The notes under the pieces: model-generated
What the model saw: only the letters and a program-made list of their open reading frames with translations
What the model was told of the DNA's origin: nothing
Database searches by the model: none
Made by a program: the position numbers and the translations under genes
Shown here: positions 1-64,000 of the stretch, in pieces
Position numbering within the stretch: the first letter of the stretch is position 1
Layout of the letters: the number at the start of each line of letters is the position of its first letter
Assembly: GCF_003991205.1 (NCBI RefSeq)
Contig: NZ_RXOZ01000022.1
Coordinates: 310,001 to 374,000 of the forward strand
From: Georgenia sp. SYP-B2076
Lineage (GTDB): Bacteria > Actinomycetota > Actinomycetes > Actinomycetales > Actinomycetaceae
Direction: 5' to 3'
DNA: 64,000 nt

Positions 1-35
1 TTCGTTCCCCAGTGCACACCTTTGGAGAGTCTGAG

Positions 36-1166
36 ATGACTGACACCACGACCGACCGCCTCGCCACCCTCAGCGAGAGCGGGGTCTCCATCTGGCTGGA
101 CGACCTGTCCCGCGGCCGACTCACCGGCGGGGGCCTCAAGGCCCTGACCGCCGAGAAGCACGTGGTGGGCGTGACCACCAACCCGACGATCTTCGCCGGC
201 GCCCTGTCCAAGGGCACCGACTACGACGCCCAGATGGCCACCCTGGCCGCCGCGGGCACCAGCGTCGACGACGCCGTCATCGCGGTCACCACCGACGACG
301 TCCGCACGGCCGCGGACCTGTTCGCCGACGTCTACCGCGCCACCGACGGCCAGGACGGCCGCGTGTCCATCGAGGTCGACCCGCGCCTGGCGCGCGAGAC
401 CGAGAAGACCATCGAGCAGGCCCGCGTCCTGTGGTCCACCGTCGACCGCCCCAACACGATGGTCAAGATCCCCGCCACCCAGGAGGGGCTCCCCGCCATC
501 AGCCAGGCGATCAGCGAGGGCATCAGCGTCAACGTCACGCTGATCTTCTCCCTGGACCGCTACCGGGCCGTGACCTCCGCCTACATCGACGGCCTCGAGC
601 GCGCCCAGCGCGCCGGAATCGACCTGAGCACCATCCGCTCCGTCGCGTCCTTCTTCGTCTCGCGCGTCGACTCCGAGATCGACAAGCGCCTCGACGCCAT
701 CGGCACGGACGAGGCGGCCGCGCTCAAGGGCAAGGCCGGTATCGCGAACGCTCGCCTCGCCTTCGAGGCGTACGAGGAGATCTTCTCCACGCCCCGCTGG
801 CAGGAGCTCGCCGCGGCCGGGGCCCACCCCCAGCGCCCGCTGTGGGCCTCCACCGGCGTCAAGGACCCGGCCTACCCGGACACCATGTACGTCGACGAGC
901 TCGTGGTCGACGGCGTGGTCAACACCATGCCCGAGAAGACCCTGGACGCCGCCGCCGACCACGCCAACCTGCGCGGCGACACGGTCCACGGCACGTACGA
1001 CGAGGCCCGCGCCCTGCTCGACAGCCTCGAGCGGGTGGGCGTGTCCTACGCGGACGTCACCGACCTCCTCGAGGTCGAGGGCGTCGACAAGTTCGAGAAG
1101 AGCTGGGCCGAGCTGCTCGAGACGGTCACCACGGCGCTGGAACGCGCCAAGGCGGTCGTCGCGTGA
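36..1166 (+). CDS. tal: Transaldolase
   Basis: This 376-residue cytosolic enzyme moves a dihydroxyacetone unit from sedoheptulose 7-phosphate to glyceraldehyde 3-phosphate in the non-oxidative pentose phosphate pathway. The segment TMVKIPAT carries the Schiff-base lysine (about Lys144), and the N-terminal VTTNPTIF motif is typical of the long actinobacterial transaldolases; the length also fits. I chose the ATG at 36 because GGAGAG lies 6 nt upstream at 24-29. A GTG at 12 would add eight residues and lacks such a site. The stop overlaps the GTG of pgi, so the two are probably translationally coupled. In related actinobacteria tkt usually lies just upstream, outside this window. Confidence 0.96.
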
Positions 1167-2851
1167 GTGAGGGCTCTACCGCCACGGTGGCCTGGGTAGG
1201 TCCCGAGGAGGGCGCGCTGATCGAGGTCAGCGCCACCGGCGACGGCGCGAGCGCCGTCTCCGCGCACGTGCCGGGTCTGGTGGCCGACAAGGTCGCGAGC
1301 CGCATCGCCGCCCACGACGCCACGTTGTGGGGCGAGGCGGCCGCGGCCGAGGCCGCCGTCCGCCTCGGCTGGACCGCCCTGCACGAGACCTCCCGGCCGC
1401 TGCTCGCGCCGCTGAACAAGCTGCGGGCCGAGCTGCTCGCCGAGGGCATCGACCGGGTGGTCCTCGCGGGCATGGGCGGCTCCTCGCTCGGCCCCGAGGT
1501 CCTCGCGGGCTCCGCCGGCGCCCAGCTCACCGTCCTCGACTCGACGCACCCCGACCAGGTGCGCCGCGCCCTCGAGGGCGACCTGCGCAGCACCGTCCTC
1601 GTCGTCTCGTCGAAGTCCGGCGGCACGGTCGAGACCGACTCCCAGCGGCGCACCTTCGAGGCCGCATTCACGGCCGCCGGCCTGGACGCGGCGCGGCACA
1701 TCGTCGTCGTCACGGACCCGGGCTCGCCGCTGCGGGCCACGGCCACCGAGGCGGGGTACCGCGCCGTCTTCGAGGCCGACCCGAACGTCGGCGGCCGCTT
1801 CTCCGCGCTGACGGCCTTCGGGCTGGTGCCCGCGGCGCTGGCGGGCGTCGACGTCGAGCAGCTGCTCGACGAGGCGGCCGCCGTCGCGCCGTTCTTCGCG
1901 GAGGACTCCGAGGCGAACCCCGCGCTCGTGCTCGGCGCCGCGCTCGGTGGGACGTCGCCGCTGCGCGACAAGATCGTCATCCGCGACGGCGGCTCGGGCC
2001 TGTTCCACTTCGGGGACTGGGCCGAGCAGCTCGTCGCCGAGTCGACGGGCAAGGAGGGCACGGGGCTCCTGCCCGTCGTCGTCGGGGCGGGCGCGCCGGA
2101 GCTCGCCGCGCCGGCCGCAGACGTGCTCCCGGTGGTGCTGCTCCCGCTCGCGGACGAGGTCGACACGCCCGTCGACGCGGCCGCCGCCGACGCCACCGAG
2201 GTCACCGTCGCGGGCACCCTCGGCGGCACGATGCTCCTGTGGGAGTACGCCGTCGCCGTGGCGGGCCGCCTGCTCGGCATCGACCCCTTCAACCAGCCCG
2301 ACGTGGAGTCCGCCAAGGCGGCCACCCGCGGGCTGCTGGACGGGGCCCCCGCCGCGGGGGCCCCCGCCTTCGTCGACTCCGGCGTCGAGGTGCGCGCCTC
2401 GGCCGGGCTGCTCGGCGCGGCGGCCACCGTGGACGAGGCCCTCGAGCGGCTGCTCGGCCAGCTGGGTGAGCACGGGTACGTCGCGGTCATGGCCTACCTC
2501 GACCGCGAGGGCCGCGCCGCGACCCTCCTCGACGACGTCCGCCCCGCCCTGGCGGCGCGGACCGCCCGGCCCGTGACCTTCGGCTGGGGACCGAGGTTCC
2601 TGCACTCCACCGGCCAGTACCACAAGGGTGGCCCGCCGGTCGGGGTGTTCCTGCAGATCACCGGGACGCCGCAGCACGAGGTCAACATCCCCGGCCGCGA
2701 CTTCGACTTCGCCACGCTGATCTCGGCGCAGGCCGCGGGCGACGCCCGCGTGCTCGCCGACCTGGGGCGGCCGGTGCTGCGCCTGCATGTGACCAACGCC
2801 GACGCGCTCTCCTGGCTCGCCGGCCTACTGATGGGACCGGCAACCGCATGA
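1163..2851 (+). CDS. pgi: Glucose-6-phosphate isomerase
   Basis: The 562-residue product should interconvert glucose 6-phosphate and fructose 6-phosphate. Visible motifs are [12 protein letters not shown] and [10 protein letters not shown] (the sugar-isomerase phosphate-binding fold) and, near the C-terminus, [15 protein letters not shown]. It belongs to the divergent Pgi type that sits in actinobacterial pentose phosphate operons rather than the classic E. coli type. The GTG start at 1163 overlaps the tal stop as GTGA, and its own stop overlaps the zwf ATG as ATGA, so tal-pgi-zwf look like one coupled message. I give high confidence for the family; the exact substrate is inferred from context. 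Confidence 0.9.
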
Positions 2852-4386
2852 CCGAGACGACACAGGTCCTCAACCCGCTCCGCGACGCCCGCGACCGGCG
2901 CCTGCCGCGCATCGCCGGGCCGGCCGGGCTGGTGATCTTCGGCATCACCGGCGACCTCGCCAAGCGCAAGCTCATGCCGGCGATCTACGACCTCGCCAAC
3001 CGGGGGCTCCTGCCGCCGTCGTTCGCCCTCACGGGCTTCGGCCGCCGGCACTGGAGCACGGAGGAGTTCGCCGAGGTCGTCCACGACGCCGTGCGCGAGC
3101 ACGCCCGCACCCCCTTCGACGAGCGCACCTGGAAGCAGCTCGTGTCCGGGTTCCGGTTCGTGCAGGGCGAGTTCGACGACGACGCCGCCTTCGACCGCCT
3201 CGCCGAGACGGTCGCCGCCCTCGACACCGAGCGCGGCACCGGCGGCAACCACGCCTTCTACCTCTCCGTGCCGCCGGACGCGTTCCCCGTGGTGCTGCGC
3301 CAGCTCTCCCGCTCGGGCCTGTCCGGCCGGGACAACGGCCACGGGTGGCGCCGCGTCGTCATCGAGAAGCCCTTCGGGCACGACCTCGCCTCCGCCCAGG
3401 AGCTCGACAAGGTCGTCTCGGAGGTCTTCCCGCCCGACGCGGTCTTCCGCATCGACCACTACCTGGGCAAGGAGACCGTCCAGAACATCCTGGCGCTGCG
3501 CTTCGCCAACCAGCTGTTCGAGCCGGTCTGGAACGCGCACTACGTCGACCACGTGCAGATCACGATGGCCGAGGACATCGGCATCGGGACCCGGGCGGGC
3601 TACTACGACGGGATCGGCGCGGCGCGGGACGTCATCCAGAACCACCTCCTGCAGCTCCTCGCGCTGACGGCGATGGAGGAGCCGGTCTCCTTCGAGCCCG
3701 ACGCCCTGCGCGCCGAGAAGGAGAAGGTCCTCTCCGCCGTCCGGCTCCCGGAGGACCTGGCCGCGCACACGGCGCGCGGGCAGTACGCCGGCGGGTGGCA
3801 GGGCGGCGCGCAGGTCCTCGGCTACCTGGACGAGAAGGGCATCCCCGACTCCTCCATCACCGAGACCTACGCGGCCATGCGCCTGGACGTGGACACCCGC
3901 CGCTGGGCGGGCGTCCCGTTCTACCTGCGCGCGGGCAAGCGCCTGGGTCGGCGCGTCACGGAGATCGCCGTCGTCTTCAAGCGCGCGCCGCACCTGCCCT
4001 TCGACCTCGCGGCCACCCAGGAGCTGGGCGAGAACGCGCTCGTCATCCGCGTCCAGCCGGACGAGGGCGTCACCATCCGCTTCGGCGCGAAGGTGCCCGG
4101 GACCGCGATGGAGGTCCGCGACGTCACGATGGACTTCGGCTACGGCCACGCGTTCACCGAGAACTCCCCCGAGGCGTACGAGCGGCTCATCCTGGACGTG
4201 CTCCTGGGCGACCCGCCGCTGTTCCCCCGGCAGCGTGAGGTCGAGCTGTCGTGGAAGATCCTCGACCCCATCATCGCCGCCTGGGAGAAGCTCGGGCAGC
4301 CCGAGCAGTACGTGCCCGGCACGTGGGGGCCCGCCGGGTCGGACGCGATGCTCGCCCGCGACGGCCGCGAGTGGCGCCGCCCGTGA
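2848..4386 (+). CDS. zwf: Glucose-6-phosphate 1-dehydrogenase
   Basis: The 512-residue protein oxidises glucose 6-phosphate to 6-phosphogluconolactone with NADP+ (or an F420/NAD variant; the cofactor cannot be read directly). The Rossmann motif FGITGDLAKRKLMPAIYDL is near residue 32, and the substrate-binding signature RIDHYLGKE starts at residue 201. The length matches the bacterial family. The ATG overlaps the pgi stop by 4 nt. OpcA, which is needed for full G6PDH activity in other actinobacteria, follows 52 nt downstream, which supports a role as the first step of the oxidative pentose phosphate branch. Confidence 0.97.
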   Translation: MTETTQVLNPLRDARDRRLPRIAGPAGLVIFGITGDLAKRKLMPAIYDLANRGLLPPSFALTGFGRRHWSTEEFAEVVHDAVREHARTPFDERTWKQLVSGFRFVQGEFDDDAAFDRLAETVAALDTERGTGGNHAFYLSVPPDAFPVVLRQLSRSGLSGRDNGHGWRRVVIEKPFGHDLASAQELDKVVSEVFPPDAVFRIDHYLGKETVQNILALRFANQLFEPVWNAHYVDHVQITMAEDIGIGTRAGYYDGIGAARDVIQNHLLQLLALTAMEEPVSFEPDALRAEKEKVLSAVRLPEDLAAHTARGQYAGGWQGGAQVLGYLDEKGIPDSSITETYAAMRLDVDTRRWAGVPFYLRAGKRLGRRVTEIAVVFKRAPHLPFDLAATQELGENALVIRVQPDEGVTIRFGAKVPGTAMEVRDVTMDFGYGHAFTENSPEAYERLILDVLLGDPPLFPRQREVELSWKILDPIIAAWEKLGQPEQYVPGTWGPAGSDAMLARDGREWRRP

Positions 4387-4438
4387 CGCCCCGCGCGCAC
4401 GCCCCCGCCACGTCGAACAGCTCCAGGAAGGACCGCAC

Positions 4439-5365
4439 ATGATCGTCACCCTCGAGGACACCACGTCCGCCGCGGTGGGCAACCGGCTGGTGTCGCTGCG
4501 CGAGGAGGGCGGCGCCGTGGCGCTGGGCCGCGTGCTCACGCTCGTGATCCTCGCCGAGGACGAGGCCTCCGCCGAGGACGCCATCCACATCTCCAACGTC
4601 GCGTCGCACGAGCACCCCGCCCGGGTGATCGTCGTGCTGCCCGACGGCGCGGCCGAGGACAAGTCCGGCCTGGACGCCGAGATCCGCGTGGGGAGCGACG
4701 CCGGCGCCTCGGAGGTCGTGGTGCTGCGCCCCCACGGCGGGGCGGGCTCCCGGCCCGACACGCTCGTCATGCCCCTCCTGCTCCCGGACACGCCGATCGT
4801 GGCCTGGTGGACCGGGATGCCGCCCGCGGCGCCGTCGAAGGAGCCCATCGGGCTCATGGCGCAGCGCCGGATCACCAACACCACCCGGTGCGCCGACCCG
4901 GGCGCCGTCCTGGCGACCCTGGCGGAGAACTACGCCCCCGGTGACAGCGACCTCGCGTGGGCGGGCGTGACGATGTGGCGGAGCATCCTCGCGGCCACCC
5001 TCGACGAGCCGCCCTTCGAGCCGATCACGGCCGCGGCGGTCTCGGGCTCAGCCTCGCACCCGTCGATCGCGCTGCTCGCGGGCTGGCTGGCGATGCGCCT
5101 GGGCGTGCCCGTCACGATGAACGGCGACGGGCACGACGCCATCAGCGGCGTCGTCCTCGAGCGGGAGTCCGGCCCGATCAACCTGACCCGGCCGCAGAAC
5201 TCCACCATCGCCCTGCTCTCGCGCCCCGGGCGCCCGGACCAGCGCCTCAACCTCCCGAAGCGCGAGATCCAGAACAGCCTCATCGAGGAGCTGCGGCGCC
5301 TCGACCCGGACACGACCTACGGCCAGGTCCTCACCGAGGGCCTGGTGCTGCTGGAGCTGGACTAA
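4439..5365 (+). CDS. opcA: Glucose-6-phosphate dehydrogenase assembly protein OpcA
   Basis: This 308-residue protein belongs to the OpcA family, found in actinobacteria and cyanobacteria, where it helps assemble or allosterically tune G6PDH. There is no catalytic motif. Recognisable family segments include the LVMPLLLPDTPIVAWW stretch in the middle and a conserved C-terminal half containing NSTIALLSRPGRPDQRLNLP. The start at 4439 is well supported by AGGAAGGA at 4425-4432. An upstream extension would run into zwf. It closes the operon: the usual next gene, pgl (6-phosphogluconolactonase), is absent and the following gene is on the other strand. Confidence 0.93.
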   Translation: MIVTLEDTTSAAVGNRLVSLREEGGAVALGRVLTLVILAEDEASAEDAIHISNVASHEHPARVIVVLPDGAAEDKSGLDAEIRVGSDAGASEVVVLRPHGGAGSRPDTLVMPLLLPDTPIVAWWTGMPPAAPSKEPIGLMAQRRITNTTRCADPGAVLATLAENYAPGDSDLAWAGVTMWRSILAATLDEPPFEPITAAAVSGSASHPSIALLAGWLAMRLGVPVTMNGDGHDAISGVVLERESGPINLTRPQNSTIALLSRPGRPDQRLNLPKREIQNSLIEELRRLDPDTTYGQVLTEGLVLLELD

Positions 5366-5378
5366 CCCCGCCTTTTTT

Positions 5379-5423
5379 GGTGAGAGGTCAAGTCCTCACA
5401 CGGTGGGAGGCCAAGGCCTCACC
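5379..5423 (+). repeat. Two imperfect 22-nt direct repeats after opcA
   Basis: Copies at 5379-5400 and 5402-5423 agree at 18 of 22 positions. Each copy has a short inverted core; the first contains GAGGTCAAGTCCTC (5384-5397). The 12-mer GGTCAAGTCCTC recurs in reverse orientation twice upstream of the GH15 gene (19415-19426 and 19458-19469). A T6 run (5373-5378) immediately precedes the first copy. Confidence 0.7.
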
Positions 5424-5434
5424 GCACGGCGCAG

Positions 5435-5487
5435 CACGAACGCAGGACGCCCCCGGCACATGGTGCCGGGGGCGTCCTGCGTTCGTG
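5435..5487. terminator. Perfect 25-bp hairpin between convergent opcA and rbpA
   Basis: The arms at 5435-5459 and 5463-5487 are exact reverse complements with a 3-nt loop (ATG). No T-tract follows on either strand. It sits between two convergent genes and probably ends or stabilises both transcripts. Confidence 0.75.
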
Positions 5488-5492
5488 TCTCA

Positions 5493-5531
5493 GGTCCGAA
5501 GTTCCCAGGTCACCTCGGGTCCGAAGTTCCC
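5493..5531. repeat. Paired 14-nt direct repeat GGTCCGAAGTTCCC
   Basis: Exact copies lie at 5493-5506 and 5518-5531, 25 nt apart, just past the hairpin and before the end of rbpA. No function is evident. Confidence 0.7.
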
Positions 5532-5559
5532 CAGGCGCCGTCACGGTGCCCGGAGCGTG

Positions 5560-5907
5560 TCAGCCGCCGCGGCGCTCCCGGAGGGCGGCCAGCGCCTCGG
5601 CCAGGAGTGCTGCGCCGTCCTCCTCGGACCGGCGCTCCTTCACGTAGGCGAGGTGCGTCTTGTACGGCTCGTTCCGGGGCGGCACGGGCGGGTTCTCCTT
5701 GTCCTGCCCGGCCGGCATCCCGCAGCGCGGGCAGTCCCACGTCTCGGGGATGACGATGTCGGGGCCCTTCGCGAAGCTGGGTCGCACCTCGTGCCCCTGG
5801 GAGCACCAGTAGGAGACCCACTCCCGGGGCGCGGCCTCGCCGCGCTCGGTCTCGCCCATGGGCCCCGCGCCGACGCGCGAGCCGCGGATCGCACTTCCTC
5901 CAGCCAC
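5560..5907 (-). CDS. rbpA: RNA polymerase-binding protein RbpA
   Basis: This 115-residue actinobacterial transcription factor binds the housekeeping sigma factor and RNA polymerase and stabilises the open promoter complex. The N-terminus AIRGSRVGAGPMGETERGE matches the RbpA N-terminal tail. The core follows with WCSQGHEVRPSFA and two CPRCG-like segments (CSQGH and CPRCGMPAG), and then the C-terminal sigma-interacting segment KTHLAYVKERRS. The start is a GTG at 5907 with GAGGAGG a few nt upstream. It is on the strand opposite opcA and follows secG in the direction of transcription, 10 nt downstream of it. Confidence 0.95.
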   Translation of the reverse strand: MAGGSAIRGSRVGAGPMGETERGEAAPREWVSYWCSQGHEVRPSFAKGPDIVIPETWDCPRCGMPAGQDKENPPVPPRNEPYKTHLAYVKERRSEEDGAALLAEALAALRERRGG

Positions 5908-5917
5908 GTCGGCCTCC

Positions 5918-6163
5918 TCAGATCTCGAACTTCTGGATCAACCCGATGAGCACGATCGAGGTCACCCAGACGAGGGAGATCCCGACCGTGATCCGGTTGA
6001 GGTTGCGCTCCGCGACACCCGAGGAGCCGATGCTGCTGGAGATGCCCCCGCCGAACATGTCGGACAGCCCGCCGCCCTTGCCCTTGTGCAGGAGGATGGT
6101 CAGGATGAGGAAGATGCTGGTGATGACCAGCACCACCTGAAGGATGATCCGCAGTGCATCCAC
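5918..6163 (-). CDS. secG: Preprotein translocase subunit SecG
   Basis: The product is an 81-residue membrane protein with two hydrophobic helices (roughly residues 4-24 and 57-77) joined by a glycine-rich cytoplasmic loop, LHKGKGGGLSDMFGGG. This is the hallmark of SecG in the SecYEG channel. The start is the GTG at 6163, which gives the usual family length; an extended frame upstream has no membrane-protein character. It lies between tpiA and rbpA on the same strand, the common actinobacterial order gap-pgk-tpiA-secG. The Shine-Dalgarno sequence is weak. Confidence 0.93.
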   Translation of the reverse strand: MDALRIILQVVLVITSIFLILTILLHKGKGGGLSDMFGGGISSSIGSSGVAERNLNRITVGISLVWVTSIVLIGLIQKFEI

Positions 6164-6334
6164 GGGGCGTGTCCGTTCGTCGTCTTGGGTGTTCCGGCGC
6201 GCCGGGCGCGCCGGAACAAGGATAAGCGATGAGGTGGTCTGGAAGTAGCAGACCGCGCCATCAACGCGTCGGCCGCCCCGCGTCCCTCGCCCGGTCGTAG
6301 ATCGGGCAGGGCGTGCGGGGCGGCCCGGCGCTCG

Positions 6335-6459
6335 GTCAGGAGATGACCTGTCAGCCACCTGGGCCTGTCAGCCACACTGCGACCGTCGCGTCAGGACATG
6401 ACCTGTCAGCCAACCTGGGCCCCTGTCAGCCAACCTGGGCCCTGTCAGCCAACCCGGGG
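6335..6459. repeat. Direct-repeat array in the tpiA-secG spacer
   Basis: Five exact copies of CTGTCAGCCA start at 6348, 6365, 6403, 6423 and 6442. Three of them extend to CTGTCAGCCAACC followed by a G-rich tail. Two copies are preceded by a related block, GTCAGGAGATGACC or GTCAGGACATGACC. The array begins just 3' of the tpiA stop. The rest of the spacer, 6164-6334, holds the presumptive secG upstream region and no gene. Confidence 0.8.
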
Positions 6460-6467
6460 TCGGTCGG

Positions 6468-7265
6468 TCAGAGGCCTACCTTGTGGTCCTGGTAGCGCAC
6501 GATGGCGGCGAACTCCTCCGCCTGCAGGCTCGCGCCGCCCACGAGGGCCCCGTCGACGTCGTCCTTCGCCATGATCGAGGCCACGTTGGAGGACTTCACC
6601 GACCCGCCGTAGAGCACGCGGACCGCGTCGGCGACCGACGCGTCGTAGAGCTCGGCCAGGCGGGCGCGGATCGCGCCGCAGACCTCCTGGGCGTCCTCGG
6701 GCGTGGCGACCTCCCCGGTGCCGATGGCCCAGACGGGCTCGTAGGCGATCACGGTCGTGGCGGCCTGCTCGGCGGTGAGGCCGGCGTAGGCGCCGTCGAC
6801 CTGGCGCAGGCAGTGCCCCACCTGCTCGCCGGCCTTGCGGATGTCGAGCCCCTCGCCCACGCAGATGATCGGCGTGATGCCCTTGGCGAGCGCGGCCTTC
6901 GCCTTGGCGGCCACCAGGGCGTCGTCCTCCTGGTGGTACTCCCGGCGCTCCGAGTGCCCGACGACGACGTAGCTCGCGCCGAGCCGCGCCAGCATGACCG
7001 CGGAGATCTCACCCGTGTAGGCGCCCGACTCGTGGGCGGAGACGTCCTGCGCGCCGTAGCGGACGTCGAGCTTGTCCCCGTCGACGAGGGTCTGCACCGA
7101 GCGCAGGTCCGTGAACGGCGGGAGGACGACGACCTCGACCTGCTCGTGGTCGTGCTTCGCGTCCTTCAGGGTCCAGGCGAGCTTCTGCACGAGCGCGATC
7201 GCCTCGAGGTGGTCGAGGTTCATCTTCCAGTTCCCCGCCATGAGCGGGGTGCGGTTGGTTGCCAT
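6468..7265 (-). CDS. tpiA: Triose-phosphate isomerase
   Basis: This 265-residue glycolytic enzyme interconverts dihydroxyacetone phosphate and glyceraldehyde 3-phosphate. It has the N-terminal substrate lysine motif AGNWKMN, the catalytic histidine in VVGHSERR, the catalytic glutamate in [11 protein letters not shown], and the phosphate-binding loop YGGSVKSSN. The start at 7265 ([16 protein letters not shown]) is supported by GGAGGA upstream; a longer frame into pgk is not needed. The gap to the pgk stop is only 4 nt, so the genes are co-transcribed. Confidence 0.97.
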
Positions 7266-7269
7266 GGTC

Positions 7270-8460
7270 TCAGTCCTCCAGGACGGCGATGCCGGGGAGG
7301 GTCTTGCCCTCCAGGTACTCCAGCGAGGCGCCGCCACCGGTGGAGATGTGCGAGAAGGTCGACTCGTCGAACCCGAGGATGCGCACGGCCGCGGCGGAGT
7401 CGCCGCCGCCGACGATGGTGAAGCCGTCCGCGTCGCTCATCGCCTGCGCGACGGCCTTCGTGCCGGCGGCGAAGGCGTCGAACTCGAAGACGCCCATGGG
7501 CCCGTTCCACACGACGGTCTTGGCGTCCGCGATCTTGGACGCGAACAGCGCGGCCGAGTCCGGGCCGATGTCCAGGCCCATCTGGTCGGCCGGGATCGCG
7601 TCGGCGGCCACGACGGTGGCGGGGGCGTCGGCCTTGAACTCCGGCGCCACGACGATGTCGGTGGGCAGGACGATCTCGACGCCCTTCGCCTCCGCCTGGG
7701 CGAGGTAGCCGCGGACGGTCTCGACCTGGTCCTCCTCGAGCAGCGAGGTGCCCACGCCGTAGCCCTTGGCGGCGAGGAACGTGAAGACCATGCCGCCCCC
7801 GATGAGCAGGCGGTCGGCCTTGCCGAGGAGGTTGGCGATGACCCCGAGCTTGTCGGAGACCTTCGAGCCGCCCAGCACGACGACGTAGGGCCGGGCCGGC
7901 TCCTCGGTGGCCCTGGACAGGGAGTCGATCTCCTTGAAGACCAGCTTGCCGGCCGCGTGCGGGAGCTTCTTGGCGACGTCGTAGACGCTGGCCTGCTTGC
8001 GGTGGACGACGCCGAAGCCGTCCGAGACGTAGGCGTCCGCCAGTGCGGCGAGCTCATCGGCGAGGGCGCCGCGCTCGGCGTCGTCCTTGGAGGTCTCGCG
8101 AGCGTCGAAGCGGATGTTCTCGAGCAGGGCGACGTCACCCTCGCCCAGGCCCGCGACGACGGCCTGGGCGTCCTCGCCGACGGTGTCCTTGGCCAGGGTG
8201 ACCTTCTTGCCCAGCAGCTCGCCGAGACGCTCGGCGACGGGGGCGAGGGAGTACTTGGCGTCCGGGGCGCCCTTGGGGCGTCCGAGGTGCGCGGTGACGA
8301 CCACCTTCGCGCCGGCGCCGGTGAGCGCCTCCAGCGTCGGCAGCGCGGCACGGATGCGGCCGTCGTCGGTGATGGTCGTCCCGTCCAGCGGGACGTTGAA
8401 GTCAGAGCGGACGAGCACGCGCTTGCCGCGCAGGTCGCCGAGGTCCTCGATGGTCTTCAT
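7270..8460 (-). CDS. pgk: Phosphoglycerate kinase
   Basis: This 396-residue enzyme makes ATP and 3-phosphoglycerate from 1,3-bisphosphoglycerate. It shows the N-terminal substrate-binding signature [12 protein letters not shown], the HLGRPKG motif, and the C-terminal nucleotide-binding segment [12 protein letters not shown]. Two ATGs are in frame, 8466 and 8460. AAGGAG (complement of 8468-8473) is only 1 nt from the first but 7 nt from the second, so I prefer 8460. It is co-transcribed with tpiA downstream; a strong hairpin separates it from gap upstream. Confidence 0.96.
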
Positions 8461-8510
8461 CGACATTCTCCTTATGTCGTCGGTGCGCCGGGGCGGCGGG
8501 CCCCGACGCG

Positions 8511-8556
8511 CGGACGTCCGCGTGCGCGAGCGAGAAGCTGCGCACGCGGACGTCCG
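8511..8556 (-). terminator. 17-bp hairpin between gap and pgk
   Basis: The arms at 8511-8527 and 8540-8556 pair perfectly around a 12-nt loop. It lies after the gap stop on the transcribed strand and before pgk. Because the three genes usually form one operon, it may act as a partial terminator or an RNA-processing and stability element that lets gap mRNA exceed pgk-tpiA mRNA. Confidence 0.6.
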
Positions 8557-8584
8557 TTTGTTGTGCGTGGCCGGAGCCGACCGG

Positions 8585-9758
<1,174 letters not shown>

Positions 9759-9810
9759 GCCGCCCGCTGCTGTGAGGGGACTCACCCCACCGGGGCGGCC
9801 CGCCCGGCGA

Positions 9811-10812
9811 TCAGAGGTCGAGCATGTCCGGCGTCAGGATGGCCTCGGTGTCCGGGATGCCCTGCTCGTGCGCGCGCTTGTCCGCCATCGCGAGCAGCCG
9901 GCGGATGCGCCCGGCGACGGCGTCCTTCGTCAGGGGCGGGTCGGAGAGCTGCCCGAGCTCCTCGAGGCTGGCCTGCTTGTGTTCGAGGCGCAGCCGGCCC
10001 GCCTGGATCAGGTGCTCGGGCACCTCGTCGCCGAGGATCTCGAAGGCCCGCTCGACGCGCGCCCCGGCGGCCACGGCCGCTCGGGCCGAGCGACGCAGGT
10101 TCGCGTCGTCGAAGTTGGCCAGCCGGTTCGCGGTGCCGCGGACCTCCCGGCGCATGCGCCGCTCCTCCCAGACGAGGACGGCGTCGTGCGCCCCCATGCG
10201 GGTGAGCATGGCGGAGATCGCGTCGCCGTCGCGGATGACGACCCGGTCGACGCCCCGGACCTCACGGGCCTTGGCGACGATGCTCATCCGGCGCGCGGCG
10301 CCCACCAGCGCGAGGGCGGCCTCGGGGCCGGGGCACGTGACCTCCAGGGAGCTCGACCGCCCGGGCTCGGTGAGGGAGCCGTGCGCGAGGAACGCCCCGC
10401 GCCAGGCGGCGGTGGCCTCGGCTACGCCCGCGGAGACCACCTGCGGGGGCAGCCCGCGCACCGGGCGGCCCCGGGTGTCGAGGAGGCCCGTCTGGCGGGC
10501 GAGGGACTCCCCGTCCTTGACGACCCGCACGACGTACCGGTTCCCGCGGCGCAGCCCACCCCCGGAGACGACGATGATGTCGCTGGAGTGGCCGTACACC
10601 TCGTGCATGGTCTGGCGCAGGCGGCGGGCGGCGATGCCCGTGTCGAGCTCGGCCTCGACGACGATCCGGCCGGAGATGATGTGCAGGCCGCCGGCGAAAC
10701 GCAGTGTCGCGGCCACCTCCGCCTTCCGGGCAGACACCTTCTCCACCCTCAGGCGGGCGAGCTCATCCTTCACGGCGGAGGTCAACGACATGCCGGTCAT
10801 CTTCGCACTCAT
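9811..10812 (-). CDS. whiA: DNA-binding protein WhiA (sporulation/cell-division regulator)
   Basis: The 333-residue product has a LAGLIDADG-like N-terminal domain and a C-terminal helix-turn-helix domain. Highly conserved blocks are [41 protein letters not shown] and the HTH region [25 protein letters not shown]. In Streptomyces WhiA works with WhiB to switch on septation genes; in non-sporulating relatives it links cell division to metabolism. The start at 10812 forms an ATGA overlap with the yvcK stop, which decides it over the later ATGs at 10800 and 10791. It is last in the uvrC-rapZ-yvcK-whiA operon. Confidence 0.94.
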
Positions 10813-11963
10813 CGGCGGGTGGTTCCTCCGCCGGCCGCGTCCACGTCCCCCAGGACGCCCTCGAACGCGTCCCGGTAGGCGGCGGCGAGGCGGAGCGTGT
10901 CGTGCCGCGCGCTGCCGTCGCCCACCCCCACCTGCCGCAGGAGCAGGACGGCGCCGCAGGCCGACGCGGCCTCGGTGAGGTCGTCGAGATCCTCCACCGC
11001 GGCGGGGTCGGCGATCATCACGTCGAGGCGCAGGTCGGGGGCGTGCTCGTGCAGGCTGCGCACGTGGTCGGCGGCGCTCATCCCGTAGGTCTCGCCCGCC
11101 TGGGCGGAGAGGTTCAGCGTGAGCGCGCGCCGGGCGCGGGTGGTGTGCAGGGCCTCGGAGAGGTCGGGGACGAGCAGGTGCGGGATGACGGAGGAGTACC
11201 AGGAGCCCGGGCCGAGCACGACCCAGTCGGCGTCCCGCACCGCCTCGAGCGCCTCCGGCCGGGCGGGCGGGTTCTCGGGCAGCACGCGCACGTGCTCGAC
11301 CCGTCCCTCGCTGAGCGCGACCTGCGCCTGGCCGCGGACCGTGCGCAGCTGCCCCGCGGAGCGCACGTCGGCCTCGATCTCGAGCGGCACCGCCGCCATG
11401 GGCAGCACCCGGCCGCGCACGCCGAGCAGGCGCCCGACCCAGTCCAGGCCCGCGACCTCGTCCCCGAGGAGCTCCCACAGCGCGACAATGAGGAGGTTGC
11501 CCACCGCGTGGTTGTTCAGCGGTCCCTCGGAGCAGAACCGGTGCTGGAGCACGTCGCGCCAGGTCAGCCCCCACTCGCCGTCGTCGCACAGGGCCGACAG
11601 CGCCATGCGCAGGTCGCCCGGGGGCAGCACGCGGAGCTCCTCGCGCAGGCGCCCGGAGGAGCCGCCGTCGTCCGCGACCGTCACGACGGCCGTGAGGTTC
11701 TGGGACACGTGCCGCAGCGCGCCGAGGGTCGCCGCGAGCCCGTGGCCGCCGCCGAGGGCGACGACGGCGGGGCCCCGGGCCCCCGACTGCATGCCGGCGC
11801 GCGCCCGCGCCGTGCCCGGGACCACCTCGGGGATCCCCGGCCCGCCGAGGAGGGCGGCGAGCGAGGCGTCGGCCGGTCCGGTGGGCATGGCAGACCGCGG
11901 CAACCGGGGTCGGGGCTCCGGCTCCGGCTCCGGCGGCACCTTCGGCTCGGGCTGCCGGCTCAT
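10809..11963 (-). CDS. yvcK: YvcK/CofD-like gluconeogenesis factor
   Basis: This 384-residue protein belongs to the YvcK (GlmR, CuvA) family, UDP-sugar-binding regulators that support cell-wall precursor supply and growth on gluconeogenic carbon. Key segments are [60 protein letters not shown] and [16 protein letters not shown] proline- and acid-rich N-terminal extension of about 60 residues precedes the domain and is probably disordered. The start at 11963 overlaps the rapZ stop as ATGA, and the stop overlaps whiA as ATGA, so this is a tightly coupled operon. Confidence 0.92.
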
Positions 11964-12910
11964 TCGCGCCCCAGGTCCCGGTGCAGGGTGCGGACCGACT
12001 GCCCGCGCTCGCGCAGGCGCGCGGCGATCGCCTCCGTCATGGCCACCGAGCGGTGCTTGCCGCCCGTGCAGCCCACCGCGATCGTCACGAACGGCTTGAG
12101 CTCGTTGATGTAGCCGTCCAGCACCGGCGCGATGGCGTCGACGTAGCGGTCGGCGAAGGCCTCCGCGCCGTCCTGGCCGAGCACGTAGTCGCGCACCTCC
12201 TTGTCCTTGCCGGTGAGGTGGCGCAGCTCGGTGACCCAGTAGGGGTTGCTCAAAAAACGCACGTCGACCACGTGGTCGGCGTCGAGCGGGAGGCCGTACT
12301 TGAAGCCGAAGGAGACGACGGTCAGGCGTAGCGGGCGTTCGCCCTCCCCCGCGACCAGCTCGCGGACCTTGCGGGCCAGGTCGTGCACGGACAGCTCGGT
12401 GGTGTCGATGAGGACGTCCGCGCGGCGGCGCAGGTGCGCGAGGAGCTTGCGTTCCGCGGCGATGCCGTCCATGAGGCGGCCGTCGCCCTGCAGCGGGTGG
12501 GGCCGGCGCACGGACTCGTAGCGGCGGACGAGCTCCTCGTCGGTGGCGTCGAGGAAGACGATGCGGTAGTCGGTGCCCTGCACGCGCAGCTCGTCGAGCA
12601 CGGCGACGAGCTCGGCGAAGAACTCGCGGCTGCGCACGTCCACCACCGCGGCGAGGCGGTGCACCCCGCCGCCGGTGGGGGTCATCATGCGGGCCAGGGC
12701 GGCCAGCATCCGCGGGGGCAGGTTGTCCACCACGTACCAGTCGAGGTCCTCCAGCGCGGCCGCGGCGCGCGAGCGGCCCGCCCCGGACATGCCGGTGATG
12801 ATGAGCAGCTCCGGCGGGGTGGCCTCCGGCAGCCGCGCCTGGGCGTCCAGCAGAGGGATTCCCTCCGGCACTGTCGGCGGCCTGCTCTCGTCGGTGCCCT
12901 GGGTGTCCAT
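11960..12910 (-). CDS. rapZ: RNase adapter protein RapZ (P-loop nucleotide-binding)
   Basis: The 316-residue product has a Walker A motif GMSGAGRS (residues 40-47) and the RapZ/YvcJ family segments [42 protein letters not shown] and [11 protein letters not shown]. In E. coli RapZ delivers small RNAs to RNase E to control glmS; in Gram-positives YvcJ is an NTPase with a less clear role. The N-terminal 30 residues are low-complexity. It starts 5 nt after the uvrC stop and overlaps yvcK, so it belongs to the same transcript. Confidence 0.92.
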
Positions 12911-12915
12911 GACTC

Positions 12916-15096
12916 TCAGGATGCCAGGTAGTCGTCGTCGGCAGGCCCGGGGTCCGCCGTCGCCTCACCGCCGGATGGGGTGGGCCCGAGGGCGCCGAGG
13001 ATGGCCTGCGCGGTGCGCGGACCGATGCCCTTGACGGCGGCGACCTCCTCCACGGTGGCGGCCCGGATGTTCTTCACGGAGCCGAAGGCCTTGAGCAGCG
13101 CGGCCTGACGGGTGGGCCCGAGCCCGGGTACGTCGTCGAGCACGGACCGTGTCATCGCCTTGGCGCGCCGCGAGCGGTGGTGCGTGATGGCGAAGCGGTG
13201 GGACTCGTCACGCAGGTGCTGCAGCAGGTACAGGGACGGGCTGGTGCGCGGCAGCACCACGGGGAAGTCGTCGCCGGGGAGCCAGACCTCCTCCAGCCGC
13301 TTGGCCAGGCCGACCAGGGCGACGTCCTCGATCCCCAGGTCGTCGAGGACCCGCTGCGCCGCCGCGACCTGCGGCTGGCCGCCGTCGACGATCACGAGGT
13401 TGGGCGGGTACGCGAACCTGCGGGCGCGACCCGTGCGCGGGTCCACCGGTCCGGAGCGCAGGGGCACGCCGTCGTCGTCGAGGGTGTCGAGGTCCGGGCC
13501 GGCGTCGTCCGGGTCCCCGCCGTCCAGGGCGGCGGCCACAGGGTCGAGGGACGCCGTCGCGGCGTCCGGGCCGGCCACGAGCGCCTCCTGCTCCGCGACG
13601 TAGCGCTTGAAGCGGCGCCGCAGCACCTCGTCCATCGCGGCGGTGTCGTCCCGGGCGCCCTCGCCGTTCTCCCCGCGGACCACGAAGTGCCGGTACTCGG
13701 ACTTCTTCGGCACGCCGTCCTCGAACACGACCATCGAGCCCACCTGGTAGGTGCCCTGCGTGTGGGAGATGTCGTAGCACTCGATGCGCAGGGGCGACTC
13801 CGGCAGCTCGAGGGCCTCCTGCAGCTCGCTCAGCGCCTTGGAGCGGGACGTCAGGTCCCCGGCGCGGCGCGCCTTGTGCAGCGCGAGGGCATGGGTCGCG
13901 TTGGTCCGTACGGTCTCCGCGAGCGCCTTCTTGTCCCCGCGCTGGGGTACGCGGATGCTCACGCGCGAGCCGTGGAGCCCGGAGAGCCACTCCGTCATGC
14001 CGTCGACGTCGGCGGGCAGGGCCGGGACGAGGATCTCCTTGGGCACGGCGGTGGTGGGGGCGTGCGCGACGTCGTCGACGCTGGTGGCCTCCCCGTCGAC
14101 GGCGCGCGCGCGGGCCTTGCCCACGGAGCGGGAGTCCCGCGGGGCCACGGGCGCCCGGTCCGCGCCGCCGTAGACCTGGAGGAGCATGTGCTCCACCAGC
14201 CCCGGCTCGTCCAGCTCCTCGACGCGCTCCACCACCCAGCCGCGCTGGCCCCGGATGCGCCCGCCGCGGACGTGGAAGACCTGCACGCTGGCCTCGAGGT
14301 CGTCGGCGACGAGGGCGAAGATGTCCGCGTCCGTGCCGTCGGGGAGCACCACGGCGTTCTTCTCCACCACCCGGCGCAGGGCGGCGACGTCGTCGCGCAG
14401 GCGGGCGGCGCGCTCGTAGTCCTGCTCCCCGGCGGCCTCGCGCATCTCGCGCTCGAGGCGGCGCAGGTACGGGCCGGTCTCACCCTCCATGAACCGGCAG
14501 AACTCCTCGGCGAGCGCGCGGTGGTCGTCCTGGGAGATCCGGCCCACGCACGGGGCGGCGCACTTGTCGATGTAGCCGAGCAGGCACGGGCGGCCCGAGG
14601 ACTCGGCGCGCCGGTAGACACCGGCGGAGCACGTCCGCACGGGGAAGACCCGCAGCAGCAGGTCGACGGTCTCGCGGATCGCCCACGCGTGGGTGTACGG
14701 ACCGAAGTAGCGGGTGCCCTTGCGCTTGGCCCCGCGCATGACCTGGACCCGGGGCACGTCCTCCCCCATCGTCACGGCGAGGAACGGGTAGGACTTGTCG
14801 TCGCGGAGCTTGACGTTGAACCTCGGGTCGAACTCCTTGATCCAGGCGTACTCCAGGGAGAGGGACTCCACCTCGGTGCCCACCACGGTCCACTCCACCG
14901 AGGCGGCCGTGGTGACCATCTGCTGGGTGCGAGGGTGCAGCGCCGAGAGGTCCTGGAAGTAGCTGCCCAGGCGGCTGCGCAGGCTCTTGGCCTTGCCGAC
15001 GTAGATGACCCGCCCGTGCGGGTCCCGGAAGCGGTAGACGCCCGGGGCATCGGGCACCTCACCCGGCCGAGGGCGGTACGTGGACGGGTCGGCCAT
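12916..15096 (-). CDS. uvrC: Excinuclease ABC subunit UvrC
   Basis: This 726-residue nuclease makes both incisions around DNA lesions after UvrA and UvrB loading. Order of domains: GIY-YIG nuclease (residues about 17-95, with GVY and [13 protein letters not shown]), UVR motif that contacts UvrB (about 205-240), RNase H-like nuclease (with [14 protein letters not shown]) and C-terminal helix-hairpin-helix pair ([15 protein letters not shown] and [13 protein letters not shown]). It is longer than E. coli UvrC, mainly because of an acidic Asp/Gly-rich insertion of about 50 residues before the RNase H core. It heads the uvrC-rapZ-yvcK-whiA operon. Confidence 0.97.
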
Positions 15097-15109
15097 GCCA
15101 GGAAGCCTA
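15097..15109 (-). promoter_or_regulatory. Leaderless-type -10 element for uvrC
   Basis: TAGGCT (complement of 15104-15109) ends 7 nt before the ATG, and no Shine-Dalgarno sequence is present. Transcription would start at or next to the start codon. Confidence 0.55.
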
Positions 15110-15156
15110 CGTCAGGGTGCCCACACGCCGGCCGGGGGTGGGGGCCGGCCAGGCCC

Positions 15157-15669
15157 TCAGTCGGCCACGGGCACGGCGCCGGCCGCGCTCTGCGCCGGGG
15201 CGGCGGGCACCGCGGGCTCGACGCGGACCGGGAAGTGCACGGACCGCGCGACGTGGTTGTGCTCGCGGGCCTCGTGGTGGAGCCGAGCGGCGAGCTCCTC
15301 GGTGATGCCCGGCTCCGCGTAGGTCACGCGGGGGCGCAGAACCACCTCCACGAACGGGCCGGCACCGGCGCCCTCGATCCGCTGGGTGCCGGTCGCCTTG
15401 TCGAAGTACCCCGTCACGACGACGTCGTGCTTGGCCGCCGTGCGGAGGAACCACAGCATCTGGGCCTGGGAGATGGAGCCGACGAAGAGCTCCTCCGCGC
15501 GGTACCGGCTCACGTCCGTGCGCACCTTGAGATCAGAGGTGGCGAGCAGGGTGGGTTTGCCCTCGACGCGCACCTCGTGGTCGCGGGAGTAGCTCGTGTA
15601 GCTGGCGGTGCCACGCTCGTCGGCGCCCGTCCAGTCGACGGTCACGTTGTACGTCTGGAGTGCTCCCAT
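15157..15669 (-). CDS. OsmC-family protein lacking both cysteines
   Basis: The 170-residue product aligns in layout with OsmC/Ohr-type proteins: N-terminal beta-strands, a central helix (SISQAQMLWFLRTAAKHDVVV) and a C-terminal NFPV-like segment (SVHFPVRVEP). In active OsmC and Ohr peroxidases the central helix starts with a reactive cysteine and a second cysteine lies near the C-terminal third. Here both are gone, and the whole protein contains no cysteine. It is therefore unlikely to reduce organic hydroperoxides by the usual chemistry; a binding or structural role is possible. The last 20 residues are Ala/Pro-rich. It stands alone on the minus strand with its own leaderless-type promoter. 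Confidence 0.8.
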   Translation of the reverse strand: MGALQTYNVTVDWTGADERGTASYTSYSRDHEVRVEGKPTLLATSDLKVRTDVSRYRAEELFVGSISQAQMLWFLRTAAKHDVVVTGYFDKATGTQRIEGAGAGPFVEVVLRPRVTYAEPGITEELAARLHHEAREHNHVARSVHFPVRVEPAVPAAPAQSAAGAVPVAD

Positions 15670-15681
15670 GACCCCACGCTA
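15670..15681 (-). promoter_or_regulatory. Leaderless-type -10 element for the OsmC gene
   Basis: TAGCGT (complement of 15676-15681) ends 6 nt before the ATG at 15669. No ribosome-binding site is visible. Confidence 0.5.
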
Positions 15682-15723
15682 GCCGTCCGCCCTGGGGTGG
15701 GCGAGGGGTTCCGGGACGTCCCC

Positions 15724-15773
15724 ACGCCCAATGACACCGTCCGTCCGCACCCGACGCCGAGCGACACCTTCCG
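15724..15773. repeat. Paired 20-nt imperfect direct repeat
   Basis: Copies at 15724-15743 and 15754-15773 (consensus ACGCCnAnyGACACCkTCCG) match at 16 of 20 positions and are spaced 30 nt apart, in the spacer before the decayed DUF559 gene. Confidence 0.6.
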
Positions 15774-15801
15774 CACCGAAGTCGGCCGCCTCGGACCGCC
15801 G

Positions 15802-16259
15802 ATGCTGACCGTGCCGCTCCTCGACGCGCTCGTCCGCGCGAGCGGCATCACCGTCCCGGCAGTGATCGCCTTCCGCCGCGCGCACCCCGGCGCCCGCGGC
15901 AGCCGCCTGCTTGATCGGGCGCTGACGATGGTCTCGGGGCTGGCTGAGTCGCCACCGGAGTCGCGCCTCCGGGTCACGTGCTGGAGTCGGGCCTCCCGAT
16001 GTCCGAGGTCAACTACAGCGGGCTGGACAACGGAGCGTTCGTCGCCCGGGTCGACCTCGCCTGGCCGGAGCTGCGGGCGGCGGTCGAGTACGACGGCGCC
16101 TACCACGACGCTCCCGAGCAGATCGCGAAGGATCGCGTGCGCATCAACAACCTCCGGGCAGCAGGCTGGACCGTGCTCGTCATCGATCGGCGGCAGACGA
16201 AGCAGCCAGGGGCCGTCGTCGAGCTCATCGCCCGCACGCTCGCGCGTGCTGCTCGATGA
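15802..16259 (+). pseudogene. Remnant of a DUF559-type restriction-endonuclease-fold protein
   Basis: Two reading frames together give one coherent protein. The first (15802 to about 15978) reads a typical DUF559 lead-in, ending AESPPESRLRV; the second (from about 15978 to 16259) continues LESGLPMSEV and then ARVDLAWPELRAAVEYDGAYH, the conserved core of the fold, and GWTVLVID. The switch between frames at about 15976-15980 is best explained by loss of one base. The usual N-terminal half of about 150 residues (an AbiEi-like winged helix in many relatives) is missing. So the gene is both truncated and frameshifted. A sequencing error could explain the frameshift but not the truncation. The spacer after it, 16260-16379, shows no gene. 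Confidence 0.65.
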
Positions 16260-16379
16260 CCGCCGCCGCGGCCGGTGCGCCAGAAGGGAGGGCAGCCGGC
16301 GGGCCGGCCCGGTGATGAGCCCCGTCGGCACCCACGCACGGCGACGGCGAGTGACGGGGTGAGCCCCGCCGCCCCCGCG

Positions 16380-16417
16380 CGGAGCCGACGGGGCGGCGCA
16401 CCACCCGGTCGGCTCCG
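16380..16417 (-). terminator. Hairpin downstream of uvrA
   Basis: Ten-bp arms CGGAGCCGAC (16380-16389) and GTCGGCTCCG (16408-16417) flank an 18-nt loop, 14 nt past the uvrA stop on the minus strand. No T-tract is seen. Confidence 0.45.
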
Positions 16418-16430
16418 CCGTCGCCCGCGG

Positions 16431-19286
<2,856 letters not shown>

Positions 19287-19332
19287 CCGGAGATGATACG
19301 TGGCCGCACCAGAGTGGCGCACATGTGTTCGA
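19287..19332 (-). promoter_or_regulatory. uvrA promoter with LexA-like SOS box
   Basis: TATCAT (complement of 19293-19298) ends 6 nt before the GTG, so the mRNA is probably leaderless. Upstream, the complement of 19317-19332 reads TCGAACacatGTGCGC. This matches one full half-site and 4 of 6 bases of the other half of the actinobacterial LexA consensus TCGAAC-N4-GTTCGA. Confidence 0.5.
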
Positions 19333-19412
19333 TCACAGGTGGCGCCGCTCGCCGCCCACGCGCCTCCCAAACGCCCCCACCGGCGCCCGGCGCATCCCAG
19401 CCCGCGGGCCGC

Positions 19413-19469
19413 GCGAGGACTTGACCGCTCGCGGCCGGGAGGCGGGCGACCGCGTGCGAGGACTTGACC
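19413..19469. repeat. Paired GCGAGGACTTGACC repeat
   Basis: Exact 14-nt copies lie at 19413-19426 and 19456-19469, 43 nt apart, between uvrA and the GH15 gene. The inner 12-mer is the exact reverse complement of the core of the repeat after opcA (5386-5397). Confidence 0.7.
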
Positions 19470-19525
19470 AGTCACCCTCCAATGCCGGCGCGCCGCCGCG
19501 GCACCGCTCTGCGAGGATGGCGGAG

Positions 19526-21466
19526 ATGCCTGCCACCGCCGCCGATCTCATCGCCGCCCTCCCCACCGGGCCCGAACGGATCGAGGACTACGCCGTCCTC
19601 GGCGACTCACACTCGGTCGCCGTCGTCTCCCGGCGCGGCTCCGTCGACTGGCTGTGTCTGCCGTGGCTGGACTCGGAGGCGTTCTTCGCCGCCCTGCTCG
19701 GCACGCCGGAGAACGGGCGCTGGCTGCTGACCGCCGTCGCCGAGGACGGCGAGGTGACGGCGGAGCGCCGGTACGTCGGTGACAGCTTCGTGCTCGAGAC
19801 CACGTACACGACGCCGACCGGGCGCGCGCGGGTCATCGAGACCATGCCGCTGGAGGACCAGCGGGCCGACCTCATCCGCCGCGTCGAGGGCCTGTCGGGG
19901 CGCGTCACCTTCGTGCACGAGTGGATGGTGCGCTTCAGCTACGGCAAGACCAAGCCGTGGATCCACCGCGACATCGACCCCGACGGCGTGCGGGTGATCC
20001 GCGCGATCGCCGGCCCGGACTCCCTCACCCTGCACGGCGACCGCCTGCCGAGGGCCGCCGACGGGCGCCACCAGGACGTCTTCGAGGTCGCGGCCGGCGA
20101 GCGTGTCGACCACGTCCTGACCTGGACGAGCTCCTGGGACCCCATCCCGGTGCTGCCGGACGTCGACGCGGAGCTGGCCCGCACGGAGACCCTGTGGGCC
20201 GGCTGGTCCCGGGCCAACACGTACGACGGCCCGTACCGCGAAGAGGTGACCCGCTCCCTGCTCGTGCTGCGACTGCTGACCCAGGAGCCGACCGGGGGCA
20301 TCGCCGCCGCCGCGACCACCTCGCTGCCCGAGGAGATCGGCGGCGAGCGCAACTGGGACTACCGCTACTCCTGGCTGCGGGACGCCGCCCTCACGCTCGA
20401 GGCGCTGGTGGACCTCGGCTTCCGGGGCGAGGCCGAGAAGTGGCGGCAGTGGCTGCTGCGCGCGGCGGCCGGGGAGCCGGAAAAGCTGCAGATCATGTAC
20501 CGGCTCGACGGCTCCCGCGAGCTGCCCGAGCGCCAGCTCGACCACCTCCCCGGCTTCGCCGGGTCCGTCCCCGTGCGGGTGGGCAACGCCGCGGTGAACC
20601 AGCACCAGAACGACGTGCTCGGGGAGGTCATGCTCGCCCTGGACCTCGCCCGCCGTGCGGGCCTGCACAAGAGCCGTCACTCCTGGGCGCTGCAGCGCCA
20701 CCTCGTCGACAACATGCTCCGGCACTGGCGCCTGCCGGACCACGGCATCTGGGAGGTCCGGGGCCCCCGCCGGCACTTCACCCACTCCAAGGTCATGTGC
20801 TGGGCGGCGCTGGACTGCGCCGTCCGCGGGGTCGAGGAGCACGGCCTGGACGGCCCCGCCGAGGCGTGGCGGGCGGCGCGGGAGGAGATCCGCGCCGACG
20901 TCCTGGCCAACGGGTTCGACCCGGCGCTGAACTCCTTCGTCCAGCACTACGGCGCCAAGCACACCGACGCCTCCCTGCTGCAGCTCGTCCAGGTGGGGTT
21001 CCTCCCGCCGGACGACCCGCGGATCCTCGGCACCGTCGCCCGGGTGCGGGCCGAGCTCGCCGACGGGCCGTGGGTGCGCCGGTACCTGACGAGCACCGGG
21101 GTGGACGGGCTCAGCGGCGGGGAGCACCCGTTCCTGGCCTGCTGCTTCTGGCTCGTGGACGCGCTGGCCCGGACCGGCGACACGGCCGCGGCGCGCCGGA
21201 ACATGGACGAGCTGGTCGCGGTCACGAACGACGTCGGCCTGCTCGCCGAGGAGTACGACCCCGTGAACCGGCGCTTCACCGGCAACTTCCCGCAGGCGTT
21301 CTCCCACCTGGCGCTTGTGCGGGCGGCGCACTCCCTGTCCGTCGCCGAGTCCGCCCCGGTCCCGGTCGGCGCCGCGGCGCCGACCGAGCCGGTCATCCCC
21401 GCAGAACAGGGCACACGCACGGGCGAGGACACCGCCGACCCCCGGCCCGCGGCGGACCGCCCGTGA
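19526..21466 (+). CDS. Glycoside hydrolase family 15 protein (glucoamylase/trehalase-like)
   Basis: The 646-residue protein has the two-part GH15 layout: an N-terminal beta-sandwich (about 1-240, opening with [28 protein letters not shown]) and a C-terminal (alpha/alpha)6 barrel. The barrel opens with [15 protein letters not shown] (R275-A288), a hallmark of the bacterial family that includes mycobacterial trehalase and glucan 1,4-alpha-glucosidases. No signal peptide is seen, so it acts in the cytosol, probably on trehalose or a maltodextrin; the substrate cannot be decided. I chose the ATG at 19526 because GAGG (19513-19516) has normal spacing to it, while the ATG at 19517 touches that site. 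The C-terminal 45 residues are low-complexity. Confidence 0.87.
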
Positions 21467-21489
21467 CCCCTCCCAGCAGTAGGAGCAGC

Positions 21490-22215
21490 ATGACCGAGCC
21501 CACCGACGAAGGAACCGCCATGACCGCCGCCGAGCCCGCCGACGACCTCGCCGGCGCCCACGTCACCCACGGCGGCCCCTCCGCCGTCCACCGTCTCGGC
21601 GGGGTCACGGTGCGCAAGGCGTCGGTCTCCGGGGAGGACAACAACGCCTACCTGGTCACCGCCGCGGACGGCGCGCAGCTGCTCGTCGACGCCGCGGACG
21701 ACGCCCCCCGGCTGCTCGCCCTGGTGGCCGAGGGCTCGGGGCGTCTCGACGCCGTCGTCACCACCCACCGGCACTGGGACCACCACCGGGCCCTGCCCGA
21801 GGTCGTCGCGGCGACCGGCGCACTAACCCTGGCCGGCGCGCCGGACGCGGCGGAGCTCCCGGTCCCCGCCGGCCGCACGCTGACCGACGGCGACACGGTC
21901 GTCGTCGGCGACCTCACGCTCGACGTGGTCGCGCTGCGCGGACACACCCCCGGGTCGGTGGCGCTGGCGCTGACCGAGCCCGACGACGGACCGCACCCCG
22001 GCAGGGTGCACCTGTTCACCGGCGACTCCTTCTTCCCCGGCGGGCCCGGCCGCACCACGTCACCCCGAGACTTCACGAGCCTCATGGACGACCTGGAGCG
22101 CCGCGTGTTCGACCGCTTCGACGACGACACCCGCGTCTACCCCGGCCACGGCGACGACACCACCCTGGGCCGCGAGCGCCCGCACCTGGGCGAGTGGCGG
22201 GCGCGCGGCTGGTGA
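21490..22215 (+). CDS. Metallo-beta-lactamase-fold hydrolase
   Basis: This protein of about 241 residues carries the metal-binding motif THRHWDHH (His93-His99, an HxHxDH variant), then GHTPGSVAL, TGDSFFPGG and a C-terminal YPGHGDDT. This pattern fits the glyoxalase II-like branch of the superfamily, but the natural substrate is unknown. Two starts are possible: 21490 (AGGAG 4 nt upstream) and 21520 (GAAGGA 6 nt upstream), which would remove ten residues. It begins 23 nt after the GH15 gene on the same strand and is probably co-transcribed with it. Confidence 0.82.
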   Translation: MTEPTDEGTAMTAAEPADDLAGAHVTHGGPSAVHRLGGVTVRKASVSGEDNNAYLVTAADGAQLLVDAADDAPRLLALVAEGSGRLDAVVTTHRHWDHHRALPEVVAATGALTLAGAPDAAELPVPAGRTLTDGDTVVVGDLTLDVVALRGHTPGSVALALTEPDDGPHPGRVHLFTGDSFFPGGPGRTTSPRDFTSLMDDLERRVFDRFDDDTRVYPGHGDDTTLGRERPHLGEWRARGW

Positions 22216-22260
22216 GCCTGGGGGCCCGGCGGCACCTCCCCCACGGCTACTCTCTGGAGC

Positions 22261-22548
22261 ATGACGATCTTCGCCGTGGAGTACCACTACGACACCACCC
22301 GCACCCAGGACATCGAGACGCTGCGCCCCCAGCACCGCGCCTTCCTCAAGTCGCTGCACGAGGCCGGGACGCTCATTGCCTCCGGCCCGTGGCTCGACAA
22401 CGCCGCCCCCGGCGCGCTGATCCTCATCCGGGCGGCGGACCACCATGCCGCGCTCGACGCCCTGGACCCGGACCCCCTCCACCGGGCACACCTGATCACG
22501 CACCGCGCCGCGCGCGCCTGGCAGCCGGTCATCGGCTCCCTCGCCTGA
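22261..22548 (+). CDS. YciI family protein
   Basis: The 95-residue product has the ferredoxin-like YCII fold signature: an N-terminal strand FAVEYHYD, a conserved R-P-x-H-R-x-F-L-K-S-L segment (RPQHRAFLKSL), then AGTLIASGPWLDN and the Asp-rich loop LDPDPLHRAHL. YciI proteins are small putative enzymes, related to muconolactone isomerases and dehydrochlorinases, and mostly of unknown function. A TACTCT hexamer (22248-22253) ends 7 nt before the ATG, and CTGGAG lies in the same interval, so it could be read as leaderless or with a short leader. Its end faces catA across a strong hairpin. Confidence 0.8.
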   Translation: MTIFAVEYHYDTTRTQDIETLRPQHRAFLKSLHEAGTLIASGPWLDNAAPGALILIRAADHHAALDALDPDPLHRAHLITHRAARAWQPVIGSLA

Positions 22549-22558
22549 CGACGAGGTA

Positions 22559-22594
22559 CGCCGGTGGCGCCGCACGAGTGCGGCGCCACCGGCG
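22559..22594. terminator. Bidirectional 16-bp hairpin between the YciI gene and catA
   Basis: The arms at 22559-22574 and 22579-22594 are exact reverse complements around the loop CGAG. It separates two convergent genes; no T-run follows on the plus strand. Confidence 0.75.
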
Positions 22595-22613
22595 GGTCGT
22601 GCTCTCTCCGGTC

Positions 22614-24584
<1,971 letters not shown>

Positions 24585-24659
24585 TCATGCCCCTTGCGAC
24601 TGAGTGGGCCCCGGGCGCCGCTGTGAGGCCGGCGGTGAGCGACGGCGTGCGGCCGTTCC

Positions 24660-24741
24660 TTGACTTACCCGGGCACCCACGACACGATGTGTTCATTCCG
24701 CGCGCAGGTGTGCGCATACCGAACACGGGGAGGCGGTACCG
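24660..24741 (+). promoter_or_regulatory. pcaIJF promoter with operator-like palindrome
   Basis: TTGACT (24660-24665) and CACGAT (24683-24688) with a 17-nt spacer make a candidate promoter. Directly after it, 24689-24726 forms a 38-bp imperfect palindrome with outer arms GTGTTC and GAACAC and inner CGCGC/GCGC matches (11 of 15 pairs). A repressor bound there would cover the start region. The ribosome-binding site GGGGAGG (24727-24733) follows. The remaining divergent spacer (24482-24659) has a relatively AT-rich island with GTGCG-N8-CGCAC (about 24547-24564), a possible LysR site. Confidence 0.5.
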
Positions 24742-25431
24742 ATGCTGCAGGTCACCGAGAGCACCGCTGAGGCGGTCCAGGACATCCCCGACGGCGCGAC
24801 CGTGATGATCGGGGGCTTCGGCACCGCCGGGCAACCGGTCGAGCTCATCGACGCGCTCATCGCGCAGGGCGCCACGGACCTCACGGTCATCAACAACAAC
24901 GCGGGCAACGGCGACGTCGGGCTCGCCGAGCTCATCCGGCTGGGGCGGGTGCGCAGAATCGTGTGCTCCTTCCCGCGCCAGAAGGACTCGTGGCACTTCG
25001 ACGCGAAGTACCTCGCGGGCGAGATCGAGCTCGAGGTGGTGCCGCAGGGCAACCTCGCCGAGCGCATCCGCGCGGCCGGCGCCGGCATCGGCGCGTTCTT
25101 CACCCCGACCGGCTTCGGGACGCTGCTGGCCGAGGGCAAGGAGACCCGCCGGATCGACGGGCGCGACTACGTCCTGGAGCACCCGATCCACGCCGACTTC
25201 GCCCTCATCAAGGCGCTGCGCGCCGACCGGGTCGGCAACCTGGTCTACCGCAAGACCGCCAGGAACTTCGGCCCGATCATGGCCACCGCCGCCCGGACGA
25301 CCGTCGTGCAGGTCAGCGAGGTCGTGGAGACCGGCGCCATCGACCCCGAGGTGGTCATCACCCCGGGCGTGTACGTCAACCGCGTCGCCGTCGTGGAGCC
25401 GACGCCGGCGCACGAGGAGGCCGGACAGTGA
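24742..25431 (+). CDS. pcaI: 3-oxoadipate CoA-transferase subunit A
   Basis: This 229-residue alpha subunit pairs with PcaJ to move CoA from succinyl-CoA to 3-oxoadipate. Family features are the N-terminal GGFGTAGQPVELIDAL loop, TVINNNAGNGDVGLA, and the central FFTPTGFGTLLAEGKE segment. A strong ribosome-binding site (GGGGAGG) sits 8 nt upstream. The stop overlaps the GTG of pcaJ, giving translational coupling of the two subunits. An acetoacetate or succinyl-CoA:3-ketoacid transferase is the main alternative, but linkage with pcaF, pcaL and pcaB favours 3-oxoadipate. Confidence 0.9.
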   Translation: MLQVTESTAEAVQDIPDGATVMIGGFGTAGQPVELIDALIAQGATDLTVINNNAGNGDVGLAELIRLGRVRRIVCSFPRQKDSWHFDAKYLAGEIELEVVPQGNLAERIRAAGAGIGAFFTPTGFGTLLAEGKETRRIDGRDYVLEHPIHADFALIKALRADRVGNLVYRKTARNFGPIMATAARTTVVQVSEVVETGAIDPEVVITPGVYVNRVAVVEPTPAHEEAGQ

Positions 25432-26084
25432 CCGAACGACTGACCCGCGACGAGATCGCCGAGCGCGTCGCCCGGGACATCCCCCGCGGCGCCTACGTCA
25501 ACCTCGGCATCGGCATGCCCACCAAGGTCTCGGACTACCTCGAGGCCGAGCGGCAGGTCACCCTGCACACCGAGAACGGCATGCTGGGCATGGGCCCCGA
25601 GGCCCACGGGGACGAGATCGACCTCGACCTGATCAACGCCGGCAAGATCCCGGTCACCGAGCTGCCCGGCGCCTCCTACTTCCACCACGCCGACTCCTTC
25701 GCCATGATGCGCGGCGGCCACCTGGACCTGTGCGTCCTGGGCGCCTTCCAGGTCTCGGCCACCGGCGACCTCGCGAACTGGCACACCGGCAAGCCCGGCG
25801 CCATCCCCGCCGTCGGGGGCGCAATGGACCTGGCCATCGGCGCGAAGCAGACGTTCGTGATGATGGAGCTCTACACCAGGAAGGGCGAGTCCAAGCTCGT
25901 CGAGAGCTGCACCTACCCGCTCACCGGCATCGGCTGCGTCAGCCGCGTGTACACCGACGTGGCGATCTTCGACCTCACCGCCGACGGCGTCGCCGTCACC
26001 GAGATCTACGGCGACGACACCATCGACACCCTGCGCGAGTCCACCGGGCTGGCGCTCATCGACCGGGCCGTCCCGGTCCGCTGA
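25428..26084 (+). CDS. pcaJ: 3-oxoadipate CoA-transferase subunit B
   Basis: This 218-residue beta subunit carries the catalytic glutamate that forms the CoA thioester, in LHTENGMLGMGP (Glu49). Other family segments are YVNLGIGMPT, GASYFHHADSFAMMRGGHLD and the GAMDLAIGAK loop. The GTG at 25428 overlaps the pcaI stop as GTGA, so the start is fixed by context and by the usual length. PcaF follows 12 nt downstream. Confidence 0.92.
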   Translation: MTERLTRDEIAERVARDIPRGAYVNLGIGMPTKVSDYLEAERQVTLHTENGMLGMGPEAHGDEIDLDLINAGKIPVTELPGASYFHHADSFAMMRGGHLDLCVLGAFQVSATGDLANWHTGKPGAIPAVGGAMDLAIGAKQTFVMMELYTRKGESKLVESCTYPLTGIGCVSRVYTDVAIFDLTADGVAVTEIYGDDTIDTLRESTGLALIDRAVPVR

Positions 26085-26096
26085 GGAAGGAACAAC

Positions 26097-27266
26097 GTGT
26101 CCGCTTACATCTACGACGCCGTCCGGACGCCGTTCGGGCGGTACGGCAAGGCCCTGGCGAAGGTCCGCCCGGACGACCTCGGCGCTGCCGTGATCAAGGC
26201 GGTCGTCGAGCGTAACCCCAACCTGGACCCGGCCCGGATCGACGACGTCATCTTCGGCAACGCCAACGGCGCCGGCGAGGAGAACCGCGACGTCGCGCGC
26301 ATGTCCTCCCTGCTCGCCGGGCTGCCCGTCTCGGTCCCCGGCGTGACGGTCAACCGCCTCTGCGGCTCCGGCGTCGAGGCCGTGATCCAGGGCTCGCGCG
26401 CCATCGAGACCGGCGACGCCGACGTGATCCTCGCCGGCGGCACCGAGTCGATGTCCCGCGCGCCCTGGGTGCTCCTCAAGGGCGACCGTCCCTTCCCGGC
26501 CGGCGACCAGACGCTGGTCTCGACCACCCTGGGCTGGCGCCTGGTCAACCCGCGGATGCCCGCGGAGTGGACGGTCTCGCTGGGCGAGGGGGCGGAGATC
26601 CTCGCCGACATGTACCGGATCTCCCGCGAGGACCAGGACGCGTTCGCCCTGCGCAGCCACCGGCTGGCCACCTCGGCGTGGGACGAGGGCCGCTACGACG
26701 CCGAGTTCGTGGCCGTGCCGGGCGTCGACCTCGACCGGGACGAGAACGTCCGCCGCGACAGCTCGATCGAGGCGCTCGGCAAGCTCAGGCCCGCGTTCCG
26801 TCCCGCCGAGGAGGGGACCGTCACCGCCGGTAACGCGTCGCCGCTGACCGACGGCGCCTCTGCCGTCCTCCTCGCGGGCGAGAGCTTCGACGGCGAGCCG
26901 CTGGCCAGGGTCGTCTCCCGTGGGGTCTCGGCCCTCGAGCCGCAGCTCTTCGGCGCCGGACCGGTCGAGGCCGCCAACATCGCCCTGCGCCGCGCCGGGA
27001 AGACCTGGGCCGACGTCGACCTCGTCGAGCTCAACGAGGCCTTCGCCTCCCAGTCGCTCGCGTGCCTGAAGCAGTGGCCGGACCTCGACCCGGAGAAGGT
27101 CAACGTCGACGGCGGCGCGATCGCCATCGGGCACCCACTGGGCGCCTCCGGCGGCCGCATCATCGGCCACCTCGCCCACGCCCTCAGGGCCCGCGGCGGC
27201 GGCATCGGCGTGGCCGCGATCTGCATCGGCGTCGGCCAGGGCCTGGCGGTCGTGCTCGAGGCCTGA
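26097..27266 (+). CDS. pcaF: 3-oxoadipyl-CoA thiolase
   Basis: This 389-residue thiolase cleaves 3-oxoadipyl-CoA to acetyl-CoA and succinyl-CoA, the last step of the 3-oxoadipate pathway. The acylated cysteine is in VNRLCGSGVEA (Cys89); the C-terminal catalytic motifs are NEAFASQS, GGAIAIGHPLGASGGR and CIGVGQG. The start is a GTG at 26097 with GAGGAAGG just upstream. It follows pcaJ closely and ends before a strong hairpin. The position in the cluster separates it from generic acetyl-CoA acetyltransferases. Confidence 0.93.
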   Translation: MSAYIYDAVRTPFGRYGKALAKVRPDDLGAAVIKAVVERNPNLDPARIDDVIFGNANGAGEENRDVARMSSLLAGLPVSVPGVTVNRLCGSGVEAVIQGSRAIETGDADVILAGGTESMSRAPWVLLKGDRPFPAGDQTLVSTTLGWRLVNPRMPAEWTVSLGEGAEILADMYRISREDQDAFALRSHRLATSAWDEGRYDAEFVAVPGVDLDRDENVRRDSSIEALGKLRPAFRPAEEGTVTAGNASPLTDGASAVLLAGESFDGEPLARVVSRGVSALEPQLFGAGPVEAANIALRRAGKTWADVDLVELNEAFASQSLACLKQWPDLDPEKVNVDGGAIAIGHPLGASGGRIIGHLAHALRARGGGIGVAAICIGVGQGLAVVLEA

Positions 27267-27279
27267 GCGGCGCCGCTCC

Positions 27280-27313
27280 GGACGGCCCGGTCCCTGCGGG
27301 GGCCGGGCCGTCC
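27280..27313 (+). terminator. Terminator-like hairpin after pcaF
   Basis: The arms at 27280-27294 and 27299-27313 pair over 15 positions with one G-T pair; the loop is short. The rest of the spacer (27314-27426) holds an imperfect 23/24-nt tandem repeat (27343-27389) and no gene. Confidence 0.6.
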
Positions 27314-27426
27314 CGTTCCCGGCTCGCCCGGCGCGGCGGCCCGCCGGGTGCTCGTGCGGTTGGCCGCCGGGGGCTCGTGGGGGATGGCCGCCGCGGCGCG
27401 CGTCGCGAGCCGTCGCAACCGGTCGC

Positions 27427-28260
27427 TCAGGGAGTGGCCGCCGCGGGCCCCGGCATGCGCTCGCGGCGCCGCGCGACGGCGGCGGAGATCGCGTCGGCCG
27501 TGCGCAGCAGCGCCGTGACCTGGTGCTCGGGCACCACGCCGCCGGGCAGCGCGTACGTGCTCAGCGGCAGGTTGACCGCCGCCAGCACCGCGCCGGCCTC
27601 GTCGCGGACGGGGGCAGCCAGCGTGGTCAGGCCGCGCTCGAACTCCTGGTCGACCCGGCAGTAGCCCCGCTCGCGCACCGCCGCCAGCTCCGCGCGCAGC
27701 GCGCCGGCGTCGGTGAGGGTCTGCTCCGTCAGGCCCGGGAGCGGCCCGGCGCCGAGGACCTCCTCGCGCGCGTCGTCGTCGAGGGCGGCCAGCAGCACGC
27801 GCCCCATGGCTGTCGCGTGGGCCGGCGCCCGCGTGCCGATGTGGATCACCGCGTCGATGATGCGGCTGCCCGGGATCCGCTGGACGTAGACGATCTCCGC
27901 CCCGTCAAGCACCGCCATCGAGCACGACTGCCCCGTGGCGCCCACCAGGGCGCGCATCGGCCCGGCGCCGAGCTCGGGCAGCAGCAGGCTGGACCGGTAG
28001 GCCGCACCCAGCTCGAGGACCCGCGGGCGCAGGCTGAACTCGCGCCCTCGGACCAGGACGTAGCCGACCTCCACGAGCGTGAGCAGCACGCGCCGCGTCA
28101 CCGCGCGGTTGAGGCCCGCGGCGTGGGCAGCCTGCGCCAGGGTGAGCGGCTCGTCGGCCTGGGCCAGGGCCCTGATCACGCCCAGGCCCCGGGCCAGCGA
28201 CTGCAGCCCCTCGGCGGGGGCCGCCGCGTCCCGGTCCTCGTCTCGGGGGGCGGCGGGCAC
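27427..28260 (-). CDS. IclR-family transcriptional regulator (PcaR-like)
   Basis: The 277-residue protein has an N-terminal IclR winged helix (about residues 20-85, SLARGLGVIRALAQADEPLTLAQAAHAAGLNRAVTRR) and a C-terminal effector-binding domain with VYVQRIPG and GRVLLAALDDD. Such proteins (PcaR, PcaU, CatR of Rhodococcus) govern 3-oxoadipate pathway genes and sense aromatic pathway intermediates. The GTG start at 28260 directly abuts the pcaL stop (TGAGTG), so the two genes are co-transcribed. It probably regulates the divergent pcaB and/or pcaIJF. Confidence 0.87.
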   Translation of the reverse strand: MPAAPRDEDRDAAAPAEGLQSLARGLGVIRALAQADEPLTLAQAAHAAGLNRAVTRRVLLTLVEVGYVLVRGREFSLRPRVLELGAAYRSSLLLPELGAGPMRALVGATGQSCSMAVLDGAEIVYVQRIPGSRIIDAVIHIGTRAPAHATAMGRVLLAALDDDAREEVLGAGPLPGLTEQTLTDAGALRAELAAVRERGYCRVDQEFERGLTTLAAPVRDEAGAVLAAVNLPLSTYALPGGVVPEHQVTALLRTADAISAAVARRRERMPGPAAATP

Positions 28261-29424
28261 TCAGAGAAGCCCTTCGTCGCGCAGGACCTCGGCCGCCAGC
28301 GCGTAGGCGTGGTTGGCGACGGGCACGCCGGAGTACACGGCCACGTGCAGGAGCACCTCCCGGAGCTCGTCGACACTCAGCCCGTTGCGCAGCGCCGCGC
28401 GCACGTGCATGGAGAACTCCCCGTCGTGGCCCAGCGTCATGAGCACGGCCAGGGTGATGGCGCTGCGCGTGCGCCGGTCGAGGCCCGGCCGTGTCCACAC
28501 GTCACCCCAGGCGTAGCGGGTGATGAAGTCCTGGAAGTCCGCGTTGAAGGGGGTGGTCCGCTCCTGCGCCCGGTCCACGTGGGCGTCCCCGAGCACCTCG
28601 CGCCGGACCGTCATGCCGGCCGCGTGCCCGGGCCGCTCGGCGTCGAGGTGGTCCAGGAGGTAGCGCGTGACGGTCGGGGCCTGCTGGACGGCGGCGATGT
28701 GGGCGGCGTCGTCGACGAGCTCGAGACGGACCTCGGCGCCCCCGGCGCGCACGCCGGCCGCGATCTCCTCGGACATCGCGGCGGGGAGGGCGGTGTCCTG
28801 CCGGCCGCCGAGCACGAGCACGGGCGCGGCGATGCGGGAGAGGTCCGGGCGCAGGTCCATCCCCGCGATGGCCTCGCAGCACTGGGCGTAGCCCTCGGGC
28901 TCGACGGCGAGGAACGTCTCGCGCAGGCGCCCGCGCGTCTCCTCGTCGGTGAAGGTCTCGGTGAACCACCGGGCCGTGACCGGGTCGACGATGGCGCCCA
29001 TCCCCTGCTCGCGCACCGTGGCCGCGCGCTCGAGCCAGCTCTCGGTCGTCGGGGAGAAGGCCGCGCTGCACACGACCGCGACGCGGCGCACCCGCTCGGG
29101 GCGGTGCTCCGCGAGCCAGAGCGCGACCATCCCGCCCAGGGACAGCCCCACGTGGTGCGCGCTGCCCACCCCGAGGTGGTCCATGAGGCGCGCGACGTCC
29201 TCGCCGAGCTGCGCGATCGTCGCCGGGCCCGCCGGGCGCGGCGGGGACGTCGAGGCGCCGTGCCCGCGGAACTCGTAGCGCACGACGCGGTAGCGCCGCT
29301 CCAGCAGCCGGACCTGGGCGTCCCACATGTGCCGGTCGGTGCCCAGCGACGAGCCCATCACCACGACGGGAGCGTGCTCGGGCCCGCTGATCTCGTGAGC
29401 CGGGAGGTACTCGGCGTCCTGCAT
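28261..29424 (-). CDS. pcaL: Fused 3-oxoadipate enol-lactonase / 4-carboxymuconolactone decarboxylase
   Basis: This 387-residue fusion joins two consecutive enzymes. The N-terminal alpha/beta-hydrolase domain (about 1-255) has the nucleophile Ser95 in GLSLGG, HG-type oxyanion loop GSSLGTDRHMW and a late His in DDAAHIAAV; it matches PcaD. The C-terminal domain (about 270-387, DFQDFITRYAWGDVWTRPGLDRRTRS and HVRAALRNGLS...LLHVAVYSGVP) matches PcaC. PcaL fusions are typical of actinobacteria. PcaC activity is only needed in the protocatechuate branch, which implies that protocatechuate 3,4-dioxygenase genes exist elsewhere in the genome. Confidence 0.94.
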   Translation of the reverse strand: MQDAEYLPAHEISGPEHAPVVVMGSSLGTDRHMWDAQVRLLERRYRVVRYEFRGHGASTSPPRPAGPATIAQLGEDVARLMDHLGVGSAHHVGLSLGGMVALWLAEHRPERVRRVAVVCSAAFSPTTESWLERAATVREQGMGAIVDPVTARWFTETFTDEETRGRLRETFLAVEPEGYAQCCEAIAGMDLRPDLSRIAAPVLVLGGRQDTALPAAMSEEIAAGVRAGGAEVRLELVDDAAHIAAVQQAPTVTRYLLDHLDAERPGHAAGMTVRREVLGDAHVDRAQERTTPFNADFQDFITRYAWGDVWTRPGLDRRTRSAITLAVLMTLGHDGEFSMHVRAALRNGLSVDELREVLLHVAVYSGVPVANHAYALAAEVLRDEGLL

Positions 29425-29464
29425 GGCGCTCCTTCGGTGGTCGGCGACGGCGGCGCCGGCGTGA

Positions 29465-29495
29465 GCGGACCGGTCCGCCGGTTCGTCTGACGAAC
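29465..29495. promoter_or_regulatory. Two adjacent palindromes in the pcaL-pcaB divergent spacer
   Basis: GCGGACCGGTCCGC (29465-29478) is a perfect 14-bp palindrome. GTTCGT-CTG-ACGAAC (29481-29495) has perfect 6-bp arms. They lie 41-71 nt upstream of the pcaL start and are good candidates for IclR-family operators. The remaining spacer to 29712 contains only the pcaB ribosome-binding region and no gene. Confidence 0.5.
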
Positions 29496-29712
29496 TCTGG
29501 GGTGGTGCCGGACGAGGCCCTGGCGGCCCCCCCTCTGCCCGAATCTACTGGCAGCGCAGCCGTTTCGCGGACACGCGGCCGCCGCCGCGCGGCCCGGACC
29601 GGATCGCCGCGGCGACGCCAGCCGCACGGTCCGCCGCGTGCGCGAACAACGATGGAAGGATGGCGCGCGACGGCCCCGCAGGCCCGCGGGGCGAGCCGAC
29701 CTGGAGGCCGCC

Positions 29713-31059
29713 ATGTTTGACGACGAGCTGTTCGGACCCTCGCCGGGCGAGGCGACCCCGGCCGTCGACGACCGCGCCGTCATCGACGCCATGACGCGCG
29801 CCGAGGTCGCCCTGCTGCGCGCGGCCCAGTCCTGCGGGGTCGTCCCCGCCGAGGGCGACCCCGCGGCCACGCTCGAGCGCGCCGCGGCCGGGCTCGAGAT
29901 CGACCCGGGCGACCTGGGCCGCCGCGCCCGCGGCGCGGGCAACGCCGTCGTCCCGCTCGTGAAGGACCTCCTCGCCGCCGTGCCGCCAGAGGTCAGGCCC
30001 TGGGTGCACGTCGGGGCCACGAGCCAGGACATCGTCGACACGGCCCTCATGCTGCTCGGCGCGCGCGCGGCGGACGCGGTGCTCGCGCACCTGCAGGGCG
30101 CCGTGGGCTCCGCGGCCCGGCTCGCCCGCGAGCACCGCGCGACGGCGATGGCGGGGCGCACGCTCGGTCAGGTGGCGGTGCCGACCACCTTCGGCCTCAA
30201 GGCGGCGGGCTGGGCGACCGGCCTGCGGGCCGCGGCGCGGGACCTCCAGCGGGTGCGCACCGAGCGGCTGGCGGTCCAGCTCGCCGGGGCGGCCGGCACC
30301 CTCGCGGTCTACGGGGGCGCCGGGACCGACGTCGTCGACGCGTTCGCCCGCGAGCTGGGCCTCGTGGCGCCCGAGGCCCCCTGGCACACCGAACGGTCCC
30401 GGGTGCGGGAGCTCGCCGCCGCCCTGGGGTCGGTGCTCGCGGCGGCCGGGAAGGTGGCCACGGACGTGGTGCAGATGGCCACCAGCGAGGTGGGCGAGGT
30501 GCGCGAGGGGGGCGGCCCGGGCCACGGCGGCTCCTCGGCGATGCCGCACAAGGCGAACCCCGTCACGTCCGTCCTCGTCCGCTCCGCCGCCGTGCGCGGC
30601 CCCGGGCTCGTCGCCACGGTGTTCGCGGCGTCCCTGCAGGAGCACGAGCGCGCGACGGGGCACTGGCACGCGGAGTGGCAGCCGCTGCGCGAGCTGCTCC
30701 TCCTCGCCCAGGGGGCCGCCGAGCGCGTCGACCAGCTGCTGGCGAGCCTCGACGTCCGCCCGGAGGCGGTGCAGGCAAACCTGGACCGGGCGCGCCCGTC
30801 CGTCATGGCCGAGGCGCTGGCCACCCGCCTGGCCCCCGCCCTGGGGCGTGGCGAGGCCCAGCGGGTGGTCACGGAGGCGCTCGCGGCGGCCACGGCCGAG
30901 CACGGGCAGGGGCTCTCCGACGCCCAGCTCGTGGAGGCGCTGACGGCCAGGACCGACCGAGTCTCCCGCGAGGTGCTGATGGGGGCCCTCGTGCCGGCGT
31001 CCGCGCTCGGGGCGGTCGACGGCCTGATCGACCGGGCCCTCGCGAGCCTGGACCGCTGA
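29713..31059 (+). CDS. pcaB: 3-carboxy-cis,cis-muconate cycloisomerase
   Basis: The 448-residue protein belongs to the fumarase/aspartase superfamily and in this setting should lactonise 3-carboxymuconate to 4-carboxymuconolactone. The superfamily signature GGSSAMPHKANPV is at about residues 272-284, and the early VHVGATSQDIVDTALML and middle RTLGQVAVPTTFGLK segments match PcaB and adenylosuccinate lyase. The start at 29713 has CTGGAG upstream; an extended frame to 29638 has no homology-like sequence. It is divergent from pcaL and convergent with the second IclR gene, whose stop is 9 nt away. Confidence 0.88.
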   Translation: MFDDELFGPSPGEATPAVDDRAVIDAMTRAEVALLRAAQSCGVVPAEGDPAATLERAAAGLEIDPGDLGRRARGAGNAVVPLVKDLLAAVPPEVRPWVHVGATSQDIVDTALMLLGARAADAVLAHLQGAVGSAARLAREHRATAMAGRTLGQVAVPTTFGLKAAGWATGLRAAARDLQRVRTERLAVQLAGAAGTLAVYGGAGTDVVDAFARELGLVAPEAPWHTERSRVRELAAALGSVLAAAGKVATDVVQMATSEVGEVREGGGPGHGGSSAMPHKANPVTSVLVRSAAVRGPGLVATVFAASLQEHERATGHWHAEWQPLRELLLLAQGAAERVDQLLASLDVRPEAVQANLDRARPSVMAEALATRLAPALGRGEAQRVVTEALAAATAEHGQGLSDAQLVEALTARTDRVSREVLMGALVPASALGAVDGLIDRALASLDR

Positions 31060-31068
31060 GCCGCCCGG

Positions 31069-31935
31069 TCAGGGCTCCATGTGCCCGAACGGGCGCAGGT
31101 CCGCGTCGATGGCCGCGGCGGTGCGGCGCAGCTCCGGCAGTACCCGCCGGACGAGGTCGCTCGGGCTGCCGGGGGCGACGGCGGTGGCGACGTTGACCGC
31201 GGCGATCACGGCCCCGTCCCGGTCGTGCACCGGCACCGCGAGCGAGCGCACGCCCTCCTCGAGCTCCTGGTCGACGTGGGCGTAGCCCTGCTCCCTGGTC
31301 TGCTCGAGGATGGCGCGGAGCCGCGCGGTGTCCGTCGTCGTGAAGGAGGAGCGGCGCTCGACCCTGACGGAGGCGATGAAGCCGTCGAGCCAGTCGTCGG
31401 ACCGGGCGGCGAGCAGCACGCGCCCCATCGAGGTCGACTCGGCCGGGAACCTCGTGCCGGTGCGGATGTGCACCCGCATGACGCTGCGCGTGGCCGCGCG
31501 GGCGATGTAGACGATCTCGCCCCCGTCGAGGACCGACGCCGACGCCGACTCGCCCACGCGCTCGGACAGCTCCTGCACGTGGGGGTCGACGACCTCGGCG
31601 AGGGTCAGGTCCGCGAGCTGCTCGAACCCGAGCTCGAGGATCCGCGGCCGCAACGAGAACTCGCGCCCCACCTGCTCGGCGTAGCCCAGCTCGACGAGGG
31701 TGTTCAGGGCCCGCCGCGCGCCGGCCCGCGGCATCCCCGAGAGGGCGGCCGCCTCGCTGAGCGTGAGGCTCGGGTGGTCGGCGTCGAAGACCCGGATGAC
31801 CGACAGCCCGCGCTCCAGCGCGCGGATGGTCTCGGGCGCCCGGACGGCGTCGACGTCCGCGTCCGCGTCGCGCCCGGAGGCGGCCGTGCCCTCCACACCG
31901 TGGCTCACGCCGTCCCCAGCTCTCACCCTCGGCAT
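31069..31935 (-). CDS. Second IclR-family transcriptional regulator
   Basis: The protein of about 288 residues has an acidic N-terminal extension, an IclR winged helix (RALERGLSVIRVFDADHPSLTLSEAAALSGMPRAGARRALNTL, here split by position about 35-80) and an effector domain with VYIARAATRS and GRVLLAARSDDW. It resembles the first IclR protein and PcaR/PcaU regulators. The start is uncertain: the ATG at 31935 has no Shine-Dalgarno sequence, while a GTG at 31908 has GGGGA upstream and would give 279 residues. Its location at the edge of the aromatic cluster suggests control of pcaB, pcaL or catA. Confidence 0.83.
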   Translation of the reverse strand: MPRVRAGDGVSHGVEGTAASGRDADADVDAVRAPETIRALERGLSVIRVFDADHPSLTLSEAAALSGMPRAGARRALNTLVELGYAEQVGREFSLRPRILELGFEQLADLTLAEVVDPHVQELSERVGESASASVLDGGEIVYIARAATRSVMRVHIRTGTRFPAESTSMGRVLLAARSDDWLDGFIASVRVERRSSFTTTDTARLRAILEQTREQGYAHVDQELEEGVRSLAVPVHDRDGAVIAAVNVATAVAPGSPSDLVRRVLPELRRTAAAIDADLRPFGHMEP

Positions 31936-31968
31936 GCTAGCGGCCGGACGGACGCGCCCCGGACGCAC

Positions 31969-32000
31969 GTGGCCCGGCCCCTCGGGAGGGGCCGGGCCAC
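31969..32000 (-). terminator. 14-bp hairpin downstream of terC
   Basis: The arms at 31969-31982 and 31987-32000 are perfectly complementary with the loop CGGG. It lies 45 nt past the terC stop on the minus strand and upstream of the second IclR gene. Confidence 0.65.
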
Positions 32001-32044
32001 ATGGGCGTGCCGTGGCCGCGCGGGTCTCCCCGTGCGGCGCGTGC

Positions 32045-33199
32045 TCAGTCGCGGGTCGGCGTGCCGGCCTGCTCTTCGGCGGGGCGGGCCTCCACCGACG
32101 CGTCGGCCTCGGCCGCGCTCGGCGACGCGGCCGTGCCGGACGTCGCGGCGGGGGTGACGTGGTGCTCGCCGACGGCGCGCGCCTCCGCCACGGCGCGCTC
32201 CGCAGCGGCCACGCGCGCATCCTTCTTGTTCTTCGCGAGGCTGGCGAAGACGGTGATGAGCAGGACGCCCACGATCCAGGACAGCGAGACGACGATGGTC
32301 GGCTCGGGGATGGCCGTCCAGTGCTCGCCCCCGTTGATGAAGGGCAGCTCGTTCTCGTGCAGGGCGTGAACGACCAGCTTGACGCCGATGAAGCCGAGGA
32401 TCGCCGCGAGCCCGTAGTGCAGGTACACGAGCCGGTCGAGCAGGCCGTCGATGAGGAAGTACAGCTGACGCAGCCCGAGCAGCGCGAAGGCGTTGGCCGC
32501 GAAGACGATGTACGGCTCCTTCGTGAGTCCGAAGACGGCGGGGATGGAGTCGACGGCGAACATCAGGTCGGCCGTGCCCAGCGCGAAGATGCAGATGAGC
32601 AGCGGGGTGATGAAGGTCTTGCCGCCGTGGCGGTGGACGATCTTGTCGCCGACGAACCCGTCCGTCACGGGCAGGACGCGGCGGATGAACCGCACGACGG
32701 CGCTCTCGTGATACCCCTCCTCCACCTCGGCGGGGGCGGCACCCGTGCCCTCACGGGCCTGCGTGTAGGCGGTGTACAGGAGGAACGCGCCGAAGAGGAA
32801 GAAGACCCAGGAGAAGTTCTGGATGACCGCGGCGCCCACCAGGATGAACACCAGCCGCAGGACCAGCGCGATGATGATGCCGGCCAGCAGCACCTTCTGC
32901 TGGTACTCCCGCGGCACCCGGAACGCCCCGATGATGATGATGAAGACGAAGAGGTTGTCCACCGAGAGGCTGTACTCGGTGATGTAGCCGGCGAAGTACT
33001 CGCCGGCGTACTGACCGCCGTAGACCCCCCAGAGGATCAGGCCGAACACCACCGCCAGGGACACGTAGAAGGCCGTCCAGCGGGCCGCCTCGCGGATCGA
33101 GGGTGCGTGCGGGGTGCGGACGTGCCCGACGAGGTCGATGGTGATGAGGACGACGACGACCGCCGCGAGAATGATCCAACCGAGTGCATGAACTTCCAC
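32045..33199 (-). CDS. TerC-family membrane protein (probable Mn2+ exporter)
   Basis: The 384-residue product is an integral membrane protein with about nine hydrophobic helices and the TerC signature acidic motifs in the membrane: EYSLSVDNLFVF early and TADLMFAVDSIPAVFG later. The hydrophilic C-terminal tail (about 60 residues) is Ala/Glu-rich. TerC proteins were named for tellurite resistance, but recent work ties them to manganese export and metalation of secreted enzymes. The GTG at 33199 has GGAGGA three nt upstream, and that site is part of a switchable hairpin in a yybP-ykoY-like leader, which supports the manganese role. Confidence 0.9.
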   Translation of the reverse strand: MEVHALGWIILAAVVVVLITIDLVGHVRTPHAPSIREAARWTAFYVSLAVVFGLILWGVYGGQYAGEYFAGYITEYSLSVDNLFVFIIIIGAFRVPREYQQKVLLAGIIIALVLRLVFILVGAAVIQNFSWVFFLFGAFLLYTAYTQAREGTGAAPAEVEEGYHESAVVRFIRRVLPVTDGFVGDKIVHRHGGKTFITPLLICIFALGTADLMFAVDSIPAVFGLTKEPYIVFAANAFALLGLRQLYFLIDGLLDRLVYLHYGLAAILGFIGVKLVVHALHENELPFINGGEHWTAIPEPTIVVSLSWIVGVLLITVFASLAKNKKDARVAAAERAVAEARAVGEHHVTPAATSGTAASPSAAEADASVEARPAEEQAGTPTRD

Positions 33200-33203
33200 A
33201 GTT

Positions 33204-33370
33204 CCTCCGGTACGTAGGGGCAGGTACCGGAGGTCTCTTCCGCCTGGTCCGGGCAATCCTCGACCCTGGTGAGGGGCTGGATGACCGTCGTGGTCCGGGC
33301 CGATGACGCCGGGTGGGCTGCTTCACCCACCGTGATGACGACGTCACTGTTCGGGGAATACTCCCCTCCG
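33204..33370 (-). promoter_or_regulatory. Candidate yybP-ykoY manganese riboswitch of terC
   Basis: Read on the minus strand, the leader starts CGGAGGGGAGTATTCC, continues with GTCGTCA and ends GAGACCTCCGG; these are the conserved blocks of yybP-ykoY RNAs. P1 can form between 33365-33370 and 33228-33233 (CGGAGG/CCTCCG). The same CCTCCG also opens a perfect 10-bp hairpin (33224-33233 with 33204-33213) that hides the terC Shine-Dalgarno GGAGG. So ligand-stabilised P1 would free the ribosome-binding site: an ON switch. A TATTCT -10 (complement of 33379-33384) puts the start site next to P1. The spacer 33385-33495 shows nothing else. Confidence 0.7.
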
Positions 33371-33495
33371 CTGCGGAAAGAATACGGCAGGCGGGGCCGG
33401 ATGGCGACGACGCTCCGCGGTGACGTTACGCTCAGGCCCTTCGTCGGCGTCCCGCGGGCGGCGGCGACGGGCCCGCCGCTACGCGTCCGCCACGG

Positions 33496-35592
33496 CTACG
33501 CGTTCGCCGCCGTCATCTGGCGCAGCTCCTTCTTGAGGTCGGAGATCTCGTCCCGGAGGCGGCCGGCGAGCTCGAACTGGAGCTCCTCCGCCGCGCCGTG
33601 CATCTGGTCCGAGAGCTCCTGGATGAGCTGGGCGAGGTCCCCGGCCGCGGCGCCGGCGAGCTTCTCGCGCACCGACTCCCCCGTCTTTTTCCGCTCGCGC
33701 GTGCCGGGCCCCTTCCCGGCCCCGCGGTACCCGCCCTCGAGGAGCTCGGCCGTGTCGATGTCCTCCCGGACGAGCATGTCCGTGACGTCGGCGATCTTCT
33801 TGCGCAGGGCGGTGGGCTCGATGCCGTGCTCGGTGTTGTACGCGACCTGCTTCTCGCGCCGGCGCGTCGTCTCCTCGATGGCCTGCGCCATCGACGGGGT
33901 GATCTTGTCGGCGTACATGTGCACCTGCCCGGAGACGTTGCGGGCGGCGCGGCCGATCGTCTGGATCAGCGACGTCGACGACCGCAGGAAGCCCTCCTTG
34001 TCCGCGTCGAGGATCGCGACGAGGGAGACCTCGGGCAGGTCGAGGCCCTCCCGCAGGAGGTTGATCCCCACGAGCACGTCGAACTTGCCCATGCGCAGCT
34101 CGCGGAGCAGCTCGACGCGGCGCAGGGTGTCGACGTCGGAGTGCAGGTACTGGACGCGCACGCCGCGCTCGAGGAAGTACTCGGTGAGGTCCTCCGCCAT
34201 CTTCTTCGTCAGCGTGGTCACGAGCACGCGCTCGTGCCGCTCCACCCGGTCGTGGATCTCGCCGAGCAGGTCGTCGATCTGTCCCTGCGTCGGCTTGACG
34301 ACGACCTCCGGGTCCACGAGCCCGGTGGGGCGGATGATCTGCTCCACCACGCCGTCGGACTGGCTCAGCTCGTACGGCCCGGGCGTGGCCGAGAGGAACA
34401 CGGTCTGCCCGATCCGCTCCAGGAACTCCTCCCACCGCAGCGGCCGGTTGTCCATCGCGGAGGGCAGCCGGAAGCCGTGCTCGACCAGCGTGCGCTTGCG
34501 GGACATGTCCCCCTCGTACATGGCCCCGATCTGCGGGACGGTGACGTGGGACTCGTCGATGACGAGGAGGAAGTCCTCGGGGAAGTAGTCCAGCAGGGTG
34601 TTGGGCGCCGTGCCGGCCGCGCGGCCGTCGATGTGGCGGGAGTAGTTCTCGATGCCGGAGCAGGTGCCGATCTGGCGCATCATCTCGATGTCGTAGGTGG
34701 TGCGCATGCGCAGCCGCTGGGCCTCGAGGAGCTTGTTCTGGCGCTCGAGCTCCTCCAGGCGCCAGGCCAGCTCCTCCTCGATGCCGGCGATGGCGCGTTC
34801 CATCCGCTCCGGGCCGGCCACGTAGTGCGTGGCGGGGAAGAGGTGGACGGCGTCCTCGGTGCGCACGGTGTTGCCGGTGAGGGGGTGCAGGGTGCTCAGG
34901 CCGTCGATCTCGTCGCCGAAGAGCTCGATGCGGATCGCGAGCTCCTCGTAGACCGGGATGATCTCGATCGTGTCGCCCCGCACCCGGAACGTGCCGCGGG
35001 TGAACGCCATGTCGTTGCGCACGTACTGCATCTGGACGAACTGGCGCAGCAGGTCGTCGCGATCCACCTGCTGCCCCACCCGCAGCTGGACCATGCGGTC
35101 GACGTACTCCTGGGGCGTGCCCAGGCCGTAGATGCACGACACGGAGGCGACGACGACGACGTCCCGGCGGGTGAGGAGGGAGTTGGTCGCGCTGTGCCGG
35201 AGCCGCTCGACCTCGTCGTTGATCGAGGAGTCCTTCTCGATGTAGGTGTCCGTCTGGGCGATGTACGCCTCGGGCTGGTAGTAGTCGTAGTACGAGACGA
35301 AGTACTCGACCGCGTTGTTGGGCAGCAGCTCGCGGAACTCGGTGGCCAGCTGCGCCGCGAGCGTCTTGTTGGGCGCCATCACGAGGGTCGGCCGCTGCAC
35401 CTGCTCGATGAGCCAGGCGGTCGTGGCCGACTTGCCCGTGCCGGTGGCGCCGAGGAGGACGATGTCCTTCTCCCCCGCGGTCAGCCGCTCCGTGAGCTCC
35501 TTGATCGCCGTGGGCTGGTCCCCCGAGGGCGTGTACTCCGAGATGACCTCGAACGGGGCGACTGAACGCTGCAGATCGGTCACGGGACGCAT
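33496..35592 (-). CDS. uvrB: Excinuclease ABC subunit UvrB
   Basis: This 698-residue helicase-like damage-verification subunit has Walker A GATGTGKS (residues 48-55), the beta-hairpin segment [13 protein letters not shown] that probes DNA, the DEAD-type box VIDESHVT, motif [10 protein letters not shown], and a C-terminal UVR motif (about 655-690) that binds UvrC. Lengths and motifs are all canonical. The ATG at 35592 has no Shine-Dalgarno sequence; a TACCGT hexamer ends 6 nt upstream, so it is probably leaderless. It is transcribed on its own; marR upstream is separated by a palindrome. Confidence 0.97.
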
Positions 35593-35604
35593 GTGGTAAC
35601 GGTA
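35593..35604 (-). promoter_or_regulatory. Leaderless-type -10 element for uvrB
   Basis: TACCGT (complement of 35599-35604) ends 6 nt before the ATG. No ribosome-binding site is present. Confidence 0.45.
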
Positions 35605-35621
35605 CGTCCCGGCACCGACAC

Positions 35622-35645
35622 GGGGCGCCGCGGCCGCGGCGCCCC
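35622..35645 (-). terminator. Perfect 24-bp G/C palindrome between marR and uvrB
   Basis: Positions 35622-35645 read the same on both strands, with 12-nt half GGGGCGCCGCGG. As RNA it folds into a stem of about 10 bp with a tight loop. It lies 26 nt past the marR stop and upstream of uvrB, consistent with a terminator of marR. Confidence 0.5.
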
Positions 35646-35671
35646 GGCGGGACCCTGGCGGCGCCGGCGCC

Positions 35672-36193
35672 TCAGGCCGGGTCGCGGCGGCCCGCCGGGG
35701 GCCCGCCCGCGAGCCCGGCGGCGAAGCGGGTCAGCAGCTCCGTGAACGTCCGGCGGTCGGCCGCGCTCCACGAGGCGAGCTGCTCCGCGAGCACCTCGGT
35801 GCCCGAGGTCCGCACGCGGTCCCGTACCTCGCGCCCGCGCGGGGAGAGGCTGAGCAGGGCGGCGCGCCCGTCCTGGGGGTCGGGCACCCGGTCCACAAGG
35901 CCCGCGCGCTCCAGCCGGCGCACCTGCGGCGTGACGGTGGACTTGTCCACGCCCTGCCACGCGGCCAGCGTCGACACCCGCATCGGGCCGTGGCCTGCGA
36001 GGGCCTCGACGAGCCACGCGTCGGTGGGCGTCAGCTCCGTGCCGTCGCCGCCCCAGAGGCGGGTCCGCACGCTCGCCCGGCTCGCCCACCGCAGCATCGC
36101 CGCGAACGCTGCCTGAAGCCCGTCCTCGGTTTCGCTCGAGCCCTCTCCGGCGCCGTCCTCCGCGGCAGCTGCGCGGCCCCCGATGGTCTCCAC
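35672..36193 (-). CDS. MarR-family transcriptional regulator
   Basis: The 173-residue protein has a winged helix typical of Mar[38 protein letters not shown] spans helices 2-4 (about residues 55-95), followed by the wing with [20 protein letters not shown]. These proteins usually repress themselves and neighbours and respond to small phenolic or oxidising ligands. The start is the GTG at 36193; a TAGCCT hexamer ends 7 nt upstream inside an operator-like palindrome, which suggests a leaderless, self-repressed gene. It is divergent from the BCCT transporter gene, a possible target. Confidence 0.85.
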
Positions 36194-36194
36194 A

Positions 36195-36212
36195 TTAGTG
36201 AGGCTACACCAA
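36195..36212 (-). promoter_or_regulatory. MarR operator-like palindrome covering the marR -10 element
   Basis: TTAGTG-N6-CACCAA (36195-36212) is an 18-bp near-palindrome with one mismatch. Its centre contains TAGCCT (complement of 36201-36206), the -10 candidate 7 nt before the GTG. Bound MarR would block its own promoter. The remaining spacer to the BCCT gene (36213-36371) shows no gene. Confidence 0.45.
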
Positions 36213-36371
36213 CCAAATCGGCCGCCCGCCATCGAGGCGCACCGGAGTCGTGAGCACGAGCGGCCGTCCTCCTGGCGGCGGCCGCGGCGACGCACCGGTC
36301 CCCGGCACCCCCTTGGCGGCACCACCCCTCCTGGGGCATCCTCGGAGGCGTCGATCTCGCGGGAGTGTGCC

Positions 36372-38159
36372 ATGGACGACGACAGGACCGGTCAGCGTCA
36401 GCACCCGGCGCAGCCCGACACAGAGACCGACGTGCCCGCCGGCGCCGTCGCCCTCGAGAGGGTCGGTTCGACGACCCGGCCCGTGGTGACCTCCCACGGT
36501 GTCGTCCTGAAGGTCTTCATCCCGGCCGCGGCGATCGTCCTGGCGTTCGTGCTCGTGGCGGTGGCGTTCCCCCGGTGGCTGGGCTCGCTCATGGCCGCGG
36601 CGAACACCGTCGTGGTGAGCTCCCTGGGCTGGTACTACGTCCTCATCGTCACCGGCTTCGTCCTGTTCGCCCTCTACCTGGCGTTCTCCCGGCTGGGTGA
36701 CATCAAGCTCGGGCGTGACGAGGAGAAGCCGCAGTACGGGATGTTCACCTGGTTCGCGATGCTGTTCGCGGCGGGGATGGGCATCGGCCTGGTGTTCTGG
36801 GGCGTGGCGGAGCCGCTGAACCACTTCGCGTCGCCGCCGCCGCGGGCGGTGGGCGGGCCGGAAACCCTCGCCCAGGGGGCGATGACGTACACGTTCCTGC
36901 ACTGGGGGCTGCACGCCTGGGCGATCTACATCGTCGTCGGCCTGTCCATGGCCTACGTGGTGCACCGGCGTCGTCGCCCCGTGTCCCTGCGCTGGGCGCT
37001 CGAGCCCTTGCTGGGCACCGAGCGGGTCCAGGGCGGCTGGGGCCACGTGGTCGATGTCGTCGCCGTCGTCGGCACCATGTTCGGCGTGGCGACGTCGCTC
37101 GGCTTCGGCGTCGTCCAGATCGGTGCCGGGCTCGACCACCTTGGCGTGCTGCAGCTCACCCGCACGGCGCTGGTGGTCCTGATCATCGTGATCGCGGGCA
37201 TGGCCGCGCTCTCGGTCGCGACGGGCCTGGACGCGGGCATCAAGTGGCTCTCGAACATCAACCTCGTCTTCGCGGGCCTGTTCCTCCTCGCCGTCCTCCT
37301 GGCGGGACCCACGCTCTTTCTGCTGCGCGAGTTCGTGCAGTCCGTCGGCTCGTACCTGGAGAGCATCGTGCGGCTCTCCTTCGCGACGCTGCCGTACCAG
37401 GGCGCCGCGGGTGAGGCGTGGCTGGCGAGCTGGACCACGTACTACTGGGGCTGGTGGATGAGCTGGTCACCGTTCGTCGGCATCTTCATCGCCCGGATCT
37501 CACGGGGCCGCACGGTCCGCGAGTTCATCGTGGGCGTGCTGCTGGCCCCCACCCTGGTGACCTTCCTGTGGTTCTCGATCATGGGCGGGACGGCGCTGTA
37601 CCGCGAGCTCTTCGGCGACGGCGGCCTCATCACCGACGGCAAGGTGGACAACAACACGGCCCTCTTCCAGATGCTCGAGGCGCTGCCGGGCGGCCCCGTG
37701 CTCTCGGGCCTCGCGATCCTGCTCGTCGTCATCTTCTTCGTCACCAGCTCGGACTCTGGTTCCTACGTGGTCTCGATGCTCTCCACGGGCGGGGACCCCA
37801 ACCCGCCGCTGTGGACCCGCCTGACATGGGCCGTACTTTCCGGCGCGATCGCCGCGGTGCTGCTGGGCACCGGTGGCGCCGGTGGCGCGCTGGCGTCCCT
37901 GCAGACGATGGCGATCCTCGTGGCCGCCCCGTTCAGCATCGTCATGATCGCGATGTGCGTGGCGCTGTACCGGTCCCTCGGCGCGGACCACGCGACCTCC
38001 GAGCAGATCCGGCGAGCCCTGGTGCGCGAGCGCCTGGTCACCGCGGTCGTCGGCGAGCTGGGCGGGCCCGACACACCGCCGAACCGGCCCATCGAACGGA
38101 GCGCGGCGGCGGACCGTCTGCGCAGCCGCCTGCTGCGACGCCGCGGGCACGACGGCTGA
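36372..38159 (+). CDS. BCCT-family transporter (betaine/carnitine/choline type)
   Basis: The 595-residue protein has about 12 transmembrane helices between residues 50 and 545 with hydrophilic ends. The BCCT signature is clear: FAAGMGIGLVFWGVAEPLNHF, then the tryptophan-rich TTYYWGWWMSWSPFVGIFIARISRGRTVREF and the segment FFVTSSDSGSYV. The Gly-Met-Gly-Ile-Gly motif resembles Na+-coupled glycine betaine carriers, so it likely imports compatible solutes or choline; the exact substrate cannot be read. The ATG at 36372 has GGGAG 6 nt upstream. It lies opposite a MarR regulator and 12 nt before the YdeI-like gene. Confidence 0.88.
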   Translation: MDDDRTGQRQHPAQPDTETDVPAGAVALERVGSTTRPVVTSHGVVLKVFIPAAAIVLAFVLVAVAFPRWLGSLMAAANTVVVSSLGWYYVLIVTGFVLFALYLAFSRLGDIKLGRDEEKPQYGMFTWFAMLFAAGMGIGLVFWGVAEPLNHFASPPPRAVGGPETLAQGAMTYTFLHWGLHAWAIYIVVGLSMAYVVHRRRRPVSLRWALEPLLGTERVQGGWGHVVDVVAVVGTMFGVATSLGFGVVQIGAGLDHLGVLQLTRTALVVLIIVIAGMAALSVATGLDAGIKWLSNINLVFAGLFLLAVLLAGPTLFLLREFVQSVGSYLESIVRLSFATLPYQGAAGEAWLASWTTYYWGWWMSWSPFVGIFIARISRGRTVREFIVGVLLAPTLVTFLWFSIMGGTALYRELFGDGGLITDGKVDNNTALFQMLEALPGGPVLSGLAILLVVIFFVTSSDSGSYVVSMLSTGGDPNPPLWTRLTWAVLSGAIAAVLLGTGGAGGALASLQTMAILVAAPFSIVMIAMCVALYRSLGADHATSEQIRRALVRERLVTAVVGELGGPDTPPNRPIERSAAADRLRSRLLRRRGHDG

Positions 38160-38171
38160 CGTGAGGGCACC

Positions 38172-38765
38172 ATGGCCGTCGAGCTGCCGCAGCTCCTCGT
38201 CCCCGACGCGCCCGCGTGGCGCGCCTGGCTGGCGGAGCACCACGGCTCCTCCCCCGGCGTCTGGCTGGTCCTGCACAAGAAGGGCGGCACGGTCACGTCG
38301 CTGACGTACGCGCAGGCCCTCGACGAGGCACTGTGCTTCGGCTGGATCGACGGGCAGGGCGCCGCGCGGGACGCCGGCAGCTCGCTGCAGCGGATGACGC
38401 CGCGCCGCCCGCGGAGCGCGTGGTCGGCCCGCAACGTCGAACACGTCACCCGCCTCGAGCGCGAGGGCAGGATGACCGACGCCGGTCGCGCCGCGGTGCG
38501 TCTCGCCCAGGCGGACGGCCGCTGGGAGCGGGCGTACGCGGGCCAGGCCGCGGCCGAGGTCCCGGCGGACCTGGCCGCCGCGGTGGCCGCCGACGCGGCC
38601 GCCCAGGCCATGTTCGACGTCCTGACCGCGACGAACCGGTACGCGCTGATATACCGGATCGGCTCCCTCAAGAGGCCGGAGAGCCGCGCCCGGAAGATCA
38701 CCGAGGTGGTCGCCATGCTGGCCCGGCGCGAGACGCCGTACCCGCAGACGCGGATGCCGGACTGA
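38172..38765 (+). CDS. YdeI/OmpD-associated family protein
   Basis: The 197-residue protein belongs to the YdeI/OmdA-like family: it has the N-terminal WRAWLAEHHGSSPGVWLVLHKKGG segment, the strongly conserved LTYAQALDEALCFGWIDGQ, a TPRRPRSAWSARNVEHVTRL segment, and a C-terminal helical domain with NRYALIYRIGSLKRPESRARKI. Members are linked to bacteriocin or peptide resistance in some Gram-negatives, but their biochemical role is unknown. It follows the BCCT gene by 12 nt and is probably on the same transcript; nothing suggests a functional link beyond that. Confidence 0.83.
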   Translation: MAVELPQLLVPDAPAWRAWLAEHHGSSPGVWLVLHKKGGTVTSLTYAQALDEALCFGWIDGQGAARDAGSSLQRMTPRRPRSAWSARNVEHVTRLEREGRMTDAGRAAVRLAQADGRWERAYAGQAAAEVPADLAAAVAADAAAQAMFDVLTATNRYALIYRIGSLKRPESRARKITEVVAMLARRETPYPQTRMPD

Positions 38766-38788
38766 GGTGCCGCGCGGGGCAGGCCGGC

Positions 38789-39418
38789 TCAGGCGCGCCC
38801 GCGCGCCTGCGCGAGCAGCCTCGCGTTCTCGGGGACCAGCCGCTCCTCCCAGAGCCGCCGCACCGTCGCGAGGAGCTCCTCCGGGGTCCCCGAGTTGTCC
38901 AGCCAGACGTCGGCGATGGCACGCCGCCGCGCGTCGGAGGCCTGGGCGCGGATCCGCGCCAGCGCGTCCTCGGGGGACATCCCGCGGTCCCGCACGAGCC
39001 GGCCGAGGCGGACGTCCTCGTCGGCGCCGACCACCACGACGACGTCGTACCTGCCGGCCAGGTCGTTCTCGACGATGAGGGCCACGTCGTGCACCACGAC
39101 GGCCTCCGGCGGCGCCGCCGCCTGGCGGCGGGCGGTCTCCGCGCCGATGAGCGGGTGTGTGAGCTCCCCCAGCAGCCGGAGCGCCGCCGGGTCGCCGAAC
39201 ACGCGCCTGCCGAGGCCGGGACGGTCCAGGGCGCCGTCGGGTCGCAGCACCTCCGGGCCGAACGCGTCCACCACGGCCGCGAGCCCGGGGGTTCCCGGGG
39301 CGACGACGGCGCGGGCGATCTCGTCGGCGTCGATGACGACCGCGCCGAGCCGGGCCAGCTCCCGCGAGACCGTGGACTTGCCCGAGGCGATGCCGCCCGT
39401 CAGGCCGATGGTGAGCAC
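38789..39418 (-). CDS. coaE: Dephospho-CoA kinase
   Basis: This 209-residue kinase phosphorylates dephospho-CoA in the last step of CoA synthesis. The P-loop GGIASGKST is at residues 8-16, followed by the family segments GAVVIDADEIAR, LGELTHPLIG, VVVHDVALIVEN and RIRAQASDARRRAIADVWLDNSG. The start is the GTG at 39418; TAGGCT ends 7 nt upstream and there is no ribosome-binding site. In many actinobacteria coaE lies between rpsA and uvrB, as it does here. Only the kinase domain is present; the GrpB-like C-terminal domain found in mycobacterial CoaE is absent. Confidence 0.94.
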   Translation of the reverse strand: MLTIGLTGGIASGKSTVSRELARLGAVVIDADEIARAVVAPGTPGLAAVVDAFGPEVLRPDGALDRPGLGRRVFGDPAALRLLGELTHPLIGAETARRQAAAPPEAVVVHDVALIVENDLAGRYDVVVVVGADEDVRLGRLVRDRGMSPEDALARIRAQASDARRRAIADVWLDNSGTPEELLATVRRLWEERLVPENARLLAQARGRA

Positions 39419-39431
39419 GGCGCCGAGCCTA
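39419..39431 (-). promoter_or_regulatory. Leaderless-type -10 element for coaE
   Basis: TAGGCT (complement of 39426-39431) ends 7 nt before the GTG. The rest of the 181-nt divergent spacer shows no other strong signal apart from the downstream gene's GGAGGG site. Confidence 0.55.
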
Positions 39432-39599
39432 GCGCCGGGCCGCGTGCGGGGCGGGACGCCGCGTCGCCCGCCGAACCTGGCCGGTGCCCGCCGCACACCA
39501 CGCCCGAGCCCGCTCTACACTTGTCGACGAGCCCCCGCGCACCGCCGCGCCAGCACCGCGGAACCACGCGCCGTGGGGTAGAACGGCGGAGGGCAGGGC

Positions 39600-41726
39600 A
39601 TGACGCAGACGCAGACGCACATCCGGCGCCCGGTGCGCGTCACCGGCGCGACGGTCACCCTCCTGGAGGGGTCGTCGTTCTGCCTCAGCACGCCGTGCGG
39701 CGACATCGAGCACGGCCTGACCCAGGGCCTGTTCTACCGCGACACCCGCCTCCTCTCGCGCTGGGAGCTGAGGGTCGACGACGAGCCGGTCGAGGCCCTC
39801 ACGGTGCTCGGCGAGGACACGTACAAGGCCACCTTTGTGGGCCGGGCGCGGCCGCTCACGGGCCTGGCGGACAGCACGTTGCTGGTGGAGCGCCACCGCT
39901 TCGTCGGGGCCGGCATGAGGGAGGACCTCGTGCTGCGCAACCTGGGCCGGGAGGCGACCGCGTGCCAGGTCACGGTGCGCCTGGAGGCCGACTTCGGCGA
40001 CCTGTTCGAGGTGAAGCAGGGGCGCCCGCGCGATCGTGGTCACCACTCCGTCGCACACGATGACGGCGTGATCAGGCTCCGCCGGGACTGGCACGAGCAC
40101 TCCCACGAAGTGCGCATCATCGCGCCCGGCGCCACGACGGGCTCCGACCACCTCACGTACCGGGCGCTCGTTCCCGCGCGGGGCATGTGGTGCACCACCA
40201 TCCAGGTCGCCCCCGTCGTCGACGGCGAGGAGCCCCCGCAGTCCTTCCCGCAGGGGCAGGCCATCGAGGAGACGGCCGCCGCGCTGCGCCGTCGCGCGTG
40301 GCTCGGGGCGACGCCGCGGATCGACGTGCCCGACGAGGCCGTGCGCACCACCCTCGCCCGCAGCACGGGTGACCTCGGGGCCCTCCAGATCCAGGACCCC
40401 GCGAGGCCCGAGCTCCCGGTCGTCGCCGCCGGGGCGCCCTGGTTCATGGCGCTGTTCGGGCGGGACTCCATCATCACCTCGCTGATGACCGTCTCGATGG
40501 AGCGGTCGCTCGCGCTCGGCACCGCGGAGACGCTCGCCGCGCACCAGGGCGGCGGCGTCGACCCGCTCACCGAGGAACAGCCGGGGCGCATCGTCCACGA
40601 GATCCGCTTCGGCGTGAACGGCTCCGTCGCCCTCGGCGCAAACCGGTACTTCGGGACCGCCGACGCCACCCCGCTGTTCGTCATGCTTGTGGGAGAGCTG
40701 CTGCGCTGGGGCGCGGACCCGGACCGGGTCCGCGCTCTCATGCCGCACGTCGACCGGGCGCTCGACTGGGTGGTGCGGCACGGCGACGCCGACGGGGACG
40801 GCTTCGTCGAGTACCAGCGGGCCACCGACCGCGGCCTCCTGAACCAGGGCTGGAAGGACTCCTTCGACGGCATCACCTACGCCAACGGGCGGATCCCGGA
40901 GGGTCCCGTCGCGACATGCGAGGTGCAGGCCTACGTCTACGCCGCGTACCGCTCCCGCGCCCTGCTCGCCGAGGTCCTCGACGGCGCCGGCGCCGGTCGC
41001 CCGTGGTACCAGCGGGCCGCCGAGCTCAGGCGGGCCTTCAACGAGCGGTTCTGGCTGCCCGAGCGCGGGTGGTACGCCCTCGCCCTCGACGGGGAGAAGC
41101 GCCCGGTCGACGCGCTCGCCTCCAACATGGGCCACGCCCTGTGGACCGGCATCGTCGACACCGACAAGGCGCCCGCGGTCGCCGAGCTCCTGCTCTCGCC
41201 GGAGATGTTCAGCGGCTGGGGCGTCCGGACGCTCGCGAGCTCGATGGGCGCCTACAACCCCATGAGCTATCACAATGGGTCCGTCTGGCCCCACGACAAC
41301 GCCATCATCGCCGGCGGCCTGCGCCGGTACGGGTTCGACGGCCACGCCCAGAGGGTGGCCTCCGCCATCCTGACCGCCGCCGAGGCGTTCGACGGGCGCC
41401 TCCCGGAGCTGATCTGCGGGTTCGACCGGTCCGAGTACGCGGCCCCGGTCCCCTACCCGACGGCGTGCTCGCCGCAGGCGTGGGCCTCGGCCGCACCGCT
41501 CGAGCTCGTCCGGGTGCTCCTCGGCGCCGAGGCCTGCGTGCCCCACGGCTGCCTGCGGCTCGATCCCGCCGTCCCGCCCGAGCTCGAGCCGCTCCGCCTG
41601 CACGGCGTGCCGATCGCCGGGACCAGGGTGGACGTGGAGGTCACGAACGGCAGCGCCGTCGTGACCGGGCTGCCCGCGGGAATCCGGGTGGTCGACGAAG
41701 GCTGTGACTGCATGACCCCCGCCTGA
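39600..41726 (+). CDS. Amylo-alpha-1,6-glucosidase-like glycogen debranching enzyme
   Basis: The 708-residue protein has an N-terminal GDE_N_bis-type beta domain (about 15-220, with GLFYRDTRLLSRWEL) and a C-terminal (alpha/alpha)6 barrel with PWFMALFGRDSIITSLM, DRGLLNQGWKDSFDGI and NPMSYHNGSVWPHDNAII. Acidic residues in GRDS and GWKDS are the expected catalytic-site acids. The family includes glycogen debranching and related glucosidases, and is often paired with a GT4 glycosyltransferase as here. No signal peptide is seen. GGAGGG precedes the ATG. The natural substrate is inferred only. Confidence 0.85.
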   Translation: MTQTQTHIRRPVRVTGATVTLLEGSSFCLSTPCGDIEHGLTQGLFYRDTRLLSRWELRVDDEPVEALTVLGEDTYKATFVGRARPLTGLADSTLLVERHRFVGAGMREDLVLRNLGREATACQVTVRLEADFGDLFEVKQGRPRDRGHHSVAHDDGVIRLRRDWHEHSHEVRIIAPGATTGSDHLTYRALVPARGMWCTTIQVAPVVDGEEPPQSFPQGQAIEETAAALRRRAWLGATPRIDVPDEAVRTTLARSTGDLGALQIQDPARPELPVVAAGAPWFMALFGRDSIITSLMTVSMERSLALGTAETLAAHQGGGVDPLTEEQPGRIVHEIRFGVNGSVALGANRYFGTADATPLFVMLVGELLRWGADPDRVRALMPHVDRALDWVVRHGDADGDGFVEYQRATDRGLLNQGWKDSFDGITYANGRIPEGPVATCEVQAYVYAAYRSRALLAEVLDGAGAGRPWYQRAAELRRAFNERFWLPERGWYALALDGEKRPVDALASNMGHALWTGIVDTDKAPAVAELLLSPEMFSGWGVRTLASSMGAYNPMSYHNGSVWPHDNAIIAGGLRRYGFDGHAQRVASAILTAAEAFDGRLPELICGFDRSEYAAPVPYPTACSPQAWASAAPLELVRVLLGAEACVPHGCLRLDPAVPPELEPLRLHGVPIAGTRVDVEVTNGSAVVTGLPAGIRVVDEGCDCMTPA

Positions 41727-41794
41727 GCCGCTCGGGGGCCCGGAGCCGGGCCCGCGCACGCGGGTCCGCAGAGATCACGAGAGGGCGTCTTCCC

Positions 41795-43015
41795 ATGAAT
41801 GCCGCGTCACTCCGCATCGCCATGGTCGCTCCACCGTTCTACGAGCTGCCGCCCAGGGGCTACGGGGGCATCGAGACCGTGCTCGCCAAGCTCACCGACG
41901 CCCTGGTGGCCCGCGGGCACGACGTCACCCTCATCGGGGCCGGCCGCAACGGCACCACCGCGCACTTCCGCCGCACCTTCCGCGAGCCGCAGGGCCCCCG
42001 GCTGGGGCAGCCGCTGCCCGAGGTCCTCCACGCCGCCGCCGCCGCGCGGATCCTGGCGGACCTCGACGTCGACGTCGTCCACGACCACACGCTCGCCGGT
42101 CCGCTGCTGGCCCGCGGGCGGGAGACGCCGACGGTCGTGACCGTCCACGGTCCGGTCGCCGGCGAGCCGGGCCAGTACTACCGGCACCTCGGCGCGACGG
42201 TCCACCTCGTCGCGATCTCCGAGGCGCAGCGGCGGTGGGCACCGGACCTTCACTGGTGCGGCACGGTGCACAACGCGATCGATCCCGCCGACCTGCGGTT
42301 CTGCGCGGAGAAGGAGGAGTGGGTCCTCTTCCTCGGCCGCTGCACCCCCGACAAGGGGATGCACCTGGCCATCGACGCGGCACGGTGCGCGGGCCGCGGC
42401 ATCCGGCTGGCCGCCAAGTGCAGCGAGCCGGAGGAGCGAGCGTACTTCGAGGCCGAGATCCGGCCGCGCCTCGGCGACGCGGTGGAGTGGCTCGGCGAGG
42501 TGGGGGGCGACCGCAAGGCGGACCTGCTCGCCCGGGCGCGGTGCCTGCTCTTCCCGATCCAGTGGGAGGAGCCCTTCGGCATGGTGATGATCGAGGCGAT
42601 GGCCGCCGGCACGCCGGTGGTCACCATGCGCCGGGGCTCGGTGCCCGAGGTGGTCGCGCACGGGGTCACGGGCATCGTCTGCGACGAGACCGACGAGCTG
42701 GCCGACGCCCTCGACGCCGTGGGCGAGATCGACCCGGCGCGCTGTCGCCAGGAGGTCCTCGTGCGCTTCACGCCGCAGGTGATGGCCGCCGGCTACGAGG
42801 ACGTGTACCGCAGCGTCCTGCTGCGTACCCGCCGCGGCACGCCCACCACCCGGCCGGCACCGCGCCGGGAGGCGCCGCGGCCCGGCCTCACCCTCACGGT
42901 CGCCGGGGCGGCGGCCCAGCGGGCGGTCGGCGAGCCCGCGCCGCACACCGGCGGGCACGCCGCGCCCGTCGTCCCGCCGCACTCCCGGCCGCCCGGCCGG
43001 GACGTCACGGCCTAG
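41795..43015 (+). CDS. Glycosyltransferase family 4 protein
   Basis: The 406-residue protein has the GT-B fold: an N-terminal acceptor half beginning IAMVAPPFYELPPRGYGGIE and a C-terminal nucleotide-sugar half with VLFLGRCTPDKGMHLAIDAA and the E-x7-E motif in EEPFGMVMIEAMAAGTPVV. The C-terminal 65 residues are Pro/Arg-rich and probably disordered. It lies 68 nt after the debranching-type gene, across a small hairpin (41736-41753); this pair recurs in other bacteria and may act on a storage or stress glycan. Its TAG stop is shared on both strands with the stop of the convergent reductase gene. Confidence 0.85.
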   Translation: MNAASLRIAMVAPPFYELPPRGYGGIETVLAKLTDALVARGHDVTLIGAGRNGTTAHFRRTFREPQGPRLGQPLPEVLHAAAAARILADLDVDVVHDHTLAGPLLARGRETPTVVTVHGPVAGEPGQYYRHLGATVHLVAISEAQRRWAPDLHWCGTVHNAIDPADLRFCAEKEEWVLFLGRCTPDKGMHLAIDAARCAGRGIRLAAKCSEPEERAYFEAEIRPRLGDAVEWLGEVGGDRKADLLARARCLLFPIQWEEPFGMVMIEAMAAGTPVVTMRRGSVPEVVAHGVTGIVCDETDELADALDAVGEIDPARCRQEVLVRFTPQVMAAGYEDVYRSVLLRTRRGTPTTRPAPRREAPRPGLTLTVAGAAAQRAVGEPAPHTGGHAAPVVPPHSRPPGRDVTA

Positions 43016-43866
43016 TCGTCCGTGTCCTGGGGATCGATCGGGGCGTGGTGGTCGAGGGCGACCACGCCACGCTTCCAGTAGCCGTCCACCTTGACGTTCC
43101 CGGCCGCGAAGGACGACTCGCCGCGCAGCCACCGGCGCAGCGGCACGAGGGAGGTCGCCTCCCCCGCGAACCAGGCGTACCCGGTGCCGTCGCGCGGCAC
43201 CAGCTCCTGCGCGGCCTCGGCGAGGAGCGTCGTGGTGCCGGGCTCACGCCCGTCGCGGTAGAGGTGGTGCACCGTGTGCTCGGGGCGGACGGCGGCGGCG
43301 AGGTAGCCCTCGTCCGCGCGGTCGGAGAGCTCGACGAGCACGTCCGCCGGCGTGCCGACGGGCACCCGCTCGAGCCAGCGCGCCAGCGCGGGCAGGGCGG
43401 TCTCGTCGCCCCCGAGCAGCAGGTGGTCCGCGCCTAGGGGCACGAGCTGGGAGGCGCGCGGGCCCGCGATGGCGACGGCGTCGCCCGGCGCCGCCTGCGC
43501 CGCCCAGGCGGAGACCGGGCCCGCGTGGTCGTGGAGGACGACGTCGATGTCGATCTCCCCCGGCCGCACGGCGCGGGGCGTGTAGTCGCGGACGACCGGG
43601 GCGCCGGCGGGCCGCTCCATGCCCTGGGGACCGACCCGGGGCACGTGGAGCTCACCCGTGGCCGGGTCGGGCACGAACAGCTTGACGTGGTCGGCGGGGC
43701 CGTCGGCCACGAAGCCGCCCAGCTCCTCCCCGCCGAGGGTGAGCCGGAGCATCCGCGGGCTCAGGGCCTCCCGGCGCAGCACCGTGAGCCGGCGCGCCGC
43801 CAGCGAGTGGCGCACACGTTCGCGGGCGAGGACGGGAGCGGGGGCCGCGGCGAGGTTCTCAGGCAT
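43012..43866 (-). CDS. Siderophore-interacting protein (ferric-siderophore reductase)
   Basis: The 284-residue protein has the FAD-binding beta-barrel of the SIP/ViuB family with the flavin motif RDYTPR and the NAD(P)H-binding C-terminal domain ending in the typical GYWKRG segment. It should reduce ferric siderophores in the cytosol to release iron. GGDETALPALARWLE and YAWFAGEAT are family landmarks. The start has TAGGGT ending 6 nt upstream and no ribosome-binding site. No iron-box (DmdR/IdeR-like) palindrome was recognised next to it, so iron control is not shown by the sequence. Confidence 0.9.
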   Translation of the reverse strand: MPENLAAAPAPVLARERVRHSLAARRLTVLRREALSPRMLRLTLGGEELGGFVADGPADHVKLFVPDPATGELHVPRVGPQGMERPAGAPVVRDYTPRAVRPGEIDIDVVLHDHAGPVSAWAAQAAPGDAVAIAGPRASQLVPLGADHLLLGGDETALPALARWLERVPVGTPADVLVELSDRADEGYLAAAVRPEHTVHHLYRDGREPGTTTLLAEAAQELVPRDGTGYAWFAGEATSLVPLRRWLRGESSFAAGNVKVDGYWKRGVVALDHHAPIDPQDTDD

Positions 43867-43878
43867 GGCCGAACCCTA
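43867..43878 (-). promoter_or_regulatory. Leaderless-type -10 element for the siderophore reductase gene
   Basis: TAGGGT (complement of 43873-43878) ends 6 nt before the ATG. The rest of the divergent spacer up to 44046 shows no gene. Confidence 0.5.
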
Positions 43879-44046
43879 GCCCGCCGCCGTGCGGTCACGC
43901 CCACGCGCCCATCACGGCCGGACGGCCGCCGCACGGTGCCGCGCGGACCGCCGGCAGCTCCCGGGCGCTGCGCGCCGCAGCCCGCCGAGGCAGGATGGAC
44001 CCGACCGTCGCGGGCCGGAGGGACCGGCCCGCAGGAGAGGAGCATC

Positions 44047-44478
44047 ATGCCGACACCACTCGTGAGCAAGGGCACCACCACCTGGAACGGCGACCTGTTC
44101 TCCGGCTCGGGCAGCACGTCGCTGGACAGCTCGGGCCTGGGGACGTTCGAGGTCGACTGGAAGGCCCGCACCGAGGAGCACGGCGCGAAGACGTCGCCTG
44201 AGGAGCTCATCGCCGCCGCGCACGCGACCTGCTACGCGATGCAGTTCTCCAACGAGCTCAAGGAGAACGGCACGTCCCCCACCCGGCTGCGCACCGCCGC
44301 GGAGGTCACGTTCGCCGTCGGCTCGGGCATCACCGGCATCCACCTGACCGTCGAGGGCCAGGTCGAGGGCATCTCCGCGGAGGACTTCCAGCGCATCGCC
44401 GGCTCCGCGAAGGAGAACTGCCCGGTGAGCCAGGCCCTCAAGGGCACGGACATCACCCTCACCGCCACCCTCGCCTGA
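44047..44478 (+). CDS. OsmC-family peroxiredoxin
   Basis: This 143-residue cytosolic thiol peroxidase has both redox cysteines expected for the family: Cys62 in AAAHATCYAM and Cys125 in AKENCPVSQAL. The N-terminus TTWNGDLFSGSG and the TSPEELIAAAHA segment are typical of OsmC rather than Ohr. It should reduce organic hydroperoxides. AGGAGAGGAG lies just upstream of the ATG. It contrasts with the cysteine-free OsmC-type protein at 15157-15669. Confidence 0.92.
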   Translation: MPTPLVSKGTTTWNGDLFSGSGSTSLDSSGLGTFEVDWKARTEEHGAKTSPEELIAAAHATCYAMQFSNELKENGTSPTRLRTAAEVTFAVGSGITGIHLTVEGQVEGISAEDFQRIAGSAKENCPVSQALKGTDITLTATLA

Positions 44479-44535
44479 CCGGCGCGCCACCTCGGGCAGG
44501 GGTGGCGCCGGCACGGTGTGCGCGTCCAGCACGGC

Positions 44536-44574
44536 ACGAGGCCCGCCACCCCCGAAAGGGGTGACGGGCCTCGT
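44536..44574. terminator. 17-bp hairpin between the OsmC gene and rpsA
   Basis: The arms at 44536-44552 and 44558-44574 pair with one mismatch around CGAAA. It separates two convergent genes and can serve both. Confidence 0.7.
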
Positions 44575-44600
44575 CCGTGGTCAGCGGGTCATCCGACCCG

Positions 44601-44634
44601 CCGGGCCGTCAGGCCCGGTGAGCCCTGGGGCTCA
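44601..44634 (-). terminator. Double hairpin at the rpsA 3' end
   Basis: Two perfect 7-bp stem-loops follow each other: CCGGGCC/GGCCCGG (44601-44618, loop GTCA) and TGAGCCC/GGGCTCA (44619-44634, loop of 2 nt). The second includes the rpsA stop codon itself. Confidence 0.55.
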
Positions 44635-46107
44635 GTGACCGGTGAGCTTCTCGCGCAGCGCGGCCAGGGCCTCGTCGGAGGCCAGGGTGCCGTGCGCCTC
44701 GACCGGGGCCGAGGTGTAGGACGTCGGGCCGGCGGTGCCGGCGCCCGGGGTGCCGACCTCGGCGGCCTCGGTGTCGGCGTCGATCGCCGCGGCGACCTGC
44801 TTCTTGTGCGCCTCCCAGCGGGCCTGGGCCTGGGCGTACTGGTTCTCCCACGCCTCGCGCTGGGTGTCGTAGCCCTCGAGCCACTCGTTGGTCTCCGGGT
44901 CGAAGCCCTCGGGGTACTTGTACTGGCCGGCCTCGTCGTACTCCGCCGCCATGCCGTACATCGAGGGGTCGAAGTCCTCGCTGTTGGGGTCGACGCCCTC
45001 GTTGGCCTGCTTGAGGGACAGCGAGATCCGGCGACGCTCGAGGTCGATGTCGATGACCTTGACGAAGAGCTCGTCGCCGACCTTCGCGACCTGCTCGGGC
45101 AGCTCGACGTGGCGCTGGGCCAGCTCGGAGATGTGGACGAGGCCCTCGATGCCGTCCTCGACCCGCACGAACGCACCGAACGGGACGAGCTTGGTGACCT
45201 TACCGGGCACGACCTGGCCGATGGCGTGGGTGCGTGCGAAGGCCTGCCACGGGTCCTCCTGCGTCGCCTTGAGGGACAGCGAGACGCGCTCGCGGTCCAT
45301 GTCGACGTCGAGGACCTCGACGGTGACCTCCTGGCCGACCTCCACGATCTCGCTCGGGTGGTCGATGTGCTTCCAGGACAGCTCGGAGACGTGGACGAGA
45401 CCGTCGACGCCGCCGAGGTCCACGAACGCACCGAAGTTGACGATCGAGGAGACGACGCCCGTGCGGACCTGGCCCTTCTGCAGGGTCTGCAGGAAGTGCG
45501 AGCGCACCTCGGACTGGGTCTGCTCCAGCCATGCGCGGCGGGAGAGCACGACGTTGTTGCGGTTCTTGTCCAGCTCGATGATCTTGGCCTCGAGCTCCTT
45601 GCCCACGTAGGGCTGGAGGTCGCGCACGCGGCGCATCTCGACCAGGGAGGCGGGCAGGAAGCCACGGAGGCCGATGTCGAGGATCAGGCCGCCCTTGACG
45701 ACCTCGATGACGGTGCCGGTGACGACGCCGTCCTCTTCCTTGATCTTCTCGATGGTGCTCCACGCCCGCTCGTACTGCGCGCGCTTCTTCGACAGGAGCA
45801 GGCGGCCCTCCTTGTCTTCCTTCTGGAGGACCAGCGCCTCGATCTGGTCGCCGACGGAGACAACCTCGTCGGGGTTGACGTCGTGCTTGATCGAGAGCTC
45901 GCGGGAGAGGATGACGCCCTCGGTCTTGTAACCGATGTCGAGGAGGACCTCGTCCCGGTCGACCTTGACGATGGTGCCCTCGACGATGTCCCCGTCGTTG
46001 AAGTACTTGATGGTCGCGTCGATAGCGGCGAGGAAGTCTTCCTCAGAGCCGATGTCGTTGATCGCGACCTGGGGGTACGTCGGCTGCGTGGGCGTAGTGG
46101 TGGTCAT
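44632..46107 (-). CDS. rpsA: 30S ribosomal protein S1
   Basis: The 491-residue protein has four S1 RNA-binding domains: GDIVEGTIVKVDRDEVLLDIG (from about residue 38), GVVTGTVIEVVKGGLILDIG, GQVRTGVVSSIVNFGAFVDLG and GQVVPGKVTKLVPFGAFVRV; each positions are in order through residue about 360. The C-terminal 130 residues are acidic and helical, as in other actinobacterial S1 proteins. It binds mRNA at the ribosome. The start at 46107 (MTTTTPTQP) is a standard S1 N-terminus. It has a leader of about 90 nt. In a genome rich in leaderless mRNAs, S1 would matter mainly for leadered ones. Confidence 0.97.
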   Translation of the reverse strand: MTTTTPTQPTYPQVAINDIGSEEDFLAAIDATIKYFNDGDIVEGTIVKVDRDEVLLDIGYKTEGVILSRELSIKHDVNPDEVVSVGDQIEALVLQKEDKEGRLLLSKKRAQYERAWSTIEKIKEEDGVVTGTVIEVVKGGLILDIGLRGFLPASLVEMRRVRDLQPYVGKELEAKIIELDKNRNNVVLSRRAWLEQTQSEVRSHFLQTLQKGQVRTGVVSSIVNFGAFVDLGGVDGLVHVSELSWKHIDHPSEIVEVGQEVTVEVLDVDMDRERVSLSLKATQEDPWQAFARTHAIGQVVPGKVTKLVPFGAFVRVEDGIEGLVHISELAQRHVELPEQVAKVGDELFVKVIDIDLERRRISLSLKQANEGVDPNSEDFDPSMYGMAAEYDEAGQYKYPEGFDPETNEWLEGYDTQREAWENQYAQAQARWEAHKKQVAAAIDADTEAAEVGTPGAGTAGPTSYTSAPVEAHGTLASDEALAALREKLTGH

Positions 46108-46204
46108 TGAGCTGTGGACTCCGATGCGGACAGGAATAGTTGTGGACAGAGGTGAGTGCTGCTGATCGTTCAAATGGCGTGAATGCATACGTACGCCAGA
46201 GGTG

Positions 46205-46234
46205 ATCCTACCGGCGCCGACGGAGACCGGGCAA
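46205..46234 (-). promoter_or_regulatory. rpsA promoter candidate
   Basis: TTGCCC (complement of 46229-46234) and TAGGAT (complement of 46205-46210) are separated by 18 nt and resemble the actinobacterial housekeeping consensus. The leader 46108-46198 is comparatively AT-rich and unstructured to the eye. No other gene lies between rpsA and the TetR gene. Confidence 0.5.
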
Positions 46235-46382
46235 CCATGCGCCGGCCCTGGCGGCGCATCCGCCGGTGACGACGGCGCGGCCGCGCGGGCGGCGCCGGCG
46301 CACGTGGGACCGACGCCACAGGGAGGCAGGTAGGTGCCGTGGCACATATCGGCCAGCGTCATTTCGGACGAACGACGCGATC

Positions 46383-46982
46383 ATGAGTTGTATGACGCAC
46401 TCACACGACGGCGACCCCGGGGCCCGCCGCGACCCGCGGGCCCGCCGCACGATCGCCGCCCTGCAGCACGCGCTGTGCGAGATCGCCGACGGGACGCCCA
46501 CCGCCGACATCGACATCACCGCCCTGTGCCGCGCCGCCGGCGTGCACCGCACCACGTTCTACAAGCACTTCGACACCGTCTCCGAGCTCGCCGGGTCCCT
46601 GCTGACCGAGCTCCTCGACCGCGTCGACGGCCCCTCCGGCCGTGCCCGGCACAGCTTCTCGAGCTGGCTCGTGGCCGTGCTGGAGCAGGTCGCCGACGAC
46701 CGGGAGGTCTACCGGCACTTCCTGTGCACCGACGGCGACCCGGTGCTGATGCGCGGCCTGTGCGACCGGCTCACTCTGTGCACCGAGCGGGCGCTGGCCT
46801 CCGCCACGGCCCGCGGGGACCGGCCCGGGATGGACGACAGGGCCCTCGCGCTCACCCTCGGGTTCGGTGCCTACGGGCTCATCGAGGCCGTCATCGCCGA
46901 CCGGGAGCTCGACATCGCGTGCACCGTCGACCGCTTCGTCGACATGCTGCCCGAACCGCTGCAGCCGTCCCTCGCCGCGTAG
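46383..46982 (+). CDS. TetR-family transcriptional regulator
   Basis: The 199-residue protein has an N-terminal TetR helix-turn-helix (about residues 20-65, with DIDITALCRAAGVHRTTFYKHFDTVSEL) and a C-terminal ligand domain of the TetR_C_33-like type (LEQVADDREVYRHFL). Ligand and targets are unknown. The start is uncertain: ATG at 46383 or 46392; neither has a good Shine-Dalgarno sequence. It is divergent from rpsA and followed by the SRAP gene after 142 nt, which contains GC-rich short repeats but no gene. Confidence 0.8.
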   Translation: MSCMTHSHDGDPGARRDPRARRTIAALQHALCEIADGTPTADIDITALCRAAGVHRTTFYKHFDTVSELAGSLLTELLDRVDGPSGRARHSFSSWLVAVLEQVADDREVYRHFLCTDGDPVLMRGLCDRLTLCTERALASATARGDRPGMDDRALALTLGFGAYGLIEAVIADRELDIACTVDRFVDMLPEPLQPSLAA

Positions 46983-47112
46983 GTCCGCCCGCCGACGGCG
47001 CCCCCGGCGGCGACGGACCGCGGCGACGGCGGACCGCGGCGCCCGGCACCGTGCTCGGCGGCGGTGGAGCGCGGCGCGGCCGGGGCTCCCCGCCCAGCGC
47101 CCGGCGATCCCG

Positions 47113-47124
47113 CACACTTGAGGC
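47113..47124 (+). promoter_or_regulatory. Possible leaderless-type -10 element for the SRAP gene
   Basis: CACACT (47113-47118) ends 6 nt before the ATG at 47125. The match to TAnnnT is weaker than for the other cases. Confidence 0.35.
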
Positions 47125-47835
47125 ATGTGTGGTCGCTACGCCAACGCCCGTCGGGACACCGACCTGGCCGCGGCCTTCCGGGTCGACGACATCGTCGGCG
47201 ACGACCTCGGACCGTCCTGGAACGTCGCCCCGATGCAGGACGTCCGTGCCGTCCTCGAGCGCTCGCCGCGTGGCGAGCCCGACGGGGCCGCCACCCGCCA
47301 GCTCCGCACGACCCGGTGGGGGCTGGTGCCGTCCTGGTCGCGGGACCCCAGGACCGGCGCCCGCCTGATCAACGCGCGCTCCGAGACCATCACCGAGAAG
47401 CCGTCGTTCAAGGCGGCCGCGCTCCGGCGTCGCTGCCTCGTCCCCGCCGACGGCTACTACGAGTGGCAGAAGCTCGAGGACGGGCAGAAGCAGCCCTACT
47501 TCCTCCACGGCGACGCGCCGCTGGCCTTCGCGGGCCTGTACGAGCTGTGGCCGGACCCGACGCTGCCGGACGACCACCCGGGCAGGTGGCTGTGGACCAA
47601 CACGATCCTGACCACCACGGCCACCGACGCGCTCGGGCACATCCACGACCGCACGCCCGTGATCGTCCCGCCCGACCTCGTCGACGACTGGCTCGACCCC
47701 GCCACCACCGACGCGGCCGACGTGCGGGCGATGATCGACGCCATGCCCTCCCCCACGCTCACCCCGCGGCGGGTGGGCAAGGCCGTCGGCAACGTCCGCA
47801 ACGACGGTCCCGAGCTGGTCGAGGAGGCCCGGTGA
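47125..47835 (+). CDS. SOS response-associated peptidase family protein (HMCES/YedK type)
   Basis: This 236-residue SRAP-domain protein captures abasic sites in single-stranded DNA as a stable thiazolidine link through Cys2. The N-terminus MCGRY leaves Cys2 exposed after methionine removal. Other conserved blocks are RWGLVPSWSRD, LINARSET, RRRCLVPADGYYEWQ (with the active-site glutamate) and the histidine motif HDRTPVI. All key residues are present, so it should be active. It joins uvrA, uvrB, uvrC and polA as DNA-repair genes in this window. Confidence 0.93.
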   Translation: MCGRYANARRDTDLAAAFRVDDIVGDDLGPSWNVAPMQDVRAVLERSPRGEPDGAATRQLRTTRWGLVPSWSRDPRTGARLINARSETITEKPSFKAAALRRRCLVPADGYYEWQKLEDGQKQPYFLHGDAPLAFAGLYELWPDPTLPDDHPGRWLWTNTILTTTATDALGHIHDRTPVIVPPDLVDDWLDPATTDAADVRAMIDAMPSPTLTPRRVGKAVGNVRNDGPELVEEAR

Positions 47836-47877
47836 CGCCTCCGCCGGGCGCCCGCCCGGGTCACGCAGACCGGGCCC

Positions 47878-48744
47878 ATGCGCGACGATCCCGACGCTGA
47901 CCCGACGCCGGCACCCGCGGCGCCGCTCGGGCGCGCGGCGTACGAGAGCGTGGACGGCGAGGCGGCCGCCCGCGCGAACGCGGCCTGGTGGAGCGCCGGA
48001 GCGGGCGAGTACCTCGCCGAGCACGGCGACTTCCTCGGCGCGGCGGACTTCTGCTGGTGCCCGGAGGGCCTGCGCGAGGGCGACGCCCAGCTGCTCGGGC
48101 CGCTGGAGGAGCTGCGCGCCGCGCGCGTGCTCGAGGTGGGGTGCGGCGCGGCGCAGTGCTCGCGTTGGCTCGCGGCCCGCGGCGTGCCCGTGGTCGCCAC
48201 GGACGTCGCCGCCGGCATGCTCGCGCGTGCCGGCGAGCTCGACGCCGCCACCGGGGTCGCCGTGCCGGCCGTGCTCGCCGACGCCCGCGACCTGCCCTTC
48301 GCCGACGGCGCCTTCGACGTGGCGTTCACGGCCTTCGGCGCCATCCCGTTCGTCCCGGACGCCGCGCGCGTCCACGCCTCCGTGGCCCGGGTGCTCCGGC
48401 CGGGCGGGCGGTGGGTGTTCTCCGTGACGCACCCGATCCGGTGGGCGTTCCCCGACGACCCGGGCGCCGGCGGGCTGCGGGTCCACCGGTCCTACTTCGA
48501 CCGCACCCCGTACGTGGAGACCGACGGCGCGGGCGCCCCCCTCTATGCGGAGTACCACCGCACGCTGGGCGACCACGTCCGTGACGTCGTCGCCGCCGGC
48601 CTCGTCGTCGAGGACCTCGTCGAGCCCGAGTGGCCGGCCGGCAACGAGAACGTCTGGGGCGGCTGGGGGCCCGAGCGCGGCGCGCTTCTGCCGGGCACCG
48701 CGATCTTCGTGACCCGCAAGCCCGGCGGCGGGCAGGATCGATAG
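47878..48744 (+). CDS. Class I SAM-dependent methyltransferase
   Basis: The 288-residue protein has the Rossmann-type methyltransferase motif I VLEVGCGAAQCSRWLA (about residues 82-97), followed by VVATDVAAGMLARA, the post-motif ADARDLPFADGAFDVAF and VLRPGGRWVFSVTHP. The N-terminal 50 residues precede the fold and include YESVDGEAAARANAAWW, a segment common in a family of uncharacterised actinobacterial methyltransferases. The methyl acceptor is unknown. It is 42 nt downstream of the SRAP gene and may share its message. Confidence 0.85.
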   Translation: MRDDPDADPTPAPAAPLGRAAYESVDGEAAARANAAWWSAGAGEYLAEHGDFLGAADFCWCPEGLREGDAQLLGPLEELRAARVLEVGCGAAQCSRWLAARGVPVVATDVAAGMLARAGELDAATGVAVPAVLADARDLPFADGAFDVAFTAFGAIPFVPDAARVHASVARVLRPGGRWVFSVTHPIRWAFPDDPGAGGLRVHRSYFDRTPYVETDGAGAPLYAEYHRTLGDHVRDVVAAGLVVEDLVEPEWPAGNENVWGGWGPERGALLPGTAIFVTRKPGGGQDR

Positions 48745-48760
48745 GCCCGCGCCCGGACCG

Positions 48761-48795
48761 CGACGGCCGCGCCGGCGGTGCCGGCGCGGCCGTCG
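48761..48795. terminator. Bidirectional 16-bp hairpin
   Basis: The arms at 48761-48776 and 48780-48795 are exact reverse complements with loop GGT, between the convergent methyltransferase and TIM-barrel genes. Confidence 0.75.
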
Positions 48796-48824
48796 TCTCC
48801 CGGTCCCGAACGGGCCGGGGCGGG

Positions 48825-49685
48825 TCAGAACAGGTGCGAGTACCCGAGTGCGACGAGGTTCTCGTGCGACGTCGCGAGGCAGTCGAAGGGGTCCCGGCCG
48901 TACTGGTCGTCCTGCTCGATGAGGAGGTACTTCGCGCCGCTCTCGATCGCCTGGTCGATGACGCCCTTCCAGTCCAGGTTCCCCTCACCGACCTCCCCGA
49001 ACTGCACGACGCCCGTGAACGCCGCCATGAACGCCGGGTAGTCGCCCTTGCCCAGGGCCTCGAACGCCGCGGGGGGCATCTTCCCGATGCGGTAGTCCTT
49101 GAGGTGGACGAGGTCGACTAGGCCGGCGTACTCCTTCAGCACGGACTGCGGGTGCAGCCCGCCGCGCTGGACCCAGTGCACGTCGATCTCGAACCGCAGG
49201 TGCGGGGCGTTCTCGCGGATGAGGTCCAGGAGGTACCTGCCGTCGTACTTGGTGAACTCGATGTGGTGGTTGTGGTAGTAGAGCCCGATCCCGTGCTCGG
49301 CGAGCCGGACGGCGGTCTCGTCGGCCGTGCGGCAGAACTCGAGGACGGCGTCCAGGGAGGCCATGGCGTCGAACGGCAGCATGCCGATGCGGACGATGGT
49401 GGCGCCCAGGGTCTTGCAGTCCGCGACGACCTTGTCGAAGTCGGTCACGAGCGAGTCGTTGGCCCCGCCCGGCTTGGAGTCAAGGGTGGCCGAGAGCGAG
49501 GCGATCTCCATCCCGAGCTCGGTGCGGGCGCGGTTGATCTCGGCCACGTTCTCGGGGGTCATCGGGATCTGGGAGATCTCGACGGCGTTGAAGCCGAGCT
49601 CGCTGACCTTCTTGAGGGTCGCGAAGGCGCCGTCCTCCTCGATCTTCTTCTTCAGCATCATTGCCTGGACGCCGATCTTCGCCAT
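48825..49685 (-). CDS. Sugar phosphate isomerase/epimerase family TIM barrel (module enzyme 1)
   Basis: The 286-residue protein is a xylose-isomerase-like TIM barrel. Putative divalent-metal ligands appear in order: Glu in NAVEISQIP, Glu/Asp in RFEIDVHWV, His in LVHLKDYR and Glu in LLIEQDDQ; YYHNHHIEF adds two histidines. In levoglucosan and 3-keto-glycoside pathways such proteins catalyse beta-elimination or hydration of 3-keto sugars. It is last on the minus-strand arm of the sugar module, 114 nt after the Gfo/Idh/MocA gene, and has its own ribosome-binding site GAAGGAGC. Which step it performs cannot be read from sequence. Confidence 0.85.
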   Translation of the reverse strand: MAKIGVQAMMLKKKIEEDGAFATLKKVSELGFNAVEISQIPMTPENVAEINRARTELGMEIASLSATLDSKPGGANDSLVTDFDKVVADCKTLGATIVRIGMLPFDAMASLDAVLEFCRTADETAVRLAEHGIGLYYHNHHIEFTKYDGRYLLDLIRENAPHLRFEIDVHWVQRGGLHPQSVLKEYAGLVDLVHLKDYRIGKMPPAAFEALGKGDYPAFMAAFTGVVQFGEVGEGNLDWKGVIDQAIESGAKYLLIEQDDQYGRDPFDCLATSHENLVALGYSHLF

Positions 49686-49694
49686 GCCAGCTCC

Positions 49695-49728
49695 TTCGTG
49701 TTGGTGGTTGTTTCGTGTTGGTGGTTGT
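49695..49728 (-). repeat. Exact 17-nt tandem duplication in the leader of module enzyme 1
   Basis: Copies at 49695-49711 and 49712-49728 are identical. On the coding strand each reads ACAACCACCAACACGAA, an A/C-rich unstructured stretch directly upstream of the ribosome-binding site. Confidence 0.8.
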
Positions 49729-49799
49729 TCGTGCGGATGGTTCGTGGGACGCGCCGGGGCGCCCGGTGTTCGTGCCGGCCGGGCGTGCGTGCCGGCCGG

Positions 49800-50801
49800 T
49801 CAGACCTCGCGGATGAGGTCGCCGCTCTGCGCGTAGACCTCCTTGAGGATGCGCAACGACGCGGACGCCTCTCGCGGGCTGATCCAGAACGGCCCCTGGT
49901 CCGCCAGCCGGTCGTAGAAGTCACGGATGAGCAGCTCGTGGGAGACGCCCCAGTACGAGCGCCCCGCCGAGGGCGCGGCGCGCTCCGCCACCACCTCGGT
50001 GCGGCCGTCCGCGTACGTGACAGTCAGGTCCTTGCGCAGGAACATCGTGGCGTTCTCGGTGACGATCTCGAGCGTGACCGGGTCGTGCACGACGTTGCCG
50101 AGGGTGGCGTAGAAGACGCTGCGGGCCCCGCCCTCGTGCGTGAGGACCATCTCCGCGGTGTCCTCGACCTCGATCACGTCCGCGAACAGGTGGGTGGCCG
50201 CGTGCCCGCGCACCTCCGTGACGTCCCCCACGAGCCACTGGAGCAGGTCGAGCGTGTGGATCGCCTGGTTGATGAGCACGCCGCCGCCGCTGGTCTCCCA
50301 GCGTCCCCGCCATGGCTTGGCGCGGTAGTACTCGGCCGAGCGCTGCCACATCACCGTGGCGGAGGCGCCGAGGACCTCACCGAGCTCCCCGGAGTCCAGC
50401 AGCGCCCGCATCGCCTGCGACGTGGCGTTGTATCGGTTCTGGAAGCACACGGCGATCTTCGCCCGGCTGCTTTCGGCCGCCTCGACGAGGCGCTCCCCCT
50501 CCGCCCTGGTGTGCGCCAGCGGCTTCTCCATGATGACGTTCACCCCGGCCGCGAGGCAGTCGATGGCCACCTGGACGTGCTGGTGGTGCGGGGTGCAGAT
50601 GTGGACGACGTCGGGATGCATCTCCTCGAGGAGCTGCCGGTGGTCGGCGAAGCCCGGGACGTCGTTCGCGCTCGCCGCGGCGGAGAGCACGTCGGGGTCG
50701 GTGTCGCACACCGCCACCAGCTCGATGCCGGGGATGGCCGTGATGGCCTCCACGTGGATGGTCGAGACGTCGCCGCAGCCGATGATTGCCGCCGTTGGCA
50801 T
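49800..50801 (-). CDS. Gfo/Idh/MocA family oxidoreductase (module; possible 3-keto sugar reductase)
   Basis: The 333-residue protein has an N-terminal Rossmann domain (AAIIGCGDVSTIHVEAI, VCDTD), the catalytic-lysine motif MEKPLAHT, and the C-terminal substrate domain with GGGVLINQAIHTLDLLQWLVG, which holds the expected His and Asp. It is an NAD(P)-dependent sugar or inositol oxidoreductase. By analogy to the levoglucosan pathway, this shorter member could be the final 3-keto-D-glucose reductase (LgdC-like), while the plus-strand member would be the initial dehydrogenase. The assignment is inference. It lies 30 nt downstream of the next TIM-barrel gene. Confidence 0.85.
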   Translation of the reverse strand: MPTAAIIGCGDVSTIHVEAITAIPGIELVAVCDTDPDVLSAAASANDVPGFADHRQLLEEMHPDVVHICTPHHQHVQVAIDCLAAGVNVIMEKPLAHTRAEGERLVEAAESSRAKIAVCFQNRYNATSQAMRALLDSGELGEVLGASATVMWQRSAEYYRAKPWRGRWETSGGGVLINQAIHTLDLLQWLVGDVTEVRGHAATHLFADVIEVEDTAEMVLTHEGGARSVFYATLGNVVHDPVTLEIVTENATMFLRKDLTVTYADGRTEVVAERAAPSAGRSYWGVSHELLIRDFYDRLADQGPFWISPREASASLRILKEVYAQSGDLIREV

Positions 50802-50831
50802 GGGTGCTCCTCTGGTTCAGGGGTCAGGGTC

Positions 50832-51719
50832 TTAGGTCAGGGCGAAGGCCCGCGTCGCCCACGCGTAGGCCTCCTTGAGGGAGTAGTAGGCCGAGTCGAT
50901 GCTCGTCCGGTCGATCTCGATCATGTAGTCACCGTCGTACCCGTCCGGCATGGCCGCGAGCACCGCGTCGAGGTCGACGACCCCGCGGCCGGGCTCCGCC
51001 CAGAGCCGGCCGGTCTCGACCGTCCTGCGGTAGCTCATGCGCCCCAGCCGGCCGGGCTCGAGGTGGTCGCCGAAGACGTCCTTGAGATGGATGCCGCCGA
51101 CGCGCCCGGCGTAGCGCCGCACCATCTGGGCCGGGTCCATCCCGGCCCACCGCAGGTGGCCGGTGTCCGGGCCGAATCCGATGACGTCCGCGCCGAGGGT
51201 GTCCAGCACCGTGGTGACCTCCTCCTCGGTCTCGAAGAGGCCACCCACCTGCGGGTGGAGCAGGGCCCGGAGCCCCTCCTCCTGCAGGGCCAGGCACAGG
51301 GCCCCCAGCCGGTCGACCGCGCCGGCGAGCCGGTCGTAGGAGAAGTCCGCCCCCACGGCCGGGCGGAGCTCCCGGGCCGGCACCATGGCGCCGGCGACCA
51401 TCGTGCGGTCGAGACCGAGGGCGACCTGCTCGGCGGCGAACCGCCTCGCGCGGTTGATCTCGCTCGCGAGGTCCACCGTCTCGTCGAACCGCGCGCTGAA
51501 CAGGCCGGGCGAGGGCGACAGCCCGTACAGGGAGATCCAGTGGTGGTAGTCCGTGGTGCTGACGTCCTCGGGCACGTCCGCCGTCACGGCGGTGAACCCG
51601 ATGTCCTGCAGGTCGGCGAACGCCTGCGCGAACACCGCCGGCGACCTGTCGACGCCGCGGTCCCGGTCCCAGTACAGGATCGGGTTCACGGCCACCCGGC
51701 AGGTGCGGCGCCCGCTCAT
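50832..51719 (-). CDS. Sugar phosphate isomerase/epimerase TIM barrel, IolE-like (module enzyme 2)
   Basis: The 295-residue protein is another xylose-isomerase-like TIM barrel. It resembles inosose dehydratase IolE in its opening AVNPILYWDRD and in GFTAVTADVPED, and has metal-ligand candidates in LLHPQVGGLFE, GFGPDTGHLRWAG, IHLKDVFGD and MIEIDRTSID. Dehydration of a 3-keto sugar is chemically close to IolE chemistry, so a lyase or hydratase role fits the module. The ATG overlaps the stop of the upstream TIM-barrel gene as ATGA, so the two are coupled. Confidence 0.84.
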   Translation of the reverse strand: MSGRRTCRVAVNPILYWDRDRGVDRSPAVFAQAFADLQDIGFTAVTADVPEDVSTTDYHHWISLYGLSPSPGLFSARFDETVDLASEINRARRFAAEQVALGLDRTMVAGAMVPARELRPAVGADFSYDRLAGAVDRLGALCLALQEEGLRALLHPQVGGLFETEEEVTTVLDTLGADVIGFGPDTGHLRWAGMDPAQMVRRYAGRVGGIHLKDVFGDHLEPGRLGRMSYRRTVETGRLWAEPGRGVVDLDAVLAAMPDGYDGDYMIEIDRTSIDSAYYSLKEAYAWATRAFALT

Positions 51720-52543
51720 GCGTATGAGATCTCCTCGCGCGCCAGGATCCCGGTGAAGGCCTCGAACGCCTCGGTGAAGAGCTCGGGCCCGGAGAAGCCG
51801 CCCAGGCTGTGCGCCGTGCTCAGGTGCGGCTCGAGGGAGAAGAAGCCGTCGAAGCCGTCCGCCTTGAGGGCACGGATGGTCTCGACCACCTGGCCGTCAC
51901 CGCCGCCGGCGGGCACGACCTCGCCGTTGCTCAGGTGTGCGTCCTTGATCTGGACGTACTCCAGGTGCGGGCGGAGCAGCGGGAACGCCTCAGTGAACGG
52001 GTGCACCCCGACCTGGACGAAGTTCGCCGCGTCCCACGCGACCTTGAGACTGGGGGACGCCACCGACTCGACGATGTCGAGGCAGCGGCGGGGGATGTCG
52101 CCGTAGATGTCCTTCTCGTTCTCGTGCAGGAGGATGACGCCGCCCTCCTCGGCCACGTCCGCCAGCGCCCGCATGCGGCGGATGACCTCGTCGCGGTGGT
52201 CGTCCGGGTCGTCACCGGGGCGGATGAAGAACGAGAAGACCCGGATGTACGGGGCGTCGAAGTGCTTCGCGACCTCCACCGCGTGCCTCGCCCGCTCGAG
52301 GTGGGCACCAAAGTCCTCGTCGATGAAGATCTTGCCGATCGGCGAGCCGATGCTGGAGACCTGGAGTCCGTGCGCAGCGAGGATCTCCGTCGCCCGCGCC
52401 AGCTGCTCCTCGTCCAGGTCGAGGACGTTGGTGCCCCACGCGCTGCGAAACTCGATGTATTTCAGCCCAAGCTTTTTTACGAGGGCGCACTGCTGCTCGA
52501 GGTCGGGTGAAATTTCGTCGGAAAATCCGGAAAGCGTCCACAT
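51716..52543 (-). CDS. Sugar phosphate isomerase/epimerase TIM barrel (module enzyme 3)
   Basis: The 275-residue protein is the third TIM barrel of the family and the first gene of the minus-strand arm. Ligand candidates are Glu in KYIEFRSAW, Glu in LLHENEKDIYGD, Asp in VAWDAANFVQ, His/Asp in YVQIKDAHL and Glu in FFSLEPHL. The start at 52543 (MWTLSGFSDEIS) has GAGGAG about 11 nt upstream; a longer frame to 52585 is less likely. The first 36 codons are strikingly A/T-rich for this genome, with AAA, AAG, GTA, CTT and TTT codons. Two of the three TIM barrels would suffice for the known levoglucosan route. Confidence 0.84.
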   Translation of the reverse strand: MWTLSGFSDEISPDLEQQCALVKKLGLKYIEFRSAWGTNVLDLDEEQLARATEILAAHGLQVSSIGSPIGKIFIDEDFGAHLERARHAVEVAKHFDAPYIRVFSFFIRPGDDPDDHRDEVIRRMRALADVAEEGGVILLHENEKDIYGDIPRRCLDIVESVASPSLKVAWDAANFVQVGVHPFTEAFPLLRPHLEYVQIKDAHLSNGEVVPAGGGDGQVVETIRALKADGFDGFFSLEPHLSTAHSLGGFSGPELFTEAFEAFTGILAREEISYA

Positions 52544-52591
52544 TTGGGCGCGACTCCTCACTGAGTGGCGAGAACTGAAAATCATGCTCCC

Positions 52592-52643
52592 CCTTTATGT
52601 CACGCCCGCATCGAGGGCAACAACTGGTTGCCACATGTTGCAG
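52592..52643 (-). promoter_or_regulatory. Promoter and operator of the minus-strand sugar-module arm
   Basis: TTGCCC (complement of 52615-52620) and TAAAGG (complement of 52592-52597), 17 nt apart, form a promoter candidate. The -35 box overlaps a perfect palindrome GGCAAC-N5-GTTGCC (52616-52632). Next to it, 52626-52640 carries the 15-mer CAACATGTGGCAACC on the minus strand, a near-copy of the operator before the transporter gene. Confidence 0.55.
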
Positions 52644-52854
52644 CGCGCCCCGCGGCGTGGTCGGCGAACCGCGCGTCGCCATCCGGGTGGGGCGCGGCCC
52701 GGGCACACCACGCCGACCCGCGCCGCGGTCCCTCGCGGCACCGCAAGGCCGCGACAGCCCGCGGTTCGCGCGGGATGAAGACAGCCGGCGGGGGCCGCGC
52801 CGCCCTGACCTGCACCATCGTCGCGGCGACCCGCGGGGCCCGGGTCAGGCCGGG

Positions 52855-52903
52855 TGACAACATATGGCAACCGTTTTGTCGCCGCCCGCGCCACGCCCAT
52901 AGT
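52855..52903 (+). promoter_or_regulatory. Promoter and operator of the sugar-module transporter arm
   Basis: CAACATATGGCAACC (52858-52872) repeats, in inverted orientation, the operator near 52626-52640 with one difference. Just downstream, TTGTCG (52876-52881) and CATAGT (52898-52903) with a 16-nt spacer make a good promoter. The operator abuts the -35 box. The spacer between the two operators (52644-52854) shows no gene and no other clear signal. Confidence 0.55.
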
Positions 52904-52961
52904 GAATCCCGCAAAGGTGCCGCACCAGCGCCCGCCAAACGGCGCGGAACGAGGAATACAC

Positions 52962-54455
52962 ATGGCCGTCACACAGGCGTCGCCGCACACGGCGACCAAG
53001 AGACTTACCTTGAAGAACTATCTCGGCTACGCGGCCGGGGACGCCGGGAACAACCTCGCCTTCTCGATGGCGTCGATGTTCCTGCTGCTCTACTACACGG
53101 ACGTCGTGGGGATCCCCGCGGCCGCCGCCGGGACCATCTTCCTCGTCGTGCGCATCTACGACGCGTTCGTCGACGTGCTCATCGGCCGCCTCGTCGACCG
53201 CACCCACACCCGGTGGGGCAAGTTCCGGCCGTGGATCCTCTTCGGCTCCCTCCCGCTCCTGCTCGCCAGCGTCTGGGCCTTCACCCTGCCGGCCTCCGAC
53301 ACCGTCGGGATGAAGCTGTTCTGGGGCTACGTCAGCTACGCCGTCCTCTCCACGCTCTACTCCGCCGTCAACATCCCGTACGGCTCGCTCGCGGCCACGA
53401 TGACCCAGGTGCCCACCGAGCGCGCGAAGCTCGCTACCTTCCGGTCCCTCGGGGCGGCCGCCACCGGCCTCATGCTCGCCCTCGTCGTCGCCCCGCAGGT
53501 GCAGCGCTGGAGCGCGGCCAACCTCTTCGCCGGCAAGTCCGCCGAGCTCGGCTCCGGCGCCACCCAGGCCCAGCTCGACGCCGCCCAGGCCGCGGCCAGC
53601 GCCGAGGCCTCCACCGGCCTCCAGTCATCCCTGACCACCCTGACCCTGATCTTCGTCGTGGTCGGCTTCCTGCTGTACTTCTTCACCTTCCTCACCGCCA
53701 AGGAGCAGGTGGTCCGCCCGGCCGAGGACTCGGTGAAGTTCGGTGCCGCCCTGAAGATCGTGGTGAAGAACAAGCCGCTGATGTTCCTGTGCGCGAGCGC
53801 GCTGGCGATGATCACCTCAGTCCTGGCGCTGAACACCCTGGGCATCTACTACGCCCGCGACGTCCTCGGCAACGCCGGCCTCTACCCGGTCCTGTCGCTG
53901 CTCATGACCGGCGCGATCTTCGTGGTCGCGCCCTTCGTCTCCAAGATCGTCATCCGCTTCGGCAAGAAGGGCGGCTACCTCATCGGTGGGGCGGTCTTCA
54001 TCGTCGGCGCCCTTCTGCTGTTCGTCGCCCCCGCCTCGACCCCCGCGGTCGCCCTGGTGGCGTACTTCCTGCTCGGCGTGGGCCAGGGCCTGTTCAACAC
54101 CCTCATGTGGGCCATGGAGGCCGACACCGTCGAGTACGGCGAGTGGAAGTCCGGCAGCCGCACCGAGGGCACCACGTACGCGGTGTTCTCCTTCGTCCGC
54201 AAGCTCGGCCAGGCCTTCGGCGGCTTCGCCGCCGCCGGCATCATCGGCCTGACCGGCTACGTCGGCGCCGCGGCCGTCCAGTCCCCCGAGGCCATCCAGG
54301 GCATCCGCATCGCGGCCGGCCTGGTGCCCGCCGCCCTGGCCCTGCTCGCCGTGCTCATCATGGCGAGGTACCCCCTCACGGACTCGCGGTTCAAGGAGAT
54401 CACCACCGAGACCGAGGCACGGAAGGCCGCCGCGCTGGCCGACTCGGCGAACTGA
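52962..54455 (+). CDS. MFS sugar symporter, glycoside-pentoside-hexuronide (GPH) family
   Basis: The 497-residue membrane protein has about 12 helices. GPH landmarks are the N-terminal YAAGDAGNNLAF, the loop VVRIYDAFVDVLIGRLVDRTHTRWGKFRPW, VNIPYGSL and, in the C-terminal half, MEADTVEYGEWKSGSRTEGTTYAVFSFVRKLGQA. A hydrophilic loop with an Ala/Gln-rich stretch sits between helices 6 and 7. It should import a sugar or glycoside with H+ or Na+. GAGGAA precedes the ATG. It is first on the plus-strand arm of the module and is followed, after a hairpin, by the dehydrogenase gene. Confidence 0.9.
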   Translation: MAVTQASPHTATKRLTLKNYLGYAAGDAGNNLAFSMASMFLLLYYTDVVGIPAAAAGTIFLVVRIYDAFVDVLIGRLVDRTHTRWGKFRPWILFGSLPLLLASVWAFTLPASDTVGMKLFWGYVSYAVLSTLYSAVNIPYGSLAATMTQVPTERAKLATFRSLGAAATGLMLALVVAPQVQRWSAANLFAGKSAELGSGATQAQLDAAQAAASAEASTGLQSSLTTLTLIFVVVGFLLYFFTFLTAKEQVVRPAEDSVKFGAALKIVVKNKPLMFLCASALAMITSVLALNTLGIYYARDVLGNAGLYPVLSLLMTGAIFVVAPFVSKIVIRFGKKGGYLIGGAVFIVGALLLFVAPASTPAVALVAYFLLGVGQGLFNTLMWAMEADTVEYGEWKSGSRTEGTTYAVFSFVRKLGQAFGGFAAAGIIGLTGYVGAAAVQSPEAIQGIRIAAGLVPAALALLAVLIMARYPLTDSRFKEITTETEARKAAALADSAN

Positions 54456-54459
54456 CCAC

Positions 54460-54490
54460 CCCCGGGAGCCGGCCCTGCCGGCTCCCGGGG
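54460..54490 (+). terminator. 13-bp intercistronic hairpin
   Basis: CCCCGGGAGCCGG (54460-54472) and its exact reverse complement (54478-54490) enclose CCCTG. It sits between two genes of one apparent operon, so it may attenuate or protect the transporter mRNA rather than end all transcription. Confidence 0.6.
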
Positions 54491-54541
54491 CCGGCGCGCA
54501 CTGACCAACAACCCACGCACGACTGAACGGAGAGCCATCTC

Positions 54542-55708
54542 ATGGCGAACAAGGTGAGGCTCGGCATCATCGGGCTCGGCACGCAGGGATCGATGTACGC
54601 GAAGTTCATCAAGGACGGCATGGTCCCGAACATGGAGATCGGCGCCGTCGCGGACACCGACCCGGCCAAGAAGGAGACGGTCGCGGCGGAGTACCCCGGC
54701 GTGCCCTTCTACGACGACTACGTCGCCATGCTCGACAGCGGCGACGTGGACGCCGTCATCACGTGCGTGCCGCACTACCTCCACCCCGAGATGGGCATGG
54801 CCGCGCTCGAGCGCGGCGTCCACGCCCTCGTGGAGAAGCCCGCCGGCGTCTACACCAAGCAGGTCAAGGAGCTCAACGCCTTCGCCGCGACGAAGCCGGA
54901 GCTCACGTTCGGCATCATGTTCAACCAGCGCATCAACCCGCTCTACCAGCGGATCAAGGAGATCGTCGCGGGCGGCGAGATCGGCAAGATCCGCCACACC
55001 AGCTGGATCATCACCACCTGGTGGCGCCCGCAGGGCTACTACGACCAGAGCGAGTGGCGCGCCACGTGGGGCGGCGAGGGCGGCGGCGTCCTGGTCAACC
55101 AGGCCCCCCACCAGCTGGACCTGTGGCAGTGGATCTGCGGCGTGCCCACGTCCGTGTTCTCCAAGGTGGCGTACGGCTTCCGCCGCGACATCGCCGTCGA
55201 GGACGAGGTCACCGCGCTGGTCGACTACGGCAACGGCGCCACCGGCGTCTTCGTCACCGCCACCCACGACCTCGCCGGCACCGACCGCTTCGAGATCCTC
55301 GGCGACAAGGGCAAGATCGTGGTCGACGGCTCGAAGACCGCCACGGTGACCCGCCTCGTCGACGACGAGCAGAAGCTCAGCGCCAACATGGGCATGGAGG
55401 ACGTCCGCAAGCTCTTCATGGGCACTGTCGACACCGCCGACTACTACTCGTCCGAGGTCATCGAGTTCGAGTCCGCCTGGGGTGCGCAGCACTCCGGCGT
55501 GCTGGAGAACTTCGCCGCGAACATCCTGGACGGTACTCCGCTGCTCGCCCCGGGGTCGGACGGCATCAACGGCGTCCGCCTGGCCAATGCCATCCACCTG
55601 TCCAGCTGGACCGGCCGGGAGGTGCCGCTCGACTTCGACGAGGACGAGTACCTCACCGAGCTGAACACGCGCATCGCCGCGGAGGGCAAGTTCCCCGAGC
55701 GCCGCTGA
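54542..55708 (+). CDS. Gfo/Idh/MocA family oxidoreductase, levoglucosan-dehydrogenase-like
   Basis: The 388-residue protein has the Rossmann motif LGIIGLGTQGSMYAKF, the lysine motif LVEKPAG (Lys99) and the substrate-domain motif GGGVLVNQAPHQLDLWQW (His190, Asp193), the expected catalytic Lys-Asp-His set. The length and the segment TTWWRPQGYYDQSEWRATWG resemble levoglucosan dehydrogenase (LgdA) and related enzymes that oxidise C3 of glucosides with NAD+. I infer that it starts the pathway encoded by this module. GAGAG lies before the ATG. Scyllo- or myo-inositol dehydrogenase is the main alternative. Confidence 0.86.
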   Translation: MANKVRLGIIGLGTQGSMYAKFIKDGMVPNMEIGAVADTDPAKKETVAAEYPGVPFYDDYVAMLDSGDVDAVITCVPHYLHPEMGMAALERGVHALVEKPAGVYTKQVKELNAFAATKPELTFGIMFNQRINPLYQRIKEIVAGGEIGKIRHTSWIITTWWRPQGYYDQSEWRATWGGEGGGVLVNQAPHQLDLWQWICGVPTSVFSKVAYGFRRDIAVEDEVTALVDYGNGATGVFVTATHDLAGTDRFEILGDKGKIVVDGSKTATVTRLVDDEQKLSANMGMEDVRKLFMGTVDTADYYSSEVIEFESAWGAQHSGVLENFAANILDGTPLLAPGSDGINGVRLANAIHLSSWTGREVPLDFDEDEYLTELNTRIAAEGKFPERR

Positions 55709-55734
55709 CGCTCTCCTCCCAGGCGCGATGACCG

Positions 55735-55775
55735 CGCGAGGCCCCGCCGCCCAGACCGGGCAGCGGGGCCTCGCG
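55735..55775. terminator. Hairpin between the dehydrogenase gene and polA
   Basis: CGCGAGGCCCCGC (55735-55747) pairs perfectly with 55763-55775; the 15-nt loop can form an inner CCC/GGG pair. It separates two convergent genes. Confidence 0.65.
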
Positions 55776-55833
55776 CTGCCGCCACCGCCGTGCCCGACGG
55801 CGTCGCGGGCCTGCGCGTGCGGCGGCGCGGGCG

Positions 55834-58515
55834 TCAGTGCGCGGCGTCGCGCCAGGACCGGCCGGTGCCCACGGACACCGTGAGCGGGACCGACAGGTCC
55901 GCGGCGGAGCCCATCTGCTCGCGGACGATCCGCTCGACCTCCACGGCCTCGCCGGGCGCGACCTCCAGGACCAGCTCGTCGTGCACCTGGAGGAGGATCC
56001 GGGTCCGCAGCCCGCCCGCCTCGAGCGCCCGGTGCGTGTTGATCATGGCGACCTTGATCAGGTCCGCGGCGGAGCCCTGGATCGGGGCGTTCAGCGCCAT
56101 GCGCTCGGCCATGTCACGACGCTGCCGGTTGTCGCTCGTCAGGTCGGGCAGGTACCGGCGCCGACCCATGATGGTCTCGGTGTACCCCGTCCTGCGCGCC
56201 TCGTCGACGACGCTGCGGAGGTAGTCCCGCACCCCGCCGAACCGCTCGAAGTAGCCCTCCATCAGCGCGCGCGCCTCCGCCACGTCGATCTTGAGCTGGC
56301 GCGAGAGCCCGAAGGCGCTGAGCCCGTAGGCCAGGCCATAGCTCATGGCCTTGATCTTGCTGCGCTGGGCGGAGGTGACCTGGTCCGTGGGCACCTCGAA
56401 CACCCGGGACCCCACGAACGAGTGGAGGTCCTCGCCCGAGCGGAAGGCCTCGATGAGCCCTGCGTCGCCCGACAGGTGCGCCATGATCCGCATCTCGATC
56501 TGCGAGTAGTCGGCCGTGAGCAGGGTCTCGTAGCCCTCCCCGACGACGAACCCCTCGCGGATCCGCAGGCCGTCCTCGGTGCGGACGGGGATGTTCTGCA
56601 GGTTCGGGTCGGTCGAGCTCAGCCTCCCGGTGGCCGCGATGGTCTGCTGGAAGGTGGTGTGGATCCGCCCGTCCTCGGCGACCGAGCGCAGCAGCCCCTC
56701 GACCGTCTGCCGCAGCCGGATCTGGTCGCGGTGCTCGAGGAGGTGCGCCAGGAAGGGCTGCTCGGTCTTGACGAACAGGTCCGCCAGCGCGTCGGCGTCC
56801 GTGGTGTACCCGGTCTTGGTCTTCTTGGTCTTGGGCATGTCGAGCTCGGTGAACAGCACCTCCTGCAACTGCTTGGGGCTGGAGAGGTTCACCTCGTGGC
56901 CGATCGCCTCGAAGGCCTGGGCGGCCGCCCGCTCGACGGCGTGGTCGAAGTCCGACCGGAGCGACTCGAGGTTGGTCAGGTCCGCCGCGATGCCCGACTT
57001 CTCCATGCGCTCGAGGACCCGCTGCACGGGCAGCTCGAGCCGGTCGAGCAGCGCACCCGCGCCCCGGTCGGCCAGCTCGGACGCCAGGGCCCCGGACAGC
57101 TCGACGATGGCGCCGGCGCGCAGGCCGGCCAGCTTGTCGGTGCCCTCGGGGTCCAGGCTGAGCAGGCCCTGGCCGCCCTCGTCCTCGTCGAGGCGAAGCT
57201 CGCGGCCCAGGTGACGCAGGCTGAGGTCCGGCAGGGCGAACCGCCGCTGGTCGGGGTGGCACAGGTACGCCGCGAGCGCCGTGTCGAACGTGATCCCGGA
57301 CAGCGCCAGGCCGCGCCCGTCCAGCGCGTGCCACGCGGCCTTGGCCTCGTGCAGGGCCTTGGGGGCGTCGGCGTCGGCGAGCCAGCGCGCGAGCACCTCC
57401 TCCTCCATGGGGTCGAGGTCCGTCAGGTCCACCGTGACCGCGTGGCCGTCGTCATCGGCGACGGCGAGCGCCCACGCGTCACCGGTGCCCGAGGCGGCGC
57501 GGCCGGTCACGTCCAGGCCGAGGCGTGCGCCGCGGCGCTGCTCCAGCCACGGCCCCAGGCCGCCGTCGAGGTCGGTGGCGTGGACGACGTCGACGTCCAG
57601 GCCGTGGGCGGACTCCTCCGGCTCCCCCTCGGGGATCGTCGCGAAGAGGCGCTCACGGAGCGTGTCGAACTCCAGCGCGTCGAAGACGCGGTGGACCTCC
57701 TCGCGGTCGAGGGGACGACGCGCGAGGTCGTCGACGCCCAGCGGCAGCTCGAGGTCGGTCAGGAGGTGGTTGAGGCGCCGGTTGCGCAGCACCAGGTCGA
57801 GGTTGTCACGCAGGCTCTGCCCGGCCTTGCCGCCGATCTCGTCCGCGCGGGCGACCACGTTGTCCAGGCCGTCGTAGAGGTTGATCCACTTGGCGGCGGT
57901 CTTGGGCCCGACGCCGGGGACGCCGGGAAGGTTGTCGCTCGTCTCCCCCACGAGGGCGGCGATCTCCGGGTACCGCGCGGGCTCGACCCCGTACTTCGCG
58001 GTGACAGCCTCGGGCGTCATCCGGGTCAGGGTCGAGACACCCTTGACGGGGTAGAGCACGGTGACCTGCTCGTTGACGAGCTGGTAGGTGTCCCGGTCCC
58101 CGGAGCAGACGAGCACGTCGAGCCCGGCGGCGGCCGCCTGGGTGGACAGGGTCGCGAGGATGTCGTCCGCCTCGTAGTTGTCCTTCTCCAGGACCGCCAC
58201 GTTCATGGCGTGGAGGATCTCCTGGATGAGCGGCACCTGCCCGCGGAAGGGCTGCGGCGTCTCGTCGCGCGTGCCCTTGTACTCCGCGTACTCCTGGGTC
58301 CGGAACGTCACGTCGGAGACGTCGAACGCGACGGCGACGTGCGTGGGCTCCTCCTCGGCCATGATCTTGATGAGCATCGAGAGGAACCCGTAGACGGCGT
58401 TGGTGGGCTGCCCGGTCGAGGTGGAGAAGTTCTCCACCGGCAGGGCGTAGAACGCGCGGAACGCCATCGAATGGCCGTCGACGAGGAGGAGACGCGGGGG
58501 CTGGCTGTCGGTCAC
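55834..58515 (-). CDS. polA: DNA polymerase I
   Basis: This 893-residue enzyme fills gaps in repair and removes Okazaki primers. The N-terminal 5'-3' exonuclease (about 1-300) has LLLVDGHSMAFRAFYAL, the acidic DNYEADDILAT and CSGDRDTYQL. The middle 3'-5' exonuclease-like domain lacks the usual acidic DxE pair (it reads GLDVTGR), so proofreading is probably absent, as in other actinobacterial Pol I. The polymerase domain has motif A DYSQIEMRIMAHLSGD, motif B RSKIKAMSYGLAYGLS and motif C VHDELVLEV. The start is the GTG at 58515, with a leaderless-type -10 just upstream. Confidence 0.97.
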   Translation of the reverse strand: MTDSQPPRLLLVDGHSMAFRAFYALPVENFSTSTGQPTNAVYGFLSMLIKIMAEEEPTHVAVAFDVSDVTFRTQEYAEYKGTRDETPQPFRGQVPLIQEILHAMNVAVLEKDNYEADDILATLSTQAAAAGLDVLVCSGDRDTYQLVNEQVTVLYPVKGVSTLTRMTPEAVTAKYGVEPARYPEIAALVGETSDNLPGVPGVGPKTAAKWINLYDGLDNVVARADEIGGKAGQSLRDNLDLVLRNRRLNHLLTDLELPLGVDDLARRPLDREEVHRVFDALEFDTLRERLFATIPEGEPEESAHGLDVDVVHATDLDGGLGPWLEQRRGARLGLDVTGRAASGTGDAWALAVADDDGHAVTVDLTDLDPMEEEVLARWLADADAPKALHEAKAAWHALDGRGLALSGITFDTALAAYLCHPDQRRFALPDLSLRHLGRELRLDEDEGGQGLLSLDPEGTDKLAGLRAGAIVELSGALASELADRGAGALLDRLELPVQRVLERMEKSGIAADLTNLESLRSDFDHAVERAAAQAFEAIGHEVNLSSPKQLQEVLFTELDMPKTKKTKTGYTTDADALADLFVKTEQPFLAHLLEHRDQIRLRQTVEGLLRSVAEDGRIHTTFQQTIAATGRLSSTDPNLQNIPVRTEDGLRIREGFVVGEGYETLLTADYSQIEMRIMAHLSGDAGLIEAFRSGEDLHSFVGSRVFEVPTDQVTSAQRSKIKAMSYGLAYGLSAFGLSRQLKIDVAEARALMEGYFERFGGVRDYLRSVVDEARRTGYTETIMGRRRYLPDLTSDNRQRRDMAERMALNAPIQGSAADLIKVAMINTHRALEAGGLRTRILLQVHDELVLEVAPGEAVEVERIVREQMGSAADLSVPLTVSVGTGRSWRDAAH

Positions 58516-58528
58516 ACAGGACACCCTA
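58516..58528 (-). promoter_or_regulatory. Leaderless-type -10 element for polA
   Basis: TAGGGT (complement of 58523-58528) ends 7 nt before the GTG; no ribosome-binding site is visible. Confidence 0.55.
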
Positions 58529-58630
58529 GGTGGCGGCGGGTTCGCGGGCACAGGCCGCGCCCGGGCCCCGGCGGGGGCGGCGGGCCGCGCCGTCGCTGGT
58601 GGGCGGCGCGGTGCGCCGGCACCGTCGTGC

Positions 58631-58642
58631 CACCCTTGAGAC
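58631..58642 (+). promoter_or_regulatory. Possible leaderless-type -10 element for the thioesterase gene
   Basis: CACCCT (58631-58636) ends 6 nt before the ATG at 58643. The hexamer keeps only the A at position 2 and the T at position 6 of TAnnnT, and no Shine-Dalgarno sequence is seen. Confidence 0.3.
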
Positions 58643-59098
58643 ATGAACGACACGGACGATGTCCTCACCGCGCTGCGCGCGGCCTCGGTCGGCACCCTCG
58701 TCGAGCGGCTCGGGATCGAGGTGCTCGAGGCGCGGCCGGAGCGCGTGGTGGCCCGCATGCCGGTGGCCGGGAACACCCAGCCGCACGGCCTCCTGCACGG
58801 CGGGGCCTCCGCCGCCCTCGCGGAGACGGTGGGCTCCTTCGCGGCCACGATCCACGCGGGGCCCGGCCGCGCCGCCGTGGGCACCGAGATCAGCGCGACC
58901 CACCACCGGGGGGTGAGCGCCGGTTCCGTGACCGCCACCGCCACCGCGCTGTTCGAGGGCCGGCGCACGGCCACCTACGAGATCGTGATTGTCGACGACG
59001 AGGGCCGCCGCACCTGTACCGCACGGCTGAGCTGCATGCTCGTCGAGAGGCCCGGCGGTGACGCCGCGACGAACCGGAACGCTTCCGTGACGAATTGA
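58643..59098 (+). CDS. PaaI-family hotdog thioesterase
   Basis: The 151-residue single hotdog-fold protein has the family motif NTQPHGLLHGGASAALAETVGSFAA, in which the central helix carries the catalytic acid (Glu in ALAET), followed by VGTEISATHHRGV. This pattern fits 1,4-dihydroxy-2-naphthoyl-CoA hydrolase (MenI) or phenylacetyl-CoA-type thioesterases. The substrate cannot be decided from context: neighbours are polA and the liv operon. The C-terminal dozen residues are polar and possibly disordered. Confidence 0.85.
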   Translation: MNDTDDVLTALRAASVGTLVERLGIEVLEARPERVVARMPVAGNTQPHGLLHGGASAALAETVGSFAATIHAGPGRAAVGTEISATHHRGVSAGSVTATATALFEGRRTATYEIVIVDDEGRRTCTARLSCMLVERPGGDAATNRNASVTN

Positions 59099-59101
59099 TG
59101 T

Positions 59102-59141
59102 GGTGAACGTCACCAGATTCGCAGACCTCCTCCCCTAGGCT
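59102..59141 (+). promoter_or_regulatory. Candidate liv operon promoter
   Basis: TAGGCT (59136-59141) is a good -10 hexamer 65 nt before the livH start. Upstream, GGTGA-ACG-TCACC (59102-59114) is a perfect short palindrome at about the -35 to -45 position and may bind a regulator. No clear -35 hexamer is seen. Confidence 0.4.
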
Positions 59142-59206
59142 CACCACCACTCGGGCGGCCACCGCGGGCCGCCGGGCGTGATCAGCCGACCGGACGGAGG
59201 CTCCCG

Positions 59207-60697
59207 GTGACACCCGGTGCCACTCGTGCTTCTGCGCCGCTCGGCGCCACCCGTGCTCGTGCGCCGCTCGGCGCGCTCCCGGTCCTCCTGGCCCTGGCCG
59301 TGGCGGCGCTGCTCGCCCTGGCGCCCCTCCCCTGGACCACCGCCCCGGCGGGCGCCGCCACCGCCGCGTGCGCCCCCGACGCCGCGACGGGCTGCCTGGG
59401 CGGCACGATCCGCACCGCGGCCGGGGAGCCCGCCGCGGGCGTGACGCTCACCGTCGAGGGCGCGGGCACCCGGGTCGTGGCCACCACGGACGGGCAGGGC
59501 CGCTGGACGGCCGCGGTCACCGCGGCCGGCGAGTACGCCGTCGCGGTCGACGCCTCGACCCTCCCGCCCGGGGAGACGCTGCGCGACCCCGCGAACAACC
59601 CGCGCACCGTCACCGTCGAGCTCGGCAGCACCGCCGGCGCGCTCTTCCCGCTGGGCGCCCCCGCCGCCGGGGGCGCCGCCGCGGCCACCCCGCCCCCCGA
59701 CGCCTCGACGGGCCCCGACGAGGCCACGACCGGCTCCACCGCCGCCGGCACCACCGCGGGCGGCAGCGAGGCGGAGGTCTCGCCGGAGAGCGCCGCGGCG
59801 GCCGGCTCGGACATCACCGCGGGGCGCGTGATCCAGCTCGTGGTCAGCGGCCTCATCTTCGGCCTCATGCTGGCCCTCGCCTCCGTGGGGCTCTCGCTCA
59901 TCTACGGCACCACCGGGCTGAGCAACTTCGCCCACGGCGAGCAGGTCACCCTCGGGGCGCTCCTGGCCTACTACCTCGTCCAGGTGGTGGGGCTGCCCCT
60001 GGTGGTGGCCGGCGTCCTGGCCGTCGCCGTCGGGCTCCTGTCCGGGTACCTGCAGGACGCCGCCATCTGGGCGCCGCTGCGCCGCCGGGGCGTCGGCGTC
60101 ACGCAGCAGATCATCGTCACGATCGGGCTGTCCATGGCGCTGCAGTACGCCTTCAACCTCCTCGCCGGCGGCGGCAGCCTGCGCATCGTCACCTCGAACC
60201 CGGGCATCATCCGGCTGGGCCCGGTCCGCCTGACCGAGCAGTCGGCGGTGTCGGTCATCATCGCGGTGATGGTCCTGATCGCGGTGGCGTACTTCCTCAC
60301 CGGCACCCGGATCGGGCGGGCCACCCGCGCCGTCTCGGACAACGCCGCCCTCGCCGCGGCGTCCGGCATCGGGGTGGACCGGATCGTCCGGCTCGTGTGG
60401 ACGCTGAGCACCGGGCTCGCCTCGCTCGGCGGCGTGCTGCTCGGGCTCTACCTCAGCGCCACCCGGTGGAACATGGGGACGGCGCTGCTCATGCTCATGT
60501 TCGCGGCCGTGACCCTGGGTGGGCTGGGCACCGCGTTCGGCGCGCTCGCCGGCTCTCTCGTGATCGGCCTGGTCGTCGAGCTGTCCACCCTCGTCATCCC
60601 CAGCGACATGCGCTACGCCGCCGCGCTGGTCATCCTCATCGTCGTCCTGCTCCTGAGGCCTCAGGGCCTCCTCGGCCGCGCGCAACGAGTCGGTTAA
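59207..60697 (+). CDS. livH: Branched-chain amino acid ABC transporter permease LivH with extracytoplasmic N-terminal domain
   Basis: The 496-residue protein combines a signal-like hydrophobic segment (about 24-48), a predicted secreted beta-sandwich domain of the carboxypeptidase-regulatory/SpaA type (about 52-145, GCLGGTIRTAAGEPAAGVTLTVEG and GQGRWTAAVTAAGEYAVAVD), a Ser/Thr/Gly/Ala-rich linker (about 150-205), and a LivH permease (about 208-496, with YGTTGLSNFAHGEQVTLGA and the C-terminal LLLRPQGLLGR). A typical LivH has only about 290 residues. The first residues contain a 9-residue tandem duplication (GATRASAPL, GATRARAPL). The GTG at 59207 has GGAGG upstream. Confidence 0.88.
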   Translation: MTPGATRASAPLGATRARAPLGALPVLLALAVAALLALAPLPWTTAPAGAATAACAPDAATGCLGGTIRTAAGEPAAGVTLTVEGAGTRVVATTDGQGRWTAAVTAAGEYAVAVDASTLPPGETLRDPANNPRTVTVELGSTAGALFPLGAPAAGGAAAATPPPDASTGPDEATTGSTAAGTTAGGSEAEVSPESAAAAGSDITAGRVIQLVVSGLIFGLMLALASVGLSLIYGTTGLSNFAHGEQVTLGALLAYYLVQVVGLPLVVAGVLAVAVGLLSGYLQDAAIWAPLRRRGVGVTQQIIVTIGLSMALQYAFNLLAGGGSLRIVTSNPGIIRLGPVRLTEQSAVSVIIAVMVLIAVAYFLTGTRIGRATRAVSDNAALAAASGIGVDRIVRLVWTLSTGLASLGGVLLGLYLSATRWNMGTALLMLMFAAVTLGGLGTAFGALAGSLVIGLVVELSTLVIPSDMRYAAALVILIVVLLLRPQGLLGRAQRVG

Positions 60698-60712
60698 CGG
60701 AAAGGGCTCGAC

Positions 60713-61699
60713 ATGGACTGGTCCAACCTGCTCACGAATGTCGCCGGCGAGCTCTTCGCCCCCACCACCGCCGCGTTCGCCCTGGCGGCCATCGGCCTGA
60801 ACGTGCACTTCGGCCTGACCGGGCTGCTCAACATGGGCCAGGCCGGCTTCATGCTCCTGGGCGCCTACGGCTTCGCGATCTCCACCATCGCCGGCTGGCC
60901 GCTGTGGGCGGCCGTGGCGGTCGCGATCGGCTGCGCCGTCGTCTTCGCGATCATCCTGGGCATCCCGACCCTGAAGCTGCGCGGGGACTATCTCGCCATC
61001 GTGACCATCGCCGCGGCGGAGATCGTCCGCCTCGTCGGCCGGTCGACGGCGCTCACCGACCTCACCGGTGCGTCCAACGGCCTGCTCGGCAACGCCTTCA
61101 AGCACACCTTCGCCGGCGCCTCCCCGCTGCCCGACGGGACGTTCTCCCTCGGCCCGTTCACGTACGCCATCAACGCCTCGAACAGCTGGTGGCTCCGGAT
61201 CGTCGGCTGGGCCGTGGTGGCGCTCGTCGCCCTGCTCGTCTGGCGGCTCATGAAGAGCCCCTGGGGACGGGTGCTCAAGGGGATCCGGGAGGACGAGGAC
61301 GCGGTGCGCTCCCTCGGCAAGAACGTCTTCTCCTACAAGATGCAGTCCCTGATCCTCGGCGGCACGATCGGCGCCCTGGCGGGGGTGCTGTACGTGCTGC
61401 CCCGGGCCGTGCAGCCCGATGCCATGGGCAGGCCGACGACGTTCTGGATCTGGACCATCCTGCTGCTCGGGGGGGCCGCGACGGTCTTCGGCCCGATCCT
61501 CGGCTCGATGCTCTTCTGGGCCGGCCTCATGCTCATCAAGTCGGTCATGCGCGCGGCCGTCCCCGCAGACGTCCTGAGCGTCGCCCAGATCGAGGCCTTC
61601 GGATGGATCCTCGTGGGCGTGGCGCTGATGCTGCTCATCATCTTCCGGCCGCAGGGCCTCCTGGGCGACAAGAAGGAGCTGGCGATCAATGTCCGTTGA
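60713..61699 (+). CDS. livM: Branched-chain amino acid ABC transporter permease LivM
   Basis: This 328-residue permease is the second membrane subunit of the importer. It has about nine helices, the early GLNVHFGLTGLLNMGQAGFMLLGAYG, the TLKLRGDYLAIVTIAAAEIVR segment and the EAA-like cytoplasmic loop RVLKGIREDEDAVRSLGKNVFSYK that contacts the ATPases. It begins 15 nt after livH with GGAAAGG upstream, and overlaps livG by 11 nt. An alternative substrate such as urea or another amide is possible for the family; nothing in the neighbourhood points to urea. Confidence 0.92.
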   Translation: MDWSNLLTNVAGELFAPTTAAFALAAIGLNVHFGLTGLLNMGQAGFMLLGAYGFAISTIAGWPLWAAVAVAIGCAVVFAIILGIPTLKLRGDYLAIVTIAAAEIVRLVGRSTALTDLTGASNGLLGNAFKHTFAGASPLPDGTFSLGPFTYAINASNSWWLRIVGWAVVALVALLVWRLMKSPWGRVLKGIREDEDAVRSLGKNVFSYKMQSLILGGTIGALAGVLYVLPRAVQPDAMGRPTTFWIWTILLLGGAATVFGPILGSMLFWAGLMLIKSVMRAAVPADVLSVAQIEAFGWILVGVALMLLIIFRPQGLLGDKKELAINVR

Positions 61700-62579
61700 G
61701 GCCAAGACGCCCGCCGCAGCGCGGGCGCCCGTACCCGACCTGGGCCGCGCCGAGCACGTCCCCGGCGCGCCGAAGGCCGACCCCATCCTCGTGGCCGACG
61801 ACGTCACCCGCAGCTTCGGCGGCATCAAGGCGGTGGACGTGGACCACCTCGAGGTCCCCCGGCACGCCATCACCGCGCTCATCGGGCCCAACGGCGCGGG
61901 CAAGACGACCTTCTTCAACCTCCTGACGGGCTTCGACCGGCCCAGCTCCGGGCGGTGGTCCTTCGACGGCCGGCGCGTGGAGCGGATGGGGGCCGCCAAG
62001 GTCGCCCGCGCCGGCATGGTCCGCACGTTCCAGCTCACCAAGGCCCTGGGCCGCATGACCGTCCTGGAGAACATGCGGCTCGGCGCGCGGCAGCAGCCGG
62101 GCGAGAACCCCGCCGTCGCGCTCCTGCCCCCGCTGTGGCGGGCGCGCGAGCGGGAGGTCACCGAGAAGGCCATGGACCTCCTGACCCGCTTCAGGCTCGA
62201 CGCCAAGCGGGACGACTTCGCCGGCAGCCTCTCCGGCGGGCAGCGCAAGCTCCTCGAAATGGCGCGGGCGCTCATGAGCGACCCCGAGATGATCATGCTC
62301 GACGAGCCCATGGCCGGGGTGAACCCGGCGCTGACGCAGTCCCTGCTCGGGCACATCACCGACCTGCGCAACCAGGGCATGACCGTGCTGTTCGTCGAGC
62401 ACGACATGCACATGGTCCGGCACGTCTCCGACTGGGTCGTGGTCATGGCCGAGGGGCGGATCGTGGCGGAGGGCCCCGCGCACACGGTCATGCACGAGCA
62501 GGCCGTCATCGACGCCTACCTCGGCGCCCACCACGACACCGACCTGGGCGACGACTCGTTGCTCGAGGAGGACCGATGA
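61689..62579 (+). CDS. livG: Branched-chain amino acid ABC transporter ATP-binding protein LivG
   Basis: This 296-residue ATPase has Walker A GPNGAGKTT (about residues 67-75), the LivG-typical GMVRTFQLTKALGRMTVLENM, signature LSGGQRKLLEMARAL, Walker B MIMLDEPMAGVNP and the switch histidine in FVEHDMHMV. An N-terminal extension of about 30 polar residues precedes the domain. The ATG lies inside the end of livM, and the stop overlaps livF as ATGA, which indicates tight coupling of subunit synthesis. Confidence 0.94.
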   Translation: MSVEAKTPAAARAPVPDLGRAEHVPGAPKADPILVADDVTRSFGGIKAVDVDHLEVPRHAITALIGPNGAGKTTFFNLLTGFDRPSSGRWSFDGRRVERMGAAKVARAGMVRTFQLTKALGRMTVLENMRLGARQQPGENPAVALLPPLWRAREREVTEKAMDLLTRFRLDAKRDDFAGSLSGGQRKLLEMARALMSDPEMIMLDEPMAGVNPALTQSLLGHITDLRNQGMTVLFVEHDMHMVRHVSDWVVVMAEGRIVAEGPAHTVMHEQAVIDAYLGAHHDTDLGDDSLLEEDR

Positions 62580-63382
62580 CCACCGCCGCGAGCCAGACCA
62601 CCACCCACGCCGGCGCCCCCGACGGCGACCCGCTGCTCAGCGCCCGGGACGTCGTCGCCGGCTACCTGCCGGGGGTGAACATCCTGGGTGGCTGCAACCT
62701 CGAGGTCCACCCCGGTGAGCTGGTCGGCATCATCGGCCCCAACGGCGCGGGCAAGTCCACCCTCCTCAAGGCCCTCTTCGGCCTCGTGACGGTCCGGTCG
62801 GGCTCCGTGGTCCTGGACGGCGACGACATCACCAACGAGCGCGCCGACTCCCTCGTGCGCCGCGGCATCGGCTTCGTCCCGCAGAACAACAACGTGTTCC
62901 CCTCGCTGACCATCGAGGAGAACCTCCAGATGGGCCTCTACCAGTCGCCGGGGAGGTTCGCCGACCGCTTCGCGGCGATCGTCGACATCTTCCCCACCCT
63001 CGGCGACCGCCGGCGCCAGCGCGCCGGCTCCCTCTCCGGCGGGGAACGCCAGATGGTGGCGATGGCCCGCGCGCTGATGATGGACCCCTCGGTGCTGCTC
63101 CTGGACGAGCCGTCCGCGGGCCTGTCCCCCGTGCGCCAGGATGAGACGTTCATCCGCACCCGCAAGATCAACAAGGCCGGCGTCTCCATCGTCATCGTGG
63201 AGCAGAACGCCCGCCGGTGCCTGCAGATCTGCGACCGGGCCTACGTCCTGGACCAGGGCGCCAACGCCTACTCCGGCCGCGGCCGGGACCTCATGGACGA
63301 CCCCAAGGTCGTCGAGCTCTATCTCGGCACCCTCGCCACCGACGTCGAGAAGGCCGACGCCGCCCGCCCGCCGGGGGCGTAG
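62576..63382 (+). CDS. livF: Branched-chain amino acid ABC transporter ATP-binding protein LivF
   Basis: This 268-residue ATPase partners LivG. It has Walker A GPNGAGKST, the Q-loop region GIGFVPQNNNVFPSLTIEENL, signature LSGGERQMVAMARAL, Walker B VLLLDEPSAGLSP and the final segment IVEQNARRCLQICDRAYVLDQG. The start at 62576 overlaps the livG stop. It ends the livHMGF run; the next gene, a substrate-binding protein, is on the opposite strand, convergent across a hairpin. Confidence 0.94.
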   Translation: MTTAASQTTTHAGAPDGDPLLSARDVVAGYLPGVNILGGCNLEVHPGELVGIIGPNGAGKSTLLKALFGLVTVRSGSVVLDGDDITNERADSLVRRGIGFVPQNNNVFPSLTIEENLQMGLYQSPGRFADRFAAIVDIFPTLGDRRRQRAGSLSGGERQMVAMARALMMDPSVLLLDEPSAGLSPVRQDETFIRTRKINKAGVSIVIVEQNARRCLQICDRAYVLDQGANAYSGRGRDLMDDPKVVELYLGTLATDVEKADAARPPGA

Positions 63383-63468
63383 CACCCACGGTCACGGCCC
63401 GGCACCCGGCGGCGCCGGGCACGCGTGAGGGGGGCGGGGCACGCGCGAGGACGGGGCCGGGCACGGAC

Positions 63469-63496
63469 GTGGCACGTGGCACGTGGCACGTGGCAC
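63469..63496. repeat. Four tandem copies of GTGGCAC
   Basis: Exact 7-nt units at 63469, 63476, 63483 and 63490 lie in the livF to substrate-binding-protein spacer. Length variation by slippage is likely. The stretch before it (63383-63468) is GC-rich with repeated GGGCAC motifs and holds no gene. Confidence 0.85.
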
Positions 63497-63503
63497 GCAC
63501 GAC

Positions 63504-63537
63504 GGCGGGGCCCGGTGGTCGCCACCGGGGCCCCGCC
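63504..63537. terminator. Bidirectional hairpin with one bulge
   Basis: The arms at 63504-63518 and 63522-63537 pair over 15 bp with a single bulged G; the loop is TCG. It separates two convergent genes. Confidence 0.7.
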
Positions 63538-63556
63538 CTCGTCGCCGCGCCGCAGG

Positions 63557-64000
63557 TCAGCCGATCTCGCCGAACTCCGCCCGCTGGAAGGCGTTGTTGT
63601 TCTCGGCGTCGAAGAGGTAGATGCCGATGTTGGCGGCGGACGGGTCGTTGTCCGCGTTGAAGGGACCGCTGCCCGAGACGGACTTGTAGACGATCTCCTC
63701 GCCGTCCTCGAGGAGCTTGGCGCACTCCTCGAACCCGGTGCAGTCAGTGCCGCCGTCGGCGCCGGACACGGCCGCCATGTTGTCCTTGATGGTCGGCCCG
63801 TCGGTGGCGCCGCCGCGCACGGCCGCCAGGGCGGAGAGCACCGCGGCGTCGTAGGACTCGGCCGCGTAGTTGTAGTCCTTCAGGTCCGGGTCGACCTCCT
63901 TGAGCCGCGCCTGGAACTCCTCGCTCGGGAAGGCGCCGGGCTGGGTGCCCTGGGCGCCCTCGAGGGTGCCGGGGTCGAAGTCGGCGCCGAAGTTCTGCAG
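63557..64000 (-). CDS. C-terminal part of an ABC transporter substrate-binding protein (partial)
   Basis: The frame is open from the window edge to a stop at 63557-63559, giving at least 147 residues of a C-terminus; the true start lies beyond 64000. The segment PDLKDYNYAAESYDAAVLSALA resembles the hinge region of periplasmic-type amino acid-binding proteins (type I fold, LivK-like), and the C-terminus ends with VSGSGPFNADNDPSAANIGIYLFD. Two cysteines (DCTGFEECAKLL) could form a disulphide. Convergence with livHMGF suggests that it is the substrate receptor of that importer; the substrate is presumed from the family only. Confidence 0.75.
   Translation of the reverse strand: MQNFGADFDPGTLEGAQGTQPGAFPSEEFQARLKEVDPDLKDYNYAAESYDAAVLSALAAVRGGATDGPTIKDNMAAVSGADGGTDCTGFEECAKLLEDGEEIVYKSVSGSGPFNADNDPSAANIGIYLFDAENNNAFQRAEFGEIG

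Follow-up and report, generated by a model that had tools for sequence, protein, structure and literature searches.

A divergent six-gene module of Georgenia sp. SYP-B2076 with the probable enzymes of a stepwise glucuronide route

Introduction

Animals and plants dispose of drugs, steroids and phenolics as glucuronides, which also occur in plant and microbial polysaccharides. A stepwise oxidation-elimination-hydration pathway of gut bacteria, which includes the enzyme P2B11, was reportedly described by Nasseri et al. in 2024 (Nature 631:199). Operons of the uidABC kind combine a hydrolase (UidA) with an importer (UidB). According to passages of PMC10628242, the Agrobacterium eliminase AtOGE (8bvk) acts on 3-keto-glucosides in a system where a flavoenzyme oxidizes C3; its metal ligands are H132, D163, H189 and E233, and its catalytic residue is H134. 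For levoglucosan, parts of PMC7676230 and PMC10066097 lay out the series LgdA-LgdB1-LgdB2-LgdC.

Here we analyzed six genes within a 64,000-nucleotide stretch of DNA from Georgenia sp. SYP-B2076 (the window), which a sequence-only reading had taken for a 3-keto sugar pathway of the levoglucosan kind. Based on homology, conserved residues, gene linkage and a common DNA element, we consider them very probably an inducible module for glucuronide use, with stepwise chemistry in place of a glucuronidase. Most likely, the module adds a further case to the pathways already known for stepwise oxidation and elimination, with glucuronides as its target. Our literature search, which covered open-licence PubMed Central, found nothing on this gene set for a glucuronide route.

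Results

All six open frames are present between positions 48825 and 55708. On the minus strand lie the TIM barrel A (48825..49685; 286 aa), the Gfo/Idh/MocA oxidoreductase B (49800..50801; 333 aa) and the TIM barrels C (50832..51719; 295 aa) and D (51716..52543; 275 aa from its likely start), the last two overlapping by 4 bases. A divergent control region (52544..52961) separates them from the GPH symporter E (52962..54455; 497 aa from its likely start) and the Gfo/Idh/MocA oxidoreductase F (54542..55708; 388 aa), both on the plus strand. The more likely start of D is 52543 (the open frame extends to 52585), from about which 24 relatives align, and that of E is 52962 (the open frame begins at 52854), each behind a purine-rich stretch. 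Pfam and NCBIfam searches confirmed the three TIM barrels, two Gfo/Idh/MocA oxidoreductases and one GPH symporter of the sequence-only reading: PF01261 matched A, C and D with 54.7, 59.2 and 105.5 bits (cut-off 31.1), and B and F exceeded the cut-offs of Pfam's Gfo/Idh/MocA families. As that reading had also stated, the six genes are not interrupted by any kinase or glycoside hydrolase. Of the eight other genomes of the genus that were searched, three contain an F relative, and all three (L091, L092 and L093) share the order and orientation of the whole six-gene set, so that the grouping is more than chance; F was not found at E ≤ 1e-60 in the other five.

F is closest to the solved P2B11 (8tdi), a glucuronide-3-dehydrogenase by its depositors' label, with 236 of 384 residues identical (61%) over residues 3-387 (E = 4.8e-149). 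P2B11 nests inside the F clade (13 rows at that fork, support 100/100), apart from the LgdA and LgdC rows. The tree, a single one of 30 rows, has long branches and a weak root. The sequence-only reading had ascribed to F the motif pattern of LgdA, which was not borne out: against the levoglucosan dehydrogenase model NF052479 (cut-off 650), F reached 53.3 bits and B reached 97.4, compared with 748.9 bits for our positive control, the L124 LgdA. F is only 24.6% identical to this bona fide LgdA. We therefore rejected an LgdA identity for both F and B on the NCBIfam model, the L124 control, pairwise identities and the tree. Judged by its sequence, F is probably a glucuronide 3-dehydrogenase of the P2B11 type.

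Among solved structures, the best relatives of A are AtOGE (8bvk; 8e-17) and the lyases BT1/AL1, represented by 8tct (5.6e-15) and 8tcd (9.4e-11). A residues H138, H140, E166, D168, H194 and E257 align with H132, H134, E161, D163, H189 and E233 of AtOGE, and all six are conserved without exception in the 79 A sequences compared (the window included, and one genome counted twice); the four metal ligands and the catalytic histidine of the AtOGE-type site are thus all kept. A is accordingly a probable beta-eliminase, predicted to act on 3-keto-glucuronides. The best solved relatives of B are 3q2k (4.9e-43) and 3q2i (2.8e-41), which we take to be WlbA, a UDP-uronate 3-dehydrogenase, followed by P2B11 (8tdi; 6.3e-33). 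B is the probable reductase of 3-keto-glucuronate.

C resembles both IolE and LgdB1. It scored 81.9 bits against the IolE model TIGR04379 (cut-off 290), and its structure model (pLDDT 88.6) is nearest to the IolE folds 9zmu (Z 32.0) and 3cny (Z 30.7), with Art22 next (26.4); it is also 28.6% identical to LgdB1 of L124 (E = 1.6e-13). C is rare, occurring at E ≤ 1e-35 in 3 of 394 genomes of the class, its own included, and would be an accessory enzyme of the module, either a hydratase or perhaps a second eliminase for other linkages. In D, ten residues (H140, E141, N142, E143, D171, K200, D201, E238, P239 and H240) do not vary across the 25 sequences aligned. Its fold matches, which are not diagnostic, include Art22 (Z 29.1) and the AtHYD hydratase (8ro4; Z 24.8) among many; the list is headed by the isomerase Art22 and epimerases, and the absence of BT1/AL1 from the 50 matches listed excludes nothing. 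C also matches AtHYD (Z 22.9), with many barrels similar or higher in both lists. By elimination, D is a candidate hydratase of the 2-hydroxy-3-keto-glycal.

E belongs to MFS_2 (319.8 bits, cut-off 27) and to the GPH symporters (TIGR00792, 390.8 bits, cut-off 231.35). Its nearest named model is that of the UidB glucuronide transporter (NF007353), where its 499.9 bits lie below the cut-off of 528; E is likely a glucuronide importer.

To characterize the surroundings of F in other genomes, we used named loci, the best 80 of 583 confirmed F relatives. Within these best 80, A and F form the most constant pair (A in 75); a B relative is present in 69 at E 1e-20 and in 48 at 50% identity or more, D in 63, and mannonate dehydratase (ManD) in 35. 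The weaker B matches, mostly from Firmicutes, separate from the window's B in the tree. A match to the glucuronate isomerase UxaC was seen in 65 of the best 80 (identity at least 51% in 49 of them and 26-30% in 16) and not seen in the other 15 within the DNA examined. GH2 proteins occur in 13, with 12 at least 58% identical to a UidA-type enzyme. The representatives tested exceeded their cut-offs: UxaC with 542 and 640 bits (387), ManD with 685.5 (550), UidA-type glucuronidase with 878.9 (544) and UidB-type transporter with 642.4 (528). All 8 relatives that have a close F also have UxaC, versus 22 of 51 others (p = 0.0026, uncorrected for kinship). As controls, four LgdA-type regions (L124-L127) and six further regions of this genome with TIM barrels (L098-L103) show no UxaC match. 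One locus, L134, carries C, D, UxaC and F; A, B and E had no match in the part examined. Because of these hexuronate genes around its relatives and the identity and clade that F shares with P2B11, we moved the substrate from levoglucosan to glucuronides.

In this genome, UxaC lies on a different contig, not adjoining the module, and is encoded together with a fructuronate-reductase-like enzyme, behind the operator-like repeat described below. Downstream of glucuronate, the models searched leave the route incomplete, since the UxuB-like proteins (254 and 261 bits) are under the fructuronate reductase cut-off of 603 and no ManD over cut-off was found in the genome. Nor did the genome yield a UidA-type hydrolase over cut-off (best 187 bits, cut-off 544).

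The region between D and E (52544-52961), which we aligned with three same-genus loci, contains a direct repeat, GTTGCC-N4-GTTGCC, twice with one mismatch each: copy 1 at 52627..52642 (plus strand), 84 bp from the start of D, and copy 2 at 52856..52871 (minus strand), 91 bp from that of E. The genome contains three exact copies, including one before uxaC and one before a beta-glucuronidase-like GH2 gene. Among the best 80 of 583 F loci, the repeat lies within 250 bp upstream of 36 of 65 UxaC matches where about 0.8 would be expected, a count of which we use only the ratio to expectation, as the loci are non-independent (many are from Arthrobacter). The module, uxaC and the GH2 gene thus probably form one glucuronide regulon under this putative operator. 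The LacI protein beside uxaC was not assigned as regulator, because the repeat is direct and LacI sites, as described in parts of PMC4052901, are palindromes, most of them even and with CG at the centre. Separately, the third exact copy (C23) adjoins no recognized sugar gene.

Discussion

The enzyme superfamilies are identical to those of a levoglucosan or neutral glucoside pathway, in which F would be LgdA, A or C LgdB1, D LgdB2 and B LgdC, with glucose as end product. The similarity of C to LgdB1 from a bona fide LgdA locus fits such a pathway, as do the extra barrels LgdB3 and LgdB4 that levoglucosan loci may carry (parts of PMC10066097). Both oxidoreductases nevertheless fall far below the levoglucosan dehydrogenase cut-off that the L124 enzyme exceeds, F is much closer to P2B11 than to LgdA, and none of the four LgdA-type regions has a UxaC match, leaving this pathway very improbable. 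What is probably right in the 3-keto scheme is oxidation, elimination and re-reduction without hydrolysis inside the module; levoglucosan as substrate is not supported.

We give slightly more weight, though still little, to a uronate module without glycoside cleavage, with F and B epimerizing or rearranging a free or bound hexuronate through its 3-keto form and the barrels acting as isomerases or epimerases. The presumed WlbA structures nearest to B and the isomerase and epimerase folds nearest to D agree with this, but the eliminase site of A is complete and A is the most constant partner of F in the best 80 of 583 loci. Inositol catabolism, with F and B as IolG-like enzymes, C as IolE and A or D as IolH/IolI-like, appears the least credible. 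It draws on the fold of C and on IolG model scores of 105.9 (F) and 104.9 bits (B), yet none of F, B and C reaches its cut-off (355 for IolG, 290 for IolE), a genome-wide search with both models gave nothing over cut-off (best scores 121.8 bits for IolG and 81.5 for IolE), and the genes found nearby in other genomes belong to hexuronate use. We rejected this reading on the genome-wide result, with the IolE-like fold of C counting against a uniform assignment; the placement check against inositol clades, run in part, found C alone IolE-like and the module as a whole not.

For the preferred glucuronide module, the individual reactions and their sequence are inferred, as are the direction in which B works, what C and D do and how the genes are regulated. 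A glucuronide would be imported by E, and the 3-hydroxyl of its glucuronic acid unit oxidized by F with NAD. The metal-dependent A would then take the acidic C2 proton and expel the aglycone by beta-elimination, giving a 2-hydroxy-3-keto-glycal uronate, to which water would be added by a hydratase, with D as the candidate by elimination and C or even A as alternatives. The resulting 3-keto-glucuronate would be reduced by B to glucuronate, returning NAD, and glucuronate would pass to UxaC and the fructuronate-reductase-like enzyme. More tentatively, and as a whole rather doubtfully, the module may form one branch of a glucuronide regulon that spans the genome and is governed by the direct-repeat operator, with a secreted GH2 beside the intracellular stepwise route and C as a further, IolE/LgdB1-type eliminase for glucuronides closed to A (e.g. 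alpha-, thio- or C-linked), so that one oxidase would serve two eliminases.

The gene set is thereby reassigned from levoglucosan to glucuronides, and in many Actinobacteria and Firmicutes genes related to that of an enzyme from a gut metagenome prove to be linked to the breakdown of hexuronates. The DNA element makes the regulon testable.

Compared with known systems, the module shares with the levoglucosan pathway the proposed step order, the superfamilies and an LgdB1-like C, and differs in the failure of F and B against the LgdA model and in substrate, transporter and neighbours. With uidABC-like operons it shares a UidB-like E, and UidA-type GH2 genes (at least 58% identity) stand beside the F module in 12 of the best 80 of 583 loci, whereas this genome has no UidA-type hydrolase over cut-off, which points to a genus with the stepwise route and no such hydrolase. 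A has the same metal and catalytic residues as AtOGE, but is expected to act on 3-keto-glucuronides instead of 3-keto-glucosides, and C3 oxidation falls to an NAD-dependent Gfo/Idh/MocA enzyme instead of a flavoenzyme. The P2B11 pathway is linked to the module by F, 61% identical over its full length and in one clade, and by the kinship of A with the lyases BT1 and AL1 (8tct, 8tcd). The apparent differences of the Georgenia module are its aerobe-type actinobacterial gene set, a GPH importer of its own, an eliminase that is AtOGE-like and not BT1-like, an additional barrel resembling IolE, and the repeat in common with uxaC.

Organization and occurrence of the six-gene module

The module at 48825-55708 consists of two divergent groups: genes A to D are encoded by the minus strand, E and F by the plus strand. 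Pfam and NCBIfam searches bore out the gene set named in the sequence-only reading, namely three PF01261 TIM barrels (A, C and D), two Gfo/Idh/MocA oxidoreductases (B and F) and one GPH symporter (E). With likely start positions at 52543 for D and 52962 for E, the control region between them spans 418 bp. A relative of F was found in three of the eight other same-genus genomes searched, and all three carry the six genes in the same order.

Relationship of F to glucuronide and levoglucosan dehydrogenases

Among solved structures, F is closest to the 8tdi chain P2B11 glucuronide-3-dehydrogenase (E 4.8e-149; function as labelled by the depositors), with the runner-up at 4.8e-29. The alignment with P2B11 shows 236 of 384 positions identical over residues 3-387. 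A 30-row maximum-likelihood tree, with a weak root and some long branches, nests P2B11 among the F relatives (fork 100/100) and leaves the LgdA and LgdC rows outside their clade. Against the levoglucosan dehydrogenase model F scored 53.3 bits versus a cut-off of 650, which a true LgdA passed with 748.9 bits. Levoglucosan, initially proposed for the module, is not supported as its substrate. That idea is a better fit to L098 (C34:152343-156504 of the same genome, G000), a second 3-keto-sugar-like locus in which three TIM barrels adjoin a Gfo/Idh/MocA protein that scores 366 bits on the levoglucosan dehydrogenase model (cut-off 650).

Predicted roles of the remaining genes

The solved structures nearest to A are the Agrobacterium O-glycoside beta-eliminase AtOGE (8bvk) and the lyases BT1 and AL1 (8tct and 8tcd, both titled 3-Keto-beta-glucopyranoside-1,2-Lyase). 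The AtOGE study (PMC10628242) names H132, D163, H189 and, weakly, E233 as Mn ligands, and H134 as the residue taking the C2 proton. Each of these five residues, like E161, has a counterpart in A that does not vary across 79 of 79 A sequences, a set that counts the window's own and one genome present twice (L005 and L018). Given these matches, A would most likely perform the elimination step.

For B, the nearest solved structures are 3q2k and 3q2i, which we take to be WlbA, a UDP-uronate 3-dehydrogenase; B would naturally be read as the C3 reductase of 3-keto-glucuronate. The top model for E is the glucuronide transporter, which it matches with 499.9 bits, under the cut-off of 528. A set of barrel residues in D is invariant in 25 of 25 sequences, and the confident structure model of D (pLDDT 93.8) has no diagnostic structural neighbours. 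LgdB2 of the levoglucosan pathway is presented in PMC7676230 as a hydratase for which elimination is also possible; since it can do both, who does what among A, C and D is not readable from sequence.

The surplus barrel, C, has an IolE-like fold (Z 32.0; predicted structure, pLDDT 88.6), falls far below the IolE model cut-off and is 28.6% identical to LgdB1. At E 1e-35, three of 394 genomes in the class carry it, its own among them; the three same-genus genomes come on top of these. At L134, a locus from another family, C adjoins D, a LacI gene, UxaC (glucuronate isomerase), a UxuB-like gene, a kinase and F (74%); nothing in the 19.9 kb read there matches A, B or E. At L135, C (37%) adjoins a B-like gene without F. 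These neighbourhoods indicate that C is able to accompany a glucuronide gene set. In L134 C may stand in for A, which would be in line with an eliminase role.

Linkage to hexuronate genes in other genomes

F relatives numbered more than 583 in genome contigs. We kept the best 80, at 68-82% identity, all from Actinobacteria and Firmicutes; for 18 of these loci the DNA covers less than 21 kb. Among these best 80 loci we found A in 75, B in 69 (48 at ≥50% identity), D in 63 and C in one (34%), accompanied by UxaC in 65 (49 at ≥51%, 16 at 26-30%), UxuB-like genes in 49, LacI in 47, GPH in 41, mannonate dehydratase ManD in 35, a solute-binding protein in 34 and GH2 in 13 (12 at ≥58%). Representatives exceeded the NCBIfam cut-off for glucuronate isomerase (two tested, one per kind), ManD, beta-glucuronidase and the glucuronide transporter; the UxuB-like representative fell below its own. 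No UxaC match occurred in six other TIM-barrel regions of the window's genome or in four LgdA-type regions. Across 59 relatives, UxaC was present in all 8 that have a close F versus 22 of 51 others (Fisher p 0.0026, uncorrected for kinship), the latter including G027, a genome with a distant F match (31%) and no UxaC.

Several loci differ in composition. A UidA-type GH2 adjoins the oxidative module in 12 (L011, L018, L024, L025, L026, L031, L032, L047, L049, L050, L054 and L063). In Arthrobacter sp. MI7-26 (L029, 4853-7990), a run of two D genes and two B-like ones represents a partial module duplication. Eleven Firmicutes loci (L013, L035, L055 and eight more), most of which are missing D, have a distinct third Gfo/Idh/MocA gene directly behind A (cluster I, ≥67% alike).

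Candidate further pathway genes and a shared direct repeat

The window's genome encodes UxaC on contig C1 (529.5 bits, cut-off 387), beside a gene resembling fructuronate reductase (253.8 bits, cut-off 603) and clustered with a LacI gene and two further GPH genes, one of which reached 473.9 bits when scored with the glucuronide transporter model. Searches of this genome for ManD and for a UidA-type glucuronidase gave no match over cut-off. Its best GH2 (G000:C35:200305-203076, minus strand; L128:6806-9577) has 923 residues, a malectin domain and, by eye, a Tat-like leader, and is nearest to beta-glucuronidase LacZ4, at 451.3 bits (cut-off 950).

Alignment of the D-E regions of the genus revealed a direct repeat, GTTGCC-N4-GTTGCC, in two copies per region, exact in the same-genus loci L091, L092 and L093 and with one mismatch each in the window (52627-52642 and 52856-52871). 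The whole genome holds 23 copies at up to one mismatch versus 9 for the reversed pattern. Three are exact: C1:125118, ~110 bp upstream of the UxaC match; C35:203155, just upstream (~80 bp) of the GH2 open frame; and C23:302722, with no recognised sugar gene nearby. Two one-mismatch copies precede the two C1 GPH genes. In the best 80 F loci, the repeat lies within 250 bp upstream of 36 of 65 UxaC matches versus 0.76 expected (from 70 repeat hits in 1,617,535 bases); this enrichment is not circular, because the repeat was found in the module and then tested on other loci. The motif C-N-A-Y-C often stands just before the repeat. The repeat probably serves as operator for a glucuronide regulon, and the C35 GH2 is possibly a secreted glucuronidase of the same regulon.

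Proposed function

The module most likely converts imported glucuronide to glucuronate, which would proceed through oxidation, elimination, hydration and reduction. Out of the ordinary are a stepwise-route genome without a UidA-type hydrolase over cut-off, the surplus IolE-like barrel and the shared operator-like element.
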